64,000 bases of DNA from Acidobacteriota bacterium (GTDB taxonomy: Bacteria; Acidobacteriota; Aminicenantia; JBFLYD01), in the NCBI GenBank assembly GCA_040756905.1, contig JBFLYD010000028.1, positions 10,278-74,277 of the forward strand, written 5' to 3'. The translations under genes and the position numbers were made by a program. Of this stretch, positions 1 to 64,000 are shown in pieces (position 1 is the first letter of the stretch; every line of letters begins with the position of its first letter). The notes under the pieces were generated by a model that saw only the letters and a program-made list of their open reading frames with translations, was not told the origin of the DNA and did no database searches.

Positions 1-22
1 AAAATTTTAAATTGGGGGGAAT

Positions 23-292
23 ATGAAAGATTTAGAAGTAAAAGTAAAAAAAATTATGGAAAGATGTGGAGCAAATTTAAAAAAGGGTGATACATTCTGG
101 ATTAAAGGATATGGTAAGATTGAAATTCCTCCAGGAAAATTCACGTGCATTTATGCTCTAAATGCTCTTATGCCTTTTCTAACAGCAAAGCAGAGGGAAG
201 ATGATTTACCCCAGGACGACTGGATCGCTGAAACAAAAGAACTTCTTTGTCCTGATCCAAAGGGGGTGCTGTTCGAAATAAAAGCCCTTTAA
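23..292 (+). CDS. TIGR04076 family small protein
   Basis: An 89-residue soluble protein with no signal peptide or membrane segment. The layout fits the TIGR04076 family: an N-terminal VKVKKI strand, a Cys near residue 15, a KGDTFWIKG turn, a PPGKFTCIYALNAL helix, and the family-typical ending CPDPKGVLFEIKAL. The function of the family is unknown; several conserved Cys suggest metal or redox chemistry, which is inference. A ggggga Shine-Dalgarno lies just before the ATG. It stands alone directly upstream of the tRNA-Gly promoter. Confidence 0.75.
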   Translation: MKDLEVKVKKIMERCGANLKKGDTFWIKGYGKIEIPPGKFTCIYALNALMPFLTAKQREDDLPQDDWIAETKELLCPDPKGVLFEIKAL

Positions 293-293
293 G

Positions 294-322
294 TTGACGG
301 AGGAAGAGGTTTGTGTTAATTT
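294..322 (+). promoter_or_regulatory. Sigma70-type promoter of tRNA-Gly
   Basis: TTGACG at 294-299, a 17-base spacer and TAATTT at 317-322. The predicted start lies a few bases before the tRNA at 333. No comparable promoter is visible directly before tRNA-Cys, so the two tRNAs may share a transcript. Confidence 0.6.
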
Positions 323-332
323 TTTTAATGAA

Positions 333-405
333 GCGGGAATAGCTCAGTTGGTAGAGCACAACCTTGCCAAGGTTGGGGTCGCGGGTTCAAGTCCCGTTTC
401 CCGCT
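333..405 (+). tRNA. tRNA-Gly (GCC)
   Basis: A 73-nt cloverleaf. Acceptor stem GCGGGAA pairs with TTCCCGC. The D arm is AGCTCAGTTGGTAGAGC, the anticodon loop TTGCCAA gives GCC, and the T arm is GCGGGTTCAAGTCCCGT. The 3' CCA is not encoded (CTAAT follows), unlike the Cys and Val tRNAs in this window. Its 3' end is duplicated 208 bases downstream. Confidence 0.95.
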
Positions 406-686
406 CTAATTAATATTAGAGCATGATGATAACAGAAGAAATTGATATCGAAGAAAGAAGTAAGAACCCGCGACAGGGTAGTCTGAAGGGAGAATCCCTT
501 CAGGTAGTCGGGGTAACAGTTCCGATGAAATCGGAACGTCATAGGGGCAGAGCCCCTTTGAAGAGCGAGCATGAAGCGAGCAAGGGAGCGTGGTTCAAGT
601 CCCGTTTCCCGCTCCACTTATCATTAAGCTATGTTGATACCAGAAGGAATTGATATTGATAAAGGAAATAAGAACCCGCGACAGGG
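384..686 (+). repeat. Tandem duplication of tRNA-Gly 3' end and its downstream flank
   Basis: Positions 384-478 recur at 592-686 with an exact period of 208. The tRNA 3' part (ggttcaagtcccg...cccgctc) and the distal segment (aagaacccgcgacaggg) are identical. The middle part, attgatat-rich, has diverged by substitution. The second copy lacks the tRNA 5' half, so it cannot be a functional tRNA. The gaacccgcgac segments at 464 and 672 are the reverse complement of the tRNA T-arm sequence near 378-388. Confidence 0.85.
479..591 (+). repeat. Hairpin-rich palindromic insert between tRNA-Gly repeats
   Basis: This segment occupies the place where the second tRNA-Gly 5' half would be. It holds successive near-perfect hairpins with 3-nt loops: ctgaaggga-gaa-tcccttcag (flanked on both sides by gtagtc), gttccgat-gaa-atcggaac, and aggggc-aga-gcccct. 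These are followed by a gagcgagcatgaagcgagc stretch. No protein-coding sense is apparent. Part of it resembles the reverse complement of about 23780-23840. It could be a structured RNA or a small palindromic repeat; the sequence alone does not decide. Confidence 0.6.
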
Positions 687-705
687 GATTATAAGGAGAA
701 ATATA

Positions 706-780
<75 letters not shown>

Positions 781-895
781 AATTAGATTATTAGTTATAA
801 ATCATTAATTATTAGTATAAATTAAAAATTTAAAATCGTTGAGGTAAAAATATAAATTTTTATAGGGGTTTATTTTATATTATTTATTATATTTA

Positions 896-924
896 TTGAC
901 AAAGAGGGTATGTTAAATTATTTT
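896..924 (+). promoter_or_regulatory. Possible promoter of the DUF948-YtxH pair
   Basis: TTGACA at 896-901, a 17-base spacer and a weak TATTTT at 919-924, about 24 bases before the ATG at 948. A gaggtg-type ribosome site lies between. The region 781-895 is very AT-rich with no other recognisable element. Confidence 0.45.
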
Positions 925-947
925 TAGAAAGAGGTGAAAAGGACTCG

Positions 948-1319
948 ATGCAGGATATTTTGATTGTTACAACGATTGTTTTATCAGTTTTTGTTATTGT
1001 GTTGATAATATATCTAATTCCTGTTGTTTTTCAGGTTAAAAAAACTGCGAAGGAAGCAGAGGAAACTTTGAAAGCCCTTTCTGAATTATCAAAAGAGATG
1101 AAATTTCTGGTTGTAAAATTTCAGGATAGAGCTGATGATTTGGGCAGTGTTTTTTCAAGTATAGAAAAGGCATTGTCTGGGATAGCGGGAATTTTTAGCC
1201 TTTTCTCATTTAATTTATTAAAAAAGACATCAAAATTAGCTCCTTTTGTAACTGCTTTATTATCTGCGTGGGGGCTAATTAAAAAAATAAAAGGAGGAAA
1301 AAAATATGGCAGAGAATAA
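948..1319 (+). CDS. DUF948-like membrane-anchored protein
   Basis: A 123-residue protein. It has one N-terminal transmembrane helix (about residues 4-27), a charged helical region (KKTAKEAEETLKALSELSKEM, about 31-51) and a second hydrophobic stretch around 80-110. This matches DUF948 proteins, usually found next to YtxH-domain genes as here. The next start lies 14 bases inside this reading frame, indicating translational coupling. The role is unknown; envelope or general stress association is known only for related Firmicute genes. Confidence 0.7.
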   Translation: MQDILIVTTIVLSVFVIVLIIYLIPVVFQVKKTAKEAEETLKALSELSKEMKFLVVKFQDRADDLGSVFSSIEKALSGIAGIFSLFSFNLLKKTSKLAPFVTALLSAWGLIKKIKGGKKYGRE

Positions 1320-1518
1320 AAATTCATCTTTTCTGGAGATTACCCTATCTTTTCTTTTAGGAACTATGGTTGGTGTTGGCTTGGGGTTGCTATTTGCGCC
1401 TGCTTCAGGAGTTGAGACGAGAAAAAAACTTAGAGAAGTGGCGGAAAAAACAGCTGAAAGAGCAAAAGAGGAAATTGAGAAATTAAAAAAGAAAAAAGAG
1501 CCTGAAAAAGTGAAATAG
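1306..1518 (+). CDS. YtxH domain protein
   Basis: A 70-residue protein. A glycine-rich transmembrane segment (LLGTMVGVGLGLLFAPASG, about 16-34) contains the FAPASG-ETRKKL signature of YtxH proteins. It is followed by a Lys/Glu-rich amphipathic helix. An aaggagga Shine-Dalgarno precedes the ATG inside the upstream gene. Function is not established; co-occurrence with DUF948 suggests the two act together at the membrane (inference). Confidence 0.8.
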   Translation: MAENKNSSFLEITLSFLLGTMVGVGLGLLFAPASGVETRKKLREVAEKTAERAKEEIEKLKKKKEPEKVK

Positions 1519-1560
1519 ATTTAAATGATTAATTCCTATTTGAAGTATTAATGAGAAAAG

Positions 1561-2790
1561 ATGAAAAATGTCCTCGCTATTTTAATGGCTGGCGGGGCGG
1601 GTGAAAGACTTTATCCATTAACAAAACATGAAGCAAAACCCGCAGTTCCTTTTGGTGGAGTTTATAGAATAATTGATTTTACTTTGAGTAACTGCATTAA
1701 CTCTGGAATAAAAAAAATTTTCATCCTTACCCAGTATAAATCTTTGTCTCTTAATCGACACATAAGAGATGGATGGAATGTATTTAGTGCTTCTTTAGGA
1801 GAGTTTGTAGAAATTTTGCCTCCTCAAAAAAGAGTCTCTGATACCTGGTATCTTGGAACTGCCGATTCAGTCTATCAGAATATCTATTCCATCCAGATAG
1901 AAAACCCGACGTGGATTTTTGTTCTTGCTGGAGACCATGTGTATAAAATGGATTATTCTCTGATGCTAAATTACCATATAAAGAAAAAAGCAGATTTTAC
2001 TGTAGGAATTTTCGATGTGGAAATTCAGGAAGCCTCAAGATTTGGTGTTTTAGAGGTTGATGAAGAATTAAGAATTATCGGATTCGAAGAAAAGCCTTCT
2101 AATCCAAAGCCCACTCCCTTTGATTCTTCAAGGGTTTATGTGTCGATGGGTATTTATGTTTTCAACAGTGAGATCCTTATAAAAGAGCTTGAAGTTGATT
2201 CATCCAGAGAAGATAGCTCCCATGATTTTGGAAGGGATGTGATACCCAAAATGATTAAGGAATACAGAGTGCATGGATACAGCTTTAAAGATGAAGACAT
2301 AAATGAGCCAAAATACTGGAAGGATATAGGAACTCTTGATGCATACTATGAAGCAAACATGGATCTTGTTTCAGTTGTGCCTGTGTTTAACCTTTACGAC
2401 CCGAATTGGCCTTTAAGAACATACCAGCCTCAATATCCTCCGGCAAAATTTGTATTCGCTGATGAAGGAAAGAGAATGGGTGTAGCCCTTGATTCAATTG
2501 TTTCAATGGGATGTATAATAAGCGGAGGGAAAGTTGTAAATTCAGTTCTTTCTCCAAATGTAAGGATAAACAGTTACTCTCTTGTTGAACAAAGTGTTCT
2601 CATGAACGATGTAAACGTGGGAAGATATGCAAAAATCAGAAAAGCAATAATAGATAGAGAAACTCCAATTCCTCCAGGCACAATAATTGGATATGACCTG
2701 GAGGAAGATTCAAAAAGATTTACAGTTACAGAAAAAGGAGTGGTCGTTGTTCAGAAAGAAGATTTTAATTTTAAAGGAGGGGTTGAATGA
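1561..2790 (+). CDS. glgC: Glucose-1-phosphate adenylyltransferase
   Basis: 409 residues, the normal GlgC length. It catalyses formation of ADP-glucose from glucose-1-phosphate and ATP, the committed step of glycogen synthesis. The nucleotide-binding motif [13 protein letters not shown] is at about 9-21. [18 protein letters not shown] follows, then [11 protein letters not shown] near 122, and the FEEKP and KYWKDIGT segments. The C-terminal part is the left-handed beta-helix ([21 protein letters not shown]). Its stop overlaps the eno start by 4 bases. No other glycogen genes are in the window. Confidence 0.95.
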
Positions 2791-4061
2791 TTATAGAAGA
2801 CTTGAAAGCAAGGGAAATTCTTGATTCGAGAGGAAACCCTACATTAGAAGTAGAAGTAAGAGCAGAATTTGATGTGTATGCCATTGCATCAGTTCCCTCT
2901 GGAGCTTCTACGGGAACTTACGAGGCTTTAGAGCTTAGAGATAATGACCCTTCAAGATACGGCGGAAAAGGGGTAAAAGTAGCTGTGGATAATGTTAACA
3001 ATAAAATTGCTCCAGAAATAATCGATGAAGATTTTTCTGGCCTGAGAGAATTAGATAGTTTTTTAATCAGCCTTGATAATACAAAAAATAAAAGTAAGCT
3101 TGGAGCAAATGCAATAGTCGGAGTTTCCATGGCAGTTGCAAAAGCATTCTCTCTATTTTACAGGATTCCCCTCTATAATTTTTTAGGAGGTTTTAATGCC
3201 CACATTCTCCCGATCCCGATGATGAATATTTTAAATGGAGGAGTCCATGCGGATAATAACCTTGATATTCAGGAATTCATGATTGTTCCATTAGGGTTTA
3301 AATCATTCAAAGAGGCTCTCCGTGCAGGAGTGGAAATTTTTCACACGTTGAAAAATACATTGAAAACCAAAAACCTTTCAACTTCAGTGGGAGATGAAGG
3401 AGGATTTTCGCCGAGCCTTAAATCCCACGAGGAAGCGCTCGATTTAATTGCAGAAAGCGTAGAAAAAGCAAAATATAAATTGGGAAAAGAGGTGTTTCTT
3501 GCAATTGATGCAGCTGCATCAGAGTTTCATGAAAATGGAAAATATGTTTTCAAGAAGGGAGATGGGAGTGCGAGGACTTCTGAAGGGATGGTTGAGTATT
3601 ATGCTGATCTGGTGGATAAATATCCTTTAATTTCCATAGAGGATGGGTTAGCTGAAGATGACTGGGAGGGATGGAGGGACCTCACTAAAAGGCTTGGGAA
3701 AAAAATTATGATTGTGGGAGATGATTTATTTGTTACAAACCCAAATAGATTAAAAGAGGGTATAGAGAAGGAATCCGCAAATGCAATTTTAATTAAATTA
3801 AATCAGATTGGCACTGTATCTGAGACAGCTGATGCTGTGGAGATGGCAAAAAATTCAAAATTTTTAACTATAATTTCTCACCGTTCCGGAGAAACGGATG
3901 ACCCATTTATAGCTGATTTTTCTGTTGGAATGAATTCATATTTTATCAAAACTGGATCTGTATGCAGAGGGGAAAGGATTTCTAAATACAACCGCCTTCT
4001 TAAAATCGAAGAAGAACTCGGAAAAATAGCAGTTTATGCAGGACAGATTCTAAAAATTTAA
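2787..4061 (+). CDS. eno: Enolase (phosphopyruvate hydratase)
   Basis: 424 residues, a full-length glycolytic enolase interconverting 2-phosphoglycerate and phosphoenolpyruvate. The N-terminal [17 protein letters not shown] and [18 protein letters not shown] are visible. The Mg-site [10 protein letters not shown] and GDDLFVTN segments and the catalytic-loop SHRSGETDD are also present. The start is coupled to glgC through ATGA. The end is followed 12 bases later by the mutase start, so glgC-eno-mutase look like one operon. Confidence 0.97.
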
Positions 4062-4073
4062 GAATTTATTTTA

Positions 4074-5690
4074 ATGTCAAAATCAAACTCACAAAAAGAG
4101 AGGAAAGAAAAATTTCTTACCCAATCAAACATAGAAATAAAAAATATTTATGATTTTAAAGACCTTGAAAATTTTAACCCAGAATTAGAACTTGGAGAGC
4201 CAGGGGAATTCCCTTTTACAAGGGGAATTTACAATAACATGTACAGAGGAAAATTATGGACAATGAGGCAGTATGCAGGCTATGGAACAGCAGAGGAATC
4301 GAACAAAAGATATAAATATTTAATCTCCCAGGGTCAGACAGGCTTATCGGTGGCGTTCGACTTACCAACTCAGATTGGGTACAATTCTGACCATCCCATG
4401 GCAAAAGGGGAGATTGGCAAGGTTGGAGTTTCAATAAACTCATTGGAAGATATGGAAATCCTTTTTGATGGGATACCTCTTGAAAATATCTCTGTGTCAA
4501 TGACCATAAATGCAACAGCGTTGATGATTATTGCCATGTATTTAGTGCTTGCTAAAAAAAGGAGGATCGACTGGAAAAAATTAACCGGGACGATTCAGAA
4601 TGATATTTTAAAAGAGTATGTGTCAAGGGGAACATACATATTCCCTGTTAAGGAATCCATGAAGATTATCACTGATATATTTTCATTCCTTACAAAGCAT
4701 GTTCCCCAATGGAACATAATAAGCATAAGTGGATACCACATTAGAGAAGCAGGGGCAAACGCAATCCAGGAGCTGGCATTTACTTTTGCAAATGCAATAA
4801 CATACGTTCAGTCTGCTATTGAAAGAGGTCTTGATGTTGATGAGTTTGCTCCAAGAATTTCATTTTTTTTTGCTGCCCACAATAATTTTTTTGAGGAAAT
4901 TGCTAAATTTCGTGCTGCAAGAAGGATCTGGGCAAGGATAATGAAGGAAAAGTTTAAAGCAGAGGATAAATCATCCATGTTGCTTAGATTCCATACGCAA
5001 ACTTCCGGTTCTACTCTAACATTCCAGCAATCTGATTTGAACATAGTAAGAGTGACGCTTCAATGTTTAGCTGCTGTGCTTGGAGGAACCCAGTCTTTGC
5101 ACTCTAATTCAAGAGATGAAGCCCTATCCCTTCCAACGGAAGAATCAGTAAGAATTGCTTTGAGAACCCAGCAGATAATAGCGTATGAGACAGGAGCAGC
5201 AGATACTGTCGATCCTCTTGGTGGTTCATACTTTTTAGAAAGTTTGACAAATCAAATAGAAGATTCTGTAAACAGATATTTGAAAAAAATAGAGGAATTG
5301 GGAGGCATGATTAAAGCTATTGAAACAGGATGGGTTCAGAGAGAAATCCAGAATTCGTCTTATGAATATCAAAAAAAGATTGAAAAAGAAGAAGAGATCA
5401 TAGTTGGTGTTAACAAGTTTGAAATTAAAGAAGATGTAAAATTTGATATTTTGAAAATATCAGATGAGTTTGAAAAAAAACAGATTGAAAATCTTAAAAA
5501 GTTAATGCAGAAAAGAGAGAGTGAGAAAGTATTAAAATCTCTTAAAAGAATAAAAGAATCGGCAAAAAAAGAAGAAAATTTAGTTTATCCTGTAATGGAA
5601 GCGGTGGAAAATTATGCCACTCTTGGCGAGATAGTAGATTGTCTGAAGGAGGTTTATGGGGTATACCAGGAAAAGAGCGTACCTGTTTAG
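4074..5690 (+). CDS. Methylmalonyl-CoA mutase, large (catalytic) subunit
   Basis: 538 residues, matching the catalytic (beta/alpha)8 part of acyl-CoA mutases without the cobalamin-binding domain. That domain is expected on a separate small subunit, not in this window. Family segments: FPFTRGIYNNMYRGKLWTMR, YAGYGTAEESNKRYKYL, GQTGLSVAFDLPTQ, SISGYHIREAGA, and LRFHTQTSGSTLTFQQ. The role is B12-dependent rearrangement of methylmalonyl-CoA and succinyl-CoA; isobutyryl-CoA mutase is an alternative with the same architecture. The stop is 2 bases before the next gene. Confidence 0.88.
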   Translation: MSKSNSQKERKEKFLTQSNIEIKNIYDFKDLENFNPELELGEPGEFPFTRGIYNNMYRGKLWTMRQYAGYGTAEESNKRYKYLISQGQTGLSVAFDLPTQIGYNSDHPMAKGEIGKVGVSINSLEDMEILFDGIPLENISVSMTINATALMIIAMYLVLAKKRRIDWKKLTGTIQNDILKEYVSRGTYIFPVKESMKIITDIFSFLTKHVPQWNIISISGYHIREAGANAIQELAFTFANAITYVQSAIERGLDVDEFAPRISFFFAAHNNFFEEIAKFRAARRIWARIMKEKFKAEDKSSMLLRFHTQTSGSTLTFQQSDLNIVRVTLQCLAAVLGGTQSLHSNSRDEALSLPTEESVRIALRTQQIIAYETGAADTVDPLGGSYFLESLTNQIEDSVNRYLKKIEELGGMIKAIETGWVQREIQNSSYEYQKKIEKEEEIIVGVNKFEIKEDVKFDILKISDEFEKKQIENLKKLMQKRESEKVLKSLKRIKESAKKEENLVYPVMEAVENYATLGEIVDCLKEVYGVYQEKSVPV

Positions 5691-5692
5691 CC

Positions 5693-6652
5693 ATGGAGTT
5701 ATTGAAGACAGAGAATCTCTTTGTTGGCTTTTCTTTTCTCTCAAAATTTCAGAATGTGTTAAAAGATATAAATCTTTTAATAAAAAAGAATGAAACATTT
5801 GCTCTAATCGGAGAATCAGGCTCTGGAAAAACGCTCTTTGCTTTATCCATATTAAGACTTCTTCCCCGGAATGGAAAGGTTATAAGCGGAAATATTTTTT
5901 TTGAAGGTAAAAATTTAACTAATTTAGAGGAGAAGGAATTAAGATTGATAAGAGGAAGAAAAATTTCAATCATATTTCAGGAACCTCTTTCCTCGCTAAA
6001 CCCGGTATTGAAAATAGGCGCTCAAATTTCAGAATCAATCAGACAATGGAAGCAAAGTTCGAAAAAGGAAACCAGAGAAAAAACAATAGAAATTTTAAAA
6101 GAGGTTGGATTCTTGAATCCAGAGAAATGGATTGATTCATACCCTCACGAATTAAGCGGAGGAATGAGACAGAGGGTTTTAATTGCTATGGCGCTTTCCT
6201 TAGAATCAGATCTTTTAATCGCAGATGAGCCAACCTCAGCCTTAGATCGTTCGGCCCATAATGAGATTGTAGAACTCCTCCTTAAAATTAAAGAAGAGAG
6301 AGGAATATCGATGATATTAATTTCTCATGATATTGGCTTTGTAGAAAAACTTGCTGATAGAGTCGGGATAATCTATTCAGGAGAGATCATGGAAGTTGGA
6401 GAAAAAAAAGATATAATTTCAAATCCATTTCATCCTTATACCTCAGGATTGCTAAAGTCACTTCCAAAATACTGGAAAGAGAGAAGAAAAAAGGTTTACG
6501 CCATGGAAGGGTTTATCCCATCAACAGAAGAAACAATAAAAAGTTGTTTATTTTATCCAAGATGCGAAAGGAAGATGGAGATTTGTAAAATAGATAAACC
6601 AGGTTTAAAAAAAGCAATAAACAGAGAGGTTAGATGCTGGTTGTATGAATAG
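5693..6652 (+). CDS. Oligopeptide/dipeptide ABC transporter ATPase, OppD/DppD type
   Basis: I place the start at the ATG at 5693 rather than the in-frame TTG at 5639, because the longer form overlaps the mutase end and adds no family sequence. That gives 319 residues. Walker A GESGSGKT, Q-loop FQEPLSSLNP, signature LSGGMRQR, Walker B LLIADEPTSALD and the H-loop SHD are present. The C-terminal oligopeptide extension has its Cys cluster (CLFYPRCERKMEIC), typical of OppD/DppD. It overlaps the next ATPase gene by 8 bases. No permease or binding protein lies nearby, so the substrate cannot be told. Confidence 0.9.
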   Translation: MELLKTENLFVGFSFLSKFQNVLKDINLLIKKNETFALIGESGSGKTLFALSILRLLPRNGKVISGNIFFEGKNLTNLEEKELRLIRGRKISIIFQEPLSSLNPVLKIGAQISESIRQWKQSSKKETREKTIEILKEVGFLNPEKWIDSYPHELSGGMRQRVLIAMALSLESDLLIADEPTSALDRSAHNEIVELLLKIKEERGISMILISHDIGFVEKLADRVGIIYSGEIMEVGEKKDIISNPFHPYTSGLLKSLPKYWKERRKKVYAMEGFIPSTEETIKSCLFYPRCERKMEICKIDKPGLKKAINREVRCWLYE

Positions 6653-7562
6653 ATTGTTAGAGATAAAAAACTTAAAGAAATATTTCATATTGAGAGGAAA
6701 TTTCCTTTTCAAGAGATACAGAATAAAAGCTCTGGATGGAATTTCTTTTAATATAAAAGATAAAAGAAATTTAGGTTTAGTGGGGGAATCTGGCTCAGGA
6801 AAATCAACAATTGCAAAGATAATATTGAGGTTGCTTGAGCCGACCGAAGGGAAGGTTTATTTTCTTGGCAGAGATTTTTCAGAATTAACTAAGAAAGACA
6901 CAAGAGAGATGAGACAAAAAATTCAATTGATATTTCAGGAGCCTTTAAATTCTTTAAATCCTCGACATAAAATAAAGGAAATTCTTGAGGAGCCGTTTAA
7001 AATTTTTAAAATTGGTGATAGAAACTTTAGAGAAGAAAAAATTAAAGAATTATTAAACCTTGTTGGCTTATCAGAGTTATCTCTTCAGAGATATCCTCAT
7101 GAATTCAGTGGAGGCCAGAGACAGAGAATTTGTCTCGTGAGAGCAATTTCTTTATCTCCTTTGCTTTTAATTTTAGATGAGCCTCTTTCATCTCTTGATG
7201 TATCCGTTCAGTCTCAAATTTTAAATTTATTAATAGATTTTCAGGAAAGGTTTAACATTGCTTATCTCTTTATTTCTCACAATTTAGATGTTGTTAAACA
7301 TATAAGTGATGAGTTAGTTATTATATACAGAGGAAAAATTATGGAATATGGAAAAACAGAGGAAATGATTAAAAAACCTCTCCATCCTTATACAGAATTT
7401 TTATTAAATCCTTTCAAATATGAGATAAAAGATATAAATTTTGATGAAAATCTCTGCCCTTTTTTACAAAGATGTTATCGAAGAATAAATAAATGCTTTA
7501 TATTTTCCCCACAGATAGAAAAAATTGACCAGGATAGAGAGATAAGTTGTCATGTAGTTTGA
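6645..7562 (+). CDS. Oligopeptide/dipeptide ABC transporter ATPase, OppF/DppF type
   Basis: 305 residues. N-terminal region LLEIKNLKKYFI, Walker A GESGSGKS, Q-loop FQEPLNSLNPRH, signature FSGGQRQR, Walker B LLILDEPLSSLDVS, H-loop SHN. The C-terminal CPFLQRCYRRINKC matches the Cys cluster of the oligopeptide_HPY-type extension. It pairs with the upstream ATPase as the usual D/F heterodimer. The absence of permease genes beside them is unusual; the channel may be encoded elsewhere. Confidence 0.9.
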   Translation: MNRLLEIKNLKKYFILRGNFLFKRYRIKALDGISFNIKDKRNLGLVGESGSGKSTIAKIILRLLEPTEGKVYFLGRDFSELTKKDTREMRQKIQLIFQEPLNSLNPRHKIKEILEEPFKIFKIGDRNFREEKIKELLNLVGLSELSLQRYPHEFSGGQRQRICLVRAISLSPLLLILDEPLSSLDVSVQSQILNLLIDFQERFNIAYLFISHNLDVVKHISDELVIIYRGKIMEYGKTEEMIKKPLHPYTEFLLNPFKYEIKDINFDENLCPFLQRCYRRINKCFIFSPQIEKIDQDREISCHVV

Positions 7563-7563
7563 A

Positions 7564-7592
7564 TTGACAGCTCCGTATTTTTCTGATAACTT
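7564..7592 (+). promoter_or_regulatory. Promoter of the pilMNOPQ operon
   Basis: TTGACA at 7564-7569, a 17-base spacer and an extended -10 TGATAACTT (hexamer 7587-7592), in the 56-base gap before pilM. The upstream ATPase gene ends at 7562, so the pilus genes have their own start of transcription. Confidence 0.65.
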
Positions 7593-7618
7593 TAGATGAG
7601 AATTTAAATTGATGGGAA

Positions 7619-8686
7619 ATGATTAGGTCAAAAAATCTTGTAGGCCTTGATATAGGATCTTCTTCAATAAAAATTGTAGAATTGAAATCAAAAAAGCTGG
7701 GAGGAAAAGAATTTTATAAGCTCAAAAAAATTGGGTATGAATTGCTTCCTTCCAATACAATAGTGGATGGAACCATAATTGAATCTAACTCCGTTATCGA
7801 ATCAATAAAAAAGCTCTCATCAGAGATAAAACTTAAGAATAAACATGTTGCGACTTCTGTTTCAGGAACATCTGTAATTGTAAAGAAACTTGTAATTCCA
7901 AAAATTGATCCTGAAGAAATAGAAGAGTCGATAATGTGGGAAGCAAAACATTTTATTACCTTTCCACTCGATGAAGTAAACATAGATTATTCTATTATTG
8001 AACGCCCTGAAAAAGAGCCAGGAGATAGAATGGATATTATACTTGCTGCTGTAAAGAAAGAAAAAATAAATGAATACACCTCTGTTATATTAAGAACTGG
8101 AAAGATTCCAGAAGTTGTGGATATAGATTCATTTGCCCTTCAGAATGCTCTCGAAGTCAATTATGAGACTTCACAGAATGGATTGATTGCTCTAATAAAC
8201 ATTGGAGCATCGATTACAAATGTGAATATTTTAGATGGGGATACTTCGATATTGATAAGAGATATATTATTTGGGGGGAATCAATTTTCTGAGATAATTC
8301 AGAAAGAATTTGGTTTAAGTTTTGAAAAAGCAGAAAGAATCAAAAAGGGAGAAAGTGTTGACGGGGTTTCATTTGCAATTGCATCTCCGTTGATAGATAT
8401 GATTTTCAACGATTTGAAACTGGAAATTATTAAAACATTTGATTTTGTAAAAACAAATACTCATGAAAAAAAGGTTAGAAAGATATTTATATGCGGGGGA
8501 TGTTCAAAAATTCCTGGTTTAAAAAATTTTTTATTAAAAGGGTTTGATGTACCTGTAGAAATTTTGAATCCATTCAGAAATATCCAAATAAATGAAAAGA
8601 TTTTCAACAGGGATTATATTGATGAGATTGCACCGTTTTTTGGTGTGGCTGTTGGATTAGCTTTAAGAAAAATTAAAGAACATTGA
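7619..8686 (+). CDS. pilM: Type IV pilus assembly ATPase-like protein PilM
   Basis: 355 residues with an actin/FtsA-like fold. The N-terminal phosphate-1 motif VGLDIGSSSIKIVELK is at about 9-24, and ICGGCSKIPGLKNFL near 292 is the second nucleotide-binding signature. The IPKIDPEEIEESIMWEAKHFI stretch is typical of PilM. In known systems PilM is cytoplasmic and binds the N-terminus of PilN, linking the inner-membrane PilN/PilO complex to the motor. It is the first gene of a gapless pilM-N-O-P-Q cluster. Confidence 0.92.
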   Translation: MIRSKNLVGLDIGSSSIKIVELKSKKLGGKEFYKLKKIGYELLPSNTIVDGTIIESNSVIESIKKLSSEIKLKNKHVATSVSGTSVIVKKLVIPKIDPEEIEESIMWEAKHFITFPLDEVNIDYSIIERPEKEPGDRMDIILAAVKKEKINEYTSVILRTGKIPEVVDIDSFALQNALEVNYETSQNGLIALINIGASITNVNILDGDTSILIRDILFGGNQFSEIIQKEFGLSFEKAERIKKGESVDGVSFAIASPLIDMIFNDLKLEIIKTFDFVKTNTHEKKVRKIFICGGCSKIPGLKNFLLKGFDVPVEILNPFRNIQINEKIFNRDYIDEIAPFFGVAVGLALRKIKEH

Positions 8687-9265
8687 ATGATTAAATTAAA
8701 TTTATTAACAAAGGCAGAAAAGCTCCCTAAAAAAAGAGTTAAGGTAAAAAGAGAGAAACTGAGAGAAGCTGAAAAACCTCGAATATTACTTCTTATTCTC
8801 GTCCTTATTTTATCTTTTGGATTTATCAGTTATTCTTACATCTGGATAAATGATGGAATAAAAAATGAAAAAGCTCAACTTGAGAATCTAAAGAAGAAGA
8901 AAAAGGAACTGGAACAAATTATAAAAGATTTAAAAAATTATCAGAATATTAAGAATGAACTGCAAATGAAAATAAATATTGTAAAAGAAATAAAAGCAGG
9001 CCAGAAGGTTCCAATTTTATTAATGTATCAGTTGAGTAAAAATCTGCCAGACCTTGTATGGTTGAAAGAATTGAGATTTTTTAACGGAAAATTGACTATC
9101 AGTGGGAGTGCATTTTCCAACACTTTGATTGCTGATTTTATAAGAAATCTTGATTATTCCGGGTATTTTAAAAATATAAACTTAAAAGAGACCTCCAAAA
9201 AAACTGTTTCAGGCGGAAATGAAATATTTGATTTTTCATTAGAATCAGAATTTTTAAGAGAATAA
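8687..9265 (+). CDS. pilN: Type IV pilus inner-membrane protein PilN
   Basis: 192 residues. It opens with MIKLNLL, the conserved PilM-binding segment, and carries one transmembrane helix around 32-52. A coiled coil (about 55-100) and a ferredoxin-like periplasmic domain follow, with the typical LPDLVWLKEL motif. It starts immediately after the pilM stop and ends 1 base before pilO. Confidence 0.9.
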   Translation: MIKLNLLTKAEKLPKKRVKVKREKLREAEKPRILLLILVLILSFGFISYSYIWINDGIKNEKAQLENLKKKKKELEQIIKDLKNYQNIKNELQMKINIVKEIKAGQKVPILLMYQLSKNLPDLVWLKELRFFNGKLTISGSAFSNTLIADFIRNLDYSGYFKNINLKETSKKTVSGGNEIFDFSLESEFLRE

Positions 9266-9266
9266 G

Positions 9267-9902
9267 ATGGACGTTAAGAGGATCGGAGCTTCAGGTCAAT
9301 TTATAGTTTTTTTTATTTTTGGTTTGATGATATATGGACTGTTCTATTTTGCTTATTTTTCAGGAAGATATTCAGAGTATAAATTTCTTAGGAATGAAAG
9401 AGAAAAGTTAGAAGAGGAAATAAGATTAGGAGAGAGAAAAAGAAGAGATGCTAAAATATTGAAAAGGGATCTCGAAAATCTTGATAGGGAATTGAAACAG
9501 CTCAAGGAGACTCTGCCTGAAAAAAAGGAAATCAGTGATATATTAAGAAATATTCAAGATTTAGCAACGATATCCAATCTTTCGATTACAAGATTTTCTC
9601 CCAAAGGAGAGATAAGTAAGGGAATGTATTTAGAATGGCCAATCTCAATTTCCCTGATTGGTTCTTATCACAATTTCGGATATTTTTTGAATAATCTGTT
9701 CGAGTTTAAAAAAATTTTTAATATGGATAATCTAATTATCGGAGCCCTTTCAAAACAGAGTGATAACATGACAGTGAGTATTTCATTTGATGTTACTACA
9801 TACATTCTTTCTGAACCTGCCTCCTCTTCTAAAGAAAAACTGAAAAAAGAGCTGGAGAGAAAAAAAGAACAAAAAAAGGAAAAAATAGAAGAAATTATAT
9901 GA
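9267..9902 (+). CDS. pilO: Type IV pilus inner-membrane protein PilO
   Basis: 211 residues: a transmembrane helix about 12-32, a charged coiled coil about 36-85, then a LPEKKEISDILRNIQDLA segment and a periplasmic ferredoxin-like domain (YHNFGYFLNNLFEFKKIFNM) typical of PilO. The C-terminal 25 residues are a Lys/Glu-rich tail not seen in standard PilO. The stop overlaps the next start by 4 bases. Confidence 0.9.
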   Translation: MDVKRIGASGQFIVFFIFGLMIYGLFYFAYFSGRYSEYKFLRNEREKLEEEIRLGERKRRDAKILKRDLENLDRELKQLKETLPEKKEISDILRNIQDLATISNLSITRFSPKGEISKGMYLEWPISISLIGSYHNFGYFLNNLFEFKKIFNMDNLIIGALSKQSDNMTVSISFDVTTYILSEPASSSKEKLKKELERKKEQKKEKIEEII

Positions 9903-10363
9903 GAAAGAGTCAGCTAATTTTTTTATCAATTTTTTTATTTTCAGGTACTTTGTTGCTGCCTCAGGAAGAGAAAAAAGAAAAGGAGGCTTTCTCCAATAAA
10001 AAAAGTCCTTACATTGAAGAATTTATTTATAATCCAGAAGGAAGGAGAGACCCTTTTAAAAATCTTCTAAATGTTCAAGTAAGCCAGGAAGCAGAAAGAC
10101 CAGAAAATCTCTCAGGTCAGGCTGCTCTCCTTGTCTCAGAAGTTACTCTTATTGGCATCTCAAAATATAAAGGAGAATACTGGGCAATTGTAAATGCACC
10201 AGATGGTTTCCCCTATTTTCTGAAAAAGGGGGACAAATTATTCGATGGATATGTATTTAGCATAGATGAGACAAGCATTACCTTTAGAATAGAAGAGAAA
10301 AAATCTGGATCAAAGATTAAGCATCGAGATGTGATAAAGAAATTACATCAAGAGGAGGATTAA
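9899..10363 (+). CDS. pilP: Type IV pilus assembly protein PilP
   Basis: 154 residues with an N-terminal hydrophobic export signal (about 1-20). No lipobox Cys is apparent, unlike classical PilP. EFIYNPEGRRDPFKNLL near 40-56 is the PilP hallmark that docks on PilQ. A small beta-rich HR domain follows (LVSEVTLIGISKYKGEYWAIV). It starts inside pilO's end and shares its last base with the pilQ start. Confidence 0.85.
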   Translation: MRKSQLIFLSIFLFSGTLLLPQEEKKEKEAFSNKKSPYIEEFIYNPEGRRDPFKNLLNVQVSQEAERPENLSGQAALLVSEVTLIGISKYKGEYWAIVNAPDGFPYFLKKGDKLFDGYVFSIDETSITFRIEEKKSGSKIKHRDVIKKLHQEED

Positions 10364-12561
10364 TGAGAAAATATACTTTCCTTTTATTGATTATTTTCTT
10401 ACTTTCTATAAATTTTTTAATCGCTGAAGAAGAGAAAATAGAACTGAAGGAAATAAATTGGAAAATTCATATAGATAAAACAGTTATAAACCTGATGACA
10501 TCTTCTCTTTATCCCCTTCCTCATATATATTCATTAAAAGAGAATCCTCTTATAGTTGTAATGGAGTTAAAGGGAATAAAACTTGGTAACATAAAAAATG
10601 AATATGAGATATCTTCTCCTCTTGTTAATAAGATAAAAATAGTTGATTTAAATAAGGGAGATTTCCAAGTGCATTTTGCTCTGAACAAAATTTCTCCTTA
10701 TAGAGTTTTCTTTGATAAAGAAATACTTTCGATTGAGTTTTTTGATGTGGAAAGAGTTTTAGACCCTGAATTAGAAGAGCTATATCAAAAAAGTGAATTA
10801 GAGAGGGCAAATCCTTCAATACTTGAAGATATTAAAGTTAAAAAAGATAAAGATACATTAGAAGTTACAATGTTTTTCAGTTCTGAAATGAGCTATCAAA
10901 ATTTTACTCTTGAGAATCCCAAAAGGATTGTTTTTGACTTTTTGAATTCTAAAAGTAATATGAAGACCCAAGTTATAAATGTTGGACTGAATGGTGTGGA
11001 GAAAATTAGAATAAGTCAATTTATAAAAGATAACCCGGATGTTACTCGAATTGTTTTTGACATAGGTGGGCAAGATTTTCCGATTTATGAAATAGAAAGA
11101 AAAGAAAAAATTTTAAAAATTTATTTCAAACAAAAAATTCAAGAACAGAGCGAAAAAAATGAAAAAGAAATGGAATTGAAACGTTCTGATGTTGAAAGAA
11201 TCAATCCTGAAGATCCTGAAAAGGATGGAGAGAATAAGTTATCAGATTCCAACGAGAAAAGTCAGAAAGAAAATCAGGCTAAAGAAGAAGCTGAGGAGAA
11301 GAAATATAAAGGTGAAAAGATTTCTTTCAGGCTGAAAGATGCAGATATAAGAGATGTATTAAGGTTTATTGCAACTCAAGCAAATTTAAATATCATAATA
11401 GACCCTGAGGTTGCAGGAAAAGTTACATGCGAACTGATTGAGATTCCCTGGGATCAGGCACTTGAGTTTATATTGAGAACGAATGGTCTTGGAATGATTT
11501 TAGAGGAGAACATCCTCCGGATTGCAAGAGTTGATGTTTTGGCTAGGGAAGAACAGGATAAGCAGAGATTGAGGGATGCGAAGTTACTCGCAGGCGAGTT
11601 AAAAATTGTGACAAAAACCCTGAGCTATGCTAAGGCAGAGTCCATAAAATCAATCTTAGAAAAACAGCTTTCATCCCGAGGAGAGATTATTGTAGATTCG
11701 AGAACGAATACTTTAATAATTTCTGATATCGAGGATAGAATTTCAGCTATAGATAAATTAATCCAGACTCTTGATAAAGCTACTCCTCAGGTTTCAATCG
11801 AGGCGAGAATTATAGAGACAAATGTAAATTATATTCAGAGCCTTGGAATTCAGTGGGGTTTTAATGTCATAGCAGATTCTTCATACGGAAACCAGACAAC
11901 ATTAAAATTTCCAAGTAGTATTTATGTAAACGGGACTGGAATCTCAGGAACACAAGCAGGAGGGATTCAGGGAGTTTTAGGAGGATATGCAATAAACCTC
12001 CCTGCCCCAGCGTTTACAACTGGAATTGGCGTTTCCCTTGGAAATGTTCTTGATACTTTTAGACTGGACATGGCTCTCACTGCAATGGAAACCTATGGAA
12101 AGGGAAAGATTCTTTCAGCTCCGAAAATAACTGCTCAGAATAACGAAAGAGCAGAAATAATGCAGGGGAGACAGATACCAGTTCAAACAGTAGCTAATAA
12201 TACTGTAACAACAAGGTATGTAAATGCTGCTTTAGAGCTTCATGTCACTCCCCAAATAACTGCTGAGGGAACGATAATCATGGATATTGAAATAAACAAT
12301 AATGCTGCAGATTTTGCAAATCTTGTTCAGGGAATTCCTCCAATAATTACGCAGAGTGCAAGGACAACTGTGCTTGTTAAAGATGGGGGAACTGCTGTGA
12401 TCGGAGGGATATACCGGGTGGAAGATACAGAAGCATACAATAGAGTTCCAGGCATCTCAAAGGTTCCAATTCTTGGATATTTATTTAGGGGAACTATGAA
12501 AACAAGAGCTGATAGAGAATTGCTGATTTTTATAACACCGCGTATTGTAAGGGGAGGGTAA
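10363..12561 (+). CDS. pilQ: Type IV pilus secretin PilQ
   Basis: 732 residues with a signal peptide (1-21). Two AMIN-like peptidoglycan-binding regions lie at about 35-125 and 145-245 and are followed by a charged low-complexity linker (about 255-315). Next come an STN/N0 domain (ISFRLKDADIRDVLRFIATQ), a secretin N1-type domain (TLSYAKAESIKSILEKQLSS) and the C-terminal secretin barrel, ending with RADRELLIFITPRIV. It forms the outer-membrane pore through which the pilus passes. It is the last core pilus gene here; motor, pilin and platform genes are not in the window. Confidence 0.95.
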   Translation: MRKYTFLLLIIFLLSINFLIAEEEKIELKEINWKIHIDKTVINLMTSSLYPLPHIYSLKENPLIVVMELKGIKLGNIKNEYEISSPLVNKIKIVDLNKGDFQVHFALNKISPYRVFFDKEILSIEFFDVERVLDPELEELYQKSELERANPSILEDIKVKKDKDTLEVTMFFSSEMSYQNFTLENPKRIVFDFLNSKSNMKTQVINVGLNGVEKIRISQFIKDNPDVTRIVFDIGGQDFPIYEIERKEKILKIYFKQKIQEQSEKNEKEMELKRSDVERINPEDPEKDGENKLSDSNEKSQKENQAKEEAEEKKYKGEKISFRLKDADIRDVLRFIATQANLNIIIDPEVAGKVTCELIEIPWDQALEFILRTNGLGMILEENILRIARVDVLAREEQDKQRLRDAKLLAGELKIVTKTLSYAKAESIKSILEKQLSSRGEIIVDSRTNTLIISDIEDRISAIDKLIQTLDKATPQVSIEARIIETNVNYIQSLGIQWGFNVIADSSYGNQTTLKFPSSIYVNGTGISGTQAGGIQGVLGGYAINLPAPAFTTGIGVSLGNVLDTFRLDMALTAMETYGKGKILSAPKITAQNNERAEIMQGRQIPVQTVANNTVTTRYVNAALELHVTPQITAEGTIIMDIEINNNAADFANLVQGIPPIITQSARTTVLVKDGGTAVIGGIYRVEDTEAYNRVPGISKVPILGYLFRGTMKTRADRELLIFITPRIVRGG

Positions 12562-12562
12562 A

Positions 12563-13120
12563 ATGTCATTAAAGAAGACATGTGTTGGGGTTGTAATTGC
12601 ATTGATGTTTTCCTTTCTGTTAAGTTCATGTAATGTTCTGGAAAATAAGACTCAATCAAATACAATGCTTATAGTGGAATCTATTAAAGGCATTGACCAA
12701 CAGGGCAATCTCTCATCTTTTCTTATTTCTAATGTCTCAGACATATTCTCAGACTTTGCCAGAGTAACAATAAGAGCAGAGCTTTTGAATCCGAATAAAA
12801 CTCCCACTGTATATAATGATGTTAAACTTGAGAGATATATAGTTTCTTACAAAAGAAATGATGGAAAAAATGAAGAGGGGACTGATGTGCCATACAGGTA
12901 TGAATCGAGGCTAACCGAATATATTCAGGCAGGTACAAGTATTACAATTGACATTATTGTGGTAAATTACCTGGCAAAGAAATATCCTCCGCTTATCTCT
13001 TTAAAAAATAGTTCATCTTTGCTCGAGGTGGATGCAACAATAGATTTTTATGGACATGATGTAGCGGGAAAAGGCGTGAAGACATCGGGAATGCTCAGGA
13101 TAATATTTAAGAGTAATTGA
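12563..13120 (+). CDS. Lipoprotein of unknown function following pilQ
   Basis: 185 residues. The signal sequence ends in a lipobox, LLSSC, with the acylated Cys at about residue 23. The mature part is predicted beta-rich and has no motif I recognise. It starts 1 base after the pilQ stop, so it is very likely co-transcribed. An accessory role in pilus assembly or secretin positioning is inference from position only. Confidence 0.75.
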   Translation: MSLKKTCVGVVIALMFSFLLSSCNVLENKTQSNTMLIVESIKGIDQQGNLSSFLISNVSDIFSDFARVTIRAELLNPNKTPTVYNDVKLERYIVSYKRNDGKNEEGTDVPYRYESRLTEYIQAGTSITIDIIVVNYLAKKYPPLISLKNSSSLLEVDATIDFYGHDVAGKGVKTSGMLRIIFKSN

Positions 13121-13135
13121 GAATGGAGAAATTTA

Positions 13136-13738
13136 ATGAATAAAAAATTTTTAATAATTGTTGTGAGCTTTTTCTTCATGAGTCTTTCATGTAAAAGAGA
13201 AGAAGTCATCCAGCCTGAACCTGTAACCACTCCTCAGACTGAGTACTATATACTTCAGGGCACAGCAAATCCATCTATTTTGTTTGCCGGAGATGATGTC
13301 CAGAGATCAATTATTAAGGTTATTCTGAAGAGTTACAAGGGAGACCCTGTTTCTAATGTTTCCATTTATTTTGAAACCTGGTGGGATTACACCCTTAAAA
13401 TTTTAACAAAAAATTTAGCTGGTGTTGTTCAGAGTGAACAGACAAAGGAAGGGTTTGAAAAGTGTGATATAGGAAGATTTGAACCAAGAACAGTAGATAT
13501 ATTTGGAGTTGTTGGCGAGGCAAAAACAGATTCTTCAGGAACTGCTACTATAACCTATTGCGGTCCGAACAAGTGGGAGGCAAGGGATAGAACAAACTGG
13601 AGTGTTACTTCAGGAAGCACAATTTACGAATATAAAATAACGATAAACAATTTTTACATAAAAGCATACTGGAATAGCGATGTTTTTGGTGAAATATATT
13701 CATTGATTCCAATAAAAATAATAATTGGATATATTTAG
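13136..13738 (+). CDS. Lipoprotein with Ig-like (Big-type) domain
   Basis: 200 residues with a signal and lipobox (MSLSC, Cys at about residue 20). The pattern PSILFAGDDVQRSIIKVILKS...GDPVSNVSIYFET, followed by GEAKTDSSGTATITY, is that of a bacterial Ig-like/invasin-type domain in which a substituted loop is followed by TDSSGTA. The ending is hydrophobic (YSLIPIKIIIGYI). It lies in the pilus operon, 15 bases after the previous lipoprotein, and abuts the TPR gene. Function unknown; surface adhesion or structural support is inference. Confidence 0.7.
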   Translation: MNKKFLIIVVSFFFMSLSCKREEVIQPEPVTTPQTEYYILQGTANPSILFAGDDVQRSIIKVILKSYKGDPVSNVSIYFETWWDYTLKILTKNLAGVVQSEQTKEGFEKCDIGRFEPRTVDIFGVVGEAKTDSSGTATITYCGPNKWEARDRTNWSVTSGSTIYEYKITINNFYIKAYWNSDVFGEIYSLIPIKIIIGYI

Positions 13739-14419
13739 ATGGATTCATCGATAGAAGAACTAGAAGAAAAAATAAAGGAGAATCCTGAGGCTAAATATTA
13801 TTTCCAGTTATCTGAAGAGTATTCCAAAATTGACAATGTGGAAAAGGCTATTGAATGTTGTGAAAAGGGCCTTGAATTAAATCCTGAATCAGTTTCAGGA
13901 AAAGTTATGCTTGCTCAACTTCTATACAAAGCAGAAGATTATAAGAGAGCACGCTATTTTTTAACTCAGGTTTATAAAGAAACTCCTGACAATTTAAACG
14001 CTTTGAAATTACTTGGAAATATTTATTTTAAAGAAAATGAACTTGATAGAGCAAAAGAAATAATGGAGAAAATTTTATTTTTTTATCCTTTCGATAAAGA
14101 TGCTCCTGAAATGCTAAAAGAAATAAATGAATCTTTGAAAACAAATAAAAGTCAAACTGAAAAACAAGAAGAATTGCAGATCAATCATGAGGAGAGTCCA
14201 TTCCTGACGCTCACAATGGCTGAGATCCTGGAATCCCAGGGCATCTATAATAAAGCAATCGAAATATACAGAAAAATATACGAAAAAGAAAAAAATGAAG
14301 AAATTGATTACAGGATAAGATTATTGGAAAAAAGTATATCAGAGAATTTTAATTATCCTCTTTACATAAAAAAACTGACCTACCTTCTCGAAAAGCTTAA
14401 AAATATATTCAGTCATTAA
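13739..14419 (+). CDS. TPR-repeat protein at the end of the pilus operon
   Basis: 226 residues without a signal peptide. At least three tetratricopeptide units are visible in the N-terminal half (YFQLSEEYSKIDNVEKAIEC, AQLLYKAEDYKRARYFLTQV, LLGNIYFKENELDRAKEIM), and a further one near 165-195 (MAEILESQGIYNKAIEIYRKI). TPR proteins are scaffolds; a PilF-like role in secretin assembly is possible, but the absence of a lipobox and the domain arrangement do not prove it. The start directly follows the previous stop. Confidence 0.8.
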   Translation: MDSSIEELEEKIKENPEAKYYFQLSEEYSKIDNVEKAIECCEKGLELNPESVSGKVMLAQLLYKAEDYKRARYFLTQVYKETPDNLNALKLLGNIYFKENELDRAKEIMEKILFFYPFDKDAPEMLKEINESLKTNKSQTEKQEELQINHEESPFLTLTMAEILESQGIYNKAIEIYRKIYEKEKNEEIDYRIRLLEKSISENFNYPLYIKKLTYLLEKLKNIFSH

Positions 14420-14470
14420 AACCCCTTCGAAATTGCAAAAAGTAGAAATAGTTGGAACGGCGCTATCAAT

Positions 14471-14499
14471 TTGACATTGAAAAAAGATAAATCTAAAAT
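14471..14499 (+). promoter_or_regulatory. Consensus promoter of tRNA-Val
   Basis: TTGACA at 14471-14476, a 17-base spacer and TAAAAT at 14494-14499. Predicted transcription begins a few bases before the tRNA at 14512. This is among the best sigma70-type promoters in the window. Confidence 0.8.
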
Positions 14500-14511
14500 C
14501 AAAAATAGACT

Positions 14512-14586
14512 GGGCGATTAACTCAGGGGTAGAGTGCTACCTTCACACGGTAGAAGTCAGAGGTTCAAATCCTCTATCGCCCACCA
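14512..14586 (+). tRNA. tRNA-Val (CAC), CCA encoded
   Basis: Acceptor GGGCGAT pairs with ATCGCCC. The anticodon stem CTACC/GGTAG carries loop TTCACAC, anticodon CAC. The T arm is AGAGGTTCAAATCCTCT, the discriminator is A, and CCA is encoded at 14584-14586. Confidence 0.94.
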
Positions 14587-14634
14587 CTTTATTTTCAATG
14601 ACTTGCACGGTCTTATGAGCTTCAGTGGGAAATC

Positions 14635-15447
14635 ATGAAAATTTTTTATCCCAGAACAATTACTGAAAATCTTTTAAAAGAAAATATAGCCAATCAAATT
14701 GAGGGAGAGATTTTGTACTATCAAATAATTTCCTCTGAACGCATAAGAGAGCCTTATCAAATTAAGAATAAAGAGTATGCTGATTATCTTAGGGGGGTGA
14801 AAAGGATTACAGATGATGTTGGAGATTTTATCATGGGCTACTTGCCTCTATTTTCGTCCAAGAGAAAGGATTTCAGTTATATTCGAAAAAAGTCGGAATT
14901 TTTAACCAAACATGAAAATTTGCTGAAGGTAAGAGTAAAAACTGATAAAGAAGATAAACTTCTTAAAATGATCTTTGAACAACCTTCATTTGTTTTAATC
15001 CTCTTAATTTTATTTAAAAGTCGTGGACAATCTCTCTACATAATCGAGCGCTATAGCTCTAAAATTTCATATGTGATTGGTGACCCGGAGAATCCAAAAA
15101 CTGATGATTATTTTATTGATAATGCTATGGAAGAGCTATGGCATGTGGCTATTTACCCTTATCTTGTTGAAAAGGAGAATATATCTCTTAAAAATGGGAA
15201 GCCATTGGATGATAAAAACTTCAAGAAAATGCTTGTTAAAGAAGGGGAAAGATTGAGCAGGCTTTTCACTTTTGCATCAATTGATGAGTTCAGACTTAAG
15301 AAGGATTATAAAGATGTTAAATCCGATAGAATTATCGAGGAAAGAGAAAAGTTTTTAGTTGAGGAAATTAAAAGAATGGGAATAAAAAGAGCGGTAAAAG
15401 AGGTCGGAAAATCCAAAGGGATTCTCGATTTTAGAAGGGAAACATAA
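14635..15447 (+). CDS. Hypothetical protein, orphan
   Basis: A 270-residue protein I do not recognise. It has no signal peptide. There is one mildly hydrophobic stretch (SFVLILLILF, about 122-131) and an acidic/basic C-terminal helix (EREKFLVEEIKRMGIKRAVKEVGK). The codon pattern is like the neighbours, so it is probably a real gene. It is a single gene between tRNA-Val and a minus-strand gene. No function can be proposed from sequence alone. Confidence 0.6.
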   Translation: MKIFYPRTITENLLKENIANQIEGEILYYQIISSERIREPYQIKNKEYADYLRGVKRITDDVGDFIMGYLPLFSSKRKDFSYIRKKSEFLTKHENLLKVRVKTDKEDKLLKMIFEQPSFVLILLILFKSRGQSLYIIERYSSKISYVIGDPENPKTDDYFIDNAMEELWHVAIYPYLVEKENISLKNGKPLDDKNFKKMLVKEGERLSRLFTFASIDEFRLKKDYKDVKSDRIIEEREKFLVEEIKRMGIKRAVKEVGKSKGILDFRRET

Positions 15448-15523
15448 ATCAGCATGCTCGCAACAGTCCCGGATGATTTAGAGTTTCAGAATTAAAATCC
15501 AAAAGATAATAAAAAATCTCATA

Positions 15524-16348
15524 TCAGCGACCGTATATATATTTATATATGGAGCAATTCTTAAGTTGTTCCCTAATTTTGGATTTCATTTCTGCTTTGT
15601 CACGTAGCTTGTACTCTTTATCATAAAACAACCAGGCTTCCCTTTCCTTTCCAGCATAAATGTAGGTAAGGCTGACCTGAAGAATCATGGAAAGATACTT
15701 TCCCATACTGTCATCATACGTTGTAAAATTTGTCCTCCCATTGAATTCTTTCACTTTTTTTATATCTTCCTCAATTCCTTGGGTTATGTATGGGGAAAAT
15801 TTAGTATTAGCTGGAATATAACATTTCATGTTCTTATCATATTTGAAAACAGCAATTGGAAATGGCGAAATGGCATGGGAAAGACGATCGAAATAGTCAA
15901 ATGTTAAGATTAATTGTGAAAATTCAAACACTCCATCTTGATCAAGATCCACAGGTTGTAACGGGTAGCCTACAGAATATTCTTGACTGTCGTAGATTAC
16001 TCGGAAATCAGGAGAGAAATTTATAATCCAGTATGACCAGCAACAATGAGCACCACCAGAGTATTGTTCTACGATGAGCTGTTTCTCATCCCTACCCAAA
16101 AAGGCAAATAAACCAAATTGGGTCATTTCTTTCCTATAGCCGTTCTCAAATGTAAATATGATTTTCCCATCTTTCTTGAGAGTAGCAAACCAAACACCTT
16201 TTTGTGAGTCGTAGGACTTCTTAACTTCGTAACCCTTATATAAAAGTGTGTCTTCTTTGGTAAAAATGCTGTCAATGGTTTGGGAAAAAAGAAAACTATC
16301 CATAAATATTTTCAACAAAAGAAAAGTTTTAAATATGCTATATCTCAT
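15524..16348 (-). CDS. Exported hypothetical protein
   Basis: 274 residues with an N-terminal signal-like segment (about 1-22, ending near LFSQ) and an excellent gaaggaggttt ribosome site. DLDQDGVFEFSQL in the middle resembles a calcium-type DxDxDG loop. SGGAHCCWSYWIINF contains a vicinal Cys pair. The remainder is predicted beta-rich, then helical at the C-terminus. Periplasmic or surface location is inferred; function unknown. Confidence 0.65.
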   Translation of the reverse strand: MRYSIFKTFLLLKIFMDSFLFSQTIDSIFTKEDTLLYKGYEVKKSYDSQKGVWFATLKKDGKIIFTFENGYRKEMTQFGLFAFLGRDEKQLIVEQYSGGAHCCWSYWIINFSPDFRVIYDSQEYSVGYPLQPVDLDQDGVFEFSQLILTFDYFDRLSHAISPFPIAVFKYDKNMKCYIPANTKFSPYITQGIEEDIKKVKEFNGRTNFTTYDDSMGKYLSMILQVSLTYIYAGKEREAWLFYDKEYKLRDKAEMKSKIREQLKNCSIYKYIYGR

Positions 16349-16432
16349 AAACCTCCTTCATCCATCCTTTTAGATAATCCTGCCTTCCCAGAGCTCTTCG
16401 AGGAATCTTCGCCATTATAAAATTTTTCGTTT

Positions 16433-16768
16433 TTATAATTTATTATTAATGGTTACTTTCCCCTTAAAAATTTTGTAAACAAATGCAGTATAAGCAATTA
16501 CAATAGGAAGACCTACAAGAGCAAACATGAGCATAATTTTTAAGGATAATTCGCCAGAGGAGGTGTTATATATTGTTAGGCTTAAAGATGAATCGTTGCT
16601 TGCTTTAACTAAATTGGGATAGTGAATTGACCCAATGATCCCCCACAGTCCAATAAAAATGAGGGAGGAAATAGAAAATGAAATCCAGCTGCCAGACCAA
16701 ACTGAATACGGGATAACAAGACTGCATCCATTTTTGCGCCTCCTTGGTATTAAAGCATCTGTTTTCAT
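16433..16768 (-). pseudogene. C-terminal remnant of cytochrome bd oxidase subunit II (cydB)
   Basis: An open frame of 111 codons. The last ~75 residues match the end of CydB: a transmembrane helix, then YPNLV, then the signature LSLTIYNTSSGELSLKIML, then ALVGLPIVIAYTAFVYKIFKGKV. Full CydB is about 340-380 residues; here only the final helices remain and the N-terminal ~25 residues are unrelated. No cydA is nearby. It is read as a decayed gene rather than a functional oxidase subunit. Confidence 0.75.
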
Positions 16769-16827
16769 TTTAGACTAAGTTAGATTATAATACGATTTTC
16801 TAATTAAATAAATGAAGGAAAGGAATA

Positions 16828-16950
16828 ATGGAGTTTAAATCTATTAAAGAAATAATAGATTTTGCAAAGGAGAGAGAGAAGAATTTGTTTTTTTCTAACC
16901 AAAGGCCACATCAAGTATCATCATTGAGACAAAGCCTACCAATGCACTGA
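16828..16950 (+). pseudogene. Truncated N-terminus of a ferritin-like/rubrerythrin-type gene
   Basis: A good aaggaaagg ribosome site and ATG open a 40-codon frame. Its first 18 residues, MEFKSIKEIIDFAKEREK, resemble the first helix of ferritin-like domain proteins. After about 16881 the similarity stops and the frame runs into the 3' end of the ZIP gene on the other strand. This suggests a deletion joined the start of this gene to the ZIP gene's flank. The match is short, so identity is tentative. Confidence 0.4.
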
Positions 16951-17695
16951 AAGTAGCCAGATCTGTGTTTTCAGCTCTCTGTGACTCAGGGATTATCTCT
17001 TCGATGACAACATAGATCATTGCTCCAGCAGCAAAGGCCATTGCGTAAGGTAGAATAGAATGAAATACAGTAACGGAAAGAGCTCCAATAAGACCTGCAA
17101 TTGGTTCAACTATTGCAGATAATTGTCCATACCAGAAACTTTTAAAACGCGAGACTCCTCCGCTTCTTAATGGCATGGATATGGCAATTCCTTCCGGGAA
17201 GTTTTGGATGCCTATTCCAATTGCAAGAGCAACTGCTCCTGCAAGAGTAGCAGAAGGAATGTCAGAGGCCAATGCGCCAAAAGCCACACCAACTGCCAAT
17301 CCCTCAGGTATGTTATGTAAAGTTACAGCGAGAAAAAGAAGGGTACTCTGGTGAAAATGAGTCCTGATTCCTTCTGCATTTTCCACAGGAAAGCCAAGGT
17401 GAAGATGGGGAAGGAACTTATCGATTAACCAGATAAAAAGACTTCCGATTAAAAATCCCGTTGCAGCAGGAAACCACACAAAAGCTCCTTTACCTTTTGA
17501 CATTTCAAGAGAAGGAGCAAGAAGTGACCAGTAACTGGCGGCAATCATTACTCCTGCAGCAAATCCTAACATGCTGTCAAGAATTTTTCGATTTGGTTGC
17601 TTAATGAAAAAAACAAGGGAAGCACCAATGGCAGTAACTGTCCAGGTAAATCCAGTGGCAATCAGGGCAAGTATTAGAGGATTAAGGGTTTTCAT
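16895..17695 (-). CDS. ZIP family divalent metal transporter
   Basis: 266 residues from the ATG at 17695 (a GTG two codons earlier is possible). About eight transmembrane helices. The metal-path signatures are HNIPEGLAVGVAFG in helix 4 and NFPEGIAISMPL in helix 5, typical of bacterial ZupT/GufA-type ZIP carriers, plus a His-containing loop (FLPHLHLGF). Predicted to import zinc or related cations across the inner membrane. It stands alone with its own promoter. Confidence 0.92.
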   Translation of the reverse strand: MKTLNPLILALIATGFTWTVTAIGASLVFFIKQPNRKILDSMLGFAAGVMIAASYWSLLAPSLEMSKGKGAFVWFPAATGFLIGSLFIWLIDKFLPHLHLGFPVENAEGIRTHFHQSTLLFLAVTLHNIPEGLAVGVAFGALASDIPSATLAGAVALAIGIGIQNFPEGIAISMPLRSGGVSRFKSFWYGQLSAIVEPIAGLIGALSVTVFHSILPYAMAFAAGAMIYVVIEEIIPESQRAENTDLATFSALVGFVSMMILDVAFG

Positions 17696-17779
17696 TTTCA
17701 CTTCTCGATTTCTTTACATCCATTAGTTCTCCTTTTTTAGATTCTTTTTTATTTTCCATTTTTCAAAAACATCTTTATA

Positions 17780-17808
17780 AGACTAAATGGATGCCGCAAA
17801 CAAGTCAA
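17780..17808 (-). promoter_or_regulatory. Promoter of the ZIP transporter gene
   Basis: On the minus strand, TTGACT (17803-17808), a 17-base spacer and TAGTCT (17780-17785), about 85 bases before the start. No obvious Zur-like operator could be recognised by eye. Confidence 0.5.
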
Positions 17809-17934
17809 GGGATAAGGAAGAAATTAAAGCTAAACATAACCCTCAGGGTCAAACTCTTGGAAAGGAGATAATCTTCTGAGAGAATAACAGAATATTTTAT
17901 GAGAAATCAGGCGGAGGAAAGAAATAAAGTTGAT

Positions 17935-19965
17935 TTAACGCATATCGACAATGGGAAAGGATGAGATACGCAATCGGGCGCATCCCATCGGAATAAGAGT
18001 AATCTCCTCAATAGGTTCATCAGATTTAACAGGGCTTGGAGGAACCTTGCCTACCATCCGTCCTTCAGTTTTCCACTGGGGAATTCTTTTCGCCTTTGCT
18101 CGAAGTTCGATCGGAGCAACATTAGGCTCGAAAGGCTGGTATGCAGGCTCTCTTTTTTTAACCACACTGATCGAAGCTTCAGGATTCTCAGGGTTAACAA
18201 TCAAACCATAATTCCAGGGAGTGGTCGGAAGAATCTCATAGGCAGGCCACTCATCCGTCCCACTATAGCGCTTCCACTCCTCACCAATCTTAAGAGAATA
18301 CCATAATGGTCCTCGTTTTACAGAGATTGCATTACCAATCTTCTTCCATGTCTTTATTTTTATCTCCATAGGAAGTTTGAGTCGTATTTGATCGTAGTTC
18401 CTCCACTCTCGCTTTATCATCACATAATTACCAGGCTGAGGATTGGCTTTTATGTCTTCTCCATTTATAAGAATTCTGGCATTTTCACACCATTCCGGGA
18501 TTCTCAGATAGAGAGGGAAAGCCACAGGCTTATATGTCCAGAGGGTAAAATCGATGAAATCTCCAAAAGGATACCATGTATCCTCAGAAATCCGCACCTC
18601 AACGCCATCTGCAACTTTAGCATTTACTTGGGAAGGAGCGTAAAGGACAGCAGCCAGACCATTATCCAGAGTGGCAAGCCAGAGATGCTCAGCAAAATAG
18701 GGCCATCCAAAAGCAACATTATGCTGACAACAACGATATCCCCATGGGTCATACGAAACCATCGTACCTGGATTCTGAAAATCATGTTCACCTGAACTGT
18801 CGCAAGAGATAAGATTAGGGGCGGTTAAATAATGAAGAGCTTTAAGGTCAGGGGTCATCGATGCAGGAAGAGAGTTAAAAGCAATCTCCTCACACCTATC
18901 AGCATATCGTGTTTCTCCAGTTATTTTTAAGAGGGATTTATTTGAATACATAAACTCCACAATAGAACAAGTTTCAGCACCCTGACGTGGACCACTATAA
19001 CCAGGGCGTATATTTTCATCTGCTCCAAACATTCCTCCTGGTTGCTGACCATATTCGTCCATAATTAATCTATAGTTTTTTTCGACTGCATTAATATGCC
19101 TTTTATCTTTTGATTGCTGGTAAAATACCCCTGGATAACGAATTCCCATTGTAATGTTTACCCCATGGTAAAAAGTGCTTGGCTCCCAATTTTTATCCCT
19201 TTGTGGATTGAGGATATCAGAGGTCCAATCCGCGGTTCTTTCAAAAATCCGAAAGGCTAATTCTAAAAGAAACTTTTCACCTGTTCTGTTGTATAACCAG
19301 TAAACGCTCTCTAAATTTTCGCCTCCACGAAGCTTTTGCCAGCTTCCTGGTAAAAGATTCTCTACGGGCATCTCAAGCTGATATTTGAAGTAGCGGGTCA
19401 TAAACGGAATTACACGCTTGTCACCTGTTGCTTCATATAGACTCTGGAAAGCGAAGAGCATGATCATGTTTGGCCAGAGGTCATGATTTTCTTTATTTTC
19501 AGGCGGACCAAAGTATCCATCAGGTTGTTGGCTTGAAAGGACTGCATCAAGCCATTTTTTTGCTTCTCCTATGATTTTTGAATCTTTAAGAATATATCCA
19601 AGGTCTCCATAACCTTTGAGCCAATAGGGCATTTCTTCCCACCCAAGATCCTTTAAGGTTAACCATCCGCTATTGGGTTTTAAAAATTTGCTCAATTCAG
19701 GAAGGTGACCGGTGAAGCCATCTCGCATCAATTGCAGCTGACTCAGCAGCCAACCTTTTGGTTCAATACTTCCGATCGGAAGTTTAATAAGAGGGCTTGG
19801 AAGTAAAGGAGGCTGATTTGATATGTAATGCTGATTTGAACCCTTATTGACCGGGATATTTACAATACTAATTTCAATGTTTGACATTTTTTCTTCTTTT
19901 ATTCCTGGAGATAAATTGGGAAAAAGGAATCCCAAAAAAATAACTAAAATTATGAAATCTTTCAT
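17935..19965 (-). CDS. GH127-like beta-L-arabinofuranosidase family (DUF1680) protein
   Basis: 676 residues. The ATG at 19965 is chosen because an aaggagg site lies 8 bases upstream, inside the 8-codon longer version. Signal peptide about 1-22. The catalytic region is an alpha-helical barrel: RDGFTGHLPELSKF, MPYWLKGYGDLGYI, QQPDGYFGP. The pairs ETCSIVEF and YRCCQHN carry the Glu/Cys residues that bind zinc and act as nucleophile in GH127. A C-terminal beta-domain follows (PLYLRIPEWCENARILINGE). Probably periplasmic plant- or glycan-derived arabinoside breakdown; GH127 subfamily and substrate cannot be fixed. Confidence 0.85.
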   Translation of the reverse strand: MKDFIILVIFLGFLFPNLSPGIKEEKMSNIEISIVNIPVNKGSNQHYISNQPPLLPSPLIKLPIGSIEPKGWLLSQLQLMRDGFTGHLPELSKFLKPNSGWLTLKDLGWEEMPYWLKGYGDLGYILKDSKIIGEAKKWLDAVLSSQQPDGYFGPPENKENHDLWPNMIMLFAFQSLYEATGDKRVIPFMTRYFKYQLEMPVENLLPGSWQKLRGGENLESVYWLYNRTGEKFLLELAFRIFERTADWTSDILNPQRDKNWEPSTFYHGVNITMGIRYPGVFYQQSKDKRHINAVEKNYRLIMDEYGQQPGGMFGADENIRPGYSGPRQGAETCSIVEFMYSNKSLLKITGETRYADRCEEIAFNSLPASMTPDLKALHYLTAPNLISCDSSGEHDFQNPGTMVSYDPWGYRCCQHNVAFGWPYFAEHLWLATLDNGLAAVLYAPSQVNAKVADGVEVRISEDTWYPFGDFIDFTLWTYKPVAFPLYLRIPEWCENARILINGEDIKANPQPGNYVMIKREWRNYDQIRLKLPMEIKIKTWKKIGNAISVKRGPLWYSLKIGEEWKRYSGTDEWPAYEILPTTPWNYGLIVNPENPEASISVVKKREPAYQPFEPNVAPIELRAKAKRIPQWKTEGRMVGKVPPSPVKSDEPIEEITLIPMGCARLRISSFPIVDMR

Positions 19966-20019
19966 TTTTTCTTCCTCCTTTTTATTCAATTTATTCTATC
20001 GAACTATATGAAAGAATTC

Positions 20020-20048
20020 TATATAATTTATATAACTTTTTTTCACAA
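20020..20048 (-). promoter_or_regulatory. Promoter of the GH127-like gene
   Basis: On the minus strand, TTGTGA (20043-20048), a 17-base spacer and TATATA (20020-20025), about 55 bases before the start codon. The rest of the divergent gap 19966-20281 is AT-rich. It holds only this promoter, a gggaggttt ribosome site for the next gene and no other element I can identify. Confidence 0.5.
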
Positions 20049-20281
20049 TTTCTGAAAATGATGCTTACTACCGGTTAAGTTGAAAGTTTTTTGTAAATAA
20101 TTCCATTTGATTTCTTCTTTTCAGGATTTAATTGAAGTCTAAAGATCAGTTCCTGATGTTTATCAAAGAAGAAAGGGAACCTTTTTATATAGTTAAGAGT
20201 CATATAAATATGAAATAAAAAGTTGAAAAAAGAAGATACTAAAAATTTTAAAAAATACAATACAGAGAGGGAGGTTTAACA

Positions 20282-20758
20282 ATGAAAAAAACTTTAATAA
20301 GTATTTTAATCGGGGTGCTTTTAATCGGAGTACTTATTCTTTCGGCTGGAGAAAGACATAAAAGATGGTTTAGAGGAGATGAATTTGGAATCTGGAAAAA
20401 AATAGAAATGGTTAAAGACCTTAATCTTACAGAAGAGCAGAAAAAACAGATAGGCGACCTTCGCCTTGCTAACCAAAAAACAATGATTGATTTGAGAGCA
20501 AAAGTCCAGGCAGCTCGATTGGATTTAGGAAAGCTTCTTGAAGATCCAAAGGCTGACCCAAAGAAAGTCGAGGCTATAGTTAACGAGATTAATAAAGTAA
20601 GGTCAGAGATGTTCAAAAATATGGTGGATTTTAGAATAAAGATTAATAAAATTCTTACATCTGAACAGCTTGAGAAAATCAAAGGTTTAAGATTCGAAAG
20701 AGGTATGGGTTTTTGTGGAAAAAGGAAATTTTTTCGTCATGGCATGAAAAAATACTGA
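20282..20758 (+). CDS. Spy/CpxP-like LTxxQ periplasmic protein
   Basis: 158 residues with a signal peptide (about 1-22) and an all-helical mature part. It carries two LTxxQ-type motifs, LTEEQKKQIGDL (about 50-61) and LTSEQLEKIKGL (about 122-133), as in Spy/CpxP chaperones and heavy-metal-resistance proteins. Probably a periplasmic chaperone or stress sensor. Its UGA stop lies at the edge of a dispersed repeat: the TGA belongs to the TGAGCACCCCC sequence shared by all three repeat copies, so its original C-terminus may have been altered. Confidence 0.8.
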   Translation: MKKTLISILIGVLLIGVLILSAGERHKRWFRGDEFGIWKKIEMVKDLNLTEEQKKQIGDLRLANQKTMIDLRAKVQAARLDLGKLLEDPKADPKKVEAIVNEINKVRSEMFKNMVDFRIKINKILTSEQLEKIKGLRFERGMGFCGKRKFFRHGMKKY

Positions 20759-20858
20759 GCACCCCCAGCCATGGGGAAGATACCTTCTCTATATCCCTTC
20801 AGTGTGCTGTGTGAGAGATTTTTTGCCTGTATAGATATGTAAGGGACAGCACATCAAT
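20757..20858 (+). repeat. Dispersed palindromic repeat, copy 1 (left-truncated)
   Basis: Shares gagcaccccc-agccatggggaagatacc-ttc-cccttcagtgtgctgt with copies at 23574 and 54923. Like copy 2 it ends with the inverted pair TGTGCTGT...GACAGCACA around a ~35-base loop. It lacks the left hairpin found in the other copies. The core contains its own inverted element, catggggaagataccttc(cccat). Confidence 0.8.
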
Positions 20859-20883
20859 ACAAAAGCATTTAATTCTGATGCAT

Positions 20884-20940
20884 TCCTCTCCCCTCATCCC
20901 TCCCTCTCTTTGAGGGGAAATGATTGAGGTGAGGGGAAAA
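20884..20940 (+). repeat. Pyrimidine/purine palindrome (CCCCTCA...TGAGGGG)
   Basis: ctcccctcatccctccctc is followed by tttgagggg and then gattgaggtgagggga, so the left arm can pair with either of two right arms (20911-20917 or 20930-20936). This is the layout of widely dispersed CCCTCA/TGAGGG-type bacterial intergenic palindromes. Together with repeat copy 1 it fills the gap 20759-21074. Only AT-rich sequence and a ttctttatataaagaa palindrome lie beyond. Confidence 0.6.
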
Positions 20941-21074
20941 TGAGTAAGATGTAACAAATATAAGTGCGTTCATATTAGTATTCTTTAGGGAAGACTCTTA
21001 GTAGCCTTCCCTTCTTTATATAAAGAAAGCTTTAAAAGTTGTATTAGTTTTTTATATATGTTAATAATTTATCG

Positions 21075-21899
21075 ATGATTCATTATGTAGACGGAAAATT
21101 TGTTGACGAATCTGAAGCAAAAATCCCTGTAAATGACCTTGGTGTGATTAGAGGGTATGGAATTTTTGATTTTTTAAGAACCTATAATAAAAAGCCTTTT
21201 TATTTAAAAGAACATCTTGAGAGATTAATTAATTCAGCAAATATCGTGGGTTTAGATATATCATGGAATTTAGATGAGCTGAAAAAGATAGTGGAAGAAA
21301 CTCTTTTAAGGAATGGAAACCCCGAGGCATACATCAGAATTCTGGTTACCGGAGGAAAAACAGAAGATTCCATAACTCCAGCCGGAGAACCAACTTTAGC
21401 AGTCTTAATAGAACAACCTCATTATTTTCCTGAAGGATGTTACACTGAGGGAATAAAGGTTATAACTATTTCTGCTGAGAGACATTTCCCGAGGTCAAAA
21501 TATTTAAATTATACATTGGGCGTAGTAGCCATGAAAAAAGCAAAAGAGGAAAATGCAAATGAGGTACTTTATCTTAATAGAAATGGCTTTATATTAGAGG
21601 GGATAACAAGTAATTTTTTTGTGTTTAAAGGTGACATACTTATAACCCCTGAAGAAAATGTTTTAATTGGAATAACAAGAAATATAGTTTTAGAACTGGC
21701 AAAAGATAAATTTAAAATCGAGAAGAGGAATATATTACTATCTGAACTTGAGGAAGCTGATGAAGCTTTTATCACATCGACCACAAGGGAAGTTATGCCT
21801 GTAGTTCAGGTAGATAATATAATAATCAAGGATGGGAATCCGGGAAAAAATACAAAAAAATTGATCGAACTTTTCAGAAAAATTACAGAGAATTATTGA
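21075..21899 (+). CDS. Class IV PLP-dependent aminotransferase (branched-chain/D-amino acid type)
   Basis: 274 residues with the fold-type IV layout: an N-terminal VDGKFVDESEAKIPVNDLGVIRGYGIFDFLRTY (about 5-37), the Lys-bearing segment PRSKYLNYTLG (about 140-150) that forms the Schiff base, NEVLYLNRNGFILEGITSNFF, and ITRNIVLELA. It transfers amino groups from branched-chain amino acids (IlvE), D-amino acids (Dat) or acts as ADC lyase. These cannot be separated confidently by eye; the length fits IlvE/Dat. No biosynthetic neighbours. Confidence 0.85.
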   Translation: MIHYVDGKFVDESEAKIPVNDLGVIRGYGIFDFLRTYNKKPFYLKEHLERLINSANIVGLDISWNLDELKKIVEETLLRNGNPEAYIRILVTGGKTEDSITPAGEPTLAVLIEQPHYFPEGCYTEGIKVITISAERHFPRSKYLNYTLGVVAMKKAKEENANEVLYLNRNGFILEGITSNFFVFKGDILITPEENVLIGITRNIVLELAKDKFKIEKRNILLSELEEADEAFITSTTREVMPVVQVDNIIIKDGNPGKNTKKLIELFRKITENY

Positions 21900-21909
21900 T
21901 AAGATTTCT

Positions 21910-23403
21910 TCATTTATTTGTTACATCCATTACTGCCATAAAGATGAGCTGAGCTAAATCTTCCATTATTTCTGGAGTAATCGTTTCTGGAGTATCCATC
22001 GAATTGTGGTAATAAGAAATCGCCCCAAATGCGCTGAAGGATAAAATTGGGATATTTTTCCCCATGAAATGAGCTGCATCTAACCTTGGTCTTGCTATGT
22101 TCTGAAAGTAGGTAGGCTCTATAATTCTATGAATATATTTATTGTTAGATTTTTCAAAATAATTCCATAAATCAGGAAAATTTTTTGCAGCAAGAGCCCT
22201 CAGTTTATCACCACATCCAACTCCATCCATGTTTATAAAACACAGGATTTTTTCATTCGGGAAAAAGGGATGGTTGAGATAAAACTCTGAGCCTGCTACT
22301 CCCTGCTCTTCAGCACCAAATATGAGAAAAATGATTGATCTTTTTGGTTTTATTGGACATTTCGCGATTGCCTCAGCTACTCCAAGAGTTACAGCTATAC
22401 CAGATGCGTTGTCGTTAGCTCCTGGCATTAATACATGACACATCCCTACATGGTCAAGATGAGCTCCTATGATTATTGCTTCATTTTTTAAAACAGGGTC
22501 AGTTCCTTCAACATATCCGATAACATTATAGCCGATCCCTTCTGGATGATTCTCTGTTAAATTTTTTATCGTGAATATTTTACCTGTTTTGAATGATTGG
22601 GGTTTTCTCATCTCATCAATTTTCTTCTTCGTTTCATCAGCTTTTCTTCCTGTTCCTGTGAAGATGTCTTCCATAACTGTGTTTCCAACATAGGTCAGGA
22701 TAAAGTTTTTTAAATAAGTGCAGTTAGGGTTTACGAGTGGGCCATAGTTATACAGCATTCCAGCTACTCCGTGGTCTTTTGCATTTTTTACTTTATATTG
22801 ATGGAATGAATAAGGTCGCCATTTCATAAATTCTTCTGGTTCTTTTTCTGGGGAAATCGGAACTTCTCTTTCAACTAAAACAATCTTTTCTTTTACATCG
22901 AGTCCTTTATATTCATCAAAGTTGAGTTCAGGGGCAGTGATTCCATAGCCAACATATATAACCTCAGCAGTTACCTCTCCTGAATCAGAAGTTGAGCCAG
23001 GAAGATATTCTTTTTCATACTGGTAATATTTTTTTAACTCAGCCTTTTCCTTAAATGGAATGTGGAGGTAAGCTTCAGAACCTTTAAACACAAGAGTATA
23101 TGGATTTGGAAAAGCCTGAAGATAAGTTCCATTATCTCCAGCAGGTTTAATCCCCCATTTTTTAAAATGACTTATGACCCATTCAGCTGAAGCATTATAA
23201 CCAGAAGTTCCAGTTAGCCTTCCCTCATATTTTGTGGAACATAGTTCTTTGACATAATCAAAAAGAACGTTGCTCGAGATAGAGTGCATTGAAGTAAGAA
23301 GTTTTTGTTCTTGAGATATTTTCTGTGGTTGAGGCAGAGCATATGTTGGAAATAAGATTAATGTTAAAATTACAAAAATAGAATGCTTTAAATTTATACG
23401 CAT
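21910..23403 (-). CDS. M28 family zinc aminopeptidase, exported
   Basis: 497 residues from the ATG at 23403, preferred over the one 22 codons earlier because a gaaggagat site precedes it and a proper signal peptide (about 1-24) then begins the protein. A PA-like insert lies in the first half. The co-catalytic zinc ligands and Glu of M28 are present: IGAHLDHVG (His/Asp), GANDNASGIA (bridging Asp), FGAEEQG (catalytic Glu and Glu ligand), INMDGVG (Asp) and YYHNSMDT (His). Probably periplasmic or outer-surface peptide breakdown. Confidence 0.92.
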   Translation of the reverse strand: MRINLKHSIFVILTLILFPTYALPQPQKISQEQKLLTSMHSISSNVLFDYVKELCSTKYEGRLTGTSGYNASAEWVISHFKKWGIKPAGDNGTYLQAFPNPYTLVFKGSEAYLHIPFKEKAELKKYYQYEKEYLPGSTSDSGEVTAEVIYVGYGITAPELNFDEYKGLDVKEKIVLVEREVPISPEKEPEEFMKWRPYSFHQYKVKNAKDHGVAGMLYNYGPLVNPNCTYLKNFILTYVGNTVMEDIFTGTGRKADETKKKIDEMRKPQSFKTGKIFTIKNLTENHPEGIGYNVIGYVEGTDPVLKNEAIIIGAHLDHVGMCHVLMPGANDNASGIAVTLGVAEAIAKCPIKPKRSIIFLIFGAEEQGVAGSEFYLNHPFFPNEKILCFINMDGVGCGDKLRALAAKNFPDLWNYFEKSNNKYIHRIIEPTYFQNIARPRLDAAHFMGKNIPILSFSAFGAISYYHNSMDTPETITPEIMEDLAQLIFMAVMDVTNK

Positions 23404-23490
23404 TTGTATCTCCTTCAATAAATTTTTTGCAGAGTTTTTTATAAATTTTTTTAAGATTATTTTCAACATATTTTTATATTTAAAAAATTA

Positions 23491-23980
23491 AAGAGGCCAA
23501 CCATCCTCTTCGCTCAGAGGTTTTAGAGTAATCAGCAAGGGTGACTCCGAAAACACGCTGTATTTTCCCCATCAAAGTGTTGTGACACTCAAAATTGTCT
23601 TTGTTATTTATTTGTGTCACAACACTTTCCCTATGGGGGCAAGCCCTCCTTAGACGCTTCGCTGAGCACCCCCCAGACATGGGGAAGATACCTTCCCCAT
23701 ATCCCTTCAGTGTGCTGTCAAAGAACTCCTTTCTCTGGGAAAAGATTTATGGGACAGCACACTTGGAAAAATCCAGCTCGGCACTCATGCTCCGCTCTTC
23801 TCTCCCGATATCCATCGGAAGAGAAACCATGCCCGCTCAGCATTCGTGACGGTTTTCAGGAACCTTCGGTTTCTCCGCCACCCTTCCTGCTCACTCTTTT
23901 ATGTTCAGTGTTTAGAATTTGCTGTTTCTTAGGTATTTAGATGCTCGTCAATATATCGCTCAGAAGATGGTTGGCCTCTT
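23491..23980 (+). mobile_element. 490-bp non-coding element with 15-bp terminal inverted repeats
   Basis: Perfect inverted ends AAGAGGCCAACCATC (23491-23505) and its complement (23966-23980) enclose dispersed-repeat copy 2 plus a second hairpin-rich section (about 23765-23930). It contains no convincing gene and looks like a MITE-like or composite palindromic element. It fills most of the 23404-24153 gap between divergent peptidase genes. No target-site duplication is evident at its edges. Confidence 0.6.
23574..23762 (+). repeat. Dispersed palindromic repeat, copy 2 (most complete)
   Basis: Left hairpin: AAAGTGTTGTGACAC (23574-23588) pairs perfectly with 23614-23628 across a 25-base loop. 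Core: ctatgggggcaagccc...ttagacgcttcgctgagcacccccc, then agacatggggaagatacc, then ttccccat, nearly identical to copy 3. Right hairpin: TGTGCTGTC...GACAGCACA. Different in-frame codons in each copy and no shared open frame argue against a gene. Confidence 0.85.
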
Positions 23981-24073
23981 GTCTTAAATATATGTTTCAA
24001 GTCGCTCTTCCTGCTAAGAAAAGAGTTTAAATTAATTTCTTTTATCAAGGGACTTTGTACACTTGTAATTTTT

Positions 24074-24102
24074 TTGACCATTAAATTTATCTCTGATATA
24101 AA
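24074..24102 (+). promoter_or_regulatory. Promoter of the S9 peptidase gene
   Basis: TTGACC (24074-24079), a 17-base spacer and TATAAA (24097-24102), about 50 bases before the start codon. An aaaggaggt ribosome site follows. Confidence 0.65.
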
Positions 24103-24153
24103 AGATAAAGTCTGCTATATGAAAAGAATTTATCAAAAGGAGGTAAAATAAAG

Positions 24154-26778
24154 ATGAAAAGGAATTTTTTAAAAACCTTATTTTTATTCTTTGTATGTAT
24201 GGCACTTATTTTATTTGGATATGGAACTGAACAAGAAAAGAAGGAAAAAGAGGAAGCACCTATTTCGATAAATCAATGGTTAATAGCTGGTCCAGCATCT
24301 CTTCCCCTTCCTGTAGTACTTGGTGAAGGAGCTGAGTTTTCAGTTAAAAACCTTTTTGACCTTGATATCCTTGACCCATTAAGGTTATGGGTTAAAGAAG
24401 GAGACAAATTAGAATGGAGCCCAAAAAATATACTTAAATGGAGCATCAAAAATGTAGAAAATGGCAAACTAACTATATCAGCTGAGGGCACAAATCCTCA
24501 GGTGGTATTCCTTGCATGTTATTTGGATAGCTCTCGGTGGCAAAAAATTAAAGTAGAGATAGAAACCCATCATCTTTTAAAAGTATTTTTAGATGGAGTT
24601 TCAGTTATAACCAGAGATGTATCTTCCAAATCAGATGCGAAGGAGATTGGTAAAGCAACAGGAGAGCTGATGCTTTCGCAAGGAAAACATCGTCTATTTA
24701 TCACAGCAATCAGGGATCCGAATGGACATCAGGAATGGTCTATAAAAGCTACATTCAAGCCAAAAAAAGAAGAATATTTATCTGTCAGTTTAGCGACAAA
24801 GAGGACTTTAACAGAAGACGATATATTTAATTCCCTTAATTTGAGAAGTATATCGATATCGCCGGACGGAAAGGCAGTGGCTTACACAGTAAGCCAGCGT
24901 AATCCAAGAACAAAAAAACATGAATACTGGATAGAAATCCGAAAGCTTCCTGATGGAGAAATAGAAAAAGTAATACGGGATACTCAAAATCTCCGGAATC
25001 TTCGGTGGTCACCTGATGGAAAGTTTCTCAGTGCCATAGCTCCTGGAACAAAGGATACTTTTGATCTATGGCTGATAGAACGAAAAACTGGCCAGACTCA
25101 AATTCTTCTGGATGATGTAAAAGGGTTAAACAATGCAATCTGGTCTCCCACAGGAGAATTCATGGTATATTCAGTAACTGATGAGCCTAAGGAAAAAGAG
25201 CAAAAAATCCAGAGAATGACAGGTCTTCAGGATCGCTGGATTCGTTATTGGCCTTATAAGACACATTTATATATGTTAATGATGGAATCAAAAATAAAAC
25301 GACGTCTTACTGCAGGCACACTTTCCTCCGAGGGGCTTTTCAGTTCTGCTGGGAATCCGATAAGCCCAGATGGAAATAAAATTATTTTTATCAAATCTCA
25401 ACCAGATTATAAGAATCGTCCTTATTTAAAAACAGAACTCGTGGTGCTTGATATAATGACAAACAAAGCAGAAAAAGTTTTTACCTCAAACTATTCAATA
25501 GGTTCAGTGAGTTTTTCTCCTGATGGTAAAAAGATTTATTTTATAGGAGGGCAGTCTATAGGAAATATTAAAAAAGAAAAGGTGCTTTTGAATGATTACG
25601 ATAGAGACTTATACATTCTAAATCCTGAAACAGGGGAAGTTAAATCTCTGACTGATAAGTTTAATCCTTCTATATACACAGCATTATGGAGGAAAAATGA
25701 TTCAATTTATTTACTCAGTGAGGATAAGAGTGAAGTTCAGCTGTATAGAACTGACGAAGAAGGAAAACATTTTTATAAACTTAATACCGGTGTTGATGTT
25801 GTGAGGGAATTTGATGTTCCACTTAATGGCTCTCGTGTTGTTTATTCTGGAGAATCGATTCAAGCTCCCATTAAACTTTTCACAATGGATGTAAAAAATG
25901 AGTCTTCTAAGTTGATTTATGCACCCGATGAAGAACGCTGGTCAGATGTAATTTATGGAAAAATTGAAGATTTCAATTTTAAAAATTCAAGGGGTAATAC
26001 AATTGAAGGCTGGATTTATTACCCTGTTGATTTTGACCCGAATAAAAAATACCCGTTGATTGTTTACTATTATGGAGGTACCTCTCCAACCATTCGTTCT
26101 TTCAACACAAGATTTCTTCAATATGCATCTAATGGATATTTTGTTTATGTTTTGAATCCCAGTGGTGCAACTGGATATGGACCTAAGTTCTCAAATTTTC
26201 ATGTGAATGATTGGGGTAAAATTGTAACTGAAGAAATCATTTCTGGAGTTACAAATGTTATCAAATCAAAGCCATTTATAGATTCAAAAAGCATAGGAGC
26301 GTTTGGTGGAAGCTATGGTGGCTTTATGACAGAAAGTCTGGCGTATAAGACTGGTATGTTCCGTGCTCTTACCTCTTTATACGGAATAAGCAATATAACG
26401 AGTTACTGGGGTGCTGGATGGTGGGGATTTCTGTACTCTGGAATTGCTACAGCTGAGAGTTTTCCATGGAATCGGCCAGATATTTATGTTGAAAGGTCTC
26501 CGATCTTTCATGCTCACAAGATAAACACTCCTCTTTTACTCCTCCATGGCGATGCTGACATTAATGTGCCAATTACTGAATCAGAACAATTGTATACAGC
26601 ATTAAAATTATTAGACAAAGAGGTTGAGTTTATAAGGTTTAAAGATGAAGATCATGGAATCAGAGGATCCGATGAAAATCAACGGGCTGTTCCAGAAATC
26701 ATGATGGCATGGTGGGATAAGTATTTAAAAAATCAACCAGAAGCCTGGGATAACCTCTGGAAAAAACAGGAGAAATAA
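24154..26778 (+). CDS. S9 family prolyl oligopeptidase / dipeptidyl aminopeptidase
   Basis: 874 residues with an N-terminal signal-like helix (about 4-25). A ~190-residue N-terminal beta-domain precedes a WD40/PD40-type propeller (SPDGKAVAYT, SPDGKFLSAI, SPTGEFMVYS, SPDGNKIIFI, SPDGKKIYFI). The C-terminal alpha/beta-hydrolase is complete: Ser720 in GGSYGGF, Asp802 in HGDADINVP and His834 in DEDHGI. It is exported and cleaves short peptides. A good aaaggaggt ribosome site fits this start. The next gene begins 20 bases later. Confidence 0.93.
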   Translation: MKRNFLKTLFLFFVCMALILFGYGTEQEKKEKEEAPISINQWLIAGPASLPLPVVLGEGAEFSVKNLFDLDILDPLRLWVKEGDKLEWSPKNILKWSIKNVENGKLTISAEGTNPQVVFLACYLDSSRWQKIKVEIETHHLLKVFLDGVSVITRDVSSKSDAKEIGKATGELMLSQGKHRLFITAIRDPNGHQEWSIKATFKPKKEEYLSVSLATKRTLTEDDIFNSLNLRSISISPDGKAVAYTVSQRNPRTKKHEYWIEIRKLPDGEIEKVIRDTQNLRNLRWSPDGKFLSAIAPGTKDTFDLWLIERKTGQTQILLDDVKGLNNAIWSPTGEFMVYSVTDEPKEKEQKIQRMTGLQDRWIRYWPYKTHLYMLMMESKIKRRLTAGTLSSEGLFSSAGNPISPDGNKIIFIKSQPDYKNRPYLKTELVVLDIMTNKAEKVFTSNYSIGSVSFSPDGKKIYFIGGQSIGNIKKEKVLLNDYDRDLYILNPETGEVKSLTDKFNPSIYTALWRKNDSIYLLSEDKSEVQLYRTDEEGKHFYKLNTGVDVVREFDVPLNGSRVVYSGESIQAPIKLFTMDVKNESSKLIYAPDEERWSDVIYGKIEDFNFKNSRGNTIEGWIYYPVDFDPNKKYPLIVYYYGGTSPTIRSFNTRFLQYASNGYFVYVLNPSGATGYGPKFSNFHVNDWGKIVTEEIISGVTNVIKSKPFIDSKSIGAFGGSYGGFMTESLAYKTGMFRALTSLYGISNITSYWGAGWWGFLYSGIATAESFPWNRPDIYVERSPIFHAHKINTPLLLLHGDADINVPITESEQLYTALKLLDKEVEFIRFKDEDHGIRGSDENQRAVPEIMMAWWDKYLKNQPEAWDNLWKKQEK

Positions 26779-26798
26779 TTGGTGAAATGGAGGCAATA

Positions 26799-28250
26799 AT
26801 GAGTGAATTCTTAAAAAAAATTGAAGACTTAACGAATAGAACTGTGCGGAATAATATATGGAGGCAGAGAGAATGCTTTAATCTTATCCCATCTGAAACA
26901 ACTCCAAGTATTCTGGTTAAGATGTGTGAGATATCTGATCCTGCTGGAAGATATGCTGAACATAGAACGATGAAAGGAAAAGAAATATATTTTTATCAGG
27001 GAACTGATTTTATCCGTGATGTAGAAGAGGAAGTGAGAAAGGAGATGATGGAATTTTTTAATTGTTCTCAGGTTGAACTAAGACCGATAAGTGGCCAGAT
27101 GGCAAATGAGGTGGTTTTTAAGGCAATGGTTAAGTTTGTGAATCGTGATAGAAAAGAAAACGAGCCAATGAGAAAATTAAAGGCTGTTATGAACAATGAA
27201 CTGACAAAAGGAGGACATCTTAGCTCCCAACCCATGGGAGCTCTTTTTAACTATGTTGAAGAAGATCCTGCCACGGGAAAAGAGAGGGTGATAAATTTTC
27301 CTGTAATGAAAGGAAATCCATACAAAATTGATACAGCAAGATTAGCTGAGCATCTTGAGAATGGCAGACCTGAATTAATCGTTTTTGGAAAGAGTATGTT
27401 TCTATATAAAGAACCGGTTGAATTTGTTTTTGATTTAGTAAAGGATTGGAATCCACGTCCTGTAATTATGTATGATATGGCCCATGTGCTGGGGTTGTAC
27501 GGTTTATTTGGAGAGCCCCTGAAAAAAGGAGTTGATGTTGTGACTGGAAGCACTCATAAGACTTTTTTCGGACCTCAGAGGGGGATAATTGTCAGTGACA
27601 TGGATGAAGATTCTCCCTACAGGAAGCTATGGCTTGAGATTAAAAGTCGTGCATTTCCCGGATCTACAAGCAATCATCACTTAGGAACTCTTTTAGCTCT
27701 TTTGATGGCTTCATATGAGATGAATGAATTTAAAGAAGAATACCAGAAGCAAGTAAGAAGAAATGCTAAATCTTTTGCTAAATTACTTAAGGAGAAAGGA
27801 ATTCAAGTTGAGGGAGATGAGAATGATGGATTTACAGAGACCCATCAGGTGGTGATAAGAGTGAGAAAATATGGAGTTGGAGAGGGTATAGCAAAAAGGC
27901 TTGAAGAAAATAATATCATAACAAATTATCAGGCTTTACCTGATGACGAAAGTTTTATTGGATGTTCTGGGATAAGAATGGGGGTCCAGGAGATGACTCG
28001 TTTTGGGATGAAAGAAAAGGACTTTGATGTGCTTTCAGGCTTTATTTCAGACGTTGTGATTAAAAATAAAAATGTCAAAACTGAAGTAAAAAAATTCAGA
28101 GAGAATTTTTTAGAGATGAAATATTGCTTGCCTCCTGAGGATGCTTTCCATTTGGCTTCTAAAATTTTATCGAGTATATTTCCAGATTTAGAGTATGTAA
28201 AATTATTTTATGAAAATTTGAATAAAGTTTATAGCTCATTAAAACAATAA
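26799..28250 (+). CDS. Serine hydroxymethyltransferase-like PLP enzyme
   Basis: 483 residues from the ATG at 26799, chosen because GGAGG lies 5 bases upstream, inside the 4-codon longer frame. SHMT-family segments: FNLIPSETTPS near 29-39, AGRYAEHR, ELRPISGQMANE, MYDMAHVLGLYG, and VVTGSTHKTFFGPQRG with the PLP Lys at 254. It is longer than usual GlyA (~420) and diverges from it in the tetrahydrofolate region. It may be a true SHMT or a related aldolase. It follows the S9 peptidase closely and is probably co-transcribed. Confidence 0.75.
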   Translation: MSEFLKKIEDLTNRTVRNNIWRQRECFNLIPSETTPSILVKMCEISDPAGRYAEHRTMKGKEIYFYQGTDFIRDVEEEVRKEMMEFFNCSQVELRPISGQMANEVVFKAMVKFVNRDRKENEPMRKLKAVMNNELTKGGHLSSQPMGALFNYVEEDPATGKERVINFPVMKGNPYKIDTARLAEHLENGRPELIVFGKSMFLYKEPVEFVFDLVKDWNPRPVIMYDMAHVLGLYGLFGEPLKKGVDVVTGSTHKTFFGPQRGIIVSDMDEDSPYRKLWLEIKSRAFPGSTSNHHLGTLLALLMASYEMNEFKEEYQKQVRRNAKSFAKLLKEKGIQVEGDENDGFTETHQVVIRVRKYGVGEGIAKRLEENNIITNYQALPDDESFIGCSGIRMGVQEMTRFGMKEKDFDVLSGFISDVVIKNKNVKTEVKKFRENFLEMKYCLPPEDAFHLASKILSSIFPDLEYVKLFYENLNKVYSSLKQ

Positions 28251-28251
28251 A

Positions 28252-28293
28252 AAAATGCAAAAAATTGGGGTCAGGTCTCATTTTTTGCATTTT
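28252..28293 (+). terminator. Palindrome between convergent genes, possible bidirectional terminator
   Basis: aaaatgcaaaaaat (28252-28265) pairs exactly with attttttgcatttt (28280-28293), loop tggggtcaggtctc. It fills the gap between the SHMT-like gene and the convergent antiporter gene and touches the antiporter stop codon. Its AT-rich arms are atypical of a strong intrinsic terminator. The GGGGTCAGGTCTCA loop recalls dispersed repeat sequences seen in other bacteria, so it may be a mobile palindrome. Confidence 0.5.
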
Positions 28294-30275
28294 CATTCTA
28301 TCTGTTCAGGACTGAGAAATTTAAATGCTTTATCCATATCCTGATGACTTGCTACGAGAATTAGAGTATCACCCTCCTTGATTTTAAATTCAGGCGGAGG
28401 ACTTGTAAATGATTTTTCTCCCCGAACTATTCCTATAACAGTCGCACCTGTTTCCTGCCTGAGATTCAGCTCTTTTAATGATTTTCCTGCTGCCATAGAA
28501 TCTTTTGATACAAAAAATGTTTCTGCTGTTCCTGCTGTAAGAAGTTCTGTTATCTTTTCCATCGAACGGGCAGTTTTAGAAATTCCTCTCAGCATCCCGT
28601 ATCTTTCACTCCTGATAATTTTAATCTGAGCATCAATTATATTTCTCGGGATGTGAAATTCTTCAAGAGTTCTTGTGAAGATTTCTATTGAGGTTTCAAA
28701 TTCCTCTGGAATAACCTGATTCGCTCCTAATCTGTAAAGTTCATCAATTTCTGTTACATATCTTGTTCTGACGATTATATAAATGTTTTTATTGAAGTGC
28801 CTTGCAATCTTTACTGCTGTTCTTGTGGTTTTCGGGTCAGAAATGGCAAAGACAATTACTTTTGCTTGTGTGATACCAGAAGCATTCAATATTTCTCTGC
28901 TGGAGACATCACCGAATATTATTGGCTCTCCTTCTCTAAGGGCATTTCTCACATTGTCAGGATTTAAATCCAGAATTACATAAGGAATCCCTGTTTCTTT
29001 TAGAACCCTTGCAAGGTTCTGTCCATTAAGTCCGTAGCCGGCGATTATAACATGAGTTTTTAAGTCTTTAAGAAATTTCTCCTCGTAATCAGAAGGCTTG
29101 AATTTCCAGCGAAATATTTTCTGAGATTTTTCAGCTAAAAAAGGGGAAAGCTGAATCAGAAAAGGAGTGGCAAGTATTGTAAGGATTGATGATGCAATGA
29201 AAGCCTGAAAAATCTCTTGGGGAAGAAATCCGTTTGCCTGGCCGACTTTAGCAAGAACAAAAGAAAATTCCCCTATCTGAGCAAGGCTCAAACCTGTAAT
29301 TAAAGCAATCCTTGAGGTAAATTTCATTATTTTTACTGTAGAAAATACAACAATGCTTTTTATTAAAAATATGGAAAGACTTAAAATTATAATAAAAAAT
29401 TTCTCTTTCCAGGCGAATCCCAAGTCAAGGAGCATTCCGATAGAAATGAAGAAAATACTGTTAAAAAGGTCTTTGAAAGGCATGATATCTGAAACAACCT
29501 GATGAGTGTACTCAGATTCAGATATGATTATTCCTGCAATGAAAGCTCCCAATGCCAGGGAAAAGCCAAATGAAAAAGTTAAAAATGCCATCCCGAGACA
29601 TAAAAATAATGTGGTTATGATAAAAGCTTCCCTTACTCTTGTCTTGACTATAAAATGGAGAACTTTTGGCATAAGATACCGTGCTATTAAAATTATTCCT
29701 CCAACTGCCAGAGCACTTAGAAAAAATCTTGAAAATACATTCACTAAAGAAACTGATATAACTCTGCCAAGAATTGGTGTCAGAACAATCATCGGAACTA
29801 TTCCAAAGTCTTGAAATAATAGAATACCGAGGGAAATTTTTCCCTGAGGGGAGTCAATTTCAGCTCTATCAGAATAAATTTTTAATACAACAGCAGTACT
29901 GCTCAGAGAAATTAAAAATCCATAGAATATTCCCTCATAAACAGAGAAATGAAAGAATTGAAGGATGATCAGAACCATAAAGGTTGTAATCAGAACCTGA
30001 AGTCCTCCGCCCATCAAGAAGTTCTTTTTAATTTGCTTTAATCTTTCAAGAGAAAATTCAATTCCGATAGTGAATAAAAGCATCACAACTCCGATTTCTG
30101 CTAGGGCATCTATTCTATGGGCATCCTTTATCAACCTTAAGCCACTCGGTCCGATAAGAATTCCTGTGGATAAAAAGCCACCAACTGCTGGAAGTTTTAA
30201 TTTATGACTTATAAAGAATATTACGATAGAAGCAGCCAAAATTATAACTGATTCTTTTAATATTGGAACATCCAT
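28293..30275 (-). CDS. CPA2-type K+/H+ antiporter (Kef/Ybal-like) with RCK domains
   Basis: 660 residues. An N-terminal Na+/H+-exchanger-type membrane domain of about 12-13 helices (1-385, with LLFTIGIEFSLERLK and ALGAFIAGIIISESEYTHQV) is followed by a TrkA-N/RCK domain with Rossmann motif IIAGYGLNGQNLARVL (about 412-427). A TrkA-C domain closes it (about 575-655, KEGDTLILVASH). Predicted to exchange K+ or Na+ for protons under nucleotide control. It is convergent with the SHMT-like gene. Confidence 0.92.
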   Translation of the reverse strand: MDVPILKESVIILAASIVIFFISHKLKLPAVGGFLSTGILIGPSGLRLIKDAHRIDALAEIGVVMLLFTIGIEFSLERLKQIKKNFLMGGGLQVLITTFMVLIILQFFHFSVYEGIFYGFLISLSSTAVVLKIYSDRAEIDSPQGKISLGILLFQDFGIVPMIVLTPILGRVISVSLVNVFSRFFLSALAVGGIILIARYLMPKVLHFIVKTRVREAFIITTLFLCLGMAFLTFSFGFSLALGAFIAGIIISESEYTHQVVSDIMPFKDLFNSIFFISIGMLLDLGFAWKEKFFIIILSLSIFLIKSIVVFSTVKIMKFTSRIALITGLSLAQIGEFSFVLAKVGQANGFLPQEIFQAFIASSILTILATPFLIQLSPFLAEKSQKIFRWKFKPSDYEEKFLKDLKTHVIIAGYGLNGQNLARVLKETGIPYVILDLNPDNVRNALREGEPIIFGDVSSREILNASGITQAKVIVFAISDPKTTRTAVKIARHFNKNIYIIVRTRYVTEIDELYRLGANQVIPEEFETSIEIFTRTLEEFHIPRNIIDAQIKIIRSERYGMLRGISKTARSMEKITELLTAGTAETFFVSKDSMAAGKSLKELNLRQETGATVIGIVRGEKSFTSPPPEFKIKEGDTLILVASHQDMDKAFKFLSPEQIE

Positions 30276-30333
30276 TGACTTTTTGCATATTACCAGAAAA
30301 AAAGATAATTATTCAATCAACTTGAAAATAAAA

Positions 30334-31032
30334 TTAGAAAATTACAGGAATTTCTTCATGGAGAGAGATTTCTTTTAAATTTACTCTGCATTTTAGTGCT
30401 TTAATTTCCACACCTTTCTTCATAGCTTCTCTCAGGAGTTCCCCAAATTCAGGGTCAACTTCATCGTTTGAGGAAAAATATTCAACATCTTCTCTCTGTA
30501 TTACAAAATAGATCTTAGCTCCCATCCCCTGTTCTTTTAGAGAAATTAATTCTCTCAGGTGTTTCTTTCCTCTTTCAGTTACTCCATCTGGAAATAATGC
30601 GATTTGGTTTTTTACAAGAGAAACTGATTTTATCTCGACAAAAGTATCTGTATCATGGTCTTTAATCTGAATGTCAAACCTTGATTTACCAAATTTCTTT
30701 TCCTTTAATACGGCTTTAAACTTCTTGGAATTTTTTCTGTTTGAATAAAAGCTATAAATTAAATGATTGGGAATTCTTGAATCGATTGATATTAGCATTG
30801 AATTGTTTTTTACAAGATGAAGTACACCCTCTGTTTTATTGCCTTTTTTAGGCAAATAATAACAGATTGCATTTTTCTTTAGGATTTCATTCAATCTTCC
30901 AGAATTGGGGATATGAACTTTTTTAATTTCTTTTACATCCTTTATCAATCCAGAAAATCTATTAAGCCTTTTAACAAAAGAAGCTTTTCTCATAGGTTGT
31001 TGGAACATGAAAGATACTTTGGAATTTTGCAT
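30334..31032 (-). CDS. sfsA: SfsA family protein (sugar fermentation stimulation protein homologue)
   Basis: 232 residues, normal SfsA length. Family hallmarks: KASFVKRLNRFSGL at the start, VHIPNSGRLNEIL, DIQIKDHDTDTFVEIKSVSLV, ALFPDGVTERGKKHLREL, and ending EISLHEEIPVIF. SfsA has an OB-like N-terminal part and a PD-(D/E)xK-like nuclease fold; its cellular role is still unclear. An internal ATG eight codons in is an alternative start; neither has a strong ribosome site. It lies 32 bases after the helicase gene. Confidence 0.9.
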   Translation of the reverse strand: MQNSKVSFMFQQPMRKASFVKRLNRFSGLIKDVKEIKKVHIPNSGRLNEILKKNAICYYLPKKGNKTEGVLHLVKNNSMLISIDSRIPNHLIYSFYSNRKNSKKFKAVLKEKKFGKSRFDIQIKDHDTDTFVEIKSVSLVKNQIALFPDGVTERGKKHLRELISLKEQGMGAKIYFVIQREDVEYFSSNDEVDPEFGELLREAMKKGVEIKALKCRVNLKEISLHEEIPVIF

Positions 31033-31064
31033 AATTTCTTTTATTTTATCTATTTTCCATCTTT

Positions 31065-33263
31065 TTATAATGTTTTTGTTAATAGCTGTTGTTTTATGTT
31101 TGTGGCTATTCCTTTTCCAATTGTATGAATTTTACTCAAGTCTTCGATGCTTGCCTTTTTAAGGTCTTCTAAACTTCTGTACTTGGCTTCAAAGAGGTTC
31201 CTCGCTCTTATTCTTCCTATGCCAGATAAGGAAACTAATTCCAGGAGCTCTTCTTTAACTCCATATCTGATTCTTTTTCTTAACGGGGGTATTAATCCAG
31301 AAGGTTTTTTCAATTTTAAGATTTTTCCTAATGAATCAACGGCATAGAGAAGCCAGTCGCATAATTCATTTATATTGCGAATATCTCCAGGGCCAATCCC
31401 GAATTTTTCTACAATTTTATCCTCAGGGACTTCTTCAATCCAGTCCATTATGACAGATGCTGTTTTAATCTCAGCCATACATCTTTCGAAGTATTCACTA
31501 TCTTTCCAAGGGTCAGGCACTGGAAAAAGGAGATCATCTTTTATTTTGGATATCTTTTTTTCCAGTTCATAAATCTCTTTTCTTTTAAGATATAAAATCA
31601 TCATGTCAGGAGTATGGCATATTGCATGGATGTATGAAAATGGCGTGGGTAATTTTTTATTATCGATTCTTTTCTCTGCTTCTTTGAGAAATTCTCTTAT
31701 TATTACGGCTGATAATGGGTCAATGTAAAGTTCCGAAACTCTTTTTCCAAAGGTTGTTGGAATGAAATTTTTCGCTTTTATTTCAATCATTTCTTCTGTT
31801 TCTAAAAAGATAAGGATTCTTTCAATTATCTTTAAAATATCATTCGGATTCCTTTGTTTTGCAAAAAAGGTTTTTCCCACAAAATCAATTATTTCTTTTT
31901 TGTTGTTTGTAAAATTTCCACATATCAAAGCAAGAATATGGGTTCTAAGTACGGATTCATTTTCAAGTTGCGATTTGATTTTTTCAGGCTCTGCCATTAT
32001 ATAATTTTTAAATATAAATTCTCTATCTTTTTTTGATTTTGAGATTAGCACTGATTCACCAAATTTATCATATTTTGGCCTTCCGGCTCTTCCTGACATC
32101 TGTTTAACTTCAAACACAGGGATAGGAATTATTCCTTTTCCTGATTCATACCTTGTCCAGTTTCTTATGATGACCCTTCTCGATGGAAGATTTAAACCCA
32201 TTGCTAATGTGGTGGTGGAAATGACCAATTTTAATTTATTATTACGGAAAAGATCCTCAACAATCTTTCTCTGTTTTGAGTGAATTCCAGCATGATGAAA
32301 TGCTACTCCTTTTCTTAATACCTCAGCTAACCTCCTGCATATTCGGGTAGGTTCAGGAATAGCCTCGAGTACTTCTGAAGAAGCTTTTTCCAGTATCTCT
32401 TTTTCTTTTTGATTGAGAATCTTGTTGATAAATTTTGAGGCTTGAAGAGCTAAAGATTCTGTGGATCTTCGAGTGTTAATGAAAATAAGTGCCTGACCAC
32501 CCTCTTTTATTGTATTAATTGCAAGATTTATCGAATCAATTTTTGTTTCTGACTTTACTTTTTTTATCGAATTATCATTAAAAAATATCTGGTCTTCGAA
32601 GAAAACGCCTTCCTTTAGAACAACAGGTCTCCACTTTGATTCTACTATTTTTGCATTTAGCCAGTTAGCTATTTCTGAGGCGTTTTTTATCGTGGCGCTC
32701 AGAGCTAATATTCTTAGCTTTGGATTGATTGTGCGAAGACTGGAAAGAATTATTTCGAGGGTAGGTCCTCTATGGGGGTCCCCGAGAAGATGTATTTCAT
32801 CTGCTACAACTATAGTGACTTCGTTTATCCATGGACTTCTATGTCTGATTAGACTGTCCATTTTTTCATTGGTCGATATGATTATCTGATATCTTTCAAG
32901 CCAGAAATCAGCGGAGTCATAATCTCCAGTAGATACAGCTATTTTTATTCCAAGGGGCTGATATTTTTTTGTGAAATCATCATATTTTTCATTTGCAAGC
33001 GCTCTAAGAGGAAGAAGATAAATGATTTTACCATTGTCTTCAAAAATTGTTTTTAGCATTGCCATTTCAGCGATAAGAGTTTTTCCTGAGGCTGTAGGGG
33101 ATGCAATTACAAAAGACTCCTGAGTAGAAAGAAGTCCTGCTCTGCAGGAAAGAATCTGAGGAGGAAAAAGAGTCTTTATTCCCTGATTTTTTAAAATATT
33201 TATCAGCTTTTTCGAAGCGCCATATTTTTTGAGTTGTGGGATTTCAATAGTTTTTGGTGCCAT
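31065..33263 (-). CDS. Hel308/Ski2-like superfamily 2 DNA helicase
   Basis: 732 residues. Motif I ASPTASGKT (about 54-62), motif II DEIHLLGD (about 155), motif III LALSATIKN, an FHHAGIHSKQR region, motif IV/V ISTTTLAMGLNLPSR and motif VI QMSGRAGRPKYD define the Ski2-like fold. C-terminal winged-helix and ratchet domains and a terminal helix-hairpin-helix (LSGIGRIRARNLFEAKYRSLEDL) are as in Hel308. Hel308 is mainly archaeal and acts on stalled replication forks; in a bacterium, acquisition by transfer is likely (inference). It is followed by sfsA on the same strand. Confidence 0.88.
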   Translation of the reverse strand: MAPKTIEIPQLKKYGASKKLINILKNQGIKTLFPPQILSCRAGLLSTQESFVIASPTASGKTLIAEMAMLKTIFEDNGKIIYLLPLRALANEKYDDFTKKYQPLGIKIAVSTGDYDSADFWLERYQIIISTNEKMDSLIRHRSPWINEVTIVVADEIHLLGDPHRGPTLEIILSSLRTINPKLRILALSATIKNASEIANWLNAKIVESKWRPVVLKEGVFFEDQIFFNDNSIKKVKSETKIDSINLAINTIKEGGQALIFINTRRSTESLALQASKFINKILNQKEKEILEKASSEVLEAIPEPTRICRRLAEVLRKGVAFHHAGIHSKQRKIVEDLFRNNKLKLVISTTTLAMGLNLPSRRVIIRNWTRYESGKGIIPIPVFEVKQMSGRAGRPKYDKFGESVLISKSKKDREFIFKNYIMAEPEKIKSQLENESVLRTHILALICGNFTNNKKEIIDFVGKTFFAKQRNPNDILKIIERILIFLETEEMIEIKAKNFIPTTFGKRVSELYIDPLSAVIIREFLKEAEKRIDNKKLPTPFSYIHAICHTPDMMILYLKRKEIYELEKKISKIKDDLLFPVPDPWKDSEYFERCMAEIKTASVIMDWIEEVPEDKIVEKFGIGPGDIRNINELCDWLLYAVDSLGKILKLKKPSGLIPPLRKRIRYGVKEELLELVSLSGIGRIRARNLFEAKYRSLEDLKKASIEDLSKIHTIGKGIATNIKQQLLTKTL

Positions 33264-33278
33264 TTTTAAGAGAAGATT

Positions 33279-34394
33279 TTATATTTTTATGAAAATTTTT
33301 CTTCTGTAGAATATTGTCATAATACCCAGCCAGAAAAAGACATAACTTAAAGCAAAAAAGAGCGAGCCATTAAAAGGTCCAGCCCATGAAGCAAAAAAAT
33401 TTCTATAAATCCAGTTATGTATTGAAATTTTTGTACTATCTTGAAGGGTTATCTTTATAATACTCAGCAAACGTGATAATATTCCAGAGAGGAAATAAAC
33501 AGCTATGGAATTCATTCCAAAAACAATGGATGGCTTTGCCCAGAATCTTACACCTTTTACATCGCAAAGCCAGTAGATTAACGCAAGAAAAACCAGAGCC
33601 AAGCCTGCTGTCAAAACCACATAGGAGCTTGTCCAGAGATTTTTGTTGATGGGAAACCAGATATTCATAATGTATCCAAGAATAATACCGAGGCTTCCTC
33701 CAGCGAGCATTCCAACAGTTTTATTCAAAGAACTAATCGATGAACTGAGCCAGATTCCTGTCAACACACCGAAGAGTACTGTCCCTATGGCTGGAAGCGT
33801 GCTTAAAATTCCTTCTGGATCCCATGTTCCTCTGTATAATCGATGACCATGAAAAACCAAATTATCTATGTAGGCAGCTAAGTTACCTTCAGGAATAAGA
33901 ACACCTGCACCGATCCCTGGAACTGGAACTATTTTCATCAGTACCCAGTATATAATTAATAATCCAAAAGTTGTAAGAATAAGGCCTTTTTTATCCATCA
34001 TCAGAAATATAACTGATGCAAAAAGATAACAGATGGCGATTCTCTGTAGGACACCTGGAATGCGAAGTTCTGAGAGGTTGAAATTGGGAAATGCATGAAG
34101 GAAAAGCCCGAGGAAGAACAAAATTAGAGTGCGTGTTAAAATTTTTAAAAATATCTTATTTTTTTTATCTCCTCGTTCGATTCTTAAAGATAGAGAATAT
34201 GCAATTGAAACTCCTACTATGAATAGAAAGAAAGGAAATATCAGATCTGTGGGAGTCCATCCATTCCAATCAGCATGTTTAAGAGGCGGGTAAATATACT
34301 TCCAGCTTCCCGGATTATTAACCAGAATCATTCCTGCAATTGTAATTCCTCGGAATACATCGAGGGAAAACAGCCTCTTTTTTAGTTTTTCCAT
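33279..34394 (-). CDS. NagX/DUF5009-type membrane acyltransferase-like protein
   Basis: 371 residues with about 10-11 transmembrane helices. The N-terminal RLFSLDVFRGITIAGMILVNNPGSWKYIYPPLKHADWNG and TPTDLIFPFFLFIVGVSI match the heparan-alpha-glucosaminide N-acetyltransferase-like family (NagX, DUF5009/DUF1624). Members are thought to acetylate amino-sugars across the membrane. WDPEGILSTLPAIGTVLFGVLTG is another family segment. Glycan salvage would agree with the GH genes in the window, but that link is inferred. Confidence 0.88.
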   Translation of the reverse strand: MEKLKKRLFSLDVFRGITIAGMILVNNPGSWKYIYPPLKHADWNGWTPTDLIFPFFLFIVGVSIAYSLSLRIERGDKKNKIFLKILTRTLILFFLGLFLHAFPNFNLSELRIPGVLQRIAICYLFASVIFLMMDKKGLILTTFGLLIIYWVLMKIVPVPGIGAGVLIPEGNLAAYIDNLVFHGHRLYRGTWDPEGILSTLPAIGTVLFGVLTGIWLSSSISSLNKTVGMLAGGSLGIILGYIMNIWFPINKNLWTSSYVVLTAGLALVFLALIYWLCDVKGVRFWAKPSIVFGMNSIAVYFLSGILSRLLSIIKITLQDSTKISIHNWIYRNFFASWAGPFNGSLFFALSYVFFWLGIMTIFYRRKIFIKI

Positions 34395-34516
34395 ACAATG
34401 TATTTTACCATAACTGTTATAATGTATCTTTGAGATTTATTAAGTTTTACAGAGATTGACAAAAGGAGAGTAACAGGGTAGGCTAAAATTATTCAATTAA
34501 GAGTGGAGGAGGTAAT

Positions 34517-36010
34517 ATGAAAAGATTGTTAGTATTCCTAATATCCCTTTTGACCTTTCTTCCATTTGTTTATGGAGAAGGGTTTTCGGATAAAGTTAAG
34601 GAGTTCACCCTCTCCAATGGCATGAAATTTTTTATCTACGAGAGGCATCCAGTTCCGACCTTTGCAGGTATGATAATGGTGAAGGTCGGGAGTGTGGATG
34701 AGAGGAAAGGAGAGACAGGGCTTGCTCACTTCTTCGAACATATGGCATTCAAGGGAACTCCCATAATTGGAGCAAGGGACTACGAGAAAGAGAAGCCAAT
34801 ACTGGAAGAGATGGATAAGGTAGGAGAGGAACTTTCTGAGGAGTATGCCAGGGGAAAGGGTGCGGATCAAAAGAAGATGGAATCGCTCAGGGAAAAGCTA
34901 AGGAAGCTTCAGGAGGAGCACAGGAAATATGTGACGAAAGATGAGATGTGGCAGATATATTCTGAGAATGGTGGCAGATTCTTAAACGCCAGCACAGGGA
35001 ATGATACAACACAGTATTTTGTCATGCTTCCTTCCAATCGCCTTGAGCTCTGGTTTCTCATGGAGTCGGAGAGATTCAAATATCCTGCTCTAAGGGAGTT
35101 CTATTCTGAAAGGGATGTGGTGGCTGAGGAGAGAAGAATGTGGGAGGATAATGACCCCGATGGCTTACTCTGGGGAGAATTCTTCAATGTTGCTTACATC
35201 CTTCACCCTTACCGTCATCCAGTAGTCGGATACATGGAGGATATTCAAACTTTTACAAAGCCAAAGGCTCTCAATTTTTACAGAACCTTTTATATACCCC
35301 ACAACATGATGGCAGCCATTGTGGGAGATGTAAAATTTGATGAGGTGAAGAGACTTGCAGAGAAGTACTTTGGTGATATTCCAAAAGGAATAGAGCCTCC
35401 AAGACCAGAGTTTTTGGAGCCAAAGCAAAGGGGTGAAAGAAGAGTAATTGTTAAATTCGATGCAGAACCAAGACTTAGAATAGGATATCATATTCCTTCC
35501 TATGCTGAAAAAGACAATGTAATTCTGGGGCTCATAAGCCTGATTTTAAGCAGAGGTGATTCATCACGCCTTGTGAGAGACTTGATAACCAATAAGAAGC
35601 TTGCGCTTAGAATATTTTCCTATGCCAATGATCCCGGTGTAAGATATCCATCCCTGTTTGGAATCTATGGATTACCAAGGCATCCCCATACACCAGAGGA
35701 GCTGGAGAAAGCCATATATGAACATATTGAAAAACTGAAGACAGAGCCTGTCCCGAAGGAGGAGATAGAAAAGGCAATAAATCAGGCAGAGGCATCCCTT
35801 TATAGAGGGCTCACAAGCAATATCTTCGTTGCCATAAGGCTTCTGTGGGGCGCCCTTCTTTTTGGCGGTGTGGATGCAGAGTTTAAGAGAGTGGAGGAAA
35901 TGAAGAAGGTAACTCCTGAGGAGATAATGGATGTGGCAAAAAGGATATTTTCCGAATCAAACCGAACTGTTGGAGTCCTTCATAGAAAGGAAAAGGGAGG
36001 TGAAAAATGA
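34517..36010 (+). CDS. M16 zinc peptidase, catalytic subunit (pair 1)
   Basis: 497 residues with a signal peptide (about 1-20). The inverted zinc motif HFFEH is at about 75-79 (GLAHFFEHMAFKGTP), and the third ligand lies in VVAEERRMW. A Lys/Glu-rich insertion (about 95-145) is unusual between the HxxEH motif and NASTGNDTTQY. A gtggaggaggt ribosome site precedes the ATG, and a possible TTGACA-17-TAGGCT promoter lies at 34456-34484. The stop overlaps the partner gene start by 4 bases. Composition looks more GC-rich than its neighbours by eye. Confidence 0.93.
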   Translation: MKRLLVFLISLLTFLPFVYGEGFSDKVKEFTLSNGMKFFIYERHPVPTFAGMIMVKVGSVDERKGETGLAHFFEHMAFKGTPIIGARDYEKEKPILEEMDKVGEELSEEYARGKGADQKKMESLREKLRKLQEEHRKYVTKDEMWQIYSENGGRFLNASTGNDTTQYFVMLPSNRLELWFLMESERFKYPALREFYSERDVVAEERRMWEDNDPDGLLWGEFFNVAYILHPYRHPVVGYMEDIQTFTKPKALNFYRTFYIPHNMMAAIVGDVKFDEVKRLAEKYFGDIPKGIEPPRPEFLEPKQRGERRVIVKFDAEPRLRIGYHIPSYAEKDNVILGLISLILSRGDSSRLVRDLITNKKLALRIFSYANDPGVRYPSLFGIYGLPRHPHTPEELEKAIYEHIEKLKTEPVPKEEIEKAINQAEASLYRGLTSNIFVAIRLLWGALLFGGVDAEFKRVEEMKKVTPEEIMDVAKRIFSESNRTVGVLHRKEKGGEK

Positions 36011-37428
36011 AAGCAAGAAAAACCTTTTTATTTCTTACATTAATCCTTATATTAGTGTCTTTCTCCCTTGCCCAGAAAGACCCTAAGATCCTTAAGTTTC
36101 CGGATATGGAGTTCAAGCCCTTAAAGCCAGGTTTTATGCATATCAAGAAAGGCGTTGATTTTTACTTCAAAGAGGACCATGAGGTACCTGTAATAAATGT
36201 CTATATAATCCTCAAGTCTGGAAGACTCCACGATCCAAAAGGGAAGGATGGATTGGCTTCCCTTACCATGAGGTTGATGAAGAGTGGTGGAACAAAGAAT
36301 CTAACACCAGAGAAGTTGGAGGAGAGACTTGACTTCCTTGGCTCCTCCATATCAGTCTTTGCAGGAGCCGAGTATTCTTGGGTAACCCTCTGGACATTAA
36401 AGAAGAATTTTGATGAGTCATGGAAGATCCTAACAGATATCCTTTTTAATCCGCTCTTCGATAAAGAAAGACTTGATGTGGAGAAAAAGAAAGAGCTTGA
36501 GGATATAAGGAGAAGATGGGATAGACCAATGTCGGTAGGCTTTCTCCTTTTTCAGGATCTCATATATGGTAGAGATTTTCCTGATGTTCGAAGAACAACA
36601 ACCCAAAGTATTGAATCTATCTCAAGTGATGATGTTAAAGCCTTTTATAATGAGAATATAAAAGATAAAGAGATAATAGTTGCCTTTGCTGGAGATTTCG
36701 ATGCTAAAAGAATCTCATTCCTTATAAAAAAGGATTTTAAAGACTGGAAGGGGGTATCCCCTTCTAAGTTGGATCTACCAAAGGCAAAACTTGCAGCTAA
36801 ACCAGGGCTTTATCTGATCAATAAGGAGGATATGACGCAGGGTGTTATATGTATGGGACATCTCGGGATAAATCGGCTTGATTCAGATAATGTGGAAATC
36901 AATGTTTTAAACTTTATCCTTGGAACAGGTGCATTCAGCTCAAGACTTATGAGGGAGGTAAGATCCAATAGAGGATTGGCATACGCCACATATGGGTATG
37001 TGGGCTCAGGAAGAGACCTCGGCCCATTCTTCAATTTCTGCCAGACAAAGAATCAATCAGTGGGGGAGGCTATCTCCTTGATGAGGGAGATTATGGAGGA
37101 TATGACAAAGAATCCAGTTACCTCTGAGGAAATAGAGACAGCAAAGAAATCTGAGCAGAACTCCTTTGTCCACAGATTCGATTCTGCATCAGCAATTCTT
37201 CTCGAATCTGTTCTTCTTAAGTCTCAGGGTTATCCAGAAAATTATCTTGAAACCTATATCCCCAGGATAAGAAAGGTTAATGATAGGAAAGTTCTGGAGA
37301 TGGCAAAAAGAACAATCCATCCTGATAATTTAGTGATTCTTGTGGTTGGAAAGAAAAACGAGATCATCGATCAGCTCAAATTATTAAATTTAGGAGAGAT
37401 CAAAGAGTTACCTCTGCCAAAGGAGTGA
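36007..37428 (+). CDS. M16 peptidase-like protein, non-catalytic partner (pair 1)
   Basis: 473 residues with a signal peptide (about 1-21). The M16 fold is clear (KKGVDFYFKEDHEVPVINVYIILKSG, GTGAFSSRLMREVRSNRGLAYATYG). The zinc site HxxEH is replaced by LASLTMRLM, so it should be inactive. In bacterial M16B peptidases such a partner completes the chamber and holds the product-binding Arg/Tyr (RGLAYATYG). It is translationally coupled to the catalytic gene. Confidence 0.9.
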   Translation: MKARKTFLFLTLILILVSFSLAQKDPKILKFPDMEFKPLKPGFMHIKKGVDFYFKEDHEVPVINVYIILKSGRLHDPKGKDGLASLTMRLMKSGGTKNLTPEKLEERLDFLGSSISVFAGAEYSWVTLWTLKKNFDESWKILTDILFNPLFDKERLDVEKKKELEDIRRRWDRPMSVGFLLFQDLIYGRDFPDVRRTTTQSIESISSDDVKAFYNENIKDKEIIVAFAGDFDAKRISFLIKKDFKDWKGVSPSKLDLPKAKLAAKPGLYLINKEDMTQGVICMGHLGINRLDSDNVEINVLNFILGTGAFSSRLMREVRSNRGLAYATYGYVGSGRDLGPFFNFCQTKNQSVGEAISLMREIMEDMTKNPVTSEEIETAKKSEQNSFVHRFDSASAILLESVLLKSQGYPENYLETYIPRIRKVNDRKVLEMAKRTIHPDNLVILVVGKKNEIIDQLKLLNLGEIKELPLPKE

Positions 37429-37434
37429 ATTTGT

Positions 37435-37551
37435 TTAATTTGCAGCTTTTAAGATCTGAATAACTGATTGAGGTACCATTAAATTAAATAAAAATAATGT
37501 TAGGATTACGCTTATTGTTAAAATAACTGATTTCATTATCAACTTTTTCAT
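37435..37551 (-). CDS. Small single-helix membrane protein (38 residues)
   Basis: A short minus-strand frame, MKKLIMKSVILTISVILTL..., with one hydrophobic helix (about 7-26) followed by a polar tail ending in LKAAN. An aaaggagg site lies 6 bases before the ATG, the main reason to believe it. It lies in the gap between the M16 pair and the GH2 gene, convergent with the M16 pair, and ends 7 bases after the M16 stop. Function unknown; could be a small regulatory peptide or chance. Confidence 0.45.
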   Translation of the reverse strand: MKKLIMKSVILTISVILTLFLFNLMVPQSVIQILKAAN

Positions 37552-37737
37552 CTCATTCCTCCTTTTCATCTTTTTCATACAATATAAACGAAAATAATAT
37601 ATATAAATGTTCCTTTTCCATTTTTTCCACTGATAATTTAAGTCTTAGAGGAAGGAAAATTTGTTATATAATTGTTAAAAGTTTGTAAAAAAATTGTTAA
37701 GAATGTTAGATAATAATGTTGCAAAGGAGGTTTATTG

Positions 37738-39531
37738 ATGGAAAAGTTTAATAAGAAGTTATTTCTATTATTTTTCATCCTAGCTGGAATATTATTGTCT
37801 AATTCAATACCAAGGTCTGAATATCCAAGACCTGAAATGGTAAGGGAGGAATGGTTGAACCTAAACGGATGGTGGGATTTTGCCTTTGATTTTTCAAATA
37901 CTGGCGAAGAGAAAGGCTTTCCCCAAGGAAAAGGCTTTGATAGAAAAATTTTAGTTCCATTTGCTCCTGAAAGCGAGCTCTCTGGAGTTGGTTTTCTGGA
38001 TTTTGTAAATGCTGTATGGTACAGGAGGATAATTTCAATACCAGAAAAATGGAAAGGGAAAAGAATTCTCCTCCATTTTGAAGCTGTTGATTATAAAACC
38101 ACAGTATGGATAAATGGAAAAAGAGTTGGAGAGCATGAAGGAGGTTATACTCCTTTTTCCTTTGATGTAACTGAATTTCTTAAACCCAGTGAAAACTTTC
38201 TTATTGTAAAAGCTTTTGATGATTTAAGGAAAGGACTTCAGCCTTGTGGGAAACAATCCAGCCGATTGGATTCATATAGCTGTTTCTATAGCCGCACAAC
38301 CGGCATATGGCAGACTGTTTGGTTGGAACCCGTTAATGATTTTTACATAGAAAAATACAAAGTTTATCCAGAAGTAGAAAATGGAGAGGTAAGCATTTTT
38401 GTTTATATGAACACGGCTCCTGAGGACGGAGAGCTTTGCCTGAACGCAACCTTTAATGGAAAGAGAAAATTTTATTCATGGAAAAAAGCAAAAAAGGTTA
38501 CTCTTTTTAACATAAAAATCAAAGACCCAAAACTATGGTCGATCCATCAACCAGACCTTTATGACATGGAAATAAGTTACAGCAGAGGAAACCGAACAAT
38601 TGACAGAATTACAGGCTATTTTGGGTTAAGAAAAATAGAAGTAAGAGGAAATAAGATTTATTTTAACGGCAAACCTTTGTTTTTACGAATGGTTCTCGAT
38701 CAGGGTTTTTATCCTGATGGAATCTATACAGCTCCTTCAGATGAAGCATTAAAAAAAGACATAGAGATTTCAAAAGACCTGGGTTTTGATGGAGCTCGTC
38801 TTCATCAGAAAGTTTTTGAGAGAAGGTTTCTGTACTGGGCTGATAAACTGGGATATATTGTCTGGGGTGAATTTGCTGATTGGGGGCTCGATTTTTCAAA
38901 GCCTGAATCTTACATGATATTTACAAAACAATGGGGAGAAGCTATAGAAAGAGATTTTAACCATCCTTCGATAATTGGCTGGTGTCCTTTAAATGAACAA
39001 TGGGGAAATCCATTTCCAGGAGTGGTGGAAAACATATTCAAGTTTACAAAGCTTCTTGATTCTACTCGGCTTATTATAGATTCATCAGGTGGCTTCCATC
39101 ATGTTTCACCGGATGTATTTGATTCTCACAATTACGAACAGAATCCAGAGAAATTCAAAAATGGCTTCGAGGGTTTACTTCAATCACCTCCAAAGGTTTT
39201 TATTTGGGGAGGAGAGGAAAGAAACGCTCCCTATGAAGGACAACCATTCTTTGTGAGCGAGTATGGAGGAATCTGGTGGAATCCCAATCAAAAAGATGAA
39301 AAAGCCTGGGGATATGGAGAAAGGCCTAAAAGTGAAGAGGAATTTATCGATAGATATAAAAAACTCACAGAAGCCCTCCTTTTAAACCCAGCCATTGCAG
39401 GCTTCTGCTATACTCAGCTATATGACATTGAACAGGAAGTAAACGGGCTTTATACATTTGACCGTAAACCAAAATTTAACTCCGAGATTTTCAGAAAAAT
39501 TAACCAGCAGAAAGCTGCCATTGAGGACTAA
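37738..39531 (+). CDS. Glycoside hydrolase family 2 enzyme
   Basis: 597 residues from the ATG at 37738 (aaaggagg 7 bases upstream; the TTG one codon earlier is not needed). Signal-like helix about 7-22. A GH2 sugar-binding jelly roll (LNLNGWWDFAFDF, VWYRRIISIPEKWKGKRILLHFEAVDY) is followed by an Ig-like domain, then the catalytic barrel. Glu420 in CPLNEQWG is the expected acid/base and Glu508 in FVSEYGG the nucleophile. It could be a beta-galactosidase, beta-glucuronidase or related enzyme; substrate is not determinable. A possible TTGTAA-17-TTAGAT promoter lies at 37683-37711. Confidence 0.9.
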   Translation: MEKFNKKLFLLFFILAGILLSNSIPRSEYPRPEMVREEWLNLNGWWDFAFDFSNTGEEKGFPQGKGFDRKILVPFAPESELSGVGFLDFVNAVWYRRIISIPEKWKGKRILLHFEAVDYKTTVWINGKRVGEHEGGYTPFSFDVTEFLKPSENFLIVKAFDDLRKGLQPCGKQSSRLDSYSCFYSRTTGIWQTVWLEPVNDFYIEKYKVYPEVENGEVSIFVYMNTAPEDGELCLNATFNGKRKFYSWKKAKKVTLFNIKIKDPKLWSIHQPDLYDMEISYSRGNRTIDRITGYFGLRKIEVRGNKIYFNGKPLFLRMVLDQGFYPDGIYTAPSDEALKKDIEISKDLGFDGARLHQKVFERRFLYWADKLGYIVWGEFADWGLDFSKPESYMIFTKQWGEAIERDFNHPSIIGWCPLNEQWGNPFPGVVENIFKFTKLLDSTRLIIDSSGGFHHVSPDVFDSHNYEQNPEKFKNGFEGLLQSPPKVFIWGGEERNAPYEGQPFFVSEYGGIWWNPNQKDEKAWGYGERPKSEEEFIDRYKKLTEALLLNPAIAGFCYTQLYDIEQEVNGLYTFDRKPKFNSEIFRKINQQKAAIED

Positions 39532-39591
39532 TCTTTAGTGTTTTTGCAGCGATATTAAATTGTATTAAAGGAAGTAGCTCATTAGCATGTT

Positions 39592-40455
39592 TCATATTCC
39601 TTTACTCCTTAATATCTTCATAATTTTTTCAATTTCTGTCGCTTGAGATTCTATGATAGAAAGTAGTTCCTGGAGGCTTCTCCTGTCTTCTTTCTCTTTC
39701 CGATTTGGATTGACCGCCTTGAGGTCGTAATTTTTTGCCTCTATTTCTTCTATTGATACTCGCCAGGAGCGTTCGCTCGTTCCTCTTTCTGGAAGCAGTT
39801 TGAAAAATCCTTCAAAATGTTGAAGTGTGAGTGGTTGCTTTTTGGTTATATTGAGGTCTGATAGATCGTAATACCAGACTTCTTTTGTGGGTTGTCCTTT
39901 TGTAAAAAATAAGAGATTGGTTTTGCTTGCTTCACCTGCATTTACAAAAACCTTTGGTGGAAGACTTATGATGCAGAAGACATTACACTCATTAAGCAAT
40001 TTTCTTTTGATCTGGACAAAGGCATTCTCATTTGTTCTGAATAGAACTCCTTCATCCATGACAATGCCGCATCGACCCCCTGGCTTTAAACTATCAATCA
40101 CATGCTGGAGAAATAGCACCTGGGTTGAGCTGGTCTTATAGGCAAATCGAGTCTGGGCATCTTTTCCTTCCTTGCCGCCAAAAGGAGGATTGGTAAGGAC
40201 CATATCAAAAAGCGCAGGTGCTCCCTGAAAGAGCCCTCCGTAAACTTCGAGCCCAGTAAGGGTGTTTCCATGCCAGATGTGAGGTTCGTCAATATCGTGA
40301 AGAAGGAGATTTGCAAGGGCAATGGGATAGATGAGATTTTCTTTCTCCCGGCCATAGAATGTTCTGGTTTTAAGGGTTTCAATATCATCAGCGGTTTTAC
40401 TTTTTCTTTCATGTGAAGATGTGCCTGAGCAAGGAATCCACCAGTTCCGCAGCAT
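39592..40455 (-). CDS. hsdM: Type I DNA methyltransferase HsdM, 3' part after frameshift
   Basis: The C-terminal part of HsdM in a different frame from its 5' part. Similarity starts at SKTADDIETLKTRTFYGREKE (about 40400); the first ~18 residues of this frame are out-of-frame readthrough. It contains the catalytic NPPFGGKEG motif (motif IV, NPPF), GGRCGIVMDEGVLFR, and PKVFVNAGEASKTNLLFFTKG. The C-terminal coiled coil (EKEDRRSLQELLSIIESQATEIEKIMK) is as in HsdM. Joined to the upstream frame it would give an N6-adenine methylase of about 495 residues. Confidence 0.85.
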   Translation of the reverse strand: MLRNWWIPCSGTSSHERKSKTADDIETLKTRTFYGREKENLIYPIALANLLLHDIDEPHIWHGNTLTGLEVYGGLFQGAPALFDMVLTNPPFGGKEGKDAQTRFAYKTSSTQVLFLQHVIDSLKPGGRCGIVMDEGVLFRTNENAFVQIKRKLLNECNVFCIISLPPKVFVNAGEASKTNLLFFTKGQPTKEVWYYDLSDLNITKKQPLTLQHFEGFFKLLPERGTSERSWRVSIEEIEAKNYDLKAVNPNRKEKEDRRSLQELLSIIESQATEIEKIMKILRSKGI

Positions 40456-41093
40456 GGGTCATAGATCATTTCCCCAACCTCTGGATTTACAACCTTGACT
40501 ATTACACGGATAACTTCCCGTGGTGTAAAAAACTGACCTCCATCGTTATTCTTCTCACCCATCTTGAGAAGTAATCCTTCATAAACCTGGGAGAGAGTAA
40601 ACATATGAGTTTCAACAACATGCTCTAAAGAGAGTTCATGAATTTTATCCAGGATATCAAGAAGATTTCGTTCAGTATCAATTCCAGTCCTTTCAATTGA
40701 GGAAAAGACTTCACTGATAACCTTCTGACGCAGGGTTGCAGATGGCTTATTTTTAAGATTTCGAAGATATGGGATGAGCTCGCCATTGACAAAGGACATA
40801 AATCCACCCAATGTTCCCATTTGAAGTTCCAACCGTTTCCCTCCCTCAGGGTCAGCCCAATCACGCCAGCGATAGGGATACTCCAGGGAAGGCATAAACT
40901 CTACGCCCAATGCTTTCGCTTGTTCCTCCTCTCTCTGCTCATTCTCATCGAGAATTCGTAAGAAGAGCATCCATGTAAGCTCTGGGACATACTGCAAAGC
41001 TCCAGCCCTGCCGGAGCGCCGCATAATGTCACAGATGCCTTTGATATAGGCATTGAGCGATTGCGGGGTTGTGATTTTGTGGTTGTTCTTCAT
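40098..41093 (-). CDS. hsdM: Type I DNA methyltransferase HsdM, 5' part before frameshift
   Basis: The HsdM N-terminal helical domain (SLNAYIKGICDIMRRSG, LTWMLFLRILDENEQREEE) and SAM-binding motif I (YDPCCGTGGFLAQAH), preceded by GGQFFTPREVIRVIV, are intact. After HLHMKEK (about 40405) the frame is lost. One extra A in the five-A run (T run on the given strand, 40401-40405) would restore it into the 3' part. The start follows the ATPase stop by 2 bases. The first ~75 bases are duplicated at 42364-42439. Confidence 0.85.
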   Translation of the reverse strand: MKNNHKITTPQSLNAYIKGICDIMRRSGRAGALQYVPELTWMLFLRILDENEQREEEQAKALGVEFMPSLEYPYRWRDWADPEGGKRLELQMGTLGGFMSFVNGELIPYLRNLKNKPSATLRQKVISEVFSSIERTGIDTERNLLDILDKIHELSLEHVVETHMFTLSQVYEGLLLKMGEKNNDGGQFFTPREVIRVIVKVVNPEVGEMIYDPCCGTGGFLAQAHLHMKEKVKPLMILKPLKPEHSMAGRKKISSIPLPLQISFFTILTNLTSGMETPLLGSKFTEGSFREHLRFLIWSLPILLLAARKEKMPRLDLPIRPAQPRCYFSSM

Positions 41094-41095
41094 TC

Positions 41096-42280
41096 CTACA
41101 GATCCTGAGCTAAAATTGTTCTTGGAAGTTCACTATAGTCTTTTACAATTAAATAGCACTCTTTTATTTTTAAACCTTCGGATATTCTTTTTAGTCTTTT
41201 CAAATCCTGGGGATCGCCTTTAATCTTTATTTCAAAAGCAGTTTTTTTATTTAGAATAAAATCAACCTCAGGACCTCTGTACCTTTCATAATAATTTAAG
41301 CCGCCATATTTTTTAAGATTTTGGAAAACAGCATTTTCAAAAAGTGTTCCCTCCGAAACCCTACCTAAGTAACTCAGGAGCCCATTATCGCAGAAATAGA
41401 CCTTTTTTGCTCCCCTGACCTCTCCATTGATATTCCGAGAAAAAGGACTGATCAGAGATATAAAGTAAGTCTTTTCTAAAAAATTCAGATAAGAATAGAC
41501 CGTCTCACGTGATACCCCTATCTCAGAGGCAATTTTGCTAATCTCGATCTTTGAACTTATGCGATTAGTCAGAAGCAGGATTAAATCCCTGAGTTTGCCT
41601 AATTCCCTAAAATCCGCCAAACTTTTCACGTCCTTTTCAAAATAGGATTTAAAGATATCCTCTAAAACCTGTTTTTTTCTTGTTCTATCCTTCTCTAAGA
41701 CTACTGCTGGAAAACCACCGTATTCTAAATATTCACTGAAGTATTTCTTATAAAGTTCATAGGAAACCCTGTTTTTATTCTCTGCCTTAATTGAGAATCC
41801 ATCGGATGGTTTTTTCTTTTCTTCCTTAAATATCAAGAACTCCTCAAAATCCAAAGGAAAGAGTTCATATATAACCTTTCTGCCTGCCAGAGATTCAGGA
41901 AAGAGGTTTTTTAGATAGAAACTGCTTGAGCCAGTCAGGAAGAATTTAATTTGATAATGGTCATAAAGATATTTAATGGCTTTTACAATCCCCGGGGCAA
42001 CCTGTACCTCATCTAAAAATAAAAAGGATTTTTTACCCAAAGAAAATCCGAACTGTTCCAAGTTGGGAATAATATTGTCAAAATTTACTTCTTCAAATAC
42101 CTTCTGGTTTAAAGGATTTTCTAAATCCAGAAAAATCTTATGAGGGCTTTTAATATTATTAAAAATTTGACGCATAAGGGTAGTCTTTCCCACCTGCCGC
42201 ATCCCTGTTGAGATTACAATCCTCGGTGAGTTCACTTCTTTTGTTAAGGTTTGGGTTAACTTACGGGGATATATTTTCAT
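41096..42280 (-). CDS. DUF4143-family AAA ATPase inserted in the hsdM locus
   Basis: 394 residues. AAA_14 N-terminal domain with Walker A GMRQVGKTTLMR (about 27-38) and Walker B FLFLDEVQ (about 88-95), sensor FFLTGSSSFYLKN, then a winged-helix-like part (ISKIASEIGVSRETVYSYLNFLEKTYFI). The C-terminal DUF4143 region includes a PD-(D/E)xK-like motif (GPEVDFILNKKTAFEIKIK). Cellular role unknown. It lies between a remnant and the intact copy of the hsdM 5' end, has its own strong promoter, and probably has a leaderless message. It is likely a cassette acquired into the RM operon. Confidence 0.9.
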   Translation of the reverse strand: MKIYPRKLTQTLTKEVNSPRIVISTGMRQVGKTTLMRQIFNNIKSPHKIFLDLENPLNQKVFEEVNFDNIIPNLEQFGFSLGKKSFLFLDEVQVAPGIVKAIKYLYDHYQIKFFLTGSSSFYLKNLFPESLAGRKVIYELFPLDFEEFLIFKEEKKKPSDGFSIKAENKNRVSYELYKKYFSEYLEYGGFPAVVLEKDRTRKKQVLEDIFKSYFEKDVKSLADFRELGKLRDLILLLTNRISSKIEISKIASEIGVSRETVYSYLNFLEKTYFISLISPFSRNINGEVRGAKKVYFCDNGLLSYLGRVSEGTLFENAVFQNLKKYGGLNYYERYRGPEVDFILNKKTAFEIKIKGDPQDLKRLKRISEGLKIKECYLIVKDYSELPRTILAQDL

Positions 42281-42286
42281 GTCTGA

Positions 42287-42337
42287 ATTCTAATAGATAT
42301 TTCCAAAATTGTCAAGTATTATTTGACATATTTGGAA
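42287..42337 (-). promoter_or_regulatory. Promoter and palindromic operator of the DUF4143 ATPase, apparently leaderless
   Basis: On the minus strand, TTGACA (42310-42315), a 17-base spacer and TAGAAT (42287-42292). The ATG begins at 42280, exactly where transcription should start, and no ribosome site precedes it. The -35 lies in an imperfect palindrome, 42301-42337 (TTCCAAA..GTCAA..TTGAC..TTTGGAA on either strand), a likely operator. Confidence 0.65.
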
Positions 42338-42363
42338 TAAATTTGTCTGCTGTTTACCACTAT

Positions 42364-42439
42364 GCATAATATCGCAGATGCCCTTGATATAGGCATTGAG
42401 CGATTGCGGGGTTGTGATTTTGCGGTTGTTCTTAGGCAT
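42364..42439 (-). pseudogene. Remnant 5' end of hsdM upstream of the inserted ATPase
   Basis: This frame (MPKNNRKITTPQSLNAYIKG, then ICDIM) matches the start of the downstream hsdM except for four substitutions and one extra codon, then ends at the cassette junction. It starts 4 bases after the OLD-nuclease stop. It therefore marks the original position of hsdM in the operon before insertion. Confidence 0.85.
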
Positions 42440-42443
42440 GGTA

Positions 42444-43916
42444 TTAACCCTCTTCAATTTTCTGTTTTAGTAGCTTATAAACATCAGGGGGACTATTCCC
42501 ATTAAACCAATCCGAGAAAAATGCAAGAGCTTCCGCTTTACTCAGTTTCTTACCTAGCCCAAATATGCCTTCGAGATTAGGAGATTGAAGTAGAACCCTA
42601 TCGCTATCTAAAAACCTTCTCAATTCCTCTATTATTTTGGCTGTTTTTTGATTTGATGGGTCTTCATCAATTAATGCATAAGTCGAGATATTAAACAATT
42701 TTAGTATTTCACTGATTGGCTTAATCGCCGTATTGCTACCACATTCCATTATAGAAACGCTTTCTTTATCCAGTTCCATTCCAAGTTTTTCAAGAGCCAA
42801 CCGACAAGCAATCTTATCGTCGGGTCCCTCAACCAAAACCACATCATTAGCAAAGAATACCTCGTTTACATCCTCGTCAAATTTTGAAGCCATTTTGATT
42901 TCTTCTTCAGACGATACTTGCTTTCCTATCCCTGAATAAACCTTTGTTTCGTTGGATTCTTTTCTAACTAAATGAATACTTTTAAAGTTAGATATATCTA
43001 CAAAAGACCTTTCGTGGGTGGCGTATATAATTTGGACACTGGTTTCGGATAGTCCCTTAAGAAGTTTGTAAAAATGGCGGCATCCATGGGGATGCAGATA
43101 GAGTTCAGGCTCCTCAATTGCCATTAAAAGGGGCTGTCTGACGATTTCTGCATATGCACGGGCAATTGCAACCGCTAAAGCACTTTGGGTCCCAGCCCCC
43201 ATATCCTCAGCATCAAATTCCTTTGACAATGGATCTTCCTGTAGATAAGGTCTGAGGTTCTTAATGGTTTCTATCGGGTCTAGAATTGACAGACGCAGAT
43301 GCAAATCCAAACCTGTTTGTTGCTTAACATGATCCTTTAGAATGTCTTCCATCTGTTGCAAGTCAGGATAGATGTTAGAATTATAAGAAGTTTCGATGCC
43401 TCTTTTGAAATTTTCTTTTTTTGAATCGTCTATTCGTTTTTCGATGTGCCTTAATAATTTGCCATACAATGTCCATTGAGTCGCTCTGATTTGCTGCGAT
43501 GCCTGACGATCAAGCCCTAAGTACATTAAAGCAACTTCATCTTTCATCTCGTTAGAAACTCGGATCTCTCGCCCATATATGGGGTAGGTAAGTACATTGC
43601 CGTTGGCATCAATTGCGAAATACTCACAGTCCTTACCGTCAAAAGTCAACTGAAATCCGTAAACACGAGGATTGCAGGTCAATGGTGAGTCAAATCTGAC
43701 TTCTATTTTAATTGGATTTGATTTATCGTAATTATAGAAGTCTTTTTCGTCAAAGGAACGCACAGATGGATAAATCTCCCCAAGAACTAAATTTAACGCT
43801 TTCATAATGTTTGACTTTCCAGCATTATTTGGACCAATAAAGGCATTCATTAGGCCTAGATCAATCTCTACATTTTTAATAGAACGGAAGTTTTCGACGA
43901 TTAGCTTCTTTATCAC
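42444..43916 (-). CDS. OLD-type ATP-dependent nuclease (AAA ATPase with TOPRIM domain)
   Basis: 490 residues. The ABC-like ATPase N-terminus opens with KLIVENFRSIKNVEIDLG and Walker A GPNNAGKSN (about 28-36). A signature-like region and Walker B LLMAIEEPELYLHPHG (about 265-280) follow, then the H-loop ATHERSF. A C-terminal TOPRIM domain has VVLVEGPDDKIACRLALEKL and the acidic YALIDEDPSN. OLD-family proteins are nucleases active against phage or other DNA. It is embedded between hsdS and hsdM with a 4-base overlap to hsdS, so it belongs to the RM operon. Confidence 0.88.
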   Translation of the reverse strand: MIKKLIVENFRSIKNVEIDLGLMNAFIGPNNAGKSNIMKALNLVLGEIYPSVRSFDEKDFYNYDKSNPIKIEVRFDSPLTCNPRVYGFQLTFDGKDCEYFAIDANGNVLTYPIYGREIRVSNEMKDEVALMYLGLDRQASQQIRATQWTLYGKLLRHIEKRIDDSKKENFKRGIETSYNSNIYPDLQQMEDILKDHVKQQTGLDLHLRLSILDPIETIKNLRPYLQEDPLSKEFDAEDMGAGTQSALAVAIARAYAEIVRQPLLMAIEEPELYLHPHGCRHFYKLLKGLSETSVQIIYATHERSFVDISNFKSIHLVRKESNETKVYSGIGKQVSSEEEIKMASKFDEDVNEVFFANDVVLVEGPDDKIACRLALEKLGMELDKESVSIMECGSNTAIKPISEILKLFNISTYALIDEDPSNQKTAKIIEELRRFLDSDRVLLQSPNLEGIFGLGKKLSKAEALAFFSDWFNGNSPPDVYKLLKQKIEEG

Positions 43917-45175
43917 AACTCCCCCCTAAACGCCTTTCTTAAGATTGCTTGAGGCAAGGCATCCAGTGCGGATTTTTGATTCGAGATTGCAGATTGTAGT
44001 TTTTCAACCTGTGCTAATTTTTCTTTGAGGTCAATGGCGATGCGCTGCTGGGTCTCTATAGGTGGCAAGGGAATCTCTAATATCTGGTATTGTTTAGCAT
44101 TTATATTTGGTTGAGCTACTGTTTTAATTTGTTCCGAAATAAAACTTTTATATTGCTCACTTAACGCAAAATAAAAGAAATATTCAGGCAAAACATAATC
44201 GGGCTTGAGTCTGAATCTAATTAGATAAGAGGCAAAAACCGCTGGTCTTGGCAAGTCAGATTCTTTAACTAAATAAACACGCCCTACAGAACCACTTCTT
44301 GCAATTAAAATGTCGCCGGCAGAAACTTTATATTTTTCAAAAGTTTTTTTATCTGACTCAATGTACTTTAAATCTTGACCTTTAATTTTCCCTTCCTCTG
44401 TAATATCGGTAATGCGAAGATAAATATAATCTTTTACAATATCTACTGCTGTTGCTGTTAAGCCGTATTGGGGATTAGCTGAAAGTACTTCACCCAGCCT
44501 CTTTCTCTCCCACTTCTTTGCCTCTTCGCTTTCGAAGACCTCTCGCAGATATGCGGCGGGGAGGGCTTTGGCTGCCTCAAGTTGCTTTTCGCAGGCAGTT
44601 CGGGCATGCTCCACCTCATGCATCAGTTCTTGAATTTTTGCAGCGATGTGTTCTTGCTCCTCTTTTGTTGGTAGAGGGATAATGTAGTTTGCCAAAAACT
44701 CTTCGGGTACTCTTTGTTGACCTACTGCACCTGTGAAATATCCTGTTGCTTCTTGTAAGAATGAAGGCTGTCGAATATAGAAATGAACCCACTCTGGCAA
44801 CACTTCTTCATTGGGACGCAAAACGTGAAATTCAGTTGTTCCGAAGCCTATCCCATCAATCAGATTTCTTGCAATAACATGCTTTCCGTTCTGCATACGT
44901 GGTGTAATCTTAGCAAAGAGAACGTCATTTTCCTCAAAATAAGTATATCCTTTGGCAACCTTTGAATATGGAACAATCTCTGGTTTGGATATAGTTCCCG
45001 TTTTCTCATCCACAGCAACCATTGGGACAAATGAGGTCGGAGCATTAGGAGAACGATAGAAACTCCTGGGACGAGAAGGATTGATCTTACACACCTCCCC
45101 CAACTTCATCCATCGCCAGCCTGAGGGGGGTTCAGAGTTCAGGGTTTTGAGTTCGGAGTTAATTTTTCGGCTCAT
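43913..45175 (-). CDS. hsdS: Type I restriction-modification specificity subunit HsdS
   Basis: 420 residues with two target-recognition domains in the usual arrangement. TRD1 begins GWRWMKLGEVCKINPSRP (about 19-36) and TRD2 begins KWERKRLGEVLSANPQYG (about 221-238). Each is followed by a conserved helix (EEQEHIAAKIQELMHEVEHA; TQQRIAIDLKEKLAQVEKLQ), giving the internal pseudo-repeat of HsdS. Each TRD reads one half of the bipartite site. The N-terminal 18 residues are an unusual Ser/Glu/Leu extension. The gene follows a tandem-repeat tract. Confidence 0.93.
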   Translation of the reverse strand: MSRKINSELKTLNSEPPSGWRWMKLGEVCKINPSRPRSFYRSPNAPTSFVPMVAVDEKTGTISKPEIVPYSKVAKGYTYFEENDVLFAKITPRMQNGKHVIARNLIDGIGFGTTEFHVLRPNEEVLPEWVHFYIRQPSFLQEATGYFTGAVGQQRVPEEFLANYIIPLPTKEEQEHIAAKIQELMHEVEHARTACEKQLEAAKALPAAYLREVFESEEAKKWERKRLGEVLSANPQYGLTATAVDIVKDYIYLRITDITEEGKIKGQDLKYIESDKKTFEKYKVSAGDILIARSGSVGRVYLVKESDLPRPAVFASYLIRFRLKPDYVLPEYFFYFALSEQYKSFISEQIKTVAQPNINAKQYQILEIPLPPIETQQRIAIDLKEKLAQVEKLQSAISNQKSALDALPQAILRKAFRGEL

Positions 45176-45250
45176 TTTTGGTTCATTACCTAATCATTAC
45201 TTTCATTACCTTTTCATTACCTTTTCATTACTTTTTTATTACCTTCTTTG
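45176..45250 (-). repeat. Short tandem repeats GGTAATGAAAA between regulator and hsdS
   Basis: Read on the minus strand, units of about 11 bases (ggtaatgaaaa, ggtaatgaaaa, ggtaatgaaa, then degenerate gtaatgatta and ggtaatgaac) run from the last codons of the AlbA_2 gene to just before the hsdS start. Each unit contains an ATG. Because the unit is not a multiple of three, slippage would change spacing or frame at this junction. Confidence 0.75.
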
Positions 45251-46583
45251 AAGTATAGATAACATTCTTCCCGGTCCCTTCAACTATAAAAATATCTTTT
45301 TTAACAATTTCTATTAATTCGAGATAAGCAGTCTTATTAGACACTGCATTAAGTTCCTGATACTCTTTATTCGTAATCCTTCTTTTCTCCTTCACATACA
45401 TCACCGCTTTAATCTGCCGCTCGTTTAACCCCATCTTTCTCAAATTTTCCTCTGTATAAATGTCACTGTAGAAATATACCGAAAATCCACCCATTTCTTC
45501 TTTGTATTCTGGCTCTGGGAGTCCAGCTTCTTTCATCCATTCTACCATTCGAACCGTGCCACTGCCATATTGCTCAATCTCACCGGCGAGATAAAATGCC
45601 TTGGCAATCAAGGAGTTGCGCAAAACTGAGCCATGAGGAACTTTGAGCTCCTCGATAGAAATGCCCTCCGGAAGTCCTCCTAAATTAAAAAACCAGATGT
45701 GGTCATCGTAAACTTTAATCTGAATGAAATTGGCGATATTGAAATAATCTCGATGGATAAGAGCATTCAGCACCGCTTCTCTGAGTGCAGGGATCGGATA
45801 ATCCCATATATCTTCCCGCTGCCAATCTTTTATTTCATAGCGGACACTGATGAACTGTTTCAAAACATTGATTGTCTCTTCGAGTTGCTGAAAGAGATTC
45901 CCTTTTGCCCACTTATCATCGATGATTGTAGTTTCAGTTTTTAAACGGCCTACCCGAACGCAAAGATTAATAAAATGTTTCTGAGGGTCTTTTCCGAAAA
46001 GAATGACGGCGCCATTGGTTAGTTTGCCATCGACAATCAAGCCGAGCTTTTCGAGGATGACCAACGGCTGTTCGTCGAGGGAAACTCTGGGCAGTCTATT
46101 CTTTTCAACTGCAAGCCGGACGAATCTTTTTATAGTCTCGATGTCTATCTCTTCATACGAAACATTATTGGTGAGAAGGTCCCATGATTTACCTTTAAGA
46201 AGCAATGCCCTGAGTTTTTCCTGACTCATTTCTCTGGTTGTGTTTCCTATCCGCTCATAATAACGGCCTTCATAAGAGATAGGAAAGCTCGAACGCGCCA
46301 CTATGACGGCTATTATGCGTTTCTCTTCCACGTCTACGGCTTCAATTTCAGGGTAGATTGTTAACTTGTCAATTATTCGATTTGTCATTCTTTCCATGAA
46401 TTCATTTGTGGGGCTTACGCCGACTATTTTCCCTTTATCACCAACGCCAAGAAGGATTATTCCTCCTTTTGTGTTGGAAAAAGCTGAAATGGTTTTGTAA
46501 AAGCCATCAGAAAGCTCCCCTTTAAAATCAAGCGTTAGGGATTCCCCTTTTGATATGAGCTCTTTTATATCCTTTTCATTCAT
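45228..46583 (-). CDS. AlbA_2 (Schlafen-type) domain ATP-binding regulator in RM operon
   Basis: 451 residues. N-terminal AlbA_2 domain: ESLTLDFKGELSDGFYKTI then SAFSNTKGGIILLGVGDKGKIVG (about 13-60). Middle HATPase_c_4 region: PIPALREAVLNALIHRDY, NLGGLPEGIS, GSGTVRMVEWMKEAGLPEPE. C-terminal winged helix: LNERQIKAVMYVKEKRRITNKEYQEL. These are usually annotated as putative DNA-binding transcriptional regulators and recur in type I RM operons. It overlaps hsdR by 4 bases. Regulation of the operon is inferred, not shown. Confidence 0.88.
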   Translation of the reverse strand: MNEKDIKELISKGESLTLDFKGELSDGFYKTISAFSNTKGGIILLGVGDKGKIVGVSPTNEFMERMTNRIIDKLTIYPEIEAVDVEEKRIIAVIVARSSFPISYEGRYYERIGNTTREMSQEKLRALLLKGKSWDLLTNNVSYEEIDIETIKRFVRLAVEKNRLPRVSLDEQPLVILEKLGLIVDGKLTNGAVILFGKDPQKHFINLCVRVGRLKTETTIIDDKWAKGNLFQQLEETINVLKQFISVRYEIKDWQREDIWDYPIPALREAVLNALIHRDYFNIANFIQIKVYDDHIWFFNLGGLPEGISIEELKVPHGSVLRNSLIAKAFYLAGEIEQYGSGTVRMVEWMKEAGLPEPEYKEEMGGFSVYFYSDIYTEENLRKMGLNERQIKAVMYVKEKRRITNKEYQELNAVSNKTAYLELIEIVKKDIFIVEGTGKNVIYTSKKVIKK

Positions 46584-48928
46584 GCAGCAAACAACCTCTC
46601 TTTTGTTTCATTTATAATCTCTTTTGGATCCCCTAACGTTTTTAATGCATCTAGACCACCTGATTTAATTACTTCAGGAGCATTGAATACATAGGGATTT
46701 TCTAACTCTTCTGTTCCACCTTTTTCGAATTGTTTAGCAAGGGCAAGCAGTATTTTTGCAGTTTGCTCAGGTAAACTGTCAAACCAGGATTTATGTTTGT
46801 ATTGGAGTGCCTCCACTCTTTCTTTACGACTCTTCGGAGCCAAACCAAATCCAATCTCTGCTAGCACATCATAGAGGTCATAATCCTTAAGCTGAAGGAG
46901 CTCCTGGAGCAGTTTTAATCCACGCCCATCATCGGGAAGAGCATCTATGAGAGCTCTCCTTTCCTGCGGGCTTATCCAACACTTGCGAAAATTCTCGAAA
47001 GTTTCTGTCTCTTCTACCAGTTTGTCAGCAAGGGTCTGCTTATATTCTTCAACAGTCACCATTGCCAATCTTCCTTCCTTCTGATTAACAATGTATGTTC
47101 CTGCAGGATTCACATGAACATCAAATCCTTCAACGCGGATTATTTTTTCTTTTCTTTCTCCAGGCTCTTTAGGTTCTCGTGTCGGAGAAGGTCTGCTCTT
47201 AAATGCTTTCCCTAAAAGACGAGTAGCATCTGTATAGTCATAGACACGGAACATTAACTTATTGGTGGGAAGGTGTATCCTCGAACCTCTCCCCAGCATT
47301 TGTTGGAAGGCAATCGGGGAACGGACATACTTAAAGAAGAAAACATTTCGAACTATGGGAATATCTACTCCAGTGGTTATAAGATCAACGGTTGTCGCAA
47401 TAAAATGGCTGCGTTCGGATCCTCTAAGGTCTGCAATATATTCGCTTCCTCCAACTGAAGCAGTGCATTTGAAGGCGTAAGGTTCAAGTCTTTTTTGTCC
47501 ATTTTTAGAGCACCATTCTGTGTAAAGATTGTTCATTTCAGTTGCAACAGCATCTGCATGAGTATCACGAACACAGAAAATAACGGTTTTTTGCAGAGGA
47601 CCACTGGTTTGAAGAAGCATATCAAAGAGGTCACTACACATGACTTCCACTCGGTCGGGTAACTGAATAATATCCTCAAATGATGTAGCTTCGTAAATAC
47701 CTCGCGTCTCATGGACAGCCAATGGTTCACCTGTTATGGCATCTGTAGCTCCCCCTGCTTTCTCTATATTCTCTCTTGTTACTCCTCTTAAATCAAGGTT
47801 TACCTGCCGAGCAATAATTTCGCATGGAGGAAGATAACCATCCTCAATCCCCTGAGCCATATCATATTCATAAACAGGCTCACCAAAGTATTGAATATTG
47901 TTAGCGGTTATTTCTTCGTCTCCTCTTCTTTCTTCATCGTTTCCACCTTCCCAGTAGCGCGGGGTTGCAGTAAGACCAATCTGAACTGCATCTGGATTCC
48001 TTTTAAGCACGATGCTCCATTTTCCCCAGGCACTTTTGTGGCATTCATCAATAACAATATGACTGAAATAATTCTCAGGATAATTTTCTAAAAAAAATTT
48101 TGCATCTTCATTTTCTCCTGCTACATTGAGTGTCTGATAAGTTGCTATCAAGATACGTGCATTTTTTTGGGGATTTGATGTTGTAACTTCAGCAGCATCT
48201 GTTCCAAAGACATTTTGAAAAGCAGATAATCCTTGAGTTCTCAGTTCGTCTCTATCGCACACAAATAAAGCACGACGAAGCTGCCCGGCATCTGCGATCT
48301 TTTTTAATATATGAACCGCAATAAAAGTCTTGCCTGAACCTGTAGCTAAAAATAAAAGCACTCTCTTTTTTCCTTGAGCTATTTTTTCAAGGGCAGACCT
48401 GATAGCGGCATCTTGATAATAGCGTCTTGTTGCCTCTCCACTTGGATATGGAACAAGAAGCGGTTTCGTCTCTTCACTCTCCAGGGAAATTCCCAGCCTA
48501 CTTTCATAGCGCTGACGAAGTTCAGAAGGTGTAGGAAATTCTTCAAGTGGTCGTGGCTCAGAAGTTTTACCTGTGAAATTATCGTATTCTATGAACAGAT
48601 GTCCATTAGAAGAATAAACAAAGGGAACATTGTTTAGACGAGCGTATCTCTTTGCTTGCTCAAGACCTCTATCTGGTGGCTCATTGCTTTTTTTCGCTTC
48701 GATCAAGCCAACTGCTATAGGCTGACTATTTATATTAACTCTTGTACGTAAAAGATAATCCATTCGTCCTTGACTTTTTCGGCGCGGTTTACCGTCTATA
48801 ATATCAATGCCAGGAGCTGTTTCTTCCCGACGAATAAGGTCTTCTGTCCATCCCTTCTTGTGAAGAACTGGATCAACAAGCTTTGCTTTTGTATCTGCTT
48901 CGCTTAGAGTAATGCTCAATCCACTCAT
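46580..48928 (-). CDS. hsdR: Type I restriction endonuclease subunit HsdR (EcoEI-like)
   Basis: 782 residues. An N-terminal PD-(D/E)xK nuclease is visible with Asp57 (GRMDYLL) and Glu77-Ala-Lys79 (LIEAKK). Translocase motifs follow: Walker A ATGSGKT (195-201), DECH (294-297), GLTATPRYW, QMLGRGSRIH. A C-terminal EcoEI_R_C-type helical domain ends the protein. It cleaves unmethylated DNA in complex with HsdM2S. It is the first gene of a minus-strand operon divergent from the sigma factor gene. Confidence 0.94.
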   Translation of the reverse strand: MSGLSITLSEADTKAKLVDPVLHKKGWTEDLIRREETAPGIDIIDGKPRRKSQGRMDYLLRTRVNINSQPIAVGLIEAKKSNEPPDRGLEQAKRYARLNNVPFVYSSNGHLFIEYDNFTGKTSEPRPLEEFPTPSELRQRYESRLGISLESEETKPLLVPYPSGEATRRYYQDAAIRSALEKIAQGKKRVLLFLATGSGKTFIAVHILKKIADAGQLRRALFVCDRDELRTQGLSAFQNVFGTDAAEVTTSNPQKNARILIATYQTLNVAGENEDAKFFLENYPENYFSHIVIDECHKSAWGKWSIVLKRNPDAVQIGLTATPRYWEGGNDEERRGDEEITANNIQYFGEPVYEYDMAQGIEDGYLPPCEIIARQVNLDLRGVTRENIEKAGGATDAITGEPLAVHETRGIYEATSFEDIIQLPDRVEVMCSDLFDMLLQTSGPLQKTVIFCVRDTHADAVATEMNNLYTEWCSKNGQKRLEPYAFKCTASVGGSEYIADLRGSERSHFIATTVDLITTGVDIPIVRNVFFFKYVRSPIAFQQMLGRGSRIHLPTNKLMFRVYDYTDATRLLGKAFKSRPSPTREPKEPGERKEKIIRVEGFDVHVNPAGTYIVNQKEGRLAMVTVEEYKQTLADKLVEETETFENFRKCWISPQERRALIDALPDDGRGLKLLQELLQLKDYDLYDVLAEIGFGLAPKSRKERVEALQYKHKSWFDSLPEQTAKILLALAKQFEKGGTEELENPYVFNAPEVIKSGGLDALKTLGDPKEIINETKERLFAA

Positions 48929-49095
48929 CTTCAGTCCTCTCCCTTTGAAATCTTTATTTCAAGAAACGATTCAACCCTTTCCACCTTTACCTTCCCTAAT
49001 CTCCCAAATTTTAAAATCTTTTGAAAAATTCTTCAAGCGGACCAGTTTTGTTAATTCTCTAACATTTTTTTCTGAGAAAAGGTATATTAATTTGG

Positions 49096-49650
49096 ATGGT
49101 AGATGAGAAAAACCTGGTGAAAGAGGTATTAGATGGAAATCTCGATGCTTTTGAACTACTTATCAAGCCCTGGAGGAGAAATCTTTTGAACATGGCTTAT
49201 CGTATGACCGGAAACATTGAAGAGACCAAAGAGATCTGTCAGGAATCCTTTATGAGGGCTTTTAAATACTTAAGAAAATATAACACAAACAAAAGTTTTA
49301 AAAACTGGCTGTATCAAATCTCAATCAATGTAACAAATGATTTTTTAAGGAAGAAGAAAAAATCAAATGTAATGTCATATAGACAAGGATCACATCCATC
49401 ACCTGAAATTGACCCTGAAGAAAGGCATCTTAAAAAGGAATTTAAAGAGAAAATATTAGATTGTATGAAAGAGTTAAGTCCAAGGGAAAAGAGTATTTTC
49501 TTACTTCGGGATATAGAAGGATTTAATATCAAGGAAACAGCAAATATTCTCAACTGCTCAGAGATGAATGTTAGATTTTATCTCTCTTCAGCGCGGAAAA
49601 AAATTAAAGATGCTTTTGTAAAAGTTTATCCTGAGTTTAAGGAGAAATAG
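49096..49650 (+). CDS. ECF sigma factor (RpoE-like)
   Basis: 184 residues with sigma region 2 (LIKPWRRNLLNMAYRMTG...EICQESFMRAFKYLRKY, about 22-65) and region 4 (LSPREKSIFLLRDIEGFNIKETANILNCSEMNVRFYLSSARKKI, about 125-170). Both are typical of extracytoplasmic-function sigma factors. No strong ribosome site precedes the ATG; a ttg/atg slightly downstream could also be used. The next gene, 1 base after, encodes the probable anti-sigma factor. Confidence 0.92.
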   Translation: MVDEKNLVKEVLDGNLDAFELLIKPWRRNLLNMAYRMTGNIEETKEICQESFMRAFKYLRKYNTNKSFKNWLYQISINVTNDFLRKKKKSNVMSYRQGSHPSPEIDPEERHLKKEFKEKILDCMKELSPREKSIFLLRDIEGFNIKETANILNCSEMNVRFYLSSARKKIKDAFVKVYPEFKEK

Positions 49651-49651
49651 A

Positions 49652-50290
49652 ATGAATTGCAGGAAAATTAAGAGATGGATACCGTTAGCAATAAGCTCAG
49701 ATTTTTCATTGAATAAACTTTCAAAAATAAAAGACCATTTAAGATTATGTGAAAAATGTGGGAATGAGTATAAAGAATATTTGAATGTTTTCTCAATGAT
49801 AGATGAATTAAAGGAAAGAGATTCGATTGATTGGGATGAAGCTGAATGGTCAGAAATGATAAAACAAGTAACTCAGGAAAAAATTAAACCCTGTTCAAGT
49901 TTAGTTTTAAACTGGAATGCGCTTTATCAAAAATCATGGGCATACATTTTTTTGGCTTTTGCAATAATTGCTGTAGTTCTCTTTCTGACTTTGCCCCATT
50001 TTTTACAGGAGAAAAAGACTGAGTTTTTAACTGCAAGGAAAGAATCTATTGGGATAGAGCCTATTGTAAAGCTTGAGAAGCAAGAGCAGCCATTGAAGCT
50101 CAGAATCCCTGAAAAGATTGCAAGCTCAAGGCCAGTCGTTAAAAAAAAGATTGAGCAGGAAATAAATCTTTTAAAAGAGACTCCAATACAGGATTCTCTC
50201 GTCATGACTTTAGTATCAAAGGAAACTGGATTAAAGATTATCTGGTTTTTTAATAAAAATTTTGAATGGGAGGAGAAAAAAAATGAATAA
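49652..50290 (+). CDS. Anti-sigma factor with zinc-finger (ZAS-type) domain
   Basis: 212 residues. N-terminal helical domain with CRKIKRWIPLAISSD and the zinc motif HLRLCEKC (H-x3-C-x2-C), a single transmembrane helix around 93-115 (YIFLAFAIIAVVLFL), then a periplasmic tail. It should bind and inhibit the upstream sigma factor at the membrane until a signal arrives. A ggagaaa ribosome site lies in the end of the sigma gene. It overlaps the next frame slightly. Confidence 0.88.
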   Translation: MNCRKIKRWIPLAISSDFSLNKLSKIKDHLRLCEKCGNEYKEYLNVFSMIDELKERDSIDWDEAEWSEMIKQVTQEKIKPCSSLVLNWNALYQKSWAYIFLAFAIIAVVLFLTLPHFLQEKKTEFLTARKESIGIEPIVKLEKQEQPLKLRIPEKIASSRPVVKKKIEQEINLLKETPIQDSLVMTLVSKETGLKIIWFFNKNFEWEEKKNE

Positions 50291-51026
50291 ATGGATTTTA
50301 GTTTTTTTTGTAATTTTTACATTTTTTTTGCTGCAGAGCCCATTGGTTTTTTCTCAAGAGTCGAAGGCTCCATTAAAAGATGAAATTGTAAAATTGAAAT
50401 ATATAAAGCCAACTGATGCTATAAATCTTCTGCGTGTTTATAGAAGTAAAGAAGGGAATATAAGTTTTAACCAAGCTCTCAGGATTATATCAATTCGCGA
50501 TCACCCTGAGATAGTTGAAAAGATGCTTGATGTGTTGAAAGAAATCGATGTTAAGCCTGTGGATTTGCAGTTTAATGTTCAACTAATACTTGGGTCTGAA
50601 AAAGAAGAAGAAAAAATGGATGAAGCATTGAAAAACGATCCTGTTATCAAAGAAATAAAGAGCCTTTTAAGATATAAAGCATTTAAGGTTTTAGATACTT
50701 CTTTTATTAGAGGTAATGACAGAGGATCGTCGCTGCTTACATTGGGAGGAGCAGATAATGAATTTAAGTTAATCCTCACTCCAAAATATATCAAAGAAGA
50801 AAAGGAAGAAATAATCCAGATGGAAATAAATTTAGCTAAGATAAAAGTTACAGTAGCTAAGACTGGGTTAGTTGGAGCTCCACCAGAAGAGCGAAGAGAT
50901 TCTATTACACTTTTAAATACCAATTTGACCATAAAACCTGGGGAGAGGACTGTTGTTGGAGTTTCAAGGATGGATGGTGGAGATAAAGGATTGATTCTTA
51001 TTATATCAGGAAAAGTGCTCCGATAA
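50283..51026 (+). CDS. Exported secretin_N-like protein
   Basis: 247 residues from the ATG at 50283 (gggaggag site upstream, inside the anti-sigma end); signal peptide about 1-23. The segment EIVKLKYIKPTDAINLLRVYRSKEGNISF...RIISIRDHPEIVEKMLDVLKEID has the fold signature of secretin N1-type ring domains. The rest resembles the extra domains of secretin-associated proteins and has no pore-forming region. Its place behind the sigma/anti-sigma genes suggests an envelope-stress output or a signal-sensing part (inference). Confidence 0.7.
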   Translation: MNKWILVFFVIFTFFLLQSPLVFSQESKAPLKDEIVKLKYIKPTDAINLLRVYRSKEGNISFNQALRIISIRDHPEIVEKMLDVLKEIDVKPVDLQFNVQLILGSEKEEEKMDEALKNDPVIKEIKSLLRYKAFKVLDTSFIRGNDRGSSLLTLGGADNEFKLILTPKYIKEEKEEIIQMEINLAKIKVTVAKTGLVGAPPEERRDSITLLNTNLTIKPGERTVVGVSRMDGGDKGLILIISGKVLR

Positions 51027-51067
51027 AGCTAATTTAAATTTTTATAAATATTTTAAAAAAATTCCCC

Positions 51068-51298
51068 TTAAAGCTTTCTTACTCTGATGTTTCCACTTGT
51101 GGTTGTGCAGAGTAGATTAGAATTCGAGGAACCAACAGAACCTTGAATGCTTTTTTTGCTGATTCTACCTTTTACAGTTAAAGGAAAATCTGTATCAATT
51201 GAGCCAGATGAAGTTCTTGTATTGAGATTGAACTGGGAATCAGAAGGCAGGTTAATCGAGACATCACCAGATGTATAGAAAATTTGATATTTTGACAT
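51068..51298 (-). pseudogene. C-terminal remnant of a DUF4097 beta-helix protein
   Basis: A 76-codon frame from the ATG at 51298. TSGDVSINLP, TRTSSGSIDTDFPLTV and CTTTSGNIRVRKL are successive turns of the DUF4097 adhesin-like beta-helix. DUF4097 proteins usually exceed 250 residues and carry a signal or membrane segment, both missing here. Such genes often sit beside sigma/anti-sigma genes, as this does. It could still encode a short product, but truncation is more likely. Confidence 0.6.
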
Positions 51299-51355
51299 CC
51301 CATTTTTTTTCTGATATAAAAAATTTTTTTTAATAAGATTAATAAAGGAGGACAA

Positions 51356-52612
51356 ATGAAAAAATATCCATTTTTATTATTTTTTATTTTAATAAATGTG
51401 CTAATTTTATTCTCTTTTTCACAAGAAGCAAAAAAAGTATCAAAAGCAAAAGAATCTCCGTGTGTTGAATGTCACAAAAATGTCACCCCAAAAATTGTAT
51501 CTCAATTCAAAGACGGGAAGATGGGAAAACCTGATGCTGATGTTGACTGTTCCACCTGCCATGGAGAAGAGCATAAAACGATGGAAGATTCAAACCTTGC
51601 AAAATTCCCAACCCCAGAAACCTGTGCGACCTGTCATGAGGAAAGAGTTAAACAATTCAGAGCAGGAAAACATTCTCTGGCATGGACTGCTATGAAAGCA
51701 ATGCCAATGCTCATGCATCAGCCTTTGCAGATCGTTGGACATGAAGGGTTTAAAGGATGTTCCGGTTGCCATAAGATAGGAGAGAAATCCGCTGAAGAGT
51801 TAAAAGAATTTACTTATGGAACTGGAAGCTGTGATTCATGCCATACAAGACATAAATTTTCGATAAAAGAAGCTTCTGACCCAAGAGCATGTCAGACCTG
51901 TCATATGGGATTTGACCATCCTCAATGGGAAATGTGGTCTACTTCAAAACATGGAACAATATGGTCAATCGAAGGAGATACAGGAAGAGCTCCAAAATGC
52001 CAGACCTGCCACATGGAAAATGGAAATCATAATGTAATGACAGCATGGGGATTCCTGGCTTTAAGACTTCCTGAGAATGATCCAGAATGGCTTGGATACA
52101 GAGTTGAAATATTAAAAGCCCTTGGAGTGCTTGATGAAAATGGAAACCCAACTGAAAGATTAGAAGCAGTAAAGGCAGCAAAAGTTGCAAGGCTTACAAA
52201 AGAAGAATGGCAGGCAGAGAGAGATCGTTCGATTAAAACCTGCAAATCCTGCCATTCAGAAAGATTTGCTAAAGAGCAATTAGAGGCAGGAGATAAAATT
52301 ATCAAGGAAGCAGACAAAATAATGGCAGAGGCTATCCAGACAGTAAAAGCATTGTATAAGGATGGACTATTGAAAAAGCCGGAAAATTGGAAATATGCAC
52401 CTGATTTACTCCAGTTCTATGAAGCAAAAAGTACTGTAGAGCAGGAGTTATATGTGATGTTTTTAGAATACAGGATGAGAACTTTTCAGGGAGCTTTTCA
52501 CATGAACCCTGATTACATGCACTGGTATGGCTGGGCTGCGATAAAAGAATCCCTTCAGAAAATAAAAGACGAAGCTGAAAGTTTAAGAAAGAGTGCTCCT
52601 GGATTTAAATAA
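51356..52612 (+). CDS. Octaheme c-type cytochrome, hydroxylamine oxidoreductase-like
   Basis: 418 residues with a signal peptide (about 1-22) and exactly eight CxxCH motifs: CVECH, CSTCH, CATCH, CSGCH, CDSCH, CQTCH, CQTCH, CKSCH. After the last, a helical C-terminal domain without hemes contains YMHWYGWAAIKESL. Heme number, spacing and the helical tail fit the HAO/epsilon-HAO octaheme family. It is shorter than typical members, and whether the Tyr cross-link of oxidative HAO exists cannot be told. It probably reduces or oxidises nitrogen oxyanions, NO or hydroxylamine in the periplasm. The ribosome site aggagg is excellent. Confidence 0.85.
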   Translation: MKKYPFLLFFILINVLILFSFSQEAKKVSKAKESPCVECHKNVTPKIVSQFKDGKMGKPDADVDCSTCHGEEHKTMEDSNLAKFPTPETCATCHEERVKQFRAGKHSLAWTAMKAMPMLMHQPLQIVGHEGFKGCSGCHKIGEKSAEELKEFTYGTGSCDSCHTRHKFSIKEASDPRACQTCHMGFDHPQWEMWSTSKHGTIWSIEGDTGRAPKCQTCHMENGNHNVMTAWGFLALRLPENDPEWLGYRVEILKALGVLDENGNPTERLEAVKAAKVARLTKEEWQAERDRSIKTCKSCHSERFAKEQLEAGDKIIKEADKIMAEAIQTVKALYKDGLLKKPENWKYAPDLLQFYEAKSTVEQELYVMFLEYRMRTFQGAFHMNPDYMHWYGWAAIKESLQKIKDEAESLRKSAPGFK

Positions 52613-52707
52613 AAAGAAAATTTAATCCAATGATTTAAGAAATCCATTCCCATTCGGCTCTTTTTTCTTCTTTTTAAATCAGAAAGAAGAGTATAAACAA
52701 AAATATA

Positions 52708-52760
52708 TTGACAGAAGGAATATTTTTTATTAAAATAAAAATGAGTGAATACTCACTCAT
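52708..52760 (+). promoter_or_regulatory. TetR-gene promoter with adjacent palindromic operator
   Basis: TTGACA (52708-52713), a 17-base spacer and TAAAAT (52731-52736). Directly after the -10, at 52741-52760, lies ATGAGTGAATACTCACTCAT with 8-base arms ATGAGTGA/TCACTCAT. This is a TetR-type operator overlapping the transcription start, 14 bases before the regulator gene. Confidence 0.75.
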
Positions 52761-52773
52761 AAATTAAGTAATT

Positions 52774-53379
52774 ATGAAACGAAAGACAGAATCAAAAAAG
52801 GAATTAATAAGTAGCACTTCCTTAAAGCTTTTTGTCGAGAAAGGAATTAAGGGAACCACAACAAAGGAAATTGCAAAAAAAGCCGGCATTGCCGAGGGAA
52901 CTATTTACAGACATTTTAAAAGCAAGAAAGATATCTCATTAAAATTGTTTATTTCAAGTATGAATTTGTTCTCCCAAGCCCTCAAAGATGAGGTAAGACA
53001 GGATGATATATCAGAAAAAAAACTTTTAAAGCTCATAAATAAGTTTTTTGAATTTGCTGAAAAACAGGAACTCATCTATCAATACGTAATATGGGGGCAT
53101 CAAACTGAGTTTTCTAAATTACCTTCAAATATAGTAGCTCCCAAAGATATTTTCATTCAGGTTATAAAAGAAGGGATGGAAAGAGGGGAGTTTAAAAAAG
53201 ATGATGAGAATTTAGCTGCATCTGCGGTAATAGGAATGATGATAAGAACAATATTTTTTATGAAACAGAATTTTATTAAATTAAAAAAACAGGAAGTAAT
53301 CAAAAAAATTCAGAATTATTCTTTAAATATTCTAAAAGCTAAAGCATTTACAGCAATGAAAATAAATGAATATTTTTAA
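52774..53379 (+). CDS. TetR family transcriptional regulator
   Basis: 201 residues. N-terminal helix-turn-helix TTKEIAKKAGIAEGTIYRHFKSKKDI (about 29-54) and an all-helical ligand-binding C-terminal domain of the TetR_C type. Placement behind the operator palindrome at 52741-52760 implies autorepression. The NnrS-like gene follows 17 bases later, so the regulator probably controls its own operon. The inducer is unknown; NO or nitrogen-oxide stress is a guess from context. Confidence 0.92.
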   Translation: MKRKTESKKELISSTSLKLFVEKGIKGTTTKEIAKKAGIAEGTIYRHFKSKKDISLKLFISSMNLFSQALKDEVRQDDISEKKLLKLINKFFEFAEKQELIYQYVIWGHQTEFSKLPSNIVAPKDIFIQVIKEGMERGEFKKDDENLAASAVIGMMIRTIFFMKQNFIKLKKQEVIKKIQNYSLNILKAKAFTAMKINEYF

Positions 53380-53395
53380 ATAGTAAGGAGCTAAA

Positions 53396-54958
53396 ATGAA
53401 TGAATCAAAACAGCATAAAAATGAGGAAATAATAATAAATAAACATATGACTCTTCCTGAGATCATTTTAAAATTTCCTCAAACAAGGGAAATCTTTGAT
53501 AGATATGGTTTAAAAGGCTGTGGAGGTCCTTTAGGTCCACCGGAAACTGTTGAATTTTTTTCAAAAGTTCATAAAGTAGATGAGAAAGCATTGTTGGAGG
53601 AATTAAACGAAGCTGTTAAAAGCAAGCCGAAATCTATAGATGCTTTATTATACAAAGAAACATTAGGAGATATACTCTATAAAAGATTCTTTAAAGCAGC
53701 GATAGTTATAGTTCTTACGATTGGGTGTTTATTTGGTGCCATAAATTTAGCGTACATTTCATTAAAGGGTTCTTTTTTTGCCCTTCCTTTGAAATATACA
53801 ATAGCCCATGCCCATGCAATGGTTGCAGGTTGGGTAGCCTTATTTATAATGGGTTTTGCATATCAGGCATTCCCAAGATTTGCATACAGTACGCTATGGA
53901 ATGCAAGACTGGCTTCTCTTACGTTCTATCTGATGATTTCAGGAATAATTCTATATTTCCCAGCTCAATTGTTAAATCCCTCTACTTTTACAATTTCTCT
54001 TGGTATATTTTCTGGGTTTTTGGAAACAGCAGCAATTTTTCTTTTTATTTTAATAATTGTAAAAACAATAAAAAAATCAGGTAAAAAAGTTGAGGCTCAT
54101 GGAAAATTTGTTTTTGCATCATTCTTTTTCTTCTTAGTTCAATCTATTTTTAATATAGGATATTTTTATTCTATTTCATCGGCTAAAAGCTTTGATTCTT
54201 TAGTAGAAAAAGTCTCTATTTTATCTGGTCCCCTTCGTGACATTCAGTTGATAGGATTCGCTGGAATGATGATATTTGGAGTAAGTCAGAGGTTGCTTCC
54301 CACTGCATTCGGGTTCAATGAGATTTCAAAAAAGCTTTCCAATATTCTTTTTGCAATGATGATTCTATTCATCGTGAGCGAAATAATTTTTCTTTATCTT
54401 TTGAGATCAACTAAAAACCATATTTTTGGGATTGGCGTTGAAATATCTTATCCGATATTTTTTGTCTGTTCATTAACCCTGTTTTTCAAATTTGGAATTC
54501 TTAAAAAAATTTCTGAAAAAGATAGAAGCTTAAAATTTATAAGAGCCTCTTATTCATGGCTTGTAGTGTCAGTATTAATGCTTCTCCTATTTCCTTTTTA
54601 TAATTCATTAACAAATCAAAGCTTCTCCCATGCTTTCTGGGGCTCTTACAGACATGCATTTACTGTGGGGTTTATAACTATGATGATAATGGGAGTCTCA
54701 AGTAAGATAATTCCCATGCTTTCAGGTAAAGATGTTTTATCCCTTAATTCATTAATGATTCCTTTTGTGTTAATCAATGCAGGAAATATATTAAGAATTA
54801 CCTCTGAGACGTTAACAGATTTTATTCCCAAAACTGCTTTTTCAATAATGGGATTCAGTGGCTTTATAGAGGTTATCGCATTATTTTTGTGGGGTTATGA
54901 GATGTATAAAAATATGACTCCTAGTGTTGTGTCACTTAAATACCTTTCGTTATTTTGA
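53396..54958 (+). CDS. DUF1858-NnrS fusion membrane protein, C-terminus altered by a repeat
   Basis: 520 residues. N-terminal DUF1858/ScdA_N-like domain (MTLPEIILKFPQTREIFDRYG...GCGG, about 18-75) is followed by a 12-helix NnrS-like membrane part with AHAHAMVAGWVALFIMGFAYQ (about 138-158) and HAFTVGFITMMIMGVSSKIIP. NnrS proteins are heme/copper membrane proteins linked to nitric-oxide tolerance. The last ~11 codons and the stop lie in a dispersed repeat (54923 on), so the native end is lost. A taaggag site precedes the ATG. Confidence 0.82.
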   Translation: MNESKQHKNEEIIINKHMTLPEIILKFPQTREIFDRYGLKGCGGPLGPPETVEFFSKVHKVDEKALLEELNEAVKSKPKSIDALLYKETLGDILYKRFFKAAIVIVLTIGCLFGAINLAYISLKGSFFALPLKYTIAHAHAMVAGWVALFIMGFAYQAFPRFAYSTLWNARLASLTFYLMISGIILYFPAQLLNPSTFTISLGIFSGFLETAAIFLFILIIVKTIKKSGKKVEAHGKFVFASFFFFLVQSIFNIGYFYSISSAKSFDSLVEKVSILSGPLRDIQLIGFAGMMIFGVSQRLLPTAFGFNEISKKLSNILFAMMILFIVSEIIFLYLLRSTKNHIFGIGVEISYPIFFVCSLTLFFKFGILKKISEKDRSLKFIRASYSWLVVSVLMLLLFPFYNSLTNQSFSHAFWGSYRHAFTVGFITMMIMGVSSKIIPMLSGKDVLSLNSLMIPFVLINAGNILRITSETLTDFIPKTAFSIMGFSGFIEVIALFLWGYEMYKNMTPSVVSLKYLSLF

Positions 54959-55066
54959 TGTGACACAACACTTTCCCTATGGGGGCAAGCCCCCCTTAGA
55001 CGCTTCGCTGAGCACCCCCCAGACATGGGGAAGATACCTTCCCCATACCCCTTCAGTGTGCTGTCT
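54923..55066 (+). repeat. Dispersed palindromic repeat, copy 3
   Basis: Left hairpin agtgttgtgtcac (54923-54935) with gtgacacaacact (54960-54972), loop 24 bases. The core is almost identical to copy 2 (tttccctatgggggcaagcc and gagcaccccccagacatggg...cccttcagtgtgctgtc). The right inverted arm GACAGCACA is missing. The left arm lies within the coding frame of the NnrS-like gene and supplies its stop. Confidence 0.85.
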
Positions 55067-55118
55067 GAGAAAATTTTTTTAATTTTTTATTGTTTTTAAA
55101 TTATTGGTAGGAGGTTAG

Positions 55119-55445
55119 ATGAACGCAAAGGTCTATAAATTAGTTTTTATTTTAGGGACTTTGATATCCTTGCTACTTTTCATGATACTCACTTTTGACT
55201 CTCATGGCAAAATTAAGGCTCTGACAAACAGCCAGAATCTTTCTACAGAAGTAATCGCTGGAAAAAAAGTATGGGAAAAATATAACTGCAATGATTGCCA
55301 TACTATCCTTGGATTCGGAGGATACTATGCCCCTGACATGACAAAGGTTTACGCAAGGCTGGGTTATGATGGAATTAAAAAAGAGTGGAAAATCCAGGAA
55401 AATATTTTGCCTCTTCCTATCGTAAAATGCCCAATCAATATTTAA
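55119..55445 (+). pseudogene. norC-like nitric oxide reductase cytochrome c subunit, 5' part before frameshift
   Basis: A membrane anchor (about 5-27) precedes the NorC-typical heme region GKKVWEKYNCNDCHTILG then FGGYYAPDMTKVYARLGYDGIKKEW. After about 55382 the NorC sequence continues in the -1 frame. One added A in the six-A run 55377-55382 would join the frames. taggagg precedes the ATG. It is inactive as sequenced unless the shift is an error. Confidence 0.75.
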
Positions 55446-55687
55446 ATGAAATGGAAATAAATAATCTAATTTTGTTTTTAAAATGGGTAAGCGAAATAGA
55501 TAACAATGATTGGCCTCCTCAAGATAGAAAATATCTTAAAAAATATAGGGAGATGGAACTTCAAAAAACAGATGAAAATTTGATTGGAGAAAAGCTAATC
55601 AGAGAAAAAGGGTGTCTTGATTGTCATAAATTAACTTCCGGCTATAAATTACTACACACATGGCAATCAGATTACTGTTGCTCATAG
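55385..55687 (+). pseudogene. norC-like gene, 3' part after frameshift
   Basis: Continuation of NorC in the shifted frame: ENPGKYFASSYRKMPNQYL, NEMEINNLILFLKWVSEIDNNDWPPQ, then a second heme motif CLDCHK. After LTSG (about 55643) the sequence becomes out-of-frame norB remnant. The single-heme NorC norm makes the second CxxCH unusual. No start signal belongs to this part. Confidence 0.7.
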
Positions 55688-55729
55688 ACATTTAGCATTT
55701 TTTGGAGCTTACGCTTTATTAAACCTTTC
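55644..55729 (+). pseudogene. Internal fragment of norB (nitric oxide reductase large subunit)
   Basis: In frame 55644, INYYTHGNQITVAHRHLAFF then GAYALLNL matches the conserved central helix of NorB around the metal-site histidines (TxGTQITxAHGHLAFxGAY). Everything upstream and downstream of this ~29-codon piece is missing. It was left by a large deletion between the end of norC and a DUF6448 gene. Confidence 0.7.
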
Positions 55730-55879
55730 TATTCCTGTTTCAAGGGCTTTTTTTGCAGCTTTTACAACTGGACCATCCATTGTGTCACAATGGGCAAAAA
55801 GCTTATTAGGCACAGGGAGAGTTATTATTAAAATGATAACGAAAATACCTGTTAAAGAAATAAAGTTTTTACTTCTCAT
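55709..55879 (-). pseudogene. 5' fragment of a DUF6448 gene
   Basis: 56 codons from an ATG with an ataggaggt ribosome site. A signal peptide is followed by AHCDTMDGPVVKAAKKALETG, the N-terminal hallmark of DUF6448 proteins. After about 55735 it runs into norB remnant on the opposite strand. Full members are about three times longer. It lies 11 bases after the DUF488 gene and was probably its operon partner. Confidence 0.6.
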
Positions 55880-55890
55880 AATATTACCTC

Positions 55891-56238
55891 CTATATTTTG
55901 ATTTCGATATAATCTTTCAATGCCATAGCATTGTTAAATTCTTCATCCTTAGCTCCATATAAGAGGGTTATGTTTGCTTCTTTTGCCTTTTTTAGGATAA
56001 GATTTACAAGCTCTTTTTTAGAATCTAATTCTTTAAAGTATCTTTTTTTGAATTCATCCCACTTTTTAGGATTATGCGAGAACCACTTTCTTAATTCATT
56101 ACTCGGTGCTATCTCTTTCAGCCACAAATCTATCTTTGCCCTTTCTTTATTCAAACCCCTCGGCCATAATCTATCTACAAGTATTCTAAAGCCATCGTCT
56201 TCAGCTGGTGTATTATAAATTCTTTTGATTCTTATCAT
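55891..56238 (-). CDS. DUF488 family protein
   Basis: 115 residues, complete. [28 protein letters not shown] at the start, [30 protein letters not shown] in the middle and [21 protein letters not shown] at the end are the DUF488 hallmarks. The fold is alpha/beta with a possible redox or nucleic-acid role; function unknown. An aaagga site precedes the ATG. It is flanked by remnants on both sides and is the only apparently intact gene between 54.96 and 56.6 kb. Confidence 0.85.
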
Positions 56239-56243
56239 TTCCT

Positions 56244-56396
56244 TTATCTTTTTATTCTATTACAGAGCTCCTTACCTATTTCAATTATTTTTTTGTAGTC
56301 ATCAGATGAAGGAGAACCATTTACTTCAACTGTTCCAATCTTTCACTCCGACCCAGAATACGCCATCCAATATCTCGGGCACATTATATAATTCAT
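56244..56396 (-). pseudogene. Possible collapsed flavodiiron (FprA-like) gene, ends only
   Basis: A gaggag site and ATG at 56396 precede, in a shifted frame, NVPEILDGVFWVGVKDWN, which resembles the beginning of A-type flavodiiron NO/O2 reductases. About 25 codons later, in another frame, VEVNGSPSSDDYKKIIEIGKELC resembles their C-terminal tail. If correct, some 350 codons were deleted. It lies just upstream of DUF488 on the same strand. Similarity is short, so the identification is tentative. Confidence 0.4.
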
Positions 56397-56571
56397 TTTT
56401 ATCTCCTCACAATTATTTAAATATTTTTTTTCAAAATTCCATAAAAATTTTTATATATAATCATTCTCAAATTATTATAAAAAAAAAATTTAGATAAAAA
56501 ACAAAATTAACTGGATAATCAAAATATTAAAGTAATTGTGAAGATCGATAAAGTTTTAATTAAAAGAACTC

Positions 56572-56601
56572 TTGAAAATGGGCATTCTTTTTTTATATTA
56601 T
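56572..56601 (+). promoter_or_regulatory. Promoter of the Asp-box propeller gene
   Basis: TTGAAA (56572-56577) with TATATT (56594-56599, 16-base spacer) or TATTAT (56596-56601, 18-base spacer), about 26 bases before the start, then an aaaggaggt site. The gap 56397-56571 is AT-rich with nothing further recognised. Confidence 0.5.
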
Positions 56602-56626
56602 GTCAATAAAAGGAGGTAGAGATAAA

Positions 56627-59600
56627 ATGAGAATTTTTTTGCGTTTTAAAAAAATTACTTTGTTATTAGTTTTAATTTTATTTTTGATAGTCTCACTGGG
56701 TTTTTCTGCGGAAAAGAAACCATCAATTCCAGTTCAGCAATTTTTTACTTTGGATGAATCACTCATCAAAGGTCTTATGTGGAGATGCATTGGATCTGCC
56801 AACATGGGAGGCAGGGTTGATGATTTTGCTGTTGTTGAAAATCAATCAAATATTATCTATGTCGCAACAGCTTCAGGAGGAGTATGGAAAACGATTAACA
56901 ATGGAATAACATGGGAACCAATTTTTGATAATGAAAGTGTGAGCACGATAGGGGATATTACTGTTGCTCCTTCTGACCCGAACATTGTATGGGTTGGAAC
57001 AGGTGAGGCCAACAATCGTCAGAGTTCTTCATGGGGAAATGGCGTTTATAAATCGATGGATGGTGGGAAAACATGGATTAACATGGGATTAAAGGATTCC
57101 CATCACGTAGGTCGAATTGTCATCGATCCTAAAAATCCGGATGTAGTTTATGTGGCTGCTGCAGGACGTCTCTGGGGACCTAACAAAGAAAGAGGATTAT
57201 TCAAAACCTCAGATGGCGGAAAAACATGGAAAAACGTCTTATTTATCAATGAAGATACTGGAGTAATTGATGTGGCAATGGATTATGAGAGCCCTAACAT
57301 TATTTATGCAGCAGCTTATCAAAGAAGGCGAACCGCCTATGGGTTTAATGGAGGCGGTCCCCATAGTGCTCTTTATAAATCAATCGATGGTGGAGAAACA
57401 TGGAAGAAGTTAACAGAAGGATTGCCCTCAGGTGACACCGGAAGAATAGGCGTCGATGTTTACAGGAAAAACCCGAACATTGTGTATACCATTATTGAAA
57501 ATAAAGAGGGTGGAGTTTTCCGCTCAGAGGATAAAGGAGAGACCTGGAAGAAAATAAGCAGCACAAATCCAAGGCCGATGTATTACAGTCAGATAAGAAT
57601 AGACCCGAACAATGACCAGCGAATCTGGGTTCTTGGCGCTCAGATGTATTTTTCAGAAGATGGGGGAAAGACATTCAGGACAGATTGGATAAGAATGATC
57701 CATGGAGACCATCATGCTTTGTGGATTAACCCGGCTGATTCAAATCATATGGTTCTTGGTTCAGACGGAGGAATCCATATATCTTATGATACGGGAAGAA
57801 GCTGGGATTTTATTAACACAATCCCTCTTGGTCAGTTCTATGAAATCGGTTTTGATATGCGTAAGCCATACTATGTATATGGTGGATTGCAGGATAATGG
57901 AAGCTGGGCTGGCCCGAGCGCAACTCGTTATCGTGTAGGTATAACAAATGAAGACTGGTACAATGTTGGTGGCGGAGATGGTTTCTATGCTCAGGTTGAC
58001 CCGACTGACCATACGATAGTTTATGTTGAATCTCAGGATGGGAATCTTATGCGCTTTAATTTGAAAACCGATGAGAGACGTTCTATAAGACCTGTTCCAA
58101 AAGATGAGAAGGAGGAATATCGCTTTAATTGGAACTCGCCTATACTGATTTCTCCTCATAATCCAAAGACGATTTATTATGGTGGAAATAAATTGTTTAA
58201 ATCAACCGACAGAGGAGAAACATGGGCTGAAAGCCCGGATCTTACCACCAATCAGGACAGAGATAAGTTGCCCATAATGGGAGTTATTCTAAATGAAAAT
58301 ACACTTTCAAGGAATGACGGAGTTCTCCATTATGGAACTATAATAACAATTTCTGAATCACCGCTAAAAGAAGGATTACTGTATGTGGGAACTGATGATG
58401 GATATGTTCAAGTCTCAAAGGATGGTGGAAAAACCTGGGAAAATTTAACAGGCCGAATTAAAGGAGTTCCTCCGAATACTTATGTCAGTCGAGTGGTTGC
58501 TTCCCGATTTAAAGAAGGAACTGTTTACGTTACTTTTGACGGGCACCGAAGCAATGATTTTACTCCTTATGTGTTTGTGAGCTCTGATTACGGTGAGAAC
58601 TGGAAATCAATTGTGGGTAATCTTCCTCATGGACATACTGTTAACGTAATCAGAGAGAGTCTTAAAAACTCAAATCTTCTTTTCGTTGGAACTGAATTTG
58701 GAGCCAATTTCTCTTTAAACAGGGGTGAGAAGTGGATTCGATTCAAGGGAAATCTGCCAACAGTCCCTGTAGATGACATTGCAATTCATCCGAGAGAAAA
58801 TGACCTTATTTTTGGAACCCATGGTAGAAGTGTATGGATACTGGATGACATCACTCCTCTTGAAAGCTTAACTGAAAAGGTTCTTTCTTCTGATTGTTTT
58901 CTTTTTGATATAAAACCAGCAACTATTTTTAATCCATACAGCCATAAAGGAAGTACAGGACATAAATTTTTCACCGCACCGAACCCTCCTTTTGGTGCTC
59001 TCCTCAGTTACTACCTGAGAGAAAGAATTAAAGATAAGGATAAAGAGAAGGCCGAGGTAAAAATAACAATTTTTGATAAAGATGGAAAAAAGATTCGTCA
59101 GTTAAAAGGAACAAATGAACAAGGAATAAACAGAATAAACTGGGACTTACGTTATGAACCTCCGGTTGTTCCAGAACAGGAGCAGAGAGGGTTTTTCAGG
59201 GGGCCTCTTTCACCATTTGTTCTTCCTGGAGAATACACGGTAAAGCTTGAAGCAGCAGGAAAGGAGATGACAAAAACTGTAAGAGTTGAGCTCAACCCCG
59301 TTTATGAAATCTTAGAAGAAAATTATAAATTCTATCATGATACTCTTATGAAATTATTTCAACTTAATACTTCAATTCGAGAGGCAGATAATTCAATAAA
59401 AAACCTTGAAGACCAGCTAAAAAACCTTCAAAAAACTTTAAAAAACTTTAAAGATGCTCCAGAGACTTTAAACTCAGAAATAGAAAAAGTTCTGAAGAAA
59501 TTGGATGAGATCAAAGGAAAATTGATAGGCAAGCCAGATGACTTTATGATGAGAAGCAGGGCAATTAGAGGTCGAGCATCCATGCTCTATTTTGCTATTA

Positions 59601-59785
59601 ACAGTTATATTGATATTCCCACCCCTCCTCAACTGGAGCAGGTTGAAAAAGTTTCCCAGCAGACAAAACAAGTCATAACAGAGTTAAACGAGACTATTGA
59701 AAAATCGATTCCGGACTTAAATAAGTTGATAAGAGAAAGCAATATCCCTTATTTAATCCCCGGTAAAAAAATTGAGGTTATGTAG
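56627..59785 (+). CDS. Large exported Asp-box/VPS10-sortilin-like beta-propeller protein
   Basis: 1052 residues from the ATG at 56627 (the longer frame from 56600 contains the ribosome site). Signal peptide about 1-25. At least nine Asp-box motifs: NNGITW, SMDGGKTW, TSDGGKTW, SIDGGETW, SEDKGETW, SEDGGKTF, STDRGETW, SKDGGKTW, SSDYGENW, forming one or two propellers over ~700 residues. After about 790 a FlgD-like Ig segment (GINRINWDLRYEPP) and a coiled coil (about 900-1000) follow. The family is common among protein-degrading bacteria and often annotated as glycosyl hydrolase; no catalytic residues can be assigned here. Confidence 0.88.
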   Translation: MRIFLRFKKITLLLVLILFLIVSLGFSAEKKPSIPVQQFFTLDESLIKGLMWRCIGSANMGGRVDDFAVVENQSNIIYVATASGGVWKTINNGITWEPIFDNESVSTIGDITVAPSDPNIVWVGTGEANNRQSSSWGNGVYKSMDGGKTWINMGLKDSHHVGRIVIDPKNPDVVYVAAAGRLWGPNKERGLFKTSDGGKTWKNVLFINEDTGVIDVAMDYESPNIIYAAAYQRRRTAYGFNGGGPHSALYKSIDGGETWKKLTEGLPSGDTGRIGVDVYRKNPNIVYTIIENKEGGVFRSEDKGETWKKISSTNPRPMYYSQIRIDPNNDQRIWVLGAQMYFSEDGGKTFRTDWIRMIHGDHHALWINPADSNHMVLGSDGGIHISYDTGRSWDFINTIPLGQFYEIGFDMRKPYYVYGGLQDNGSWAGPSATRYRVGITNEDWYNVGGGDGFYAQVDPTDHTIVYVESQDGNLMRFNLKTDERRSIRPVPKDEKEEYRFNWNSPILISPHNPKTIYYGGNKLFKSTDRGETWAESPDLTTNQDRDKLPIMGVILNENTLSRNDGVLHYGTIITISESPLKEGLLYVGTDDGYVQVSKDGGKTWENLTGRIKGVPPNTYVSRVVASRFKEGTVYVTFDGHRSNDFTPYVFVSSDYGENWKSIVGNLPHGHTVNVIRESLKNSNLLFVGTEFGANFSLNRGEKWIRFKGNLPTVPVDDIAIHPRENDLIFGTHGRSVWILDDITPLESLTEKVLSSDCFLFDIKPATIFNPYSHKGSTGHKFFTAPNPPFGALLSYYLRERIKDKDKEKAEVKITIFDKDGKKIRQLKGTNEQGINRINWDLRYEPPVVPEQEQRGFFRGPLSPFVLPGEYTVKLEAAGKEMTKTVRVELNPVYEILEENYKFYHDTLMKLFQLNTSIREADNSIKNLEDQLKNLQKTLKNFKDAPETLNSEIEKVLKKLDEIKGKLIGKPDDFMMRSRAIRGRASMLYFAINSYIDIPTPPQLEQVEKVSQQTKQVITELNETIEKSIPDLNKLIRESNIPYLIPGKKIEVM

Positions 59786-59793
59786 TTAAACGT

Positions 59794-60213
59794 TTATTCA
59801 TCAAGAGAAGGACGGAAAGAGCGGAGCCTCTTTTTTTCTGAATGCCTTCTTTTTTCTTCGAGAATTTTTAGTTTTGCTCTCTTTGATCTCTTTCGCTTTT
59901 GCCTTCTTATTTTTTCTATCCTTTTCTGCTCTTCGCTCTGTTTTTCCAGAATCATGTTTTCTATTTTTTCAATAAGAATTCTACGGGCTAAGAATCGGTT
60001 TATAGACTGATATCTTTCCTTCTGACATTTTACTTCTATACCTGTAGGAAGATGCTTGAGATATACGCATGTGGAGGCTTTATTTACTTTCTGACCCCCT
60101 TTCCCTCCAGAACGAATGAATTTTTCCACGAGATCTTTTTCAAAAATTCCCAGTCGTTCCATCTTTTCTAAAAGAGCCTTCTCTTTATCTCTACTGACGC
60201 CAAAATCGGTCAT
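59794..60213 (-). CDS. RF-1 domain release-factor-like ribosome rescue protein
   Basis: 139 residues. The peptidyl-tRNA hydrolysis motif GGQ is in FIRSGGKGGQKVNK (about 32-45), followed by STCVYLKHLPTGIEVKCQKERYQSINRFLARRIL. The protein lacks the codon-recognition domains of RF1/RF2 and ends in a very basic Lys/Arg-rich tail (about 90-130). This fits MTRFR(C12orf65)/ArfB-like factors that free stalled ribosomes. It is longer and more basic than many ArfB proteins. It is the last gene of a minus-strand group with the M16 pair. Confidence 0.88.
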   Translation of the reverse strand: MTDFGVSRDKEKALLEKMERLGIFEKDLVEKFIRSGGKGGQKVNKASTCVYLKHLPTGIEVKCQKERYQSINRFLARRILIEKIENMILEKQSEEQKRIEKIRRQKRKRSKRAKLKILEEKRRHSEKKRLRSFRPSLDE

Positions 60214-60219
60214 TTTAAT

Positions 60220-61536
60220 TTAATCCTTTTTTGGCCCGATTATTACCTGTATTTCTTTTTCCGGTGAAATACATTCACGAATGAACTCATCGATTTCTTG
60301 AAGATTAATTTTGTCCAGCTCATCAAAAAATTTATTGAAAAAATCATATCCGAGTCCTAAAGCCTCAAAAAATGCAAGGGTTCTTGTTCTTTTATCTTTA
60401 GTTTCGTTCAGCCTTAAAAAATTTGCTTTAGCATTAATTTTAGTAATGTTCAATTCTTCCTCAGTTAGCCCTTTTTCTCTTAAATCCTGAAGCTCTTTTT
60501 TTAATGCTTCTAAAGTAATTTCTCTTTTTTCATTTTGAGTTTCTATGTAAGTTTCAATGATTCCTCCATGCTTCATCGAAATTGCTTTGGAGCCAACATT
60601 GTAGGCTAATTTTTCTTTATGTCTAAGCTGCCAGAGCCTTGAGTTAATTCCCTTCCCGAGCAAAGTTTCTAAAAGAGTGGCTAATATAAAATTTTTTGGA
60701 TTTGCTTCCCTGAGAGGATACCCGATTGAAATAAAGGATTGCTTTTTTTCTTTTTCAAAGAAGAAGTTATTTTTCAAAGCTCGCATTTTAAAGGTTGTTA
60801 TCCCATGTGGTTTTCCCGGAGGGAATTTTAAAAAATATTTTTGGATAATCTCAATTAATTTCTCATTATCTAAATCAGAAGAAACAACGATAATCATGTT
60901 TCCAGCTTTGAAAAAATTACCATAGAAATTTTTAATGTCTCCTTTTTTTATTTTTTTAAGGGATTCTTCTGTGCCAAAGACTGGATTTCCATATCCTGTA
61001 TCTCTATATAAACCTTTAAGATAAGCGTTGTAGGCCATTTGAGCCGGGTTATCCTGTTCAGCTTTGATTTGATCGGTCATATAATCTTTAATTCTGTTTA
61101 TTCTCAAGGATGAAAAGAGAGGATCTGTCATAGATTTACAAATTATGCTTAAAGTCTCCTCGAATTTTTCTGAAAGACATTTTAAGGTTATAAGAGAGTA
61201 ATCTCCGGTGCAGTTCAGAGAAATTCCTGAGGATGATTCAGTCAGGATTTGAACTTTACTCCAATCTGGGATTTCTATGGATAATCTTGTTGTAAGATAG
61301 GCTATCCCATTTTTCTCAGGGGGTTCGATTGAAGTTCCTCCTTTGACAAGAATCTGCATTACAGTAAGTTTAGAAAAGTTGTCGTTCTGAGTTATTATAG
61401 TTAAACCATTGTTTAAAACTTTTTTGTTCAGATTTTTCAAAATAAAATTTCCAGTTCCGGGATAGGAAAGAAGAGAGGACGATAAAAATATGAAAGGAAG
61501 GAGATGAATTGGAAAAAATCTTTTTTTAATCCTCAT
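60220..61536 (-). CDS. M16 peptidase-like protein, non-catalytic partner (pair 2)
   Basis: 438 residues with an N-terminal signal (about 1-25). The M16 fold is visible (LNNGLTIITQNDNFSKLTVMQILVKGGTSIEPPEKNG, GKGINSRLWQLRHKEKLAYNVGSK). IAYLTTRLS stands where HxxEH should be, so it should be inactive. The product-binding region near KLAYNVG is retained. It is 15 bases downstream of the active partner gene, as in pair 1. Confidence 0.88.
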   Translation of the reverse strand: MRIKKRFFPIHLLPFIFLSSSLLSYPGTGNFILKNLNKKVLNNGLTIITQNDNFSKLTVMQILVKGGTSIEPPEKNGIAYLTTRLSIEIPDWSKVQILTESSSGISLNCTGDYSLITLKCLSEKFEETLSIICKSMTDPLFSSLRINRIKDYMTDQIKAEQDNPAQMAYNAYLKGLYRDTGYGNPVFGTEESLKKIKKGDIKNFYGNFFKAGNMIIVVSSDLDNEKLIEIIQKYFLKFPPGKPHGITTFKMRALKNNFFFEKEKKQSFISIGYPLREANPKNFILATLLETLLGKGINSRLWQLRHKEKLAYNVGSKAISMKHGGIIETYIETQNEKREITLEALKKELQDLREKGLTEEELNITKINAKANFLRLNETKDKRTRTLAFFEALGLGYDFFNKFFDELDKINLQEIDEFIRECISPEKEIQVIIGPKKD

Positions 61537-61551
61537 CTTAGTTAAATAATA

Positions 61552-62919
61552 TTATTCTTTTTTCTTAGGAGTTATAGAGACAATCACAAATTTTCCTTGG
61601 TTAAAATATTTATCAGAAACTTTCCTTAACCCAGAAGTTGTAATCTTCGAAATATTTTCTATGTAATTTCCCCTTGATTCATCCTCATTTAGGATTAAAA
61701 ATTGAGCTATTGCTCTGGCAATAGATAGGGCTGTTTCCTGAGCATGCTGAAAATCTAATTTAATTCGATTTTTGGCACTCTCTAAATAATCTATTACATT
61801 CATCTGTTCTTCTGGAAGATAATCTTGTAGAGAGTATTTAGCTTCTTTTGCCTGTTTAAGGAAATTTATTATTTCTCTTATCGCTCTTCTTAAATATTTC
61901 TGCTCAAGAGTTATATGAATGATTATGGCTCCTCCATACTTATTTGATATATAATCCATTGAGATGGAGTTGAGTATAATGTTTCTTCCCCTTAAAAATT
62001 CTGCCAGTCTGGGATTAAAGCCAGAGCCGATGATTCTTGTTAATACATCCATTGCATATTGGTCCGGATGATTAAAATCAGGACCAACCATCCCCACAAC
62101 TAAATAACATTGATTTACATCCATTTCCTTTTCAATTTGAACATCCTTTTTTAAGAGCTGAGCAATTTCGAATTTTTCGGATGGAGATTTTTCAGTAATA
62201 ACATTCTCAAAAAGGCCTCTTACTTTTTCTTCTACCTGGCTTAGATTAAAATCTCCTATGATAGTCATAGCGCAATTATCAGACCTGAAGTATTTATTGT
62301 AAAATTGTTCAATCTGTTCAAGATTTACATTCTCAATTATTTCCTTTTTTCCATATGCTGGATTCATGTAAGGATGATCTTTGAAAAGTTCCTGAAAGAG
62401 AATCGATGTTGCATATTTTTTCGGGTCGTCTAAATTATCGTTGATTTCTTCGATAATAATCTTTTTCTCATTTTCCACCTCTTCTTCAGATAGTTTTAAA
62501 TTGAACAGAATTTCTTTTTGATTTTTCAGGGCAAAATCAATGTATTCAGACGGAACTGAAATTTCAAAAGTTGTCAAATCTAAACCTGTATGGGCATTGA
62601 AATACGCTCCATATCTTCTTATGTCCTCTCCGATTTGCTGTCCGGTTCTGTATTCTGTTCCTCTGAATAGTATCAGATGTTCAAGGAGATGAGAAAGCCC
62701 ATTGTTATTATCATTTTCATTCTTAGAACCAGCGTTAACTGCAGTAACAATGTTTACTAATGGAAGAGAATGTCTCTCCTGAAGAAAGATTTTCATCCCA
62801 TTTTTCATGATAAAATATTTATTCTCTTCTTGGCTCTGGGCTGATGAAAAGATCCATAATAATATTACAAAAAATAGAAAGAATAACTTGTTTCTTTTAA
62901 GAACCATACTTTTCATCAT
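61552..62919 (-). CDS. M16 zinc peptidase, catalytic subunit (pair 2)
   Basis: 455 residues with an N-terminal signal (about 8-29). The zinc site HLLEH (GLSHLLEHLILFRGT, about 74-88) is intact, with the third ligand in EVENEKKIIIEEINDN. It forms a second, divergent catalytic/non-catalytic M16 pair with the following gene. No clear ribosome site precedes the ATG; a start four codons later is possible. Likely exported peptide degradation. Confidence 0.92.
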   Translation of the reverse strand: MMKSMVLKRNKLFFLFFVILLWIFSSAQSQEENKYFIMKNGMKIFLQERHSLPLVNIVTAVNAGSKNENDNNNGLSHLLEHLILFRGTEYRTGQQIGEDIRRYGAYFNAHTGLDLTTFEISVPSEYIDFALKNQKEILFNLKLSEEEVENEKKIIIEEINDNLDDPKKYATSILFQELFKDHPYMNPAYGKKEIIENVNLEQIEQFYNKYFRSDNCAMTIIGDFNLSQVEEKVRGLFENVITEKSPSEKFEIAQLLKKDVQIEKEMDVNQCYLVVGMVGPDFNHPDQYAMDVLTRIIGSGFNPRLAEFLRGRNIILNSISMDYISNKYGGAIIIHITLEQKYLRRAIREIINFLKQAKEAKYSLQDYLPEEQMNVIDYLESAKNRIKLDFQHAQETALSIARAIAQFLILNEDESRGNYIENISKITTSGLRKVSDKYFNQGKFVIVSITPKKKE

Positions 62920-62949
62920 TTTAATAATAATTTGGATGCAAGTAAAGTT

Positions 62950-64000
62950 TTACTTGAATCCAACTTTGGTTTTTGCCTTGCGCTTGAATTGTTTTTCATA
63001 TAATTTTCTCACCCTTTCGATGGTATCGGCTTGCTGCGGGCTCTTGTCATCCCTGATGCGCATGACCCGTGCAAAGCGCAGGGCAAATCCTGATCTGTAG
63101 TGGAGGCTGCGTTGAATTTCGTTGTAAGCGATTTCCACAACAATTTCAGGCTTCACGTAAACAGTATACTCATCCTCGGAGATTTTGAGCCTCTGGAGCT
63201 TTTGCGTTATCTCCGTGAACTCCTGATCACTCATACCCTTAAAGGTTTTACCCACCACCAAGAACTCTCCAGATTTTTCATCTCTTGCAGCCAAATGATA
63301 GTTGGAAAGCCAGCCTGTTCGTCGGCCGTAGCCCCAATCTGCAGCCACAATTACAAGATCCAGATGCTCAGCCGGTTTGATCTTGAACCACTTTTTGCCC
63401 CTGGCACCTGGGGTGTAAGTGCTCTCTAAGGATTTAGCCATCAGTCCCTCATGACCCAGTTTCATGGCGCCTTTGAGGAAGCGCTCTGCTTCTTCCTGAT
63501 TATCGGTAACAATTCTATTAGTTAACAGATACCTGTTGCAAATTTGCGATAGATACTCCCATCTCTTTTGGTAGGGAATATCAATGAGAGGATTTCCTTC
63601 CACATAGATTAAATCAAACAGATAGAGTTTGACAGGAACTTCCTGCATCATTTTGGTTATATTGTGTACTCGTCTGAACCTGCGCATCAATTCCTGGAAG
63701 GGCAGGGGTCGATCCTTGTCGCCGACAGCGATCACTTCTCCATCCAGTATGGCAGTATGGACTTTCACCTCTTTTCTTATCAGTTCTACTATCTCCGGTA
63801 AACTATCGGTGACATCGCTCAGATGTCTACTGTAAATTTTAATTTTTTCACCTTGCTTGTGGATCTGTACCCGGGCACCGTCGAATTTATATTCGAGTGC
63901 ACTCTTCCCACCATGTTCGGTAAAGACTTGGGTAAAATCCTCGGCCAGTTCTGCCAACATGGGTTGGATGGGTTGGAAAAGTTGCAGGTTGATTCTCTCC
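62950..64000 (-). CDS. ATP-dependent DNA ligase, archaeal type, 5' end outside the window
   Basis: An open frame of 350 codons that reaches the window edge. LFQPIQPMLAEL precedes an apparent ATG at 63960 and belongs to the family, so the true start lies beyond 64000. The catalytic Lys motif is EYKFDGARVQIHK (about residue 26 from that ATG). ILDGEVIAVG, GHEGLMAKSLESTYTPGARGKKWFKIKP and the C-terminal OB domain (VVGKTFKGMSDQEF, PEIVVEIAYNEIQRS, FALRFARVMRIRDDKSP) follow. The full protein is probably near 550-600 residues. Composition looks clearly more GC-rich than neighbouring genes, suggesting transfer. Confidence 0.9.
   Translation of the reverse strand, partial: ERINLQLFQPIQPMLAELAEDFTQVFTEHGGKSALEYKFDGARVQIHKQGEKIKIYSRHLSDVTDSLPEIVELIRKEVKVHTAILDGEVIAVGDKDRPLPFQELMRRFRRVHNITKMMQEVPVKLYLFDLIYVEGNPLIDIPYQKRWEYLSQICNRYLLTNRIVTDNQEEAERFLKGAMKLGHEGLMAKSLESTYTPGARGKKWFKIKPAEHLDLVIVAADWGYGRRTGWLSNYHLAARDEKSGEFLVVGKTFKGMSDQEFTEITQKLQRLKISEDEYTVYVKPEIVVEIAYNEIQRSLHYRSGFALRFARVMRIRDDKSPQQADTIERVRKLYEKQFKRKAKTKVGFK

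Follow-up and report, generated by a model that had tools for sequence, protein, structure and literature searches.

How did the beginning of hsdM come to stand twice in one type I restriction-modification operon, on either side of an ATPase gene that carries its own promoter? The question arises in the window, that is, the whole stretch of 64,000 nucleotides that was analysed, which comes from a 2.56-Mb genome assembly of 69 contigs. The genes concerned lie on the minus strand in the order hsdR, AlbA_2 gene, hsdS, OLD gene, hsdM stub, ATPase gene and hsdM, and the features of the locus are the following.

46580..48928, minus strand: hsdR (EcoEI type), by domain match
45228..46583, minus strand: AlbA_2/Schlafen-domain gene, between hsdS and hsdR, by domain match
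43913..45175, minus strand: hsdS, by domain match
42444..43916, minus strand: OLD-like ATPase/TOPRIM nuclease gene, by domain match
42364..42433, minus strand: upstream repeat copy, 70 nt, taken as original hsdM codons 3-26, with 66/70 identity to 41021-41090
42290..42439, minus strand: hsdM stub ORF of 49 aa, taken as the original hsdM start, from the sequence
42287..42315, minus strand: cassette promoter TTGACA-17-TAGAAT, 11/12, by promoter match
41096..42280, minus strand: ATPase gene, 394 aa, AAA_14 + winged-helix-like + DUF4143 (PD-(D/E)XK-type motif), with PF13173 and PF13635 above cut-off
41091..42363, minus strand: proposed inserted unit between the repeat copies, 1273 bp, one gene and one promoter, from the repeat boundaries
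41021..41090, minus strand: downstream repeat copy, the 5' end of the present hsdM, by sequence comparison
39592..41093, minus strand: hsdM (N6_Mtase, HsdM_N) in two frames, 40098-41093 and 39592-40455, by domain match

An earlier note on this DNA had described an ATPase cassette with its own promoter inside the start of hsdM, with an hsdM 5' end on each side and four substitutions and one codon indel between these ends, and this arrangement is confirmed in the sequence. Indeed, the direct repeat (41021-41090 and 42364-42433) measures 70 nt, is identical at 66 positions with four substitutions and covers hsdM codons 3-26, and the two hsdM beginnings differ just outside it, being ATG-CCT-AAG in the upstream copy and ATG-AAG in the downstream copy. 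The upstream copy forms, as had been proposed, a stub behind the OLD gene: it starts at 42439, 4 nt past the OLD stop, reads into the cassette and stops in the cassette -10 region. The downstream copy likewise provides the clean start that had been claimed for it, with the hsdM start codon at 41093 lying 2 nt past the ATPase stop. The GC content is 34% in the inserted unit and 43% in hsdM. The note was silent on the splitting of hsdM into two frames by a 1-nt frameshift near 40400, relative to homologues, which would make the gene either a pseudogene or the victim of an assembly error; the operon is thus not wholly intact, with hsdR and hsdS intact and hsdM frameshifted.

Across the whole 2.56-Mb genome the 70-mer was found at just these two sites, therefore the repeat is not due to chance, and both chance and plain paralogy were rejected as its origin. 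That the arrangement is an artefact of assembly or of chance is very improbable: the number of contigs and the frameshift in hsdM lend some colour to the idea, but the upstream and downstream flanks match with a BLAST E of ~2e-27, the copies differ at four sites, a divergence that argues against a simple assembly duplication, their own flanks differ, and the same architecture recurs in independent genomes.

The explanation that we consider probable is that a self-contained one-gene unit, consisting of a leaderless promoter and an AAA_14/DUF4143 ATPase-nuclease, entered hsdM at its start, with duplication of some 70 bp of the target, and that units of the same kind are found elsewhere in bacteria and archaea. 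Upon entry into the start of hsdM, the duplication of the target would leave a 5' stub upstream and restore a complete beginning of hsdM immediately after the ATPase stop, so that hsdM could be read from the cassette transcript through translational coupling. We infer that the duplication arose during insertion, by the filling-in of staggered breaks on either side, and the breaks may have been made by the nuclease of the ATPase itself or by the host. The same kind of unit would insert at gene edges within operons of bacteria and archaea, with target duplications that are often long and variable (~34-200 bp).

The earlier note had instead taken the divergence of the two copies as a sign of homologous exchange rather than simple target duplication. 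According to this reading, two type I operons recombined, a resident one with OLD-hsdM and a donor with ATPase-hsdM and its own hsdM start, the two 5' ends would be alleles, and the left junction would lie within the resident hsdM at codon 26. An ATPase-hsdM pair does occur elsewhere. Omnitrophica UBA1562 (L124:24-4721) carries hsdR (71%), hsdS (33%), ATPase (71%) and hsdM (72-77%) in this order, with the ATPase abutting hsdM and with neither OLD nor stub, so that an exchange between operons is possible; the similar identities of ATPase, hsdM and hsdR suggest co-inheritance, and at a further locus (L122) an ATPase directly precedes a ThaI restriction-modification pair. However, the copies in the window differ at only 4 of 70 positions, as against 78% DNA identity over 92 bp between the window hsdM and an hsdM remnant on contig C9 of the same genome, and 52/70 between each copy and hsdM of L124, and the donor must therefore have been a nearly identical allele. 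With L124 as outgroup, two derived changes fall in each copy; since derived changes and outgroup distance are equal in both, an aged duplication fits equally well. Taken by itself, the sequence difference between the copies does not, as we read it, discriminate between duplication and allele exchange, and an aged duplication seems the simpler reading at hsdM because of the allele that exchange would need. Furthermore, hsdM codons 1-2 (ATG-CCT) are replaced downstream, as expected if the cassette end abuts codon 3, and recombination between operons leaves the same kind of duplication at unrelated genes unexplained; importing a matching gene end at each of these targets would be less economical than duplicating it. 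The claim of exchange is thus unsupported by the divergence on which it was based, and we regard it as unlikely. The remnant on C9 (L052:6723-8457) is part of a decayed type I system in which a C-terminal piece of hsdR and 92 bp of the hsdM 5' end survive, with an apparent toxin-antitoxin pair between the two (HTH/DUF4065-like and RelE-like, by eye).

At nine loci, the window included, the repeat beside the ATPase gene is the end of an adjacent gene, of which one full copy of the end is retained.

Window: hsdM start, 70 nt
L137: 5' end of a Ser/Thr-kinase-like gene, 74 bp
L148: 5' end of a 438-aa gene, 138 bp
L177: 5' end of an LhgO-like oxidase gene, 138 bp
L016: 3' end of a gene, 125 bp
L075: 3' end of a gene, 130 bp
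L076: 3' end of an AddB-like gene (by eye), 126 bp
L171: 3' end of a gene, 201 bp
L172: 3' end of a gene, 34 bp

The copies at these target-derived loci are 73% to 97% identical, as would be expected of insertions of differing age, and the 3' end of the L075 target gene is conserved as a single copy in many class members. The repeats at L072 and L082 have the look of duplicated promoters, not of target ends, and both loci were left out of the target-end count.

To gauge how frequent such repeats are, we looked for direct repeats on both sides of a gene within a distance of 400 bp; all remaining ORFs of 280 aa or more in the regions examined served as controls. In the class of the source genome, direct repeats flank 9/30 DUF4143 genes and 3/253 control ORFs, and 2/24 genes of the matched accessory family PF04326. 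Among 80 named GTDB relatives, which belong to many phyla and include archaea, the corresponding counts are 16/83 DUF4143 genes and 10/334 controls, while in the other classes of the phylum 4/26 DUF4143 and 1/25 PF04326 genes have repeats, a difference that is not significant in those classes alone. Upon pooling, 29/139 DUF4143 genes stand against 13/587 control ORFs (p ~3e-13) and against 3/49 PF04326 genes (p=0.025 only); as a measure of target duplication 29/139 is a maximum, since part of the repeats counted resemble duplicated promoters. Around 80% of DUF4143 genes have no flanking direct repeat; none was seen at the other six DUF4143 matches of the source genome, nor at ten plasmid DUF4143 loci examined, which yielded a single 20-bp match only.

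These counts also bear on who performs the insertion. Any acquired gene may land with a long target duplication through host-driven illegitimate insertion, and DUF4143 genes, being often transferred, might show the repeats with their protein uninvolved. Insertion with long, variable target duplication, on the order of 100 bp, is indeed known for restriction-modification genes (PMC3874152, PMC1643837, PMC3031569), among them the Helicobacter pylori genes of Nobusato et al. 2000 as those papers present them. At least one non-ATPase gene behaves alike, at L178:3435-4612, where the flanking repeat is 57 bp of a glycosyltransferase-like start, and target duplication is therefore not exclusive to DUF4143 genes. 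The excess at DUF4143 genes speaks against the protein being a bystander, as the odds of a flanking repeat are ~11x those of ordinary ORFs and ~4x those of PF04326. A host-driven origin is a serious possibility that falls a little short of being probable; it asks what carries out the insertion and can hold alongside the duplication that our favoured explanation includes, so that the confidence placed in the two overlaps.

As for the one-gene unit proposed here, its promoter appears to be a regular component. The cassette -10 ends 6 nt ahead of the ATPase ATG, thus the ATPase mRNA is probably leaderless. Of the ATPase homologues, 46/77 have a strong sigma-70-like promoter no more than 25 nt from the ATG, as compared to 31/518 controls; in 23 of these 46 the distance from the end of the -10 to the ATG is exactly 6 nt, and hence a leaderless mRNA is predicted. 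Judging from this architecture, a promoter-carrying ATPase unit should need little from its surroundings to be expressed. The ATPase stop lies 0-2 nt ahead of the start codon that follows in 8/40 pairs on the same strand, as against 16/339 control pairs (p=0.0016), and the downstream genes are unrelated, including ThaI restriction endonuclease, hsdM, CO-dehydrogenase FAD subunit, enoyl-CoA hydratase, LhgO-like oxidase, glycosyltransferase and others. That the insertion places hsdM under the cassette promoter, as the earlier note held, is plausible, but hsdM may also be reached by read-through from the upstream operon, and the consequence of the promoter for hsdM is uncertain because hsdM is frameshifted.

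Several other contexts were observed. At L122:9472-12938 the ATPase is flanked by purE and by a ThaI-type restriction-modification pair, the ThaI start following the ATPase stop at 0 nt; at L128:106-3103 a related ATPase lies between a cas3-like gene and cas4, with a 4-nt overlap with cas4; and at three loci of Bacteroidales and Chlorobiota (L163, L193, L154) related ATPases lie between a carboxylase-subunit-like gene and enoyl-CoA hydratase, a site that has apparently been long kept or repeatedly used.

DUF4143 ATPases are widespread in prokaryotes and, to our knowledge, have no established function. The window protein belongs to the DUF4143/AAA_14 family, with 110 bits for PF13173 (cut-off 27), 104 bits for PF13635 (cut-off 28.1) and HTH matches in addition. 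It shares with the AAA_14/DUF4143 (COG1373-like) ATPases of the STAND/AAA+ superfamily the domain order, the Walker motifs, the winged helix and a C-terminal PD-(D/E)XK-like motif. In 79 sequences, G31-K32-T33 and D90-E91 (Walker A/B) and R134 are 100% conserved, as are E315, E338, D340, E350 and K352, which make up a PD-(D/E)XK-type constellation, E...D...(E/D)xK, that is a sequence motif only. The AlphaFold2 model (pLDDT 91.6) matches STAND/AAA+ folds with winged helix (Apaf-1, NLRs, Avs, ORC/Cdc6), and upon comparison of the C-terminal domain with known nucleases the best fold matches were AAA+/winged-helix proteins; a PDB sequence search with the ATPase returned no relative. A bolder and rather doubtful proposal casts the DUF4143 ATPase-nucleases as recombinases in their own right, which would define a new class of one-gene mobile elements: they would cut opposite strands of the target at positions separated by tens to hundreds of bases, close to where genes start or end, and insert the promoter-gene unit, with the filled-in duplication keeping whole a target that would then depend on the promoter of the element.

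Known elements offer partial counterparts. The H. pylori restriction-modification insertions share with the present unit the long, variable direct repeats of the target and the lack of a transposase, whereas in the window the insert is a lone ATPase-nuclease with a leaderless promoter, the restriction-modification gene is the target, and the family extends to many phyla and archaea. Classical insertion sequences are likewise small, carry a single gene and occur in unrelated contexts; in contrast, DUF4143 units have no transposase domain, no terminal inverted repeats were seen, and their duplications are variable, from 34 to 200 bp. The window unit in particular, with no transposase domain in the domain search, no inverted repeats at its ends and a 70-nt repeat, is classified neither as an insertion sequence nor as a DNA transposon. 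Homing endonucleases and other elements that restore gene ends are selfish nuclease genes whose insertion leaves the target gene usable. A DUF4143 unit would do the same, but its targets are many and unrelated, with no conserved target sequence identified. The openly accessible literature that was searched yielded no role of DUF4143 in mobility, which suggests that a one-gene mobile unit of this kind is undescribed as such, a novelty that is provisional. If DUF4143 genes are portable units that enter at gene edges and preserve their targets by long duplication, the family would gain a testable role, and the odd stubs and duplicated gene ends beside its members would have a possible explanation. 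Insertion with long target duplication would extend from restriction-modification genes to a single-gene ATPase-nuclease in bacteria and archaea, and operons, defence operons included, would have a route to acquire an internal promoter without gene loss.

Signs of movement were also sought at the level of whole loci. Class-level searches for an empty allele of the window site gave no close enough relative (in G084 and L124 hsdM is intact but divergent), and a class-wide DNA search with the joined flanks of six repeat-flanked loci revealed no contiguous empty site. Comparison of G041 with G028, the closest ATPase in the class, was rejected as a clean insertion, being a gene swap between the same neighbours. 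In Saccharicenans relatives (L055 compared with L094) the two neighbours are the same, but the gene between them is the ATPase at one locus and a different gene at the other, and the ends of both neighbour genes are altered. The site between pxpA and a CRISPR array is occupied by a DUF4143 gene in Thermus thermophilus plasmids (L233, L235) and empty in other strains (L248-L251), and the comparison of occupied and empty sites showed no long duplication at insertion; HB8/HB5018 was rejected as an empty site, as the ATPase has suffered an internal deletion there. The phyla are freely intermixed in the ATPase tree. The same 1302-bp ATPase unit occurs in two different contexts in Thermus plasmids, and units of ~1.39 kb recur in unrelated contexts in Rhizobiaceae plasmids, the ATPase having short flanks in both groups, with no long duplication in either set of cases. 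In Agrobacterium LMG 292 a truncated DUF6428 gene adjoins the ATPase, at a junction that looks like a deletion ending at the left border of the unit.
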